Assembly (NCBI GenBank): GCA_946409405.1
Contig: CAMJWL010000011.1
Coordinates: 1-38,063 of the forward strand
Length of the DNA stretch: 38,063 nucleotides
Direction of reading: 5' to 3'
Origin: an uncultured Bacteroidales bacterium
GTDB lineage: Bacteria; Bacteroidota; Bacteroidia; Bacteroidales; UBA3824
Shown here: piece by piece, positions 1 through 38,063 of the stretch
Position numbering within the stretch: position 1 is the first letter of the stretch
Layout: every line of letters starts with the position of its first letter
Position numbers and translations under genes: made by a program
Notes under the pieces: generated by a model
Told to the model about the DNA's origin: nothing
What the model saw: the letters and a program-made list of their open reading frames with translations, nothing else
The model's database searches: none

Positions 1-2362
1 GCAAATCAAGATAATACTTTATAGATTTGTAGGTGTCTGAATTTTCGGGGGCAATGTTCCACGGTTCGCGGAAGGGGAACTGACCGTGGCTGCGGTACAT
101 CGGGGCAAACGCGCCTACCTGATGCCAACGGACGTTGAGTTCGCGCCATTCTTTCAAATCCTCAGTCTCCTTTTTGGTCTTGTCAAATGTCTGTTGTGCA
201 GCCTGATAACGGTTTTCAACAGAGAAACCGCCAATGTCCTGACTCCAATACGGGATGCCCGAAATTGAGAAATTGAGACCAGCCGTAATCTGAGCCTTCA
301 AATCTTCCCAACGTGTGCCGATGTCGCCGCTCCAAGTGGCTGTGGAATAGCGTTGTTCTCCCAAAAATCCTGAACGAGTGAGCAAGAAAACGCGGTTGTT
401 GTTGGGCGAGAAATTCTGCTCGTTACCAAAACCGTTTTGATTCCAAGTGGCGGCAGATTGCAAAGCCTTAGCATCTTTTTTGTCGATGCCTTTTTTCTCG
501 ATTGCGGTTTCGTAACCACGCTGACCGTCGTAAATTGCCTCGGCGTTGACGATTGAATAAGCATTAAAATATTCGTCGGACGAGCCAAGTTCGGTAGGGC
601 CACAGAGCAATTTGCGGTATTCCATAGGCGTACAGTCGCGGACGTTGGGTTCGGAAGCGTCCATCCACCAAGCGTCCATACCGATAGAACCGAGTTTGTC
701 GTAAAGTTGACGCCAGAAAATCTTGCGAGCCTCGGGCGAATAAGCGTCATAGAATGCATACGTAAAGCCTTTCCAATCGTTGAGCGGGTCGGCAAGCCAG
801 TCGCGGAGGCTGTCTTTCAATGATTGCTGATAGATGAATCCCTTGTCGTTCAACTCCTTGAAATGCTCGACGTTAGGATAGAATTTAGGCCAACACGAAA
901 TCATAATTTTGGCGTTCATTGCGTGAATGTCGTCAATCATTTTTTGCGGATTGGAGAATCGTGCGGGGTCAAAATCATAACTACCCCACTGATTGATAAC
1001 CCAATAATTCCAGTCCATCACGATATTGTCGATGGGCAGATGACGTTGACGGAAACCTTTGAGAGCGTCCACAATTTCGTCCTGAGTCTTGTAACGCTCG
1101 CGGCTCTGCCAATAGCCCAAAAGCCATTCGGGGGCAATCTGAGCCTTGCCGGTGAGTGTTCTGTAACCTGAAATTACTTCGTCGGAGTTGTTGCCCGCAA
1201 TGAAGTAATAATCAAGTTGTTGTGTCATTTCAGACCAGAAGGAAAGTTGGTTTTGTTCCTTGGCGTTGACGGGCTTCAACGCACGGAGACCGCAGTAAGC
1301 CTCGCCGCCATCAGGAGTCCATTCGATGCGGATGGAGTATTTCTTGCCTTTTTCCATATTGACGTTGAACTTGCGGGCGTTGGGATTCCACGCCGTGCGC
1401 CAGATTTTGGAATCAGAACCAAGATAGTCGTCGCTGTAAACCGACTTGCCGTCTATCGTAATTGTCTGATAGCCCGAATAGTAGTGCAGGAAACGGTATT
1501 CGCCTGATTCTTTGGGTTCTATCTGACCTTCGATGACAACGGTAGCATCGCCGAGGCCTTTGGGCAGCAGTCGTCCAACTGTCTTAAAGTCCTCATAATA
1601 AAGCGAATCCTCGTCCCTTACAATCGGTGCTTGCCCCTTGATGTTGTAAGTGCCGGAGAGCGCGCCTTGTTTTCCGTCCTTATTATAAAGCGTGAAAACA
1701 TCCTTCAAGAACGAGTACGGATTGGGATTGCCAAACCTCATCAGCGAGTACGAGTCGAACATCAGGCCGTAGTTTCTCGACGAAACCACAAACGGCACAG
1801 AGACTTTGGTGTTGTATTGGAAAAGTTCCTCGTTTTTGCCCTTGTAGTTCCAATCGTCCGCCTGATGCTGACCGAGACCGTAGATGGCCTCGTCGTCGGG
1901 CGAATCGAACACTTGACGGTAACTCCAACCCTTGTAGGTTTCGGGCTTGCCGTCGGCGTGGGTCTGCGTTACTTGGTACGGCGTGAAAGTGCGTCCGCCG
2001 TCGGCTTCGGAGAGGAGAATGTTGCCGTTAAGGTCGGTGAAGAACACTTTGCCTGAGGAAGTCAAAACGTTGGCTCTGAGCGCGTTGGTGATTACCTTGA
2101 CGGTGTCGCCGCTCTGCTCTACGCGGAATTCGGGTTGGCATTTCTGGTCAACCACAGTCAACGACTGCGGGTCTTTGAATGCGTTGTCCTTGGTAGCGGA
2201 TACGCGGATGATTCGGTCGCCAAACACTTGAAGGCGAACCTTCTCGCCGGTGGCTTTTACGTTGATTTCCACGCCTTTCTCGTTTTTGACGTAGCCGGAT
2301 TCGCCGCCGCCACACGCCGCAAGGAGGAATGTCAACGCAATTAGAGGATAATAAAATCTCAT
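1..2362 (-). CDS. Glycoside hydrolase family 31 (alpha-xylosidase/alpha-glucosidase-like) lipoprotein with PA14-like insert; C-terminus cut by window edge
   Basis: Reverse-strand translation from ATG at 2362: MRFYYPLIALTFLLAACGGGESG... (lipobox LLAAC), then ...YGLGQHQADDW..., PA14-like segment (GEYRFLHYYSGYQTITIDGK), GH31 active-site motif WMDASEPN and ...GDIGTRWEDLKAQITAGLNFSISGIPYWSQDIGGF. Open at the left edge, so absent from the ORF track. Confidence 0.93.
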   Translation of the reverse strand, partial: MRFYYPLIALTFLLAACGGGESGYVKNEKGVEINVKATGEKVRLQVFGDRIIRVSATKDNAFKDPQSLTVVDQKCQPEFRVEQSGDTVKVITNALRANVLTSSGKVFFTDLNGNILLSEADGGRTFTPYQVTQTHADGKPETYKGWSYRQVFDSPDDEAIYGLGQHQADDWNYKGKNEELFQYNTKVSVPFVVSSRNYGLMFDSYSLMRFGNPNPYSFLKDVFTLYNKDGKQGALSGTYNIKGQAPIVRDEDSLYYEDFKTVGRLLPKGLGDATVVIEGQIEPKESGEYRFLHYYSGYQTITIDGKSVYSDDYLGSDSKIWRTAWNPNARKFNVNMEKGKKYSIRIEWTPDGGEAYCGLRALKPVNAKEQNQLSFWSEMTQQLDYYFIAGNNSDEVISGYRTLTGKAQIAPEWLLGYWQSRERYKTQDEIVDALKGFRQRHLPIDNIVMDWNYWVINQWGSYDFDPARFSNPQKMIDDIHAMNAKIMISCWPKFYPNVEHFKELNDKGFIYQQSLKDSLRDWLADPLNDWKGFTYAFYDAYSPEARKIFWRQLYDKLGSIGMDAWWMDASEPNVRDCTPMEYRKLLCGPTELGSSDEYFNAYSIVNAEAIYDGQRGYETAIEKKGIDKKDAKALQSAATWNQNGFGNEQNFSPNNNRVFLLTRSGFLGEQRYSTATWSGDIGTRWEDLKAQITAGLNFSISGIPYWSQDIGGFSVENRYQAAQQTFDKTKKETEDLKEWRELNVRWHQVGAFAPMYRSHGQFPFREPWNIAPENSDTYKSIKYYLDL

Positions 2363-2436
2363 AATAAAAATTTGTTTTGTAATTAATTTAACAGTAACCT
2401 GGATAAATCATTTTCGCACAAATTTATAATTATTTT

Positions 2437-2467
2437 TTGTAACAACGAAAAAAATTTTTTAGATTTG
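2437..2467 (+). promoter_or_regulatory. Bacteroidetes-type promoter (-33 TTG / -7 TAGATTTG) for xerD
   Basis: TTG at 2437-2439, 20-nt spacer, TAGATTTG at 2460-2467. Confidence 0.6.
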
Positions 2468-2489
2468 CAAAGAAAAAATAAATGTTTAA

Positions 2490-3407
2490 ATGAACCCCAT
2501 CAACGAAAATCTCGCACAGGAATTTTACGAATACCTGACTTTGGAGCGGTCGATGTCGCAAAACAGCATCGACGCATACCGCGACGACATCAACAAACTG
2601 ATTTTTTACACCGAATCATATTTGGGCGACCGCAACCTCGACACGCTCACTATCAACGATTTGTCGCAATTTTTGGAATGGATTGCGGAGATTGGTCTGA
2701 GCGCGAGAACGCAGGCGAGGATTTTGAGCGGTGTCAAGCATTTTTACCTGTTTCTGTTTGCAGAAGGAAGGGTGGCGGAAAGTCCGGCGTACCTGCTCTC
2801 AACTCCAAAACTCGACATGAAACTGCCCACAGTGTTGACGGTGGAGGAAATAGACAAAATAGAGAGCGCGATAGACTTGTCGCAATTTGAGGGCGAAAGA
2901 AACCGCGCTATTATCGAAACTCTGTATAGTTGCGGGCTGCGAGTGTCGGAACTTATCAACCTTAAAATAAGCGACATCCATCCCGACGAAGGTTTCTTGA
3001 AAATCACAGGCAAGGGCGACAAAACACGTCTTGTACCAATCTCTGCATCTGCCTTGAAGTACATTGGTTTTTACATCGAACAGATGCGCTGCCACCTTGC
3101 CATCAACAATGCCAACAAAGACTTCCTTTTCCTCAACCGTCGCGGCGGTCAACTGACCCGCGTGATGATTTTCACAATCGTAAAAAAACTCTGCGAAAAG
3201 GCGGAAATCCACAAAAATGTAAGCCCGCACACTTTCCGCCATTCGTTTGCCACGCACCTCGTAGAAGGCGGTGCAGACCTCCGTGCCGTCCAAGAAATGC
3301 TCGGACACGAATCAATCCAGACCACGGAAATCTACACGCACTTAGACAATAATTTCCTACGAGACGCCATTATGACGTATCATCCGAGGAATATGGGCAA
3401 TTGTTAA
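2490..3407 (+). CDS. xerD: Site-specific tyrosine recombinase XerD
   Basis: 305 aa; N-terminal SAM-like domain plus catalytic motifs LYSCGLRVSELINL, SPHTFRHSFATHLVEGGADLRAVQEMLGH, TTEIYTHLD. Confidence 0.93.
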   Translation: MNPINENLAQEFYEYLTLERSMSQNSIDAYRDDINKLIFYTESYLGDRNLDTLTINDLSQFLEWIAEIGLSARTQARILSGVKHFYLFLFAEGRVAESPAYLLSTPKLDMKLPTVLTVEEIDKIESAIDLSQFEGERNRAIIETLYSCGLRVSELINLKISDIHPDEGFLKITGKGDKTRLVPISASALKYIGFYIEQMRCHLAINNANKDFLFLNRRGGQLTRVMIFTIVKKLCEKAEIHKNVSPHTFRHSFATHLVEGGADLRAVQEMLGHESIQTTEIYTHLDNNFLRDAIMTYHPRNMGNC

Positions 3408-6400
3408 TACCGCACTTTGTATGCCTTATTCGCAATCATCACCATCACTACTCCCCCACTCTTGCCAGGCAAAACTACTTCCTCGTGCGACGAATTGGTT
3501 TTGCCATTTATAAGCGGACGACCGGCTATGTCGATGATTGTGTAGTAGGTGCCGGGAGCGGTCTCGATGAAAACAGTCCTGCCATACGACCAAACTTTTG
3601 CCTGATTGCCGCTTGGCTTGATTTCAGATGTTGGAGTCTCAAAATCGTCAGTATTATTGTTGTCGTCAGGCTCTACTACGCGCACTTCGATGCGCTCCGG
3701 CAATTCCACAGCAGACTTTGAGAGCAAAACCTCATCCTCGCCTTCATATTTCAAGTAGCAACGGAACGGCTTGATGCTTGCCCCGGAACCCGCACGTACA
3801 AAATCGCCTACTTTGATGTCGCCATTGTCAGTCCCCGCAAAACCATATTCGGTAGGAGTTTGCTTATCCCATACCTTTTTCTGATAAACACCATTGAATG
3901 TCCAGGAGCCTACTTTCTGAGAGAGATCGTCAACAGATAGAGACTTGTTCGTCCAAATAAGGCTGTTGACATTATCATCTGTAATTTTGACGATGTACGG
4001 CTTGTTGGCTTCCAAAGAGGTTGCTTTTTCTACATCGACATACCATACTTCCTTCTCCTCGTCGTATATTACATCCTTGAATTGGTAAAAAGTGCCACAA
4101 CTGATTTCGGATTCCGACATGCCAAATGGCAGCACTATTGTGGAATACACGTCTTTGGTAAACGTGCGATTCAATGTGATTTCACTAACAGTAATGCCTG
4201 TTTCCAATTCCATAGCATCAGTGCCATTGTAATTGCCATCAAGGACAGCGGTCTTGGTGCTGCCCACTGTTGTAACCCGCAATGCTCCATAGTTTTCAAC
4301 AGACTCGCTTACGCCGCCTTCCTTGAAATTTTTATCCGCCTCCGCAACCTTTATATTCTTGAAAGTCTGCGTATTAAAAGACTTATTATCGTAATAGGCG
4401 TGCAAAGTGCCACTCCAATTTTTTTCGACAGGATAGGTGTAATTGCCGCTGGCGTCGGAGGTGGTGTAGTAGGTGGAAACACCATATATCATATATAGCA
4501 TTTTGTAGGATTTATCACTCTCTTTACTAACACTATAATTATAGCCATTACCATTATCGTAGTTCGCTTCCAATTGAATGTAATACTTTTTGCCAGGGGT
4601 AACGCTTACCAACTGGTCAAATTTTACAGAATGCCATTCAGTATATTGCGAAATATTAGATTTTGCAATTACAGAACGGCCATTTTCCACAACATTTTGA
4701 TTTTCGTCCAAAATTGAAATCGACACATCACTTGCAGGAGTTCCTACTTTCCAAAGACTGACATCCACCTGCGATATGTATGCAACTGTGGGAACAAACG
4801 GACATGTAGTTTTATTCAAACTTAATCCACCCACACCATTTTGATTATTAGCGTCAAGCGCAGGTACAGGTTTCGTCTCGCCAAGCGTTATCACCGCGCT
4901 CGAAAGCGTTTTAGAATTTTTGTCCATCACCTTGCCTGTAATGGCAAATACGTATGATCCTATCTGAACAAAATCCTTGTTATATTGATTAGACGACACA
5001 TTGCTGAAATGCAAGTTGTTAAACTCTTTAATACCAGAAAAAGCATTGAGAGTTCCCGACCAATATTTAGGAACAGAAAATGTGTAATTGCCATCCTTAT
5101 CGGTCGTTACATAATAATCGTCGATGCCCCATACCTTATACACATAATTATTCTCAGACAATGCGCCACAAATATAATAATTATCGTTGTCCTTCGAGGC
5201 CGTCAGAGAAATGTAATACTTCTGACCCTTAGTAACTGCAACTGGCTTGTCAAGTTCAATGTCAACGAATTTTAATGAAGTTGTGAACTCGTCTTTTTTG
5301 AATGAACTGCTGTTGCATATTTCTTTCATTTCGCCATCTAAAAGCGTAACCGTAAGATCGCTTGAAGGATTATTTTTTAACCAAATATACACGCCGAACC
5401 TTGTCACAAAGTTTGTATTCGGGACAAAGGCAATGGAAGTATTGTTGACAGCGTATCCTGAATTAAAACTTCCATCGTTCTGACAAGAAATCACTCCCTC
5501 TGGTATCTCATCTGCCGTAGTTACCACCGCGCCTTCTACTGGATTGTTGTCTGAATCCAATACTTGCCCCGAAATAGTAACATCGGCATCTGTCAATGCA
5601 ATGGATATTTCGCCCAAACCGACATTATGGTAAAAGTCGAGCGTATAATCTCCTGTCAATTTAAGATTTGCTGACGTTGAAACAAAACTGCCATACCTTT
5701 TATATTGTTTTTGTTCGCCGCCCAACACAATTGTAGAAGTAGTGTATGGCGCGAGATGGGTATTGTTATTGTTGCCATATTCAAAATAGAACTCGTACAC
5801 GCCCGCCGTCAATGTTACAGATTCGCTTTTGTACTGCAATGCATTGTCGTCGTTGCGGGACATTGATAGACTATGCTCCTTACCATTTCCCTTGATCACC
5901 AATTTAGTTGGCTCTTCCTGCATGGATGTTGCAGAGGTGAATTTGGGCTGAGGGATAATGATTCCCAGTTTTGTGGGATACAATGTGGTGGTAAACCAAC
6001 CGTTAGAATTACCGCCCCAGCCATAGTCAATGTGAAACATACTCCCATTATATCCATCAATTATATAAGAATGTGCACCACCTTTTTCATTGGAACCACT
6101 TATTATTACAGGCTTGGCACTTTTGATGGCATCCGCTATATAATTATCCTCTTCCAACGAAGATATAGATTGATACTTGGCATTGTAGCCAAAAACATCA
6201 TTAAAGGCGTTGGCCTGTTTATCAGGATATGTACCAGTTTCATCAGGACCAAATGCTGCCTCTTGGGCAAATGCAATGCCTACAATAAATTTAGCCAAAT
6301 CTCCATTGTTGTTAGCAATTTGCTCGAAATCTGGCGTGTAACTAAAACTATAAGTAAATTTATTGCCACCTTTATAAGTGATATAAGACGAGTTAATCGA

Positions 6401-6907
6401 ATGAATATTCGAATAAGATACCGTAGAGCCTTCGCCTGATATATTCAGCGGGTTGCAATAGCCATAATAATTGATCACTTGCGCCGAAGATATTGAAGAA
6501 CAGCCAGTGAGCGTACTTTTTGTCCACCGAGTATCAAGATCTTCTTTATCATAGAATGTGATGGTGGGACACTCGTCATTATAAGGTGCTCCCTGATTCC
6601 ATGCCGTGCGCAGCAGCGGGCCATAAGTGGCTGACGAAGCCGCTTTGGCATTGCCACGCTTTCTACTTGGCTCTTTTTGCGTGGCGTAAAAATCGAGCAA
6701 ATCCTGGAATGCCGGCGGCAGGTTCTTGGTGTCAAGCACACCGTCGCCATATCCCACCACCGTATTGCCAATCAAAATCTGCCAGCCGTCGGTGTTTTGC
6801 TCTATACGGACGTTGCCATCGGTATAGACGGTTTCCTGCGCTTCCACATTCTCTGCTATAAAAGCAAAGAGAAACAATGCTGTAAGAATAGAAAAGATTT
6901 TTTTCAT
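3404..6907 (-). CDS. C10 family (streptopain-like) peptidase, secreted, with carboxypeptidase-regulatory-like domains and T9SS-type C-terminal sorting domain
   Basis: 1167 aa; signal peptide; propeptide-like NLPPAFQDLLDFY; catalytic Cys LTGCSSISSAQ; His GGAHSYIIDGY; HIDYGWGGNSNGWF; two 'ISGQVLDSDNNPVEGAVV'-type domains; C-term YYTIIDIAGRPLINGKTNSSHEEVVLPGKSGGVVMV. Confidence 0.88.
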   Translation of the reverse strand: MKKIFSILTALFLFAFIAENVEAQETVYTDGNVRIEQNTDGWQILIGNTVVGYGDGVLDTKNLPPAFQDLLDFYATQKEPSRKRGNAKAASSATYGPLLRTAWNQGAPYNDECPTITFYDKEDLDTRWTKSTLTGCSSISSAQVINYYGYCNPLNISGEGSTVSYSNIHSINSSYITYKGGNKFTYSFSYTPDFEQIANNNGDLAKFIVGIAFAQEAAFGPDETGTYPDKQANAFNDVFGYNAKYQSISSLEEDNYIADAIKSAKPVIISGSNEKGGAHSYIIDGYNGSMFHIDYGWGGNSNGWFTTTLYPTKLGIIIPQPKFTSATSMQEEPTKLVIKGNGKEHSLSMSRNDDNALQYKSESVTLTAGVYEFYFEYGNNNNTHLAPYTTSTIVLGGEQKQYKRYGSFVSTSANLKLTGDYTLDFYHNVGLGEISIALTDADVTISGQVLDSDNNPVEGAVVTTADEIPEGVISCQNDGSFNSGYAVNNTSIAFVPNTNFVTRFGVYIWLKNNPSSDLTVTLLDGEMKEICNSSSFKKDEFTTSLKFVDIELDKPVAVTKGQKYYISLTASKDNDNYYICGALSENNYVYKVWGIDDYYVTTDKDGNYTFSVPKYWSGTLNAFSGIKEFNNLHFSNVSSNQYNKDFVQIGSYVFAITGKVMDKNSKTLSSAVITLGETKPVPALDANNQNGVGGLSLNKTTCPFVPTVAYISQVDVSLWKVGTPASDVSISILDENQNVVENGRSVIAKSNISQYTEWHSVKFDQLVSVTPGKKYYIQLEANYDNGNGYNYSVSKESDKSYKMLYMIYGVSTYYTTSDASGNYTYPVEKNWSGTLHAYYDNKSFNTQTFKNIKVAEADKNFKEGGVSESVENYGALRVTTVGSTKTAVLDGNYNGTDAMELETGITVSEITLNRTFTKDVYSTIVLPFGMSESEISCGTFYQFKDVIYDEEKEVWYVDVEKATSLEANKPYIVKITDDNVNSLIWTNKSLSVDDLSQKVGSWTFNGVYQKKVWDKQTPTEYGFAGTDNGDIKVGDFVRAGSGASIKPFRCYLKYEGEDEVLLSKSAVELPERIEVRVVEPDDNNNTDDFETPTSEIKPSGNQAKVWSYGRTVFIETAPGTYYTIIDIAGRPLINGKTNSSHEEVVLPGKSGGVVMVMIANKAYKVRY

Positions 6908-6927
6908 AATAGTAACACATTAATGGA

Positions 6928-9873
6928 TTAATAACTGATTTTAAATGATTTTGCTCCAATCCTCACCATCACTACTCCCCCACTCTTGCCAGGCAAAACT
7001 ACTTCCTCGTGTGACGAATTTGTTTTGCCATTTATAAGCGGACGACCGGCTATGTCGATGATTGTGTAGTAGGTGCCGGGAGCGGTCTCGATGAAAACAG
7101 TCCTGCCATACGACCAGACTTTTGCCTGATTACCGTTTGGCACGATTTCAGAAGTTGGAGTCTCAAAATCATCGGGGAAGGTACTATCCTCGTTGTCAGG
7201 CTCTATGACTTCCGCAAACTCCTCTGGCTTTACGACGCGCACTTCGATACTCTCAGGAAGTTCGATGGCGGATTTCGAGAGAAACAATTGATTGTTGCCG
7301 ACATAAGTCAAGTAACAGCGAAATGGCTTGATGCTTGTGCCGTTACCAGCCCTAACGAAATCGCCAATTGAAATGCCATCGTCATTTTTCGTTCCAGCAA
7401 AACCATAATCTGTCGGCGTTTGTTTATACCAAACTTTCTTCTGATATACACCCTTGAAAATCCACTCTGCCGGATCTTTATCGGGTGTGGAATTTGTTGA
7501 TGGCGTCTTTATCAAAGCTTTTTTGACATTCCACGTCAGGGAGTTGACATTATCATTCGCCTTGAAAATATAAGGCGTATTGGCGGCGAGTGAACTTTGC
7601 TCTGTTACATCAGCGACCCATTTGTCTCCTTCCGGTTTAATGCCAGTAAATGAGTAAAACGTGCCACAAGTGATTTCTGACGTCTCAACATAAAACGGCA
7701 AAATTATCGTTGAATATACGCCTTTGGTCAACTGTCGGTTGAGCGTAACACTTGCTACCTCAATATCTTCAGGAATAGACATCCCGTCGGTGCCGGAATA
7801 ATTGCCATCGAGGGTTGCATGTTTTTTGCCGTCCTTACCAATAGTGATTGACAACGCACCATATTTTTCGCTACCGTCTGTGCTGAAATTATAGTCCTCA
7901 CCTGACGATGACGCTTCAATACCAATAGTGTTAAACGTCTTATATTTATATTGTGCGCTGAGCGTGCCGCTCCAATAATTGGAAATAGACAGCGAATAAT
8001 TTCCTTCTGCATCAGTAGTTGCATAACCATCAATGCCGAACACTTTGTAAATCAACGACCTGTTTTCGTCAATTTTACAAAAATATCTGATGCCATTGTC
8101 TTTGTCTTGCACCATATTGCTTATCATGATGTAATACGTCTGTCCCTTTGTAACCTTGATTGGGGTATCAAATTGTTGGTCAATGCAGACATATTCATTT
8201 TCGGAAAACAACTCTGGCAAATAGTCTTGACTCCATACAATTTCAGGATTATTATAATCTTCTATACTCGACACTATCGCAACATTCAATTTTTTTGTTG
8301 GATTGTTCCTTTTGATGACGTAAAGATTGAACCCTGTGATGTAATCTTTTTGCGGTACAAAATCAATCAGCAAAGGTTCTGCCGACCTACCGTGCTGGTC
8401 TATTGTGTGGTCGGGTGTGTTTTCGCTTGCAATTTCCAGTTCGCCAGATGCCGTTGCAAAAATAATAGCACCTTCTATCGCTTTATTATTTTCATCAACT
8501 ACCTTGCCCGCAATAGTCCTTGGTTCACTTTCGGACACTTCCACACTAATTTCGCCCTTCGACACATCATGGCAGAAAACAATGTCGCAACCTTCGGTCA
8601 AAATAATTTTTGCAGGTGTCGAGGTGAAACAACCGCGTTTTGTGAACGAAATATTGTTTTTGCCCAAAACAATAGATGCCGAGGCGGTGTAGGGTGCAAT
8701 TTTATCGTCAACGCCATAGTAAAAATAAAAAGTATGCTCTCCTTCTGTAAGGCTAATTGGAGCACTCTTGTACCGCAAATCGTTGCCTTCCAGTTGAATA
8801 TCATCATTACCATCAACTGCCAACATTAGCGATTCGGCTCGCATTGGAACATTATTTTCCACATTAGGATACGCGATAATGACAGAGGGGTCTTCAGGGA
8901 ATTCCGTAGCCGATATGTTCATAAACCAGCCATTCATATTGCCGTTATATCCATAGTCGATATGAACATAATCGTTGGTAATGTAACCATCAATTATATA
9001 AGAATGTCCACCATCTTTTTTATTACTACTTCCAATGATTATAGGCCTTGCTGCTTTAATAGCATTTACAACAATATCATCGGTTAAATCTGATATTGTA
9101 ATATCCTCATTGCCGCCATTATCCTGTTGAATATTGTAACCGAAAGTTTTTAGAGCGGCGATTTGGTGTTTTGTGCTAGTCCACGTGCCGCCGATGCCAT
9201 ACGCCGCTTTTTGCACCAATCCTATTCCCAAAAGGAACTTTGCCAATTCATTCTTGTCGGAGGCAATTAAGCCGAAATCAGGAGTGTAAACAGGAAATTT
9301 ATATTTGTTCTTGCCATTATCTTTATAAAAAAACTCTGATTCAACAAGTTCAAAATCGGCTGGATTGTCATCCTCCCCAGTTGCAAACGAAATATCTCCA
9401 ACCATCTCAGTCTCCGAAAACTGATTGCAATATCCATAATAGTTAAGTATCTGCGCCGTAGAAACCGAGGAACATCCAACTAAAGTGTAACCTGTTTTTT
9501 CCACACCATTTTCAGTGTATTTGATTTTCGGACATTGATTGTTGTACGGCGCACCTTGATTCCACGCCGTCGTCAACAGCGGGCCGTATTTTGTTGGAGC
9601 AGCACCGGCTTTCGAAAGTGTCTTCTTCTCTTTCGGCTCATCCATTTTAGCGTATGCGTCGAGAATGTCCTTGAACGCTGGCGGCATGTTGTCGAGGTCG
9701 ATTGCGCCGTCGCCAAATGCCATTACAGTGTTACCAAGAATGATCTGCCAGCCGTTGTCGCTCTGCACAATCCTTACATTGCCGTCGGTATAGACAGTCT
9801 GCTGTGCCTGTGCGATGCCCACATCAACCAGCAAAATTAATATTGCGGCAAATAATGTTAAATGCTTTTTCAT
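6928..9873 (-). CDS. C10 family (streptopain-like) peptidase paralog, secreted, with T9SS-type C-terminal sorting domain
   Basis: 981 aa; signal peptide; LVGCSSVSTAQ, GGHSYIIDGY; one carboxypeptidase-regulatory-like domain; C-terminal domain nearly identical to the downstream paralog. Confidence 0.87.
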   Translation of the reverse strand: MKKHLTLFAAILILLVDVGIAQAQQTVYTDGNVRIVQSDNGWQIILGNTVMAFGDGAIDLDNMPPAFKDILDAYAKMDEPKEKKTLSKAGAAPTKYGPLLTTAWNQGAPYNNQCPKIKYTENGVEKTGYTLVGCSSVSTAQILNYYGYCNQFSETEMVGDISFATGEDDNPADFELVESEFFYKDNGKNKYKFPVYTPDFGLIASDKNELAKFLLGIGLVQKAAYGIGGTWTSTKHQIAALKTFGYNIQQDNGGNEDITISDLTDDIVVNAIKAARPIIIGSSNKKDGGHSYIIDGYITNDYVHIDYGYNGNMNGWFMNISATEFPEDPSVIIAYPNVENNVPMRAESLMLAVDGNDDIQLEGNDLRYKSAPISLTEGEHTFYFYYGVDDKIAPYTASASIVLGKNNISFTKRGCFTSTPAKIILTEGCDIVFCHDVSKGEISVEVSESEPRTIAGKVVDENNKAIEGAIIFATASGELEIASENTPDHTIDQHGRSAEPLLIDFVPQKDYITGFNLYVIKRNNPTKKLNVAIVSSIEDYNNPEIVWSQDYLPELFSENEYVCIDQQFDTPIKVTKGQTYYIMISNMVQDKDNGIRYFCKIDENRSLIYKVFGIDGYATTDAEGNYSLSISNYWSGTLSAQYKYKTFNTIGIEASSSGEDYNFSTDGSEKYGALSITIGKDGKKHATLDGNYSGTDGMSIPEDIEVASVTLNRQLTKGVYSTIILPFYVETSEITCGTFYSFTGIKPEGDKWVADVTEQSSLAANTPYIFKANDNVNSLTWNVKKALIKTPSTNSTPDKDPAEWIFKGVYQKKVWYKQTPTDYGFAGTKNDDGISIGDFVRAGNGTSIKPFRCYLTYVGNNQLFLSKSAIELPESIEVRVVKPEEFAEVIEPDNEDSTFPDDFETPTSEIVPNGNQAKVWSYGRTVFIETAPGTYYTIIDIAGRPLINGKTNSSHEEVVLPGKSGGVVMVRIGAKSFKISY

Positions 9874-9910
9874 GATTTTTTGCGTTAAAAACTGTATTTT
9901 TTGGAACGCA

Positions 9911-9940
9911 CAAATATATAAAAAATATTAAAATGTGCAA
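9911..9940 (-). promoter_or_regulatory. Bacteroidetes-type promoter for the C10 peptidase pair
   Basis: Reverse strand: TTG, 19-nt spacer, TATATTTG (caaatata at 9911-9918). Confidence 0.55.
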
Positions 9941-9995
9941 AATAAAAATTGAAATTTTAACATTATTCAGAACGGAGCATACACAAGGTACTCCC

Positions 9996-12900
9996 CTACT
10001 CTATCCCGTACCTCCGCAGCACTTCTCCGTCGGGCTTCCAGACCGTACCGTACAGCACCAATTCGTCGATATGCTTGGTGATGCCGTCGGGATTGAGCAT
10101 ACGCAACTTCAAGGTTTTCAGGCCGGTGTCGCTGTGGAACACTGAGAGGAGATATTTGCCGTCGGGGGAGAAAACGGCGTTTTTCACCATGCCGTCGTGC
10201 CTGAAATCCATGATGTCCTTGCCGTCGATAGTCCACAGGCGGGCGGAGCCGTCGTCGGAGGTGGTAACAATATATTTGCCGTCGGGCGAGAATACCGCCG
10301 AATTTACCTTGTTTTCGTAACCTCTAAATGTATATTGACGCTGCCCCATAATATCCCAAAGCACCGCCGTCTTGTCTGACGACGTGGAAACCAACAGCCG
10401 TCCGTCAGGCGAGAAAGCCACAGAATTAACCTGGCCGTCGTGAGCGTGGAAGGTGCGCAAAACCTTGCCCGAAATATCGCAAATAGACACGTTGCCATCC
10501 GTGGTGCCAAAGGCAAAAACCTCCGGCTCTGGCGACTGACACACCGCCGAAACTCCACACGCACACTTGATTACGGTGCTACCATACGTCTGGAGATTGT
10601 GAATTATCACGGTGGCGTCGTCGGAAATGGTGATGGCGTTTTTGCCGTCGCAAGTGAAGATGGCATCATTGACGATGTTAGAATGTTCGCCAAAAGTTTT
10701 GATGGGCGTACCGTCTGATTTCCAAAGAGTTGCAGTGCGGTCTTCGCAAGCCGTCAAAACCATAGAGCCGTCGGGCGAAAAACGCGACGTATTGATGTTG
10801 CCGTGATGCCCCGCAAACGTGGCTACCACATCGCCCGTCAAATTCCACGACTGCGCCACGGAATCCTGTACCACCATGATACGCAAGCCGTTAGCCGAAA
10901 ATCCCGCAAAACTAACATCCTTTGCCCTGTCGTAACTCTCAAATCTCTTGCCAATGCTCCACGTGCGGATGGTATGGTCGTCGCTAACAGTTACAATAGT
11001 CTGATTGTCAGGCTTGTAACGCGCACTCCAAACGTTGGAACCATGTCCTTTGAGTTCTTTTTCGAGAGGACCACGCGACGAAAATACGCGCACCACCTTG
11101 TCCCTGCAAGAAGTGATGATGTGCTTGCCGTCGGGCGAAAAACCAACAGAATTAATAAAGTCGCTGTGCCGGTCGAACACCACAAGTTCTTTGCCGCTGA
11201 CGTCCCACAGCCGCGCCTTGTGGTTGAGGTTGAGGTAATCGTTGGCGGCGAGGAGAATAAACTTGCCATCGGGCGAGAAAACCGCCTGACTTACCACCGA
11301 CATCGAATACCTGTTGTCTTCCTTGATAGTCAACTCCTTGCATTGAGAACCATCAACAGACCAAAGCCGCGCCGTATTGTCGATGCCCGACGAAACCACC
11401 ATCTTGCCGTCGGGCGAAAACTTGGCGCAATATACGTCCGAATCGTGTCCTCTAAGCGTTGATACACAATTGCCTACGCTGTCCCAGACCATCACGTTGC
11501 AATCGCTGCCGGCGGTGAGGAAGCCGCTGCCGTCGGGCGCAAAATCCGCCGTCCAAAGTATCGCCTTGTGTCCGTCTATCGTCATCAGTTGGCGGCCCTG
11601 CAAATCAAAAACACGCGCCGTGCTGTCGAACGAAGTGGTCAATATTTTTTTGCCGTCGGGCGACATCGTGATGGAAGTCAGTTCGTTGCTGTGAGGGATT
11701 TCGAGGAAAACATCACCATTTTCGCGAAGGATTCGGGCGGCAAATCTGTTGTTTGTGGTGTCGTTGACGTATGTCAAAACGTACTCGCCATCATCGGAAA
11801 TTTCCGCCTTCACCACCCTGCCATTCACCTCGCCAGAGATGTTGTAAAAAATATCAGTGTTATAAAACGAATTTAACAACGCGCTGTATGCCTGAGTGTT
11901 GCAACTATCCAACATTATCGCCTGTTGAGCAAGACGAAGGCTGAAAGTGGGGTCAGACTCCAATTTTTGGAACGCGAAAGCCGAGAGCATATTGCTCTTG
12001 GAAACATTTGCGCTATGCTCCACGTCGCCCTTCAACGAAAACGCCAAAAATACCGCCGAAATGCTCAACAACAGCACCGCCACCAACGCGCCAATCAAAG
12101 TTGGAATTGGAGTACGAGTGGTATTTGCATGAGTGATTAATGCGGCAGTTTTCGGTTGGCGGACGAGCCGTCCGCGCTCCACAACGCCATCCTTCAACCG
12201 CCCAAAAATATCACCACTAAATGGCAAGTAATACACCCTGCCATCATTGGCAATAAAATGTTTGAAGACGTAATGCGACACCATGTAGTCGAGCGTCTCC
12301 TCCTCCACCCCATACCTGACAACGGCGATGCCACGGTATGCCGGCAACGGTTGCGACTCGCCATCTACAACCATTTCGCCCGCCGCAAACGACAGCAACG
12401 CATCGCGCCGATTATTGTCTGCCATGGAATCCATCACTTCGTCAAAATACGAAACCTTGAAATATTCGGAAATTTCCATCATTGGAAGCGTCAGGTTGTC
12501 AAAGCCTTTGCCCTCCTGACGGATGTACAAAACGGCGTTGCGCAAAAGTCCGGGATGCACCGTGCCGCCGCTCGACGCAAAATGCGACACCAAATATTCC
12601 ACCGCCGCAGCCTCCATAGTAACAGGTGGAAGTCCGTCGTGCGGCTCGGCGGCAATGAGAGGAACGGCGATTTTGGCGGTCTCCACGTCAAAAGGCTGGA
12701 GTTCCAAGACATTCTTGAAAATATTGGGGATGCTGTCTGCCAACTGCGACAACAGCGGGAAAGTGGAATTGCCCACCACAAAAAGCAACGAAATTTTTGG
12801 CGGCTCTATCAGCAACATCATGCCGTCCTGAGGCAACAATGCGTCGCTCTCGCCAAGCATTATCTCCTGCATTTTGTCGGCTACTTTGGTAGGCACTTCG

Positions 12901-13382
12901 CCGTTGGCAAGACGCGAAACCGACGCCGCAAACTCGCGCCGCGCCGCCTCGCCGTATGTAAAATAATTGTCGAAATCGTCGAAAATGAAATAAAAATTTT
13001 TCTTGTCTTTATAGTTTGCTTGGAGTTTTTTGGCGGCGTACCACAGCGAGCCGTCGTCCTCAAAAGCGAGGTCGAGGTAGGTGGGCTTGTCGCACAATTG
13101 ATTGATGATGGCAACAAGTTGTTTCTCAAGTACCTTGTCGCCAAAACGAAATTTAGGTATGTTGAACCGCACAGCCACGGCGTTGCGGCGGTCGAGGTTG
13201 TCGGGTGCAATGGCAGCGTTAACGAGCGATGTTTTGCCCGTCTTAGGTGCTGAGCGCAAGACGTTTACGCTGTTGCTATCGAGCATCACAGACAGCCTAC
13301 GCGCTTCGTCGCTGCGACATGGCAACACCTCGCCCACCTTATATTCGTCAATCCCCAAAAATAAACTATTTTCCATTTTCAT
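9996..13382 (-). CDS. nSTAND-like NTPase - TM - WD40 (14-blade) protein
   Basis: P-loop LRSAPKTGKTSLVNAA; Walker B-like FYFIFDDFDNYF (cf. nSTAND 'DQFEELF'); TM TLIGALVAVLLLSISAVFLAFSL; LRLAQQAIMLD linker; 14 repeats with FSPDGK...D.TARLW signatures. ORF track start is 13499, but MKMENSL at 13382 (or 13376) is more plausible. Confidence 0.85.
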   Translation of the reverse strand: MKMENSLFLGIDEYKVGEVLPCRSDEARRLSVMLDSNSVNVLRSAPKTGKTSLVNAAIAPDNLDRRNAVAVRFNIPKFRFGDKVLEKQLVAIINQLCDKPTYLDLAFEDDGSLWYAAKKLQANYKDKKNFYFIFDDFDNYFTYGEAARREFAASVSRLANGEVPTKVADKMQEIMLGESDALLPQDGMMLLIEPPKISLLFVVGNSTFPLLSQLADSIPNIFKNVLELQPFDVETAKIAVPLIAAEPHDGLPPVTMEAAAVEYLVSHFASSGGTVHPGLLRNAVLYIRQEGKGFDNLTLPMMEISEYFKVSYFDEVMDSMADNNRRDALLSFAAGEMVVDGESQPLPAYRGIAVVRYGVEEETLDYMVSHYVFKHFIANDGRVYYLPFSGDIFGRLKDGVVERGRLVRQPKTAALITHANTTRTPIPTLIGALVAVLLLSISAVFLAFSLKGDVEHSANVSKSNMLSAFAFQKLESDPTFSLRLAQQAIMLDSCNTQAYSALLNSFYNTDIFYNISGEVNGRVVKAEISDDGEYVLTYVNDTTNNRFAARILRENGDVFLEIPHSNELTSITMSPDGKKILTTSFDSTARVFDLQGRQLMTIDGHKAILWTADFAPDGSGFLTAGSDCNVMVWDSVGNCVSTLRGHDSDVYCAKFSPDGKMVVSSGIDNTARLWSVDGSQCKELTIKEDNRYSMSVVSQAVFSPDGKFILLAANDYLNLNHKARLWDVSGKELVVFDRHSDFINSVGFSPDGKHIITSCRDKVVRVFSSRGPLEKELKGHGSNVWSARYKPDNQTIVTVSDDHTIRTWSIGKRFESYDRAKDVSFAGFSANGLRIMVVQDSVAQSWNLTGDVVATFAGHHGNINTSRFSPDGSMVLTACEDRTATLWKSDGTPIKTFGEHSNIVNDAIFTCDGKNAITISDDATVIIHNLQTYGSTVIKCACGVSAVCQSPEPEVFAFGTTDGNVSICDISGKVLRTFHAHDGQVNSVAFSPDGRLLVSTSSDKTAVLWDIMGQRQYTFRGYENKVNSAVFSPDGKYIVTTSDDGSARLWTIDGKDIMDFRHDGMVKNAVFSPDGKYLLSVFHSDTGLKTLKLRMLNPDGITKHIDELVLYGTVWKPDGEVLRRYGIE
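12159..12181. repeat. REP-like GC hairpin GCGGACG-AGC-CGTCCGC-GCTCCA inside the nSTAND-WD40 coding sequence
   Basis: 20 of 23 positions match 25231-25253; two of the three differences are a compensatory A-T/G-C stem pair. Confidence 0.75.
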
Positions 13383-13442
13383 TTCATTTTCATTTTCTGT
13401 CAAATACACAAACTTTATAAATCTCCAATAAATTATGGTTGA

Positions 13443-13450
13443 CAAAAGTA
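13443..13450 (-). promoter_or_regulatory. Possible -7 element (TACTTTTG) for the nSTAND-WD40 gene
   Basis: Reverse complement of caaaagta; lies upstream of the MKMENSL start; -33 element is weak. Confidence 0.4.
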
Positions 13451-13529
13451 CAAAATATTTTACATATAAAACATAAAAATTCTTTAAATTCTTCCCCATT
13501 CTTTTAATTTTTGGAGAAGAGCAAAAAAA

Positions 13530-14393
13530 CTAAAAATCGTCGTCGTCTTTTTGGAGTTTCCAACGGCCGGTTTTTTCGTTCCAAAAATACGTGTTGCTCG
13601 ATGTGATGTTGTTAGAGCCGTCGTAGGAATATTCCACTTGGACGTAATTGACCCATTTGTTGCCGCGCTTGATGTACGAGGTGGACTTCACAATCTGTTT
13701 GGCGGCGTTGTACTCAAACTCCGCCTTAGATTTTTCTGCCCACTTGTTGCCGGGCGCGGGATTGCTCACAATCTCCAACACCATCAGCGACTTTTGATAT
13801 TCCCTCTGCGCCTTGCCAACGGGATGCCACTCGCCAAGCGAATCGGCGCGGAAGTTGGTCTCCTCTACTACGTTGTTGTAACCGTCGTACTGATAAAAAC
13901 TCTTGGTCTTAATCTTCCAATCGCCGCCCTGCATCTCATAGACTTCGAGCGAGGATTCCTGTCCGCGCTCGGTAAAAGTGCGCTTCTCGCGCCGCCACGC
14001 CGACCAGTCGCCATCTTCCTCAATGTAAAATGTACTTAACGTTGGATGATGCCACTCGTCATATTCGTACTCTTCCTTTGACTGATGCTCGTAGTCTTGA
14101 TGCGCACGGTCGAAAACCGAATTGATTACCAGGATTTTGTTGCCAAGGGTGTCGTAACCGTAAGCCGTCCTCAAATACGGCTCAGTAAGGTTGCTGCCTT
14201 TCGCCTTTTGCAACTCCACGGAGGTTTCCAATCCGTCGAACCTACACGCCAAACGCACAAAAACGCCCGTATCGGTGCGCACAACGGTTTTTGACGTGTC
14301 GCAGACGTGGAGAATTTCGGTATTTTCCTGCGACGGCGCACACGACGCAATCGCCGCCGCTAAAAACAATAATATTGGTACAAAATTTTTCAT
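13530..14393 (-). CDS. Lipoprotein with repeated aromatic/YD-like beta-hairpin motifs
   Basis: MKNFVPILLFLAAAIASCAPS lipobox; recurring EYEYDEW, FYQYDGYNN, EFEYNAAKQ, EYSYDGSNN units. Confidence 0.75.
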   Translation of the reverse strand: MKNFVPILLFLAAAIASCAPSQENTEILHVCDTSKTVVRTDTGVFVRLACRFDGLETSVELQKAKGSNLTEPYLRTAYGYDTLGNKILVINSVFDRAHQDYEHQSKEEYEYDEWHHPTLSTFYIEEDGDWSAWRREKRTFTERGQESSLEVYEMQGGDWKIKTKSFYQYDGYNNVVEETNFRADSLGEWHPVGKAQREYQKSLMVLEIVSNPAPGNKWAEKSKAEFEYNAAKQIVKSTSYIKRGNKWVNYVQVEYSYDGSNNITSSNTYFWNEKTGRWKLQKDDDDF

Positions 14394-14409
14394 TATATCA
14401 TTAGTTAAT

Positions 14410-15513
<1,104 letters not shown>

Positions 15514-15518
15514 GGTGG

Positions 15519-16829
15519 TCAGTCGGGTATTTGGATGTTTTTTAATTCGATGAGGAACGAACACGCAAAACTGTCGAGCGAATCGTATGACAAGGCTTCC
15601 GTATCAAATGTAAGCATCGGGTAATCAGGCACATAACCTGCAATAACGGCGTTGATTTCCTCGGCGATTTTTTCGGCGGCGAGGGTGTTGGACGTTTCGT
15701 TGTAAAGCATGTTTCTGAATCCCAAACCATAAAAATATTCGGCGTTAAGCACGCGCCAAAATATCATCATAAGGTCGTATGCCACTTGATGCAGCGCAAA
15801 CCTAACTTCCTGTCCGCCAACAATATACTCGCACATCACCGTTACCAAATCGGGTCGGCGGATGTTGACGCACTGCACGGGCAATTTCAACTGAGAGGTG
15901 ATGCTGTCGGCGAGTTCCATGAAGTTTTTGTAATTTAACTCCGGGAACACCGCGTAAGTCTTGTACATGGATTTGGCAAGTTCGTGGTCGGGCATAGCCA
16001 TGATGTCCTCCATCACCGAAAGCATACGGTAATTGATTTCGGTGTTGTTGTTGGCGTCGGGCGCAAACTCCGAATAAATGTCCAAAATACTCTGCACGAT
16101 GTTGAGCAACGCCCCTTCCGGCGAAATCAGGTACAAAATCTTAAACGTGGCGGAGAGGATGATGTAGGATTTGAGGTTTTCGATTTCGGTGGTCTCCACA
16201 AGGCGGAAAGTCTCGTTGATCCATGCGCGGAGAAAATCGACCTTGTTGTCCACCTCCTGACTTGTAAGCGATATGATGTTGCTGTGGCGACATACCGCAA
16301 GTTCCGGAAACTCAGCCTCGATGTGTTCGCCAGTGGAATTGGCACTGAGGGCTATTTCCGACAACATGTCTTTAAAAGATGTAACGCTCATGTCCTTGAC
16401 CGGGCAACGCTGACAGAGGACGATGTTATCACCGTTGAGACCGTACTTAGAATACAGCATATCAGCGTTTTGCGCCAAGACATAACGCATCGGCGCAACA
16501 TCGGGTTTTACAAAATTGGCGACAACGCACTCCGCCGTTACCTCGTCGGCATTGACGCTGCCGGTGATTTCCTTGGAGCCGTGGCGGATTACAAAAGTGA
16601 AACTTTTGCCCTCCTCGTCCACCTCAAAATCCACCGCCTCGCCGCAGATTAATTGTATGAATTTCATGTAGGCAATGTAGCCGTCGATGCAGTTGCCGTC
16701 GTTGTATAAGGCGTCGCTCTGCACCAACATTTGCGACTGCGCGGCATCAGGCTTGAAGGCTATCTGCCGTCCAAACCGCACCTCGCTTGGGTCGCAACTC
16801 TTGCCAAAAATATTTGAAAATATGCCCAT
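15519..16829 (-). CDS. Uncharacterised 436-aa protein, possible YbjN/secretion-chaperone-like fold at N-terminus
   Basis: Open frame MGIFSNIFGKSCDPSEVRFGRQ...; no signal peptide; FTFVIRHGSKEITGSVNADEV... pattern; tightly spaced with both neighbours. Confidence 0.7.
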   Translation of the reverse strand: MGIFSNIFGKSCDPSEVRFGRQIAFKPDAAQSQMLVQSDALYNDGNCIDGYIAYMKFIQLICGEAVDFEVDEEGKSFTFVIRHGSKEITGSVNADEVTAECVVANFVKPDVAPMRYVLAQNADMLYSKYGLNGDNIVLCQRCPVKDMSVTSFKDMLSEIALSANSTGEHIEAEFPELAVCRHSNIISLTSQEVDNKVDFLRAWINETFRLVETTEIENLKSYIILSATFKILYLISPEGALLNIVQSILDIYSEFAPDANNNTEINYRMLSVMEDIMAMPDHELAKSMYKTYAVFPELNYKNFMELADSITSQLKLPVQCVNIRRPDLVTVMCEYIVGGQEVRFALHQVAYDLMMIFWRVLNAEYFYGLGFRNMLYNETSNTLAAEKIAEEINAVIAGYVPDYPMLTFDTEALSYDSLDSFACSFLIELKNIQIPD

Positions 16830-16835
16830 ATTCGT

Positions 16836-18386
16836 TTAAATTTTCGTTGAAAAAACCGCCTCGGCTGCCTTTTCGCCGTCCATAGCCGACGAGACGATGC
16901 CGCCAGCGTAGCCCGCGCCCTCGCCGCACGGGAAGAGGTTTTGGATTGTAACACTGCACATACGCTCCTCGTCCCTCACAATCCTTACAGGCGACGACGT
17001 GCGGGTTTCCGACGCCAAAACCTGCGCTTCTTCAGTCAAGAAACCATGCATTTTTTTATCAAAATCCTTGAAACCTTGGCGCAACCTATTGCCGATAAAC
17101 TCCGGCAGCCAAAAATGCACCGGCGAATTTACGATGCCCGGCACATACGACGTTTCGGGCAGGGAACTCGAAATCCGCCCCTTCACAAAATCGGTCAACC
17201 TCTGCGCGGGCGCACTTTGACAACTGCCGCCGTTGATGTAGGTCATTTGCTCCACCTGTTTTTGGTATTCGAGACCGCAGAGAGGATTTTCCGCGCTGTA
17301 ATTTGGGATGTCCTCTTGGCGGATTTCTACTACTATGGCGGCGTTTGACCAACGGTTTCTACGTGCAGCCGCCGACATTCCGTTGACCACGGTCTGACCT
17401 TTGGACGTAGCCGACGGAACTATCTGACCGCCCGGACACATACAGAATGAATATACGCCCCTGCCATCTACTTGCGTCGCAACGTTGTAACTTGCCGTGG
17501 GCAAGTAAGTCATGTCGGCTTTGTGGTAACGGATTTCGTCTATCAACTCACGCGGATGCTCCACGCGCACGCCCATCGCAAAACCTTTTGCCTCCAATCT
17601 GACGCCATGCCGCTGCAACATCCTGTAAACGTCCTCCGCGCTGTGTCCCGTGGCAAGGATTACGGCGGAAGTTGGAATTTCGTTGCCCTTGGAAGTGACA
17701 ACAGCCGTTATCTTGTCGCCCTCTACACGGATGTCGTCCAAGCGCGTAGAAAAATGCACCTCGCCGCCGCAACGGAGAATGGTCTCGCGCATAGTTGCAA
17801 CTATCTTTGGCAATTTGTCGGTGCCGATATGCGGACGCGCATCATAGAGAATGGAATCGTCCGCGCCGTGAATGTTGAAAATTTCGAGAATCCTACTTAT
17901 GTCGCCGCGCTTGTTGGAACGGGTGTAGAGTTTGCCGTCAGAAAAAGTGCCCGCGCCGCCTTCGCCATAACAATAGTTGGAATCCTCGTCAAGAAGGTGT
18001 TCGAGGTTCAGGAGAGCGATGTCCCTTTTGCGCTCTTTGACGCATTTGCCGCGCTCCAAGACTATTGGACGCTTGCCAAGTTCTATCAATCGCAACGTCG
18101 CAAACAATCCCGCCGGACCCATGCCGACAACAACCACGGAAGGCTTGTCGGATACGTCCTTGTAATTATATTTTGCGGCGATGTCCTCGCGCTCGTCGCC
18201 GTCCATAAACAGCGCAACTCGCATATTGACAACAATCTCCCGCCCCCGCGCATCCACCGACTTGTGGAGGATAGCGTGGTCAACGATTAGGTCTAATATA
18301 ATCCCCGCTTTCTGTGCCGCCACCGGCAAGTAATATCGACTGTCGGAAGCGTCGCGAGGCGTAAGGGTCAGGTCTGTATGTATCAT
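16836..18386 (-). CDS. FAD-dependent dehydrogenase (COG2509-like)
   Basis: 516 aa; GMGPAGLFATLRLIELGKRPIVLERG dinucleotide-binding motif; GEGGAGTFSDGKLYTRS; PCGEGAGYAGGIVSSAMDGEKAAEA C-terminal FAD motif. Confidence 0.9.
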   Translation of the reverse strand: MIHTDLTLTPRDASDSRYYLPVAAQKAGIILDLIVDHAILHKSVDARGREIVVNMRVALFMDGDEREDIAAKYNYKDVSDKPSVVVVGMGPAGLFATLRLIELGKRPIVLERGKCVKERKRDIALLNLEHLLDEDSNYCYGEGGAGTFSDGKLYTRSNKRGDISRILEIFNIHGADDSILYDARPHIGTDKLPKIVATMRETILRCGGEVHFSTRLDDIRVEGDKITAVVTSKGNEIPTSAVILATGHSAEDVYRMLQRHGVRLEAKGFAMGVRVEHPRELIDEIRYHKADMTYLPTASYNVATQVDGRGVYSFCMCPGGQIVPSATSKGQTVVNGMSAAARRNRWSNAAIVVEIRQEDIPNYSAENPLCGLEYQKQVEQMTYINGGSCQSAPAQRLTDFVKGRISSSLPETSYVPGIVNSPVHFWLPEFIGNRLRQGFKDFDKKMHGFLTEEAQVLASETRTSSPVRIVRDEERMCSVTIQNLFPCGEGAGYAGGIVSSAMDGEKAAEAVFSTKI

Positions 18387-18409
18387 GGAAATTAACAGTT
18401 TCTACGTTG

Positions 18410-18440
18410 CAAATATAAATCAATTTTACATTTTTCACAA
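18410..18440 (-). promoter_or_regulatory. Bacteroidetes-type promoter for the FAD dehydrogenase gene and probably the downstream operon
   Basis: Reverse strand: TTG, 20-nt spacer, TATATTTG (caaatata 18410-18417). Confidence 0.55.
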
Positions 18441-18521
18441 TTATTTTTTACAAAAAACTTTTAATAAGTAAATGAAAACCGCCGCCTTATGGCGACGAGG
18501 AGGATGTTAAACAAAAAATAT

Positions 18522-18567
18522 AACGAATTAAAACGAATTATGATTTTGTAATTCGTTTTAATTCGTT
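18522..18567. repeat. Perfect 19-bp inverted repeat with 8-nt loop built from decameric AATTCGTTTT-type units
   Basis: AACGAATTAAAACGAATTA (18522-18540) tgattttg TAATTCGTTTTAATTCGTT (18549-18567), followed by a third degenerate unit aaattcgctt. Confidence 0.95.
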
Positions 18568-18999
18568 GAAATTCGCTTAAATTTACGTTGAAAAACGCCA
18601 TGTCGTCGAGGAAATGACGGAGGCCGGCGTTTTGTTCGTAGAGGAAGTCGGTCTTGCCGATGACTATGTAGTAGAGCGACGGACTGGCAGCAAAGAGCGC
18701 GGCGAGTTGGGTCTGTACCTTGGTGTCTTTTTTGAATTTGGCGTAGGTGTCGTTGCCCTCGCCGTTAACGTGAATTGCCGCAGAGAAAAGACCGATGTAT
18801 CCAAATGTTGACGGATAGAGTTTGGAGGTCAGGAAGGAATATCCATAACTGCCTTGGGCGCATAGATGTTGAAGGTAACTGTGCCGTCGTTGTTGATGAC
18901 GGGAGATTGTACACTCGCCTGGTTAAAAAGTTTTTCTTGGGCGTTTGCGGTGGCGCAGCCCAATGCCAACAGAGCGGCGAAGATTGCGGTTTTTGTCAT
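18560..18999 (-). pseudogene. Remnant of a secreted CE1-type (feruloyl/XynZ-like) esterase; internally deleted, frameshifted, C-terminally truncated
   Basis: Frame 1 from 18999: MTKTAIFAALLALGCATANAQEKLFNQASVQSPVINNDGTVTFNIYAPKAVMDIPS*. Shifted frame: LTSKLYPSTFGYIGLFSAAIHVNGEGNDTYAKFKKDTKVQTQLAALFAASPSLYYIVIGKTDFLYEQNAGLRHFLDDMAFF. Confidence 0.75.
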
Positions 19000-19036
19000 A
19001 ATTGATGAGTTTTTAATTGTTGTAAATGAGATGTCG

Positions 19037-19067
19037 CAAATATAAGAAATGTTTTTTGATTAGACAA
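19037..19067 (-). promoter_or_regulatory. Bacteroidetes-type promoter retained upstream of the esterase pseudogene
   Basis: Reverse strand: TTG, 20-nt spacer, TATATTTG (caaatata 19037-19044). Confidence 0.45.
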
Positions 19068-19085
19068 GGGTTAAATAGAAAAAAT

Positions 19086-19128
19086 CTAAGCCGCCCTCAA
19101 AGCGTTATGTTCTTTGGGGACGGCTTAG
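19086..19128 (-). terminator. Rho-independent-like terminator after the collagen-like lipoprotein gene
   Basis: Reverse strand CTAAGCCGTCCCCAAAG-aacataacg-CTTTGAGGGCGGCTTAG followed by ATTTTTTC. Confidence 0.8.
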
Positions 19129-19149
19129 TTTTGCTGTCGTAATTAATTT

Positions 19150-19653
19150 CTAATAGTAATGCACCACCACCTTGAAGTCCATCGCATCGGGCTTTTCGTC
19201 GATGTAGAAGTCGCTGTTGGTGACATAGAAACTTATTTTGCCCGGCGCAAATTCGTAGTCGATGAGTTGCGTGTAGAAGATATCGCCGTTGTCGTTGGTA
19301 TCCTTGTGGAGTTTGGTGACGGGGAGCGTGGCGTAGTAGTCGTCATCGAGCATACGATAGACCGTCAACATGCCGTGGTCGATAATTGACGACTCCAACT
19401 CCTTGAAGTCGAACTCGTACCTGAAATACGGCTCTTTGGAATCTTTTACAATTTCCCAGTCGTTTTGCTTGACGCCAAAAGTGAACTCCAACGTCTTCAT
19501 GCCTTCGCCGTCCTTGCCGTCGATGCCGTCGCGACCGTCCCTTCCTGCCGGACCCATCGGGCCTTCCGGACCCATAGGACCATCGTCGCCGCGACAACTG
19601 CCCAAGAGCAATGCGGCGAGCATCGGGAGCATTATCAATAATAGTTTTTTCAT
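19150..19653 (-). CDS. Lipoprotein with short collagen-like Gly-X-Y stalk
   Basis: MKKLLLIMLPMLAALLLGSC lipobox, then GDDGPMGPEGPMGPAGRDGRDGIDGKDGEG and a ~115-aa C-terminal domain. Confidence 0.88.
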   Translation of the reverse strand: MKKLLLIMLPMLAALLLGSCRGDDGPMGPEGPMGPAGRDGRDGIDGKDGEGMKTLEFTFGVKQNDWEIVKDSKEPYFRYEFDFKELESSIIDHGMLTVYRMLDDDYYATLPVTKLHKDTNDNGDIFYTQLIDYEFAPGKISFYVTNSDFYIDEKPDAMDFKVVVHYY

Positions 19654-19657
19654 AGTT

Positions 19658-22552
19658 TTACAATCTAATTATGTTGTTGAACAAATCTTTGGATTTACCA
19701 ATCATTTCGTCGCCGCCGAGGACGCAGACCGTGCCTGTGTCGCGCAGACGGGCGAGCATGGGCGCAAACTGCCTGATTTGTTCGGCAGTGGTGGCGAGTA
19801 CGTCGTAACGGTCTTGCTGAATTTCCTCAAAGGTAAAACCTTGGCGGTAACGTTGCAAGGCGGTGTTGCCACGGTTGCTGGTTGCCACTGGCGAATCCTT
19901 GGTGGCGATGGTGCCGATGATGTACTTGGTCATCGCCTCCTCGTCCTCGCAGAATTTCTGGAGATACTCGGCGGTTCGGTCGTAAATGTCGAGCGTGTTG
20001 GCGAGGTTGGGGTCGCGGTACGAAGCCATGCTCACAATGCCATCGGGAGTGATGCCGCCCCAACAGCCGTATGCGCCGCCACGGACGCGGACGTTGGTCT
20101 GCAAATAGTCTGACGACATTATCTTATTGAGCACGTAGTACGCGCCCGACCACTTGTAATTGGCGTCGAGCAAGTCGCACGATTTGAATACGTACTGCAC
20201 CTTGGACGGCGTTATAATAGCCTCGTTGCAGGGCTTCAAAACGATGTTCCAATCGTGGTGTACGGTCTTGGCGACGGGCATTGCGGCGATAAAACGGCGG
20301 GCGTTCTGCACAAACACAGCATAGTCGTCGTGGCGGCAATACACATAACACTTCAAATTGTCGCGGCTAACCATCATGCTGTGAGCCTTTTGCAGGTTGC
20401 TAACAATTTCGTCCGCCTTCTCGTCGAAGTGTTCGCTCAAATCCTTCACAAACTGATAGTAACTAATGCCGCCGAGCATTTCGGAGATGTAGTTGGCGCA
20501 GTTGTATTGGGCGAGCATCTTGTCGCGGGCAAACTGGAAAGCGTCGTAATTGAGTTCCATGGAGAGTTCCGCATACTTGCGCATGATAACGTCGCGCAGG
20601 CGATCCTTGTCGTCGAGGATGGTGTTGAGGCACATCTCTATCATCAGGTCGGTCATCTTGGCGAAGTTGCGCGTGAGGGCGCGGCCTTGGAACTTGTACT
20701 CCGCAAACGGCAACCTCTGCAAGCCCTCCTTCCTCATGTAATAGTCGTAATAAAGCCCGCAACTACCTGTGTATGTGCGGATTGCGGTGTCGAGTTCGCC
20801 AAATGTATAGTTTTTGGTTGGCAAAAGGCCGATAACGTCCGTCAACAGCGAGCCATACTGCGCGAGTGAAACGGGCAGCGCGTTCATGTCGAAGATAAAA
20901 CGGGTGTAGATGATGCCGTTGGTGTTGTAATGGTAACGAAGCACCTCCGTACCGTCTATCTCGTCCTTTACAATCGGGAAATCCTCAGCCTTGGGGTCGA
21001 GGTCGGAGAGTTTGAGCGACGGGATACATTTGAGTTCTTCGGGCGTGTTGGGGGTGTTTTGGTACTCGTCGAGAGCCTTGGCGTCAGCAACAATCTCCTC
21101 CACCTGAGCCTTGGAGAGCGTCGCCTTGTAATCGTCGAGACCCTTTTGGATGGCGGCCTCTGCCTCGGCTTCGAGTCCCTGTTTCGGCTCAAACGACGCA
21201 AGCACGGCATGGGGGTTGCCGATGAGGTATTTCTTTAAGACATCCTCCAAGAGTCCGTTGGCAATCCTCTGTTTAAACTCCGCGAAATTCTTTTGGAGTT
21301 CGAGTTGGTCGATGGGGTTTTCGCCGAGGAGCCACGAATTTACCACGAGGTAATTGAATTTGAGGCCCTGTTGCGCGTCGTTGCCCTCGCAGAGCATAAA
21401 CTCTATGCGGTTCAACATCGCCTCCACGCCGTCCTTGTCGATACCGTTGGCGAGAGTGTCGCGCAGCACGCCGTCTATTACCTCAAAAAACTTGTCGCGG
21501 GTGTCGCGTTTGCAGTCGAGACCCATCACGGTAACTACGCATTGCTCGGTGTGGGTCATGTTGAACTCTATCGACGTGCAGATGCCCGAATTGATGAGCG
21601 CGTTTTTGATTGCACCCGATTCGCGGTTAACAAGCACCTCCATAATGAGGTTGAGCGCGGAGGCCTCGTAGGGCGCAACGAGCGGGCATGTTACAAACGA
21701 CAGTGTGTTGTACGTGCTGCCGTCGGGGTCAGAATCCTCGCCCGCCGGATAGAATGACGCCACACGCTTCATCTGGGCAAAAGGCTTTTGGCGAGGAATT
21801 GTGTAGTCGTAGCCAACTTTCTCATATTTAGAGAGATAGCCCTCGTCCAATACTTTGAGTTCCTTCTCAAAATCGGCGTCGCCATAGAGGAAGATGTAGG
21901 CGTTTTCGGGACAATAATGACGGCGGTGGTAATCCTCGAAGTGCTGTTGCGTAAGTGTCGGTATTTCAGGCGGATAGCCACCCGAATCGCGACCGTAGCC
22001 GTTGTCTGGGAACAGGTTGCTGTTGATCACCCTGAACGCCTCGCACATCGGGTCGCTGTAATTGCCCTTCATCTCGTTATATACCACGCCGGTGTAGCGG
22101 AACGGCTCGTTGACGTCCTTTGCCTCAATGCGCCAACCTTCTTGCTGGAGGATTCGTTTGTCGCTGTATATCAACGGATTAAACACCGCGTCGAGATAAA
22201 CGTCCATCAGGTTGAAATAGTCTTGGTGGCTCACGCTCGCCGCCGGAAACATCGTCATCTCCTCGCCCGTCATGGCATTGAGGAATGTGGACAGCGACCC
22301 TTTCAGGAGTTGGTCGAAGGGGCTTTTGACGGGGTATTTCTTGCTGCCGTTTAGCACCGAATGTTCCAATATGTGCGGTATGCCGGAGTTGTCGTCAGGC
22401 TCGGTCCTAAAAGTGATGCAGAAGGTCTTATTGGAGTCGTTGTTGGCAACTTTGAGCACCTTTGCGCCGCTTTTGATGTGTTCGAGTAGGTAGGCGTCAC
22501 CCTCCACGTCGTCCACATGGCGTTTTTCTATGAGTTTGTAGTTACTGTTCAT
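19658..22552 (-). CDS. M16C family metalloprotease (presequence protease/insulinase-like)
   Basis: 964 aa; HILEHSVLNGSKKYPVKSPFDQLLKGSLSTFLNAMT (HxxEH). Confidence 0.93.
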   Translation of the reverse strand: MNSNYKLIEKRHVDDVEGDAYLLEHIKSGAKVLKVANNDSNKTFCITFRTEPDDNSGIPHILEHSVLNGSKKYPVKSPFDQLLKGSLSTFLNAMTGEEMTMFPAASVSHQDYFNLMDVYLDAVFNPLIYSDKRILQQEGWRIEAKDVNEPFRYTGVVYNEMKGNYSDPMCEAFRVINSNLFPDNGYGRDSGGYPPEIPTLTQQHFEDYHRRHYCPENAYIFLYGDADFEKELKVLDEGYLSKYEKVGYDYTIPRQKPFAQMKRVASFYPAGEDSDPDGSTYNTLSFVTCPLVAPYEASALNLIMEVLVNRESGAIKNALINSGICTSIEFNMTHTEQCVVTVMGLDCKRDTRDKFFEVIDGVLRDTLANGIDKDGVEAMLNRIEFMLCEGNDAQQGLKFNYLVVNSWLLGENPIDQLELQKNFAEFKQRIANGLLEDVLKKYLIGNPHAVLASFEPKQGLEAEAEAAIQKGLDDYKATLSKAQVEEIVADAKALDEYQNTPNTPEELKCIPSLKLSDLDPKAEDFPIVKDEIDGTEVLRYHYNTNGIIYTRFIFDMNALPVSLAQYGSLLTDVIGLLPTKNYTFGELDTAIRTYTGSCGLYYDYYMRKEGLQRLPFAEYKFQGRALTRNFAKMTDLMIEMCLNTILDDKDRLRDVIMRKYAELSMELNYDAFQFARDKMLAQYNCANYISEMLGGISYYQFVKDLSEHFDEKADEIVSNLQKAHSMMVSRDNLKCYVYCRHDDYAVFVQNARRFIAAMPVAKTVHHDWNIVLKPCNEAIITPSKVQYVFKSCDLLDANYKWSGAYYVLNKIMSSDYLQTNVRVRGGAYGCWGGITPDGIVSMASYRDPNLANTLDIYDRTAEYLQKFCEDEEAMTKYIIGTIATKDSPVATSNRGNTALQRYRQGFTFEEIQQDRYDVLATTAEQIRQFAPMLARLRDTGTVCVLGGDEMIGKSKDLFNNIIRL

Positions 22553-22581
22553 TTATGATTGATTGATTTTTGTCTATTGCG

Positions 22582-22612
22582 CAAATGTATTAATAATTGT
22601 TGTAATTAACAA
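22582..22612 (-). promoter_or_regulatory. Bacteroidetes-type promoter for the M16C protease gene
   Basis: Reverse strand: TTG, 20-nt spacer, TACATTTG (caaatgta 22582-22589). Confidence 0.5.
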
Positions 22613-22619
22613 AACTTTT

Positions 22620-23543
22620 TCACCGCCCGCCAAAATCCAAAGAGATTTTAAACAGGAACGAACTGTAATATTTGCTGTCTTCGTAGAAGGTTTTTGACGT
22701 GGTAGTCAGGTACTTATAAGGCGCGATTTCATAGCCGATGGTGAGGTTGACGCGGCTAAAATGGTATCCCACCATCGCGTTAAAAAATCCGCCCGAGCCG
22801 CCCTGATGTATGTATCCGCCTGCCCTCGCGCCCACAAAAGGCGAATTGAGGTCGGCAAAAAAATCGTACCTGAAATCCGCAAACGGCATCACGGCTATTT
22901 CGTTGCGGTGCAACAAGTATTCCGCCCCGATGCCGCCGCCCACAAAGGTATATGCGCTCAGTTGGTAACCATGCGATGTTGCAGCCATTATACGCGAGGT
23001 AAACTCCTGATCCTCACTGTCTTTGCATGTCATTCCGGGCAAGAATCCCGCCTCCACAAACCATCTGTAACCTTCCTCGGCGTAAGTGGCTGGCAACTTG
23101 TCTTTTTTCTGCTTGTTTTTGAAAGTCTGACGGCGGTCGCTCTGACGGCTTTGATATTGGTTTTGCTGCGATACGGTCTTGTTTTGGGCAACGGGAGTGT
23201 TGTGTTCGTAATTGTTGCTGTGATTGTGCTTGCCTGGTTTGCCGTGCTTGTTGCGGTTGTTGCCAGACGATTGCTGGTAATCGTTTTGCTGAGATTGCTG
23301 ATTGTTGTTGTTGGTCTTTGGAGTCTCCTTCTCGATGCGCTGAACTTCCTTGCCGTCAAAATGGTACACGTGTCCGTCGCCAGTCTTGACGCGGACGCTG
23401 CCGTCGGTTTTCTTGTCGATCACCTGACCCTTCACCGTGCTGCCGCTTTTCAAATAAATCACATCGCGCTGGTTGTCGTTTTGCGCGGCGGCGATGGCGG
23501 CAGTGGCAATGATTAAAACGATAATTAACAGAAGTTTTTTCAT
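22620..23543 (-). CDS. Exported envelope protein with Q/N-rich linker and C-terminal beta-barrel-like region
   Basis: Signal peptide MKKLLLIIVLIIATAAIAAAQ; SH3-like DVIYLKSGSTVKGQVIDKKTDGSVRVKTGDGHVYHFDGKEVQRI; long N/Q-rich segment; C-terminal amphipathic strands ending SFLFKISLDFGGR. Confidence 0.7.
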   Translation of the reverse strand: MKKLLLIIVLIIATAAIAAAQNDNQRDVIYLKSGSTVKGQVIDKKTDGSVRVKTGDGHVYHFDGKEVQRIEKETPKTNNNNQQSQQNDYQQSSGNNRNKHGKPGKHNHSNNYEHNTPVAQNKTVSQQNQYQSRQSDRRQTFKNKQKKDKLPATYAEEGYRWFVEAGFLPGMTCKDSEDQEFTSRIMAATSHGYQLSAYTFVGGGIGAEYLLHRNEIAVMPFADFRYDFFADLNSPFVGARAGGYIHQGGSGGFFNAMVGYHFSRVNLTIGYEIAPYKYLTTTSKTFYEDSKYYSSFLFKISLDFGGR

Positions 23544-23561
23544 ATCTTGTCGTATTTATTG

Positions 23562-23586
23562 CAACGCCTTGCGGCGTTGTTTTTTT
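23562..23586 (+). terminator. Hairpin plus T-tract (terminator-like on + strand)
   Basis: CAACGCC-TTGC-GGCGTTG followed by TTTTTTT. Confidence 0.5.
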
Positions 23587-23587
23587 G

Positions 23588-23689
23588 AACAAAAATTACC
23601 GTCAATTTTTAATAAATTACCGTCAATTTTTACTACCATAATCGAAAAATTGATGGTAATTGACGATTAAATTGACGGTAATTTTTGTT
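23588..23689. repeat. Nested AT-rich inverted repeats (21-bp perfect outer arms; 17-bp inner arms with one mismatch)
   Basis: Outer aacaaaaattaccgtcaattt (23588-23608) / aaattgacggtaatttttgtt (23669-23689); inner aattaccgtcaattttt (23615-23631) / aaaaattgatggtaatt (23645-23661). Confidence 0.95.
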
Positions 23690-23690
23690 T

Positions 23691-23716
23691 AAAAAAAAGC
23701 GTGCGCCGTAGGCGCA
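23691..23716 (-). terminator. Rho-independent terminator after the phosphomannomutase gene
   Basis: Reverse strand TGCGCC-TAC-GGCGCA-CGC-TTTTTTTT. Confidence 0.7.
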
Positions 23717-23726
23717 AAGCGTCGTT

Positions 23727-25079
23727 TCACGCGGTGATGAGTTTGGTGATTTCGGCGACTTTTTCGTCGAGGAGCCGCTTGGTGGTAGCCTCGCAGAGAA
23801 GGCGGAGGTACGGCTCGGTGTTGGACATTCGGACGTTGAGCCACCAATCCTTGTACTCTACGCGGTAGCCGTCGAAGTCGTAGAACGCCGTGGGCTTTTC
23901 CTTGCTGACGTAGAAATTCTTCACGCGCTCCATCGCGCCGCGCTTGTCCTCAATCTTGAAATTGATTTCGCCCGAATTTTGGTATCTGGCGATTTCGTCG
24001 ATGAGGTCGGAAAGGCGGCGACCCTGTTTTTTGAGGTTGCTGACAACGTTCAGCATAATGCTGCCCGCCATAATTCCCGAATCGGAGTAGAAGAAATCAC
24101 GGAAGTAATAGTGTCCGGCATATTCGCCGCCGTAGAGGCCGTTGATTTCGCGGAGGCGCGGCGCGGCGTTGGCACGTCCAACTTTCCACATATACGTCTC
24201 TGCGCCAAAACGTTGCAGGTACTCCCCTACCGCCTTCGATGTGCGGATGTCCTCAATTACCTGTCCGTCGGGCTTCTTGCCGTCGGCGAAGAAATATTCG
24301 CCCATAGCGGCAATTATCAAATCTGGCGGAATGTGGCGACCCTTGTCGTCAACGAATACCACGCGGTCGGCGTCGCCGTCGAACACCACGCCAACGTCCA
24401 ATCCGTTTTCCTTGACGAAATCTTGCATTTGCTTGGTGTTTTCGGGCATCAACGGGTTTGGCGAATGTGCGGGGAAAGTGCCGTCGAGGGTTTCGTTGAT
24501 GTAACGGAACGCGCCGCCCTCGCCCCAAATCTTCTGCACGATTACCGCCGCCGCGCCGTTGGAGATGTCAACGCCGATTTTGAGGTCGTTGAAGGCTGGC
24601 GAGAGGTATTTTTGTTGGAATTTGATGTAATCGTCGGTGATGTCTTTTTCCACGACTTTGCCCTTGGTTGCGGCGGGTGTAATCGGCTGTGTTGTAGCCA
24701 TTTCAAGGAGTTTGTCAAGTCCGCTGTCAAGACCCACGGGCAGTGCGTTTGTGCGCGAAATTTTGAGACCGTTGTACTCCTTGGGATTGTGGGATGCGGT
24801 GATTTGTATGCCCGCCTTGTAGCCGTAATTTGCGGTTGCAAAATACACCATCGGCGTTGTGGAAAGTCCGATGTCGTGGACGTTGGCACCTGCGTCGGTG
24901 ATGCCCTTGATGAGCGCGTCGCGGATTTCGGGCGACGACACACGTCCGTCCCTGCCGACAACCACGGTGTCGGTCTCCAACAATCTCGGCACAAAGTATC
25001 CTATCTTATAGACATCTTCCTTGGTGAAGTCCTTGCCATAGACGCCACGGATGTCGTATGCGTGAAAAGCGTTTTTCAT
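23727..25079 (-). CDS. Phosphomannomutase/phosphoglucomutase (alpha-D-phosphohexomutase family)
   Basis: TASHNPKEYNGLKIS active-site motif, FDGDADRVVFVD metal-binding motif, MSNTEPYLRLLCEA C-terminal motif. Start refined to MKNAFHAYDIRGVYG at 25079 (track start 25142). Confidence 0.92.
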   Translation of the reverse strand: MKNAFHAYDIRGVYGKDFTKEDVYKIGYFVPRLLETDTVVVGRDGRVSSPEIRDALIKGITDAGANVHDIGLSTTPMVYFATANYGYKAGIQITASHNPKEYNGLKISRTNALPVGLDSGLDKLLEMATTQPITPAATKGKVVEKDITDDYIKFQQKYLSPAFNDLKIGVDISNGAAAVIVQKIWGEGGAFRYINETLDGTFPAHSPNPLMPENTKQMQDFVKENGLDVGVVFDGDADRVVFVDDKGRHIPPDLIIAAMGEYFFADGKKPDGQVIEDIRTSKAVGEYLQRFGAETYMWKVGRANAAPRLREINGLYGGEYAGHYYFRDFFYSDSGIMAGSIMLNVVSNLKKQGRRLSDLIDEIARYQNSGEINFKIEDKRGAMERVKNFYVSKEKPTAFYDFDGYRVEYKDWWLNVRMSNTEPYLRLLCEATTKRLLDEKVAEITKLITA

Positions 25080-25158
25080 AATGCAACAGAAATTTTGGGT
25101 TACACTTGCCGCCGCCGCTGGCAGCGGAGATTTTATAAACACAAATTAAAAGAAAAAA

Positions 25159-25202
25159 AAAGAATTAAAAGAATTTTTTTTATTAAATTCTTTTAATTCT
25201 TT
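25159..25202. repeat. 18-bp perfect inverted repeat with 8-nt loop, built from AATTCTTTT units; same design as 18522-18567
   Basis: aaagaattaaaagaattt (25159-25176) tttttatt aaattcttttaattctttt-type arm (25185-25202), followed by a third unit cattcttaaa. Confidence 0.93.
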
Positions 25203-25230
25203 CACATTCTTAAAATTTTATGGAAAAGAC

Positions 25231-25253
25231 GCGGGCGAGCCGCCCGCACTCCA
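25231..25253. repeat. REP-like GC hairpin GCGGGCG-AGC-CGCCCGC-ACTCCA
   Basis: Perfect 7-bp stem with AGC loop; related to the copy at 12159-12181. Confidence 0.8.
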
Positions 25254-25263
25254 ATACTTCAAA

Positions 25264-27003
25264 TTAGACTACTGCTGTGCCATCCTCGGCAGTGGCGGCG
25301 TAGAAGGCGCAGTCGATGCCGAAGGCGGCGCGGTATGCGGGGGCGATGATGGATTTGTATTCTTCGAGTTTGTCGGCCTTGATGAGCGACAATGTGCAGC
25401 CGCCAAAACCGCCGCCCATTATCCTCGAACCAAGTACATAGTCCATCTGCTTGGTCTGCTCAACGAGGAAGTCCAATTCCTTGCAACTAACTTCGTACAA
25501 CTTGCTGAGGCCGTCGTGCGTTGCGTAGAGCAACTTGCCAAATTCGACGAGATTGTTGTCGTTAAGTTGCTTGCAAGCCTCAATGACGCGGTCGTCCTCC
25601 TCGATGACGTAGCGGCAGCGGTTATAGACCTTTTCGGAGATTTGGTCTTTTGCTGCGTCGAGCATATCGATGGTAACGTCGCGGAGGGTTTTCACGTAGG
25701 GTGATTGTTTCTGTATAACACTGATGCCGGCGGCACATTCGGCGCGGCGGGTGTTGTATTCCGACGACGCGAGAGAGTGCTTGACCTTGCTGTCGGTGAG
25801 TACAAAAATGTAGTCGCCGAGTACGAGGTTGTTGTATTCGTATTGAAGGCTGCGGCAGTCGAGGCGCACACAGTGGTTTTCCTTGCCAAAAATGCTTGCA
25901 AATTGGTCCATAATGCCGCACTTGACGCCGACGTATTCGTGTTCTGACTGTTGGCCGATTCTTGCCATAAGCATCTTGTCGAGGTTGAGATTGTAGAGCG
26001 TGGAGATGCCGAGGCACATACCGCTTTCCAACGCCGCCGAACTCGACATTCCCGCGCCGACAGGCACGTCGCCGCCAAAGACGCAGTTGAAGCCGCCTAT
26101 CTTAAAGCCCTTCTGCTGAATGATTTGCGTAATGCCGTACAAATACGACGCCCATTGCTCTTTGGGGGCTTCCTTTTGATTGACATTGAACTCGCAGTAC
26201 GAATTGAAGTCGTAGGAATTGAGGCAGACCTTGCCGTCGTCGCGCTTGTCCATCGCGAAGTAAATCGCCTGGCTAACAGCGCAAGGCAACACGAAACCTT
26301 CGTTGTAGTCGGTGTGTTCGCCGATGAGGTTGATGCGCCCCGGGGCGCGGAGTTGAAGCGGTTCGCCGCCGTAAAGTTCCTTGTACTTTGCGACGATGTT
26401 TTTGAGTAACTGATTGTTCATATTCTTTTCAATTTGACGGAGTTTTTGGTATATTTTCAGCCCAACCCAAGCGTCGGTTGCGCCGTATATTTTCTGACTG
26501 TTTTTGAGTTTTTCCTCCTCCCAATTGCTCACCTGCTGGCTCTTGGAAATGCGGAAACCGAGGACGATGCCGCTGAGTTTTTTCAAGCCGCAAGCCTCGA
26601 TGCCAAATTTTGTGCTGTACTTGGACAAATCCACAAACCCGGCTGGCGCAAACTGCGTCCAACGTTGCAATCCAAGCACGTCGTCGTTGATGGCGACGCC
26701 GGTCTTGATGATGTTGGGGTTGGCGAGGATGCCGGCAATCTGCTTTGGCAGACCGATGTTGCAGGTGCGTATGAGGTACGCCCGCTCCTCGGTGGAGAGT
26801 TGCAGGAGCGCGACCTTGTTTTTGCTGCCGCGACTGAAACACGGTTTGGTCTCGGTGTCGAATCCGAGCACACTCTGACGCGACAGGTATTTGACACACG
26901 CAGCCACCTTGCCGGGCGAGTCAATCACCTCGATTGTACCTTCAAACGCTTTGAGCGGCAACTCGTTGAGGTCTTCCTTCGATATGTCTTTTTCAAAATG
27001 CAT
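25264..27003 (-). CDS. Fusion protein: N-terminal DEDDy 3'-5' exonuclease + C-terminal galactokinase
   Basis: 579 aa. Exonuclease: SVLGFDTETKPCFSRG, GVAINDDV, YGATDAWVGLKIYQKL. Galactokinase from MNNQLLKN at 26421: APGRINLIGEHTDYNEGFVLPCAV, GAGMSSSAALE, GGGFGGCTLSLI. Confidence 0.9.
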   Translation of the reverse strand: MHFEKDISKEDLNELPLKAFEGTIEVIDSPGKVAACVKYLSRQSVLGFDTETKPCFSRGSKNKVALLQLSTEERAYLIRTCNIGLPKQIAGILANPNIIKTGVAINDDVLGLQRWTQFAPAGFVDLSKYSTKFGIEACGLKKLSGIVLGFRISKSQQVSNWEEEKLKNSQKIYGATDAWVGLKIYQKLRQIEKNMNNQLLKNIVAKYKELYGGEPLQLRAPGRINLIGEHTDYNEGFVLPCAVSQAIYFAMDKRDDGKVCLNSYDFNSYCEFNVNQKEAPKEQWASYLYGITQIIQQKGFKIGGFNCVFGGDVPVGAGMSSSAALESGMCLGISTLYNLNLDKMLMARIGQQSEHEYVGVKCGIMDQFASIFGKENHCVRLDCRSLQYEYNNLVLGDYIFVLTDSKVKHSLASSEYNTRRAECAAGISVIQKQSPYVKTLRDVTIDMLDAAKDQISEKVYNRCRYVIEEDDRVIEACKQLNDNNLVEFGKLLYATHDGLSKLYEVSCKELDFLVEQTKQMDYVLGSRIMGGGFGGCTLSLIKADKLEEYKSIIAPAYRAAFGIDCAFYAATAEDGTAVV

Positions 27004-27032
27004 ATTCTTCGTAAAACGGATGATTTCTTTAA

Positions 27033-27147
27033 GTCGCTTCGCAAGTTTTGGTCGCTTCGCGAGAAATCTTACAAAATTTTATTCAAAATCTTACAAAATT
27101 TTTTTTTAGATTTGTTTTGATTTGTGAGATTTCTGTCCGTCAGGACA
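27033..27147. repeat. Composite intergenic repeat: GTCGCTTCGC direct repeat, AAATCTTACAAAATTTT direct repeats, inverted arms, small GC hairpin
   Basis: gtcgcttcgc at 27033-27042 and 27051-27060; agaaatcttacaaa (27062-27075) against tttgtgagatttct (27121-27134, one mismatch); TGTCC-GTCA-GGACA at 27134-27147. Confidence 0.8.
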
Positions 27148-27178
27148 CTTACATCTTAATTCGTTGTGTTATAATTCT

Positions 27179-29284
27179 TTATTCCTTGATTCCAGCGAGC
27201 CACAGCATAAACGTGTAGGTCATCGCCGTCTCCTTGACGTGTCCGTACCTGCCCGAATCGCCCGAATGTCCCGCCTTCATATTGGTGTGGAGGAACAATG
27301 GGTTGTCGTCTGACTTCATATCGCGGAGTTTGGCGACCCACTTGGCGGGCTCCCAATACTGCACTTGCGAATCGTGGAGTCCCGTGGTAACGAGCATTGC
27401 CGGATAGTCTTTTTCTTCAACATTGTCGTAGGGCGAATAAGAGAGCATATACTTATAATATTGCTCCTCGTTGGGGTTGCCCCATTCGTCGTATTCGCCG
27501 GTGGTGAGCGGGATGGATTCGTCCAACATCGTTGTAACTACGTCAACGAAAGGCACTTGCGCAACTATTCCGTTGTAGAGTTCGGGAGCCATATTGGAGA
27601 CTGCGCCCATTAGCAATCCGCCTGCCGAACCACCCATAGCATACATTTTGTTGGGCGAGGTTATGCCGCTGTCTATCAAGTATTTAGTTACGTCGATAAA
27701 ATCGTTGAAGGTGTTCATCTTCTTCAACAATTTGCCGTCCTCGTACCATTGGCGACCCATCTCGCTGCCGCCACGCACGTGTGCGAGGGCAAAGACGAAT
27801 CCCCTGTCAACGAGGCTGAATATCGACGCCCAATAGCCGTCTTCCTCCGACGAACCGTAAGAGCCGTAAGCGTATTGGAGGAGATTATTGTTGCCGTGGA
27901 GGTCGATGTCCTTCTTATACAGCAGTGTAACAGGCACTTTGGTACTGTCGCGCACCGTTACCATCACGCGCTTGACTTCGTATTTGCTCTTGTCGAAGCC
28001 GGGGACGAGTTGTTCTTTGAGGACACGTTTTTCGCGTGTTGCGAGGTCGTACTCGATTACCGACGGCGGCGTGTTGAAACTCGAATATCCGTATCTGAAC
28101 ACCTTGGAATCGTGTTCGGGGTTTTCCTCCGTCCACGCCGAATATGCCTCCTGACCAAAATCTATCAGGTGGCGTTCCTTAGTTTTCAAGTCCATCACCT
28201 CGAAGCAAACAAGGCCTTCGCGCATTTCTTCAAGCACAAGATAGTCGTCAAACACCGTAAAACCATTGATCAAGACCTTCTCGTCGTGAGGAACAAGGAA
28301 TTTCCAGTTGTTGTTGTAACTTGCAGAGTCGCAGGTCATTATGCAGAAGTTTTTGGCGTTCTCGTTGGTGAGTATGTAGAACGTACCGTTGCAGTGGTCG
28401 ATGGAATATTCGAGGTTTTTCTCGCGTTTGCGGAAGATGACCGGATCTTTGTAAGGGCGGTCGGTCGGGATGAGCCTCACCTCCGACGACGTTGTGCTGT
28501 TGTGGGTGATGATTATCCATTCGTCTGACTGACTGCGATATAAGTCGAGGTCGAATGTCGGGTCTTCCTCATAATAAATCTCCTTGTCGATGCTGCAATC
28601 GCTGCCGAGCACATGCCTGAAAATCTTGGATGCGCGTAAGGTGTTGGTCTCCTTGCCAACGTAGAAAAACGTGCGCGAATCGTTTGCAAACACCGTTCCA
28701 AGCGCGGTATTGGGGATGACATCGCTTTTGGGCTTGCCAGTAACGAGGTCGATGAAACGGATTTCGTATTTGCGGCGGCTCACGGTGTCAACGCTGTACG
28801 CAATCACCTTGTTGTTTGGGCTGACGCAAATATCGCCCACGTCGAAGTAGTCGCGGCCTTCGGCAAGGTCGTTGACATCAAGAATCACCTCCTCGGTGGA
28901 GTCGGGGCTGTTGTAACGGCGGCAGTATATTTCGTAGTCCTTGCCCTTCTCGTAGCGAGTAACGTAATAATATTTGTTTTCGAGGTACGGGACGGTGCTG
29001 TCTTCCTCCACGATGCGGCTCTTAATTTCAGCAGCAATCTTTTTGGACAACAACGCCGTGGGTTTCAGAAATTTAGCATCAGTATAGTCGTTCTCTTCTT
29101 TAAGATAACTCATCACCTTTGGATTCTTCCTCTCGTTCATCCAATAATAATTGTCTATCCTTGTATTGCCAAATTCCGAAAATTCCTTTGGTATTTTTTC
29201 GGCTTCTGGTGCGTTGATTCCTGAGTTGCAAGCACTTGCCATAGCTAATATTAATACTCCTGTGTATTTTTTGAGCGTTTTCAT
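27179..29284 (-). CDS. S9A prolyl oligopeptidase family (oligopeptidase B-like), predicted lipoprotein
   Basis: AYGSYGSSEEDGYWAS, LAHVRGGSEMGRQWYEDGKLLKKMNTFNDF, YAMGGSAGGLLMGAV (nucleophile Ser), TGLHDSQVQYWEPAKWVAKL. Start refined to MKTLKKYTGVLILAMASACNSG at 29284. Confidence 0.92.
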   Translation of the reverse strand: MKTLKKYTGVLILAMASACNSGINAPEAEKIPKEFSEFGNTRIDNYYWMNERKNPKVMSYLKEENDYTDAKFLKPTALLSKKIAAEIKSRIVEEDSTVPYLENKYYYVTRYEKGKDYEIYCRRYNSPDSTEEVILDVNDLAEGRDYFDVGDICVSPNNKVIAYSVDTVSRRKYEIRFIDLVTGKPKSDVIPNTALGTVFANDSRTFFYVGKETNTLRASKIFRHVLGSDCSIDKEIYYEEDPTFDLDLYRSQSDEWIIITHNSTTSSEVRLIPTDRPYKDPVIFRKREKNLEYSIDHCNGTFYILTNENAKNFCIMTCDSASYNNNWKFLVPHDEKVLINGFTVFDDYLVLEEMREGLVCFEVMDLKTKERHLIDFGQEAYSAWTEENPEHDSKVFRYGYSSFNTPPSVIEYDLATREKRVLKEQLVPGFDKSKYEVKRVMVTVRDSTKVPVTLLYKKDIDLHGNNNLLQYAYGSYGSSEEDGYWASIFSLVDRGFVFALAHVRGGSEMGRQWYEDGKLLKKMNTFNDFIDVTKYLIDSGITSPNKMYAMGGSAGGLLMGAVSNMAPELYNGIVAQVPFVDVVTTMLDESIPLTTGEYDEWGNPNEEQYYKYMLSYSPYDNVEEKDYPAMLVTTGLHDSQVQYWEPAKWVAKLRDMKSDDNPLFLHTNMKAGHSGDSGRYGHVKETAMTYTFMLWLAGIKE

Positions 29285-29317
29285 TATATGGTTAAAATAT
29301 ATCATCATAACAAGTTG

Positions 29318-29347
29318 CAAAGGTAATAAAAATATGTAAACTAACAA
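29318..29347 (-). promoter_or_regulatory. Bacteroidetes-type promoter for the oligopeptidase gene
   Basis: Reverse strand: TTG, 19-nt spacer, TACCTTTG (caaaggta 29318-29325). Confidence 0.6.
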
Positions 29348-29400
29348 CGGAAAAAAAAGAAATATTTTGGTGCGCAGATTCAACTCCCAAGCGCACAAAA

Positions 29401-29937
29401 TCAGGATACAACATCCTCCCCCTCAAAATTGCTCTTAATATCGTTCTGGTGCTGTTTGTTGAACTCCGGCTCAAACTGTTCGTCGTCGTATTTAGGCTCG
29501 ATGAAGTCGTTCTCGAAACGATCCAATGTCGGAAAACCTATCGCGCAGAAAATCACGGCGATGACGCTGACGAAGGCGCATTGTTCCTTGAAAGTGAGGG
29601 CGAGGGCGATAATATTAACAATTAAAGCGATGTAGATGAGTTTGTTCTGAAACCTTTTGGCGGCTATGAAGTGATGCTGTTTTTCGTCGAGATTGTCCTT
29701 GGGCTTGAGGATGCGGGCGGTCTTGGTGTAAGTATGAGAGCCGTACCAGATGGCGAAACCCGTCCCAAACATACAGAGATATTCGAGGGTCATCACGGCG
29801 TAGGGATTGTCGATGAGGGCATTGAAGTGGTTGACATTGCGTACAATCCACACCATCACCAACGACAACGCAAGCGCGATGAGCCACGTCCAATGAGTCT
29901 TCTTCTCCGCAGAGAGTTGCTGTTCAAAATTGTCCAT
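29401..29937 (-). CDS. Hypothetical membrane protein (178 aa, several TM helices)
   Basis: Hydrophobic segments WTWLIALALSLVMVWIV, VMTLEYLCMFGTGFAIW, LIYIALIVNIIALALTF, CAFVSVIAVIFCAIGF; acidic C-terminus. Confidence 0.65.
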   Translation of the reverse strand: MDNFEQQLSAEKKTHWTWLIALALSLVMVWIVRNVNHFNALIDNPYAVMTLEYLCMFGTGFAIWYGSHTYTKTARILKPKDNLDEKQHHFIAAKRFQNKLIYIALIVNIIALALTFKEQCAFVSVIAVIFCAIGFPTLDRFENDFIEPKYDDEQFEPEFNKQHQNDIKSNFEGEDVVS

Positions 29938-29976
29938 CAGGCAATTACAAAAAATGGGATGGATATATGTGTATGG

Positions 29977-30384
29977 TTAAATTTCCTCGTCGAGGCCGTC
30001 GTCGAAGCCGCCCTTCGCCTCTTTGAGTTCGATAGGCACCTTAGACACGTTGCGGAAGTCCTTGCCCGCGTCGAGGAGGTCGCTGTCGCTGTAGAACCAC
30101 GTGATTTTCAACTCCTTGCCCGCAATGTCGTTAATCTTATTGAGTTCCTTGAGTATGTTGTAGATCCATATCTGCGACGACGTGTTGTAATAGTCAAGCG
30201 ACAGGTGCACAATCGTGGTGTCCTTAGGATCCTTCACATAGTCGCTCAGCACCTTAAACACCGGCTCGTAAAAGGAGAAGGTGTTTTCGATGATCGACCG
30301 TCCTCTAATCTCAAAGAAACCGTTTTCGCAGTCAAAATTGACAAACGGGCTCTTGGCACTTTCCGCTATCTGCAAACTTTCCAT
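29977..30384 (-). CDS. SiaC-like regulatory phosphoprotein (DUF1987)
   Basis: FFEIRGRSIIENTFSFYEPVFKVLSDY... LDYYNTSSQIWIYNILKEL... ITWFYSDSDLLDAGKDF matches the family pattern. Confidence 0.8.
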   Translation of the reverse strand: MESLQIAESAKSPFVNFDCENGFFEIRGRSIIENTFSFYEPVFKVLSDYVKDPKDTTIVHLSLDYYNTSSQIWIYNILKELNKINDIAGKELKITWFYSDSDLLDAGKDFRNVSKVPIELKEAKGGFDDGLDEEI

Positions 30385-30447
30385 TTTGTTGTTTTAAGTA
30401 TAAATGACGTTTTGTGCTTTTCCTTGTTGCTTGTTTTATTGTTTGCG

Positions 30448-30477
30448 CAAAGGTACAAATTATTCTCGCATCTCCAA
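30448..30477 (-). promoter_or_regulatory. Bacteroidetes-type promoter for the SiaC-like gene
   Basis: Reverse strand: TTG, 19-nt spacer, TACCTTTG (caaaggta 30448-30455). Confidence 0.6.
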
Positions 30478-30526
30478 AATTTTTTTAACATCTTTAATAA
30501 AAAATATTTTTTTTCCGTCTTTTCGC

Positions 30527-30557
30527 TTGTTTAAATATGAAATTGTTGTTAGTTTTG
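30527..30557 (+). promoter_or_regulatory. Bacteroidetes-type promoter (-33 TTG / -7 TAGTTTTG)
   Basis: TTG 30527-30529, 20-nt spacer, TAGTTTTG 30550-30557, 40 nt before the ATG at 30598. Confidence 0.6.
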
Positions 30558-30597
30558 CATCATATTTATAAATTGATAATTATAAATATAACCAATC

Positions 30598-31251
30598 ATG
30601 AAAAAGATACTATTTATAATAGTGTGGTCGCTCTTGGGCGCGTCTGTGGCGGGTGCGCAGGAGGTAACGTCTTACGACACCGACAGCACGGCGTATTACA
30701 ACGCGGCATTTAATCCCGCCGAATATGGTCAGGCTCCCATCAAAGGCCCTCAGCGCAAGTTGGCGGACGCCAGCCGTCTGCACACAAACGTCAACATGGG
30801 CGTAGGAGTGGGCGGCGGCGGCTCTTTTGAATACGTGAACCCCACGTTCTACTACGACCTCTCCAAAAAATGGAGCCTCAACTTCGGCATGGGCGTGGCA
30901 TACAGCACGTTTAAACTCAAAAACCTGGCCTGCAACGAGGATGTCGCCAACTACCAAAACCTCCGCGCCATCAGCAATTACTATTCTGCGGGCGCGACGT
31001 ACAGGGCTACGGAAAGATTGTCGCTCTACGGCAACATTATCTACGAGAAGTCTATGCCCGTGGGCGGCGGCAATGCCAACGGACTTACAATGGACAACGA
31101 CCGATACATGGCTACTTTTGGCGCGACCTACCGCTTCAGCGAGAAGTTCTCTATTGGCGTCGAGTTTAGCCACGCGCACGACACCAATCCGTACAGCAAC
31201 TTCAGCAACCCGTACAGCACAATCTACCACAATCCTTATAGCCCGTGGTAA
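30598..31251 (+). CDS. Outer-membrane beta-barrel-like protein
   Basis: Signal peptide MKKILFIIVWSLLGASVAGAQ; alternating amphipathic strands; C-terminal NPYS repeats. Confidence 0.75.
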   Translation: MKKILFIIVWSLLGASVAGAQEVTSYDTDSTAYYNAAFNPAEYGQAPIKGPQRKLADASRLHTNVNMGVGVGGGGSFEYVNPTFYYDLSKKWSLNFGMGVAYSTFKLKNLACNEDVANYQNLRAISNYYSAGATYRATERLSLYGNIIYEKSMPVGGGNANGLTMDNDRYMATFGATYRFSEKFSIGVEFSHAHDTNPYSNFSNPYSTIYHNPYSPW

Positions 31252-31272
31252 CACACATATAATGAACCAACT

Positions 31273-31848
31273 ATGAGTTTTTTGCAAGGTCTCCGCGAGA
31301 ATTGGGGACATAAAATATTGCGCCGCAAGGCAAAGAAGGTCAACCGCACCAAGACCTACAACAACCTCGAATCCGCGCAGACCGTTGGCATCCTCTTCGA
31401 CGCCACCATCAAGACAGACACAGAGGATGTCAAGAGGCTTATATCGTCGCTCAACAAGGCGGGCAAACGCATCGACGCGCTCGGCATGTTGCACACCGCC
31501 GAGGAACTTGCCGTGGCCAACGACGCTGTGGGGTTCAATTATTTTGCCGCCGACGACTGCACTTTCTTCTGTTTCCCAAAAGGTGCAAATGCGGTGCAGT
31601 TTGTGTCGCAAAAATTTGACATCCTGCTCAACATCTGCCCCGACACGAACCTTTGCACCGATTATATAGTGGGGATGTCGCAGGCCAAGTTTAAGGTGTC
31701 CACGCGGCTTGACGACGAGGCGTATGCTGATTTCATATTGCAGTTTGCCACTGGACCCGCTGCCGACGGCAAACCGCACCCCAAACCAACCGCAGGGCAG
31801 ATTATTGCCGCAATAAAACAATACCTCAGCAACATCGCCAAGGCATGA
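31273..31848 (+). CDS. Conserved hypothetical protein (DUF6913-like) upstream of dapA
   Basis: 191 aa; RTKTYNNLESAQTVGILFDAT..., FDILLNICPDTNLCTDYIVGMSQAKFKVS; co-directional with dapA. Confidence 0.7.
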   Translation: MSFLQGLRENWGHKILRRKAKKVNRTKTYNNLESAQTVGILFDATIKTDTEDVKRLISSLNKAGKRIDALGMLHTAEELAVANDAVGFNYFAADDCTFFCFPKGANAVQFVSQKFDILLNICPDTNLCTDYIVGMSQAKFKVSTRLDDEAYADFILQFATGPAADGKPHPKPTAGQIIAAIKQYLSNIAKA

Positions 31849-31885
31849 CAGATTAACACACTTTATTATATATAAACACTCAAAC

Positions 31886-32776
31886 ATGAGAAACGACAGA
31901 CTTTTTGGAGTAGGCGTGGCATTGGTAACGCCCTTCAAAGAAGACGGAGCGGTGGATTACGCCGCGTTAGAAAAACTGATTGAACACATCATCAGCGGCG
32001 GCGTCCACTACATCGTGATAGGCGGCACCACCGGCGAGCCAGTTACATTGAATGTACAAGAGAGGGAGGACGTGAGAAACTTTGTCGTAAAACAGGTGGC
32101 AGGGCGCGTGCCTCTCGTACTCGGCATCGGCGGCAACTGCACCGACCTCGTAGCCGCCCAAGTGTCCGTTGTAAACACCAAGGGCATCGACAGTATTCTC
32201 AGCATTTCGCCATACTACACCAAGCCAAACCAACGCGGCATCTACGAGCATTTTGCGGCGGTTGCCCAGTCGAGTCCGTTGCCGATAATACTCTACAACG
32301 TTCCCGGACGTACTTCGCGCAACATAGAGCCAAGCACAATCGTAAGCCTCGCCAAAGATTTCAAAAACATCGTGGCTGTCAAGGAGGCGAGCGGCAACAT
32401 GGCGCAGATAATGTCGATAATGGAAAACAAGCCCAAGGACTTCATGGTGATTTCGGGCGACGACGCGCTCACCGTGCCGATGATGTCGGTAGGTGTGAGC
32501 GGCGTGATTTCCGTTGCCGCCAACGTTGCGCCCAAGCAATGCGTCCAAATGGTGAACGCCGCCGCAAAAGGCGATTTCAAGGAGGCGAGCCGCATACATT
32601 ATCAACTTCTCGACCTGATGGGCGCACTCTTTGAGGACGGCAGCCCCGCCGGAGCAAAGGCGGCTCTCAATATGCTCGGCATCTGCGGCGAAACTCTCCG
32701 CCTGCCCCTCGTGCCGGTATGCGATGCCGTCCGCGCCAAAATCAAGGCGGCTCTCGACAAGGCAACAAAAAATTGA
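31886..32776 (+). CDS. dapA: 4-hydroxy-tetrahydrodipicolinate synthase
   Basis: GVGVALVTPFKEDGAVDY, GGTTGEPVTLNVQER, ILYNVPGRTSRNIEP, VAVKEASGNMAQ (Schiff-base Lys), ISGDDALTVPMMSVGVSGVISV. Confidence 0.95.
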   Translation: MRNDRLFGVGVALVTPFKEDGAVDYAALEKLIEHIISGGVHYIVIGGTTGEPVTLNVQEREDVRNFVVKQVAGRVPLVLGIGGNCTDLVAAQVSVVNTKGIDSILSISPYYTKPNQRGIYEHFAAVAQSSPLPIILYNVPGRTSRNIEPSTIVSLAKDFKNIVAVKEASGNMAQIMSIMENKPKDFMVISGDDALTVPMMSVGVSGVISVAANVAPKQCVQMVNAAAKGDFKEASRIHYQLLDLMGALFEDGSPAGAKAALNMLGICGETLRLPLVPVCDAVRAKIKAALDKATKN

Positions 32777-32850
32777 CAGTTGACAATTGACAGTTGATAG
32801 TTGACAATCAACAAATCACTAAATCAACAAATCACTAAATCCACAAATGA
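32773..32850. repeat. Tandem repeats: 5 x 7-bp TTGACAR followed by 2-3 x 16-bp TCAACAAATCACTAAA
   Basis: ttgacag ttgacaa ttgacag ttgatag ttgacaa (32773-32807); tcaacaaatcactaaa at 32808-32823 and 32824-32839; degenerate third copy tccacaaatga. Confidence 0.92.
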
Positions 32851-34628
32851 ACGACTTCCCACAATGGGCGGCGGAGGCGGTTTGGTATCAGATATTTCCA
32901 GACCGCTTTTGCCGTTTTAACAGCGACAACCCAATCACCGCGCAGGACATCGTAGGCACTGCGCCGTGGAACATCAAGGCCAACAAACCTTGGCAGATAC
33001 ACCCATGGACTTCCAATTGGTATGAGCGTCAGCCTTACGAGAAGGGCAACGACAAGAAACTGCACGACAACCTGCTCCGGCGGCGTTATTGCGGCGACAT
33101 CAACGGCATCATTTCCAAATTGAACTATTTGCGAGACCTTGGTGTTAACGCGCTGTATCTCACGCCGTTGCAGTATTCGCCGAGCCTCCACAAATACGAC
33201 GGCACCAACTTCCTGCACATCGACCCGTTCTTGGGCAGCACGCCGAGGATGGACATCCAAACTATAGAGAATGAGGATTTTGACGATTTTGACAACGCCA
33301 AATGGACTACCGCCGACCACGAAGCACTCCTACTTATCAAAGAAGCCCACAAACGTGGAATGAAGGTGATTTTTGACGGCGTTTTCAATCATATCGGTTA
33401 CAACAGCAAGCCGTTCCAAGACGTGCTTCACAACCTCAAAAAATCCAAATACACAGATTGGTTTCATATCGATTGGGACAAGACCACGCCCAAACACTTG
33501 TGGTACGAGAAGTTTTGGGGCGTTGTAAAGGAAATGCCTAAGTTAAACTATGGTTGTCAAGATGTAAAGCGTTATGTATTTGCGGCATTAAAGCGTTGGT
33601 TGAGGCCGGTAGTGGACGGCGTTGAGTATGAAGGCATTGACGGCTGGCGCATAGACCATGCGATAGGCGTTCCGATGACTTTTTGGAAATCTGCGCACGA
33701 TTTTACAAAGACGCTTAACAAAAATTCGTTGTTCCTTGCCGAATTGATAGAACCCCAAGCAACAATAAAACCATACTTGGATTGTGGCGCGTTTGATTGC
33801 GTAATGAACTACGGATTTTACTTTTTGGCGTGTAAGTTTTTCACACAGGACAAGGACCAAATCACCGCCAAGGAGTTTGACGACAGCATCCGTCAGCAAC
33901 TAAAACTTTATCCTCCCGCCGCCAATTATTTGGCTATGAACCTTCTCGGCACCCACGATACGGAGCGGCTGGCAACGTTGATAGCAAATAGGGGCATGAA
34001 AAAATATGATTTTTACAAAGGCGAGGTTGACATCGAAAATTTCTTCCGCTACTCCCACTCCACCGACCGTGGCTACACGTCGCGTCCGCCCAACGAAAAT
34101 GAGCGGCAAATTCAGCGGATGATGATCGTGTTTGAATTTGCCATGATTGGCTCGCCGATGGTTTATTACGGCGAAGAACTCGGCATGTATGGCGGCAACG
34201 ACCCCGACTGCCGCAAGCCAATGCACTGGCCCGAAATGAGTTTTGACGACGAGATAGAATACCATAGCGGCTTGCCAATATATAAACACAAGCATCCTGT
34301 GGCGGCGGATATGGAGATGCACGCCTTTTACAAGAAGATAATAGCCCTGCGGCGCGGCAGCAAGGCGTTGATGCAAGGCACTATGACCACCGACTATGCC
34401 GACCCGGAAAAGCGCGTCTGGGTAATCAGCCGCCGGAGCGGATTTGAGCGCGTGATTTTTGCATTCAACTGCGAGGACAAGCCCGTCCTTGTAAAGATGA
34501 ACGGACACGCGGGCGAGGAGTTCGGCGACTATTTTGGCAACGATGTGAATATCGTGGCGGATCCGTCGGGCAATTTTGGGGTGGAGATAGAACCGCATGG
34601 ATTCAGGGTGCTAATCTCGCCGTGTTAA
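32847..34628 (+). CDS. GH13 alpha-glycosidase (neopullulanase/cyclomaltodextrinase-like)
   Basis: VWYQIFPDRF, VIFDGVFNHIG, GWRIDHAIG, LLGTHDTERLATL and PMVYYGEELGMYGGNDPDCRKPM. Confidence 0.93.
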   Translation: MNDFPQWAAEAVWYQIFPDRFCRFNSDNPITAQDIVGTAPWNIKANKPWQIHPWTSNWYERQPYEKGNDKKLHDNLLRRRYCGDINGIISKLNYLRDLGVNALYLTPLQYSPSLHKYDGTNFLHIDPFLGSTPRMDIQTIENEDFDDFDNAKWTTADHEALLLIKEAHKRGMKVIFDGVFNHIGYNSKPFQDVLHNLKKSKYTDWFHIDWDKTTPKHLWYEKFWGVVKEMPKLNYGCQDVKRYVFAALKRWLRPVVDGVEYEGIDGWRIDHAIGVPMTFWKSAHDFTKTLNKNSLFLAELIEPQATIKPYLDCGAFDCVMNYGFYFLACKFFTQDKDQITAKEFDDSIRQQLKLYPPAANYLAMNLLGTHDTERLATLIANRGMKKYDFYKGEVDIENFFRYSHSTDRGYTSRPPNENERQIQRMMIVFEFAMIGSPMVYYGEELGMYGGNDPDCRKPMHWPEMSFDDEIEYHSGLPIYKHKHPVAADMEMHAFYKKIIALRRGSKALMQGTMTTDYADPEKRVWVISRRSGFERVIFAFNCEDKPVLVKMNGHAGEEFGDYFGNDVNIVADPSGNFGVEIEPHGFRVLISPC

Positions 34629-34913
34629 AAAATAGAGAATGATGTTCTTGCCCTGCTTGAAATAATCGGTTGTAAGACGATGATTTTTAGGCAAAAAGCA
34701 AAAATTTTGAAAAAAAATTGCTTAAACTTCTTGTTCGCAACTTACTGATTGACACGTGATTACCTATTGGTATTCTCGTTAAGGTTCAAATAGAGAAATG
34801 TAATCTTCTTGTTTTCAGTGCCTTTGTACTTTCATTTTGGCACAAGTATTGATATGTATCGAGTAGAAACATTTATTTTTTTTAACTCGACTACACAAAC
34901 AAATACAAACAAA

Positions 34914-35123
34914 ATGAGCAAGATTAATTGGACAGGAGTTATCAGCAAGGGCATCTTGAAACTGAAACTCTCATTTGATTCGGACGTGAGCATCCCCGAC
35001 CGGATGCGGATAATGGAGAGTTACGCAGAAGGACTTTCAAACTCCGACATTAGCATCATCGAATCGCACCACTATTCGGACGGCAGTCAGATGAGGGCGG
35101 TAATTAATAATCGCGCTAATTAA
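34914..35123 (+). CDS. Small hypothetical protein (69 aa)
   Basis: MSKINWTGVISKGILKLKLSFDSDVSIPDRMRIMESYAEGLSNSDISIIESHHYSDGSQMRAVINNRAN; track start 34809 is AT-rich and less plausible. Confidence 0.5.
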   Translation: MSKINWTGVISKGILKLKLSFDSDVSIPDRMRIMESYAEGLSNSDISIIESHHYSDGSQMRAVINNRAN

Positions 35124-35137
35124 CGGTTAATGCAATG

Positions 35138-35172
35138 CGAGGAACGCGAAGATTTAGTCTTCAAGTTCCTCG
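35138..35172. terminator. Stem-loop between convergent genes, overlapping the XRE gene 3' end
   Basis: CGAGGAAC (35138-35145) / GTTCCTCG (35165-35172) with an inner GAAGA/TCTTC stem; no strong T-tract. Confidence 0.45.
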
Positions 35173-35549
35173 CCTTCGTTATATGCGATGTCGTCGTATA
35201 ATGGTTGCGACGGCGCGGCGGGCTCGGCGGCGGATTCCACAGACTGTTTTGGCAGCCTGATGGTAAAATATTCGTCTATTGCGCTGGCTATCATGGCTTT
35301 GAGTTCCTCGCACTGCGTGGATGTCAATGCCGGCGATTCCATTTCGCCTTCTTCGAGCGTCAGGTAACTCACCGTAACTCCCAATGCGTCAGCGATTTTC
35401 TTCAAGTTTTTTATGGTATAACGGTTTGGGTCGTCGCGTGAAAGCATCACGCGGAGGCTCACCGTGGGCATGTCTGTTTCCTTGGCGAGCCGTGCGATAG
35501 TCCATCCTTTCTCCTTGCGGAGAGCCTGAATTTTTTCGGTAATATTCAT
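35154..35549 (-). CDS. XRE-family helix-turn-helix regulator
   Basis: MNITEKIQALRKEKGWTIARLAKETDMPTVSLRVMLSRDDPNRYTIKNLKKIADALGVTVSYLT; start refined to 35549. Confidence 0.85.
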   Translation of the reverse strand: MNITEKIQALRKEKGWTIARLAKETDMPTVSLRVMLSRDDPNRYTIKNLKKIADALGVTVSYLTLEEGEMESPALTSTQCEELKAMIASAIDEYFTIRLPKQSVESAAEPAAPSQPLYDDIAYNEGEELED

Positions 35550-35619
35550 ATTTTTGCTTATTTTACACGCGACAAATATATATAAAATTATATTGATAAG
35601 CAAAGATTATGGTAATTTT

Positions 35620-38061
35620 TTATGCAACATATATCCCTTCCAACGTCTTCAACGCCTTTGTTGTATTGGCAATGTTGCTGAACACGATTGCAAACTTGTC
35701 GGCGGTGGCGGCTTGGATGCGGCAATCGCGGATGTTTTGGATTTTTGCAAAGATACTTTGGAACTGCGACGAGCGGATGAAAGTCTCCTTCGGCACAAAA
35801 TTGCAGAGCATCTTGCCGCCCTTCATCGAAATCTTCTCGATGCCGAGACGCATCGCCACCCAACGCATACGCACGATGTCAAATAGTTGCAACGTCTGCT
35901 TGGGAATCTCGCCAAAACGGTCTTTGAGTTGGTCGGCGATTTGGGCGAGTTCGTCGTCGGTCTTCACGCTGTCCAAGCGGCGGTAAATCCTGATACGCTC
36001 GGCAACATTCTGTATGTAAGTGCTTGGCAGGAGCACTTCGAGGTCGGTGTCGATGGTGCAGTCGTCGGTGAAGAGATAATCCTTGGGCATTTCGAGGATG
36101 CTGTCTTCGTCGTCGCCGGTGGATTGGAGTTGCGCCTGATGCTGTTTCTTAAACTCTTCCTCCTTGATTTCGGCAATGGCGTCGTCGAGGATTTTTTGGT
36201 AAGTCTCGATGCCGATTTCGTTGATGAAACCGCTCTGTTCGCCGCCGAGCATATTGCCCGCGCCACGGATGTCGAGGTCTTGCATCGCGATATTGAAACC
36301 GCTGCCGAGTTCCGTGAAACTCTCTATCGCCCTGAGCCTTTGACGCGCTTGTACGGTCAAATTCTCCTCCGGCGGCGATATGAGGTAACAGAACGCCTTC
36401 CTGTTGCTCCTGCCCACGCGCCCGCGAAGTTGGTGGAGTTCGCTGAGACCAAAATTCTGCGCGTCAAACACGATGATGGTGTTGGCGTTAGAAATGTCGA
36501 GGCCGTTCTCAATGATTGTGGTCGAGATGAGGATGTCAGCCTCGTTGTTGATGAAGGAGAGCATAATGTCTTCGAGGATGTCGCCGTCCATCTGCCCGTG
36601 TCCCGTGAGGATTGCCGCTTTCGGGAACATTTTCCTTATCATTTCCTCGGTCTTGTAGAGGAGTTTTATCTTGTTTTGAATGATGAACACCTGACCGCGA
36701 CGGCTGAGTTCGTAATCGATAGCCTCCTTGATGACTTCGGGCTTGAAGGTATGCACTTCCGTTACGACAGGATAACGGTTTGGCGGCGGAGTGCTGATGA
36801 TTGAGAGGTCGCGTGCGCCAAGAAGCGAAAATTGCAGTGTCCTCGGTATAGGCGTTGCGGTGAGAGTCAGGGTATCGACGTTGAGTTTCAGTTGTTTGAG
36901 TTTTTCTTTGACTGAAACGCCAAATTTCTGCTCCTCGTCGATGATTAATAGACCAAGGTCGCGGAATTTGATGGTTGCGCCCACGAGTTTGTGGGTGCCG
37001 ATAATGATGTCAATCTTTCCGGCGGCGAGTTCGGCGGTGATTTCACGCACTTCCTTGGCTGTACGCAGACGCGAGAGGTATTCCACTTTTACGGGGAAGT
37101 CTTTGAGCCTGTCGCTGAATGTCTTGTAATGTTGAAGTGCAAGTATAGTTGTAGGCACGAGTACGGCGACTTGTTTGCCGTCGGTAGCCGCCTTAAACGC
37201 CGCACGGACAGCGATTTCCGTCTTGCCAAATCCAACGTCGCCGCATATCAGGCGATCCATCGGTTCGGGCTTCTCCATATCTTCCTTGACTGCTGCGGTG
37301 GCGCGTTCCTGGTCGGGGGTGTCCTCGTAGATGAACGACGCTTCCAACGCTTGTTGCATATAACTGTCGGGCGAAAACGCGAAACCCTTTTGGTGTTTGC
37401 GTTGCGCGTAAAGGCGGATGAGTTTTTCGGCGATGTCCTTGACCTTCGCCTTGGTCTTTTGCTTGATGCGGTTCCACGCGCCGGAGCCGAGTTTATAGAC
37501 TTTGGGCGGAGTGCCGTCCGCGCCCTTGTATTTTGAAATCTTGTGGAGCGCGTGCACGGAGACAAAGAGGATGTCGTTGTCCTTGTAACTCAGGCGGATA
37601 ACTTCCTGATCCTTGCCGTTGATGTTCATCTTTTGGAGCCCGTCAAAAACGCCGATGCCGTGGTCCTGATGCACCACATAGTCGCCGGGTTTGAGGGAGT
37701 TCATCTCGTTGATGGTGATGGCGTCGCGGTTGCGCTTTATCTTGGCTTCTTTGAGTCTATATTTGAGGTAACGCTCAAAAATCTGATGGTCGGTATAGAC
37801 GCAGATTTTAAGGTCATTATCGATAAAACCCTCATTGATAGACATTTGCACATCCTTAAATGTAACTTTGGTTGATACGGCGTCGGACGCAAAAATGTCG
37901 TGAAGGCGGATGTTTTGCCTGTCGTTGAGGACGGCGATGTAAGTCTGGTAGCCCTGCTGTTGGCGCGAGGCGATGTCTTCCGCCAAGAGGTTGAAGTTTT
38001 TCTGAAAGTTGGGCTGTGTAGTTATATTGAACCTGATTGAGTTGGCTACTGCGCCAATTTG
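35620..38061 (-). CDS. mfd: Transcription-repair coupling factor Mfd (N-terminus beyond right edge)
   Basis: CarD-like GDYVVHQDHGIGVFDGL; GDVGFGKTEIAVRAAF; IIDEEQKFGV; TLTATPIPRTLQFSL; ENGLDISNANTIIV; QLRGRVGRSNRKAFCYL. Frame continues past the track start (a TTG at 37986) as QIGAVANSIRFNITTQPNFQKNFNLLAED. Confidence 0.96.
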   Translation of the reverse strand, partial: QIGAVANSIRFNITTQPNFQKNFNLLAEDIASRQQQGYQTYIAVLNDRQNIRLHDIFASDAVSTKVTFKDVQMSINEGFIDNDLKICVYTDHQIFERYLKYRLKEAKIKRNRDAITINEMNSLKPGDYVVHQDHGIGVFDGLQKMNINGKDQEVIRLSYKDNDILFVSVHALHKISKYKGADGTPPKVYKLGSGAWNRIKQKTKAKVKDIAEKLIRLYAQRKHQKGFAFSPDSYMQQALEASFIYEDTPDQERATAAVKEDMEKPEPMDRLICGDVGFGKTEIAVRAAFKAATDGKQVAVLVPTTILALQHYKTFSDRLKDFPVKVEYLSRLRTAKEVREITAELAAGKIDIIIGTHKLVGATIKFRDLGLLIIDEEQKFGVSVKEKLKQLKLNVDTLTLTATPIPRTLQFSLLGARDLSIISTPPPNRYPVVTEVHTFKPEVIKEAIDYELSRRGQVFIIQNKIKLLYKTEEMIRKMFPKAAILTGHGQMDGDILEDIMLSFINNEADILISTTIIENGLDISNANTIIVFDAQNFGLSELHQLRGRVGRSNRKAFCYLISPPEENLTVQARQRLRAIESFTELGSGFNIAMQDLDIRGAGNMLGGEQSGFINEIGIETYQKILDDAIAEIKEEEFKKQHQAQLQSTGDDEDSILEMPKDYLFTDDCTIDTDLEVLLPSTYIQNVAERIRIYRRLDSVKTDDELAQIADQLKDRFGEIPKQTLQLFDIVRMRWVAMRLGIEKISMKGGKMLCNFVPKETFIRSSQFQSIFAKIQNIRDCRIQAATADKFAIVFSNIANTTKALKTLEGIYVA

Positions 38062-38063
38062 CG

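What the first reader, a model, noticed from the sequence alone, without database searches (positions are those of the whole stretch)
12159..12181. REP-like palindrome embedded in the nSTAND-WD40 coding sequence, matching an intergenic copy with compensatory stem change
GCGGACG-AGC-CGTCCGC-GCTCCA here versus GCGGGCG-AGC-CGCCCGC-ACTCCA at 25231-25253. It matches 20/23 positions. Two of the three differences are the two partners of one stem pair (A-T vs G-C), so the stem is preserved. On the minus strand it encodes VERGRLVRQP, in the linker between the NTPase/winged-helix region and the TM helix. Such a tolerant position fits an in-frame insertion of a mobile palindrome into a protein.
Basis: seen in the sequence. 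Interest (0 to 1): 0.7.

Follow-up and report, generated by a model that had tools for sequence, protein, structure and literature searches.

The report
Mobile REP hairpin inside bacterial gene
A 23-base hairpin in this rumen Bacteroidales gene is one of about 70-100 copies of a small mobile repeat that sister species carry around, and inside, a REP-type transposase gene; such repeats are a known kind, but this one has an unusual end and sometimes lands in frame inside proteins.

Summary
The palindrome at 12159-12181 is a dispersed repeat, TGGRRYGC-RGRCG-GCT-CGYCY-GC. Its genome (uncultured rumen Bacteroidales MAG, 88% complete) holds 68 copies with at most one mismatch (control 0). Two stem pairs covary, the TGG end is invariant, and neighbouring copies are mostly head-out inverted pairs (REPIN/BIME-like). 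Sister species encode a REP-associated tyrosine transposase (RAYT; NCBIfam NF047646 above cut-off) flanked by inverted copies of the same repeat, with more copies in frame inside its own gene. No RAYT was found in this genome. A REP lies at the linker site of the STAND-WD40 protein in four species forming one clade (100/99 support), not in outgroups; but the linker here is not longer than REP-less ones. A cleaner case in the same genome: IspG carries a head-out REP pair (net +54 nt, in frame) exactly where two ~90%-identical orthologues lack it. Intragenic REPs, including inside RAYT genes, are already published. What differs is the head (TGGA, not GT[AG]G), the host group, and REPs N-terminal to the HUH motif. 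A new variant of a known kind, of moderate interest.

The parts
12159..12181 (-). REP copy inside the coding sequence: head TGGAGC, 7-bp stem GCGGACG/CGTCCGC, loop GCT
   Evidence: fold
12153..12182 (-). Codons 440-449 (VERGRLVRQP), the REP-derived linker segment
   Evidence: Translation and orthologue comparison
9996..13499 (-). Host gene: 1167-aa STAND-like NTPase, TM helix, WD40 repeats
   Evidence: nSTAND1 only sub-threshold
12039..12101 (-). TM-like hydrophobic segment that follows the linker (about residues 467-487)
   Evidence: Read from the translation; inference
25231..25253 (-). Intergenic REP copy, 10 nt beyond the stop codon of the gene at 25264-27003, between two minus-strand genes

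Best explanation
The palindrome is a member of a REP family: a 23-nt hairpin element with an asymmetric TGGA-type head, copied around the genome by a REP-associated tyrosine (HUH/Y1) transposase of the kind sister species still encode. The likely process is that the RAYT recognises head and hairpin on single-stranded DNA, nicks beside it and transfers the strand, so that single REPs and head-out pairs (REPINs) land at new sites. Most surviving copies are between genes. Because the repeat usually has no stop codon in any frame, some insertions inside genes stay in frame, and those in tolerant linkers persist. The copy at 12159-12181 is one of these, in the linker of a STAND-WD40 protein, most simply gained in the ancestor of a four-species clade and then eroded. 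Shown: the repeat family, the covarying stem, the paired orientation, the RAYT-REP association in sister species, and an empty-site comparison at IspG. Inferred: the enzymatic steps, that this RAYT family made these copies, and near-neutrality of the insertions.
For: 68 copies against 0 controls, limited to one genus. Invariant TGG end in 67/67 and covariation at two stem pairs. 11 head-out, 0 head-in neighbour pairs. RAYT genes flanked by, and holding, the same REP in G002, G010 and G018, with a truncated copy in G016; NF047646 above cut-off; E. coli TnpA_REP 4er8 at E=2e-6. Related RAYTs have their own hairpins. REP at the same linker site in one clade of orthologues. In-frame REP pair in IspG with empty site in two close orthologues.
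Against: No RAYT found in the own genome, which is 88% complete. The head is not GT[AG]G. The window's linker is not longer than that of REP-less orthologues, and G007 has another REP type in another frame at the site. No enzymatic evidence.
Confidence: 0.9

Rival explanations
1. The repeats are kept for a host function (transcription termination, mRNA stability, nucleoid or gyrase binding) rather than being selfish mobile DNA; the copy in the gene is a by-product or has a regulatory role in the mRNA.
For: The window's other copy lies just beyond a stop codon between two same-strand genes; such roles are proposed for REPs in other bacteria (PMC3733652).
Against: Copy number varies from 0 to 68 between species of one genus, and copies occur inside unrelated proteins and in the transposase gene itself. 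It also does not compete with mobility as the origin.
Confidence: 0.06
2. An RPE-like (Rickettsia palindromic element; CGTC-tagged) insertion family with no transposase.
For: RPEs are the best-known palindromes inserted in frame in proteins, and CGTC repeats are reported from Bacteroidetes (PMC3733652).
Against: The end tag is TGGA, and the repeat flanks and invades a RAYT gene in sister species.
Confidence: 0.03
3. The match is a coincidence: linker codons happen to resemble the intergenic palindrome.
For: The linker is a variable region; short matches can arise by chance.
Against: A 23-nt match to a 68-copy family with 0 reversed-pattern controls; the same REP in the same frame in two more species.
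Confidence: 0.01

Closest known systems
REP/REPtron with RAYT (TnpA_REP) of E. coli and Stenotrophomonas (PMC2817692, PMC8266576)
   Same: Short GC-rich hairpin with an asymmetric head, many copies, head-out pairs, transposase gene flanked by inverted copies; the S. maltophilia REP is also 23 nt with a GCT loop.
   Different: Head is TGGA two bases from the stem instead of GT[AG]G at the stem foot; host is Bacteroidales; the RAYT is only distantly similar (E=2e-6 to 4er8).
RAYT subclass 2.4 / group 4, with REPs inserted in frame in the tnpA_REP gene (PMC6006769)
   Same: REPs inside the RAYT gene without loss of frame; present in Bacteroidetes; NHVH and YIxNNP motifs.
   Different: REPs here lie before the HUH motif rather than between HUH and Y; HUH-Y distance 60 rather than median 88; non-canonical head.
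RAYT subclass 2.6 / group 5 of Bacteroidetes, with atypical hairpins (PMC6006769)
   Same: Bacteroidetes host, YIHNNP motif, SS after the core, hairpins that are not GT[AG]G-tagged.
   Different: HUH-Y distance 60 against a median of 82; WM instead of WQ; not placed on a tree with reference sequences.
Rickettsia palindromic elements RPE-4/6 (CGTC repeats; PMC3733652)
   Same: Palindromes inserted in frame in unrelated proteins, often as dimers.
   Different: RPEs are CGTC-tagged and have no known transposase; this family has a RAYT in sister species.

Membership tests
REP (repetitive extragenic palindrome) | 20-40 nt imperfect palindrome in many dispersed copies | tested here: met
   68 copies, 0 controls; 7-bp stem, 3-nt loop
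REP (repetitive extragenic palindrome) | Conserved GT[AG]G head at the foot of the stem | tested here: not met
   TGG in 67/67 and TGGA in 61/67, two bases from the stem
REP (repetitive extragenic palindrome) | Pairs in inverted orientation (REPIN/BIME) | tested here: met
   11 head-out, 0 head-in, 6 same-strand neighbours within 300 nt
REP/RAYT system (REPtron) | RAYT gene flanked by inverted copies of the repeat | tested here: met
   In sister genomes G002, G010, G018, truncated in G016
REP/RAYT system (REPtron) | RAYT in the same genome as the repeats | tested here: inconclusive
   None in the 88%-complete own genome
REP/RAYT system (REPtron) | HUH and tyrosine motifs, REP-associated tyrosine transposase family | tested here: met
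   NF047646 92.9-99.6 bits against a cut-off of 80 for three RAYTs of the genus; HVH and YIHNNP
REP/RAYT system (REPtron) | RAYT binds and cuts the single-stranded REP | not testable with these tools
   Needs biochemistry
[quoted passage not shown]
   REPs lie N-terminal to HVH
RPE / CGTC repeats | CGTC end tag, no transposase association | tested here: not met
   TGGA tag and RAYT association

The most novel reading that the evidence does not exclude
In this genus a RAYT with a non-canonical TGGA guide inserts REPs into coding sequence as well as between genes, its own gene included, so that REP-derived peptides (ECGRLVRQ, ADEPSALQ, GVQAARLP) recurrently build new inter-domain linkers. REPs would then be a continuing source of protein linker sequence, and possibly a brake on the RAYT itself.
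Probability: 0.15. Interest if true: 0.6.

Novelty: new variant of a known kind. Interest (0 to 1): 0.38.

Why it matters
It gives a clear natural record of REP insertion into proteins: a REP shared at one gene by four species, and a close empty/filled comparison in the widely conserved enzyme IspG. It shows RAYT-linked REPs with a non-GT[AG]G head diversifying across one rumen Bacteroidales genus, which makes head and loop recognition testable with natural variants (loops GCT, TCCC, TTCCA).

Tried and rejected
1) Aligned the other 1167-aa ORF (3404-6907) as a possible paralogue: unrelated, a C10 peptidase. 3) Looked for a RAYT in the own genome with a profile and with a protein: none. 4) Coincidence and RPE/CGTC explanations rejected as above. 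5) Strict placement of the RAYT in subclass 2.4 or 2.6 abandoned: the motifs are mixed, the HUH-Y distance fits neither, and no reference tree was built. 6) The automatic intragenic call on L158 is doubtful (probably upstream of the true start) and was not counted. 7) A literature search with 'GGAG' found nothing.

Full report
OBSERVATION. The window holds GCGGACGAGCCGTCCGCGCTCCA at 12159-12181 and GCGGGCGAGCCGCCCGCACTCCA at 25231-25253. Both lie on the minus strand when read as TGGAG..., differ at three positions, and two of those are the partners of one stem pair. None of 100 shuffles of the window gave a match. In the whole genome (MAG, 3.56 Mb, 300 contigs, 88% complete) the 17-nt core occurs 34 times exactly and 11 times with one mismatch, against 1 for the reversed pattern. 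The 23-nt form with at most one mismatch occurs 68 times against 0.

THE ELEMENT. In 1.38 Mb of sampled stretches (39% of the genome) 67 copies lie within three mismatches, against 0 for the reversed pattern. The part of the sample taken mostly without regard to known copies (1.16 Mb) holds 32, or roughly 100 per genome. TGG at the left end, outside the stem, is invariant in 67/67 and the fourth base is A in 61/67, so the element is asymmetric. Stem pairs 9-21 and 11-19 vary as G-C or A-T; three copies break the first and none the second, one G-T counted as paired. The single strand folds as a 7-bp stem with a 3-nt loop. Neighbouring copies within 300 nt are 11 head-out, 0 head-in and 6 same-strand, the REPIN/BIME arrangement. 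Of 35 distinct sequences, 32 have no stop in any of six frames, against 24% of random window 23-mers. The 23-nt pattern is absent from 291 Bacteroidales genomes outside the genus, and the core is present in 16 of 19 genomes within it.

THE TRANSPOSASE. The own genome gave no Y1_Tnp match and no match to the sister RAYT. In sister genomes G002, G010 and G018 a Y1 transposase lies between inverted copies of this very palindrome, and in G016 a contig-truncated copy has the repeats on its remaining side. Three RAYTs of the genus match NF047646 (REP-associated tyrosine transposase) above its cut-off. G008's relative matches the solved E. coli TnpA_REP, 4er8, at E=2e-6; that RAYT is flanked by, and carries, TGGAGTGCGGGCTTCCAGCCCGC instead. 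RAYTs of rumen Bacteroidales further away carry yet other hairpins, many with a GG-containing head. All complete RAYTs of this family found in the genus contain REPs in frame in the stretch before the HUH motif. This resembles the RAYT-REP co-diversification described in gammaproteobacteria (PMC2817692).

THE INSERTION IN THE STAND-WD40 GENE. Orthologues in G010 and G011 have the REP at the same linker site and in the same frame (GVELECGRLVRQT, GMECGRLVRQT). G007 has TGGAGTGCAGGCATCCCTGCCTGC there, a different multicopy REP type, in another frame. G012 and the more distant orthologues have unrelated residues. The four REP-bearing genes form one branch with 100/99 support, so one gain in their ancestor is the simplest account; replacement or a second insertion in G007 is not excluded. 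G010 and G011 also keep an eroded inverted REP further along the linker, read directly from the sequence. The linker is highly length-variable, and in the window it is shorter than in REP-less G012, so a plain length gain is not demonstrable at this gene.

A CLEAN CASE IN THE SAME GENOME. IspG (TIGR00612 above cut-off) on contig C175 carries a head-out REP pair, EKLECGRFMECGRLVRQDLSNADEPSALQ, where the about 90%-identical orthologues in G010 and G011 read EKFINNKNIINKL: a net gain of 54 nt with the frame kept on both sides. The pair folds on itself at -28.7 kcal/mol. The contig ends inside this gene, so its C-terminus is unseen. A 368-aa protein (anti-sigma-like by eye, no NCBIfam match) holds four REPs, and an NRPS-like protein holds two just before its thioester-reductase domain. 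In all about 9 of 67 sampled copies are confidently intragenic, in four genes; the others are intergenic or unclear. Gene calls here are my own codon-score heuristic.

MECHANISM. From published biochemistry (PMC8266576), TnpA_REP binds the head and hairpin on single-stranded DNA, cuts near it and can transfer the strand. Applied here, the RAYT would scatter REPs and REPINs; insertions that break proteins are lost, and in-frame ones in linkers remain. The enzymatic steps are inferred.

KNOWN OR NEW. Intragenic REPs are published (PMC3733652), as are in-frame REPs in RAYT genes, for subclass 2.4, generally between HUH and Y (PMC6006769). That paper also lists a Bacteroidetes RAYT subclass (2.6) with 'atypical' hairpins. 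Differences here: head TGGA not GT[AG]G; REPs N-terminal to HUH; HUH-Y distance 60; several loop types in one genus; and the IspG insertion. I file it as a variant of REP/RAYT, not as a canonical GTAG REP. The literature library holds open-licence papers only, so an earlier description elsewhere is possible.

Noticed in passing
window 25264-27003 (-): One 579-aa ORF joins a 3'-5' exonuclease domain (DNA_pol_A_exo1, residues 26-190) to a galactokinase (GHMP kinase, residues 206-546), an unusual fusion.
   Followed up: no
window 3404-6907 and 6928-9873 (-): Two adjacent C10 (streptopain-type) peptidase genes, a tandem duplication with 91% identical 3' ends.
   Followed up: no
window about 25145-25203: A/T-only inverted repeat between two minus-strand genes, beside the intergenic REP.
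   Followed up: no
L103, L106, L108, L110, L111, L113: Other Y1 transposase genes of the genus lie beside their own unrelated hairpin repeats (for example GGGCGGACCTGCGTGTCCGCCC, CGTGGGTGCAAACCCACG, CGGGGGTTCACACCCCCG), so several separate repeat/transposase systems may coexist.
   Followed up: no
L098:1534-1553, L099:1614-1633, L100:671-690, L116:560-575: A perfect palindrome, ACGTTATCAWWTGATAACGT or its core, sits in the conserved RYQMITYR codons of the RAYT gene in several species; it may be only a protein constraint or an mRNA hairpin.
   Followed up: no
L137-L139: More distant RAYTs have in-frame copies of a different hairpin (CGCAGGTCTCCGCGCCTGCG type) in the same N-terminal linker.
   Followed up: partly
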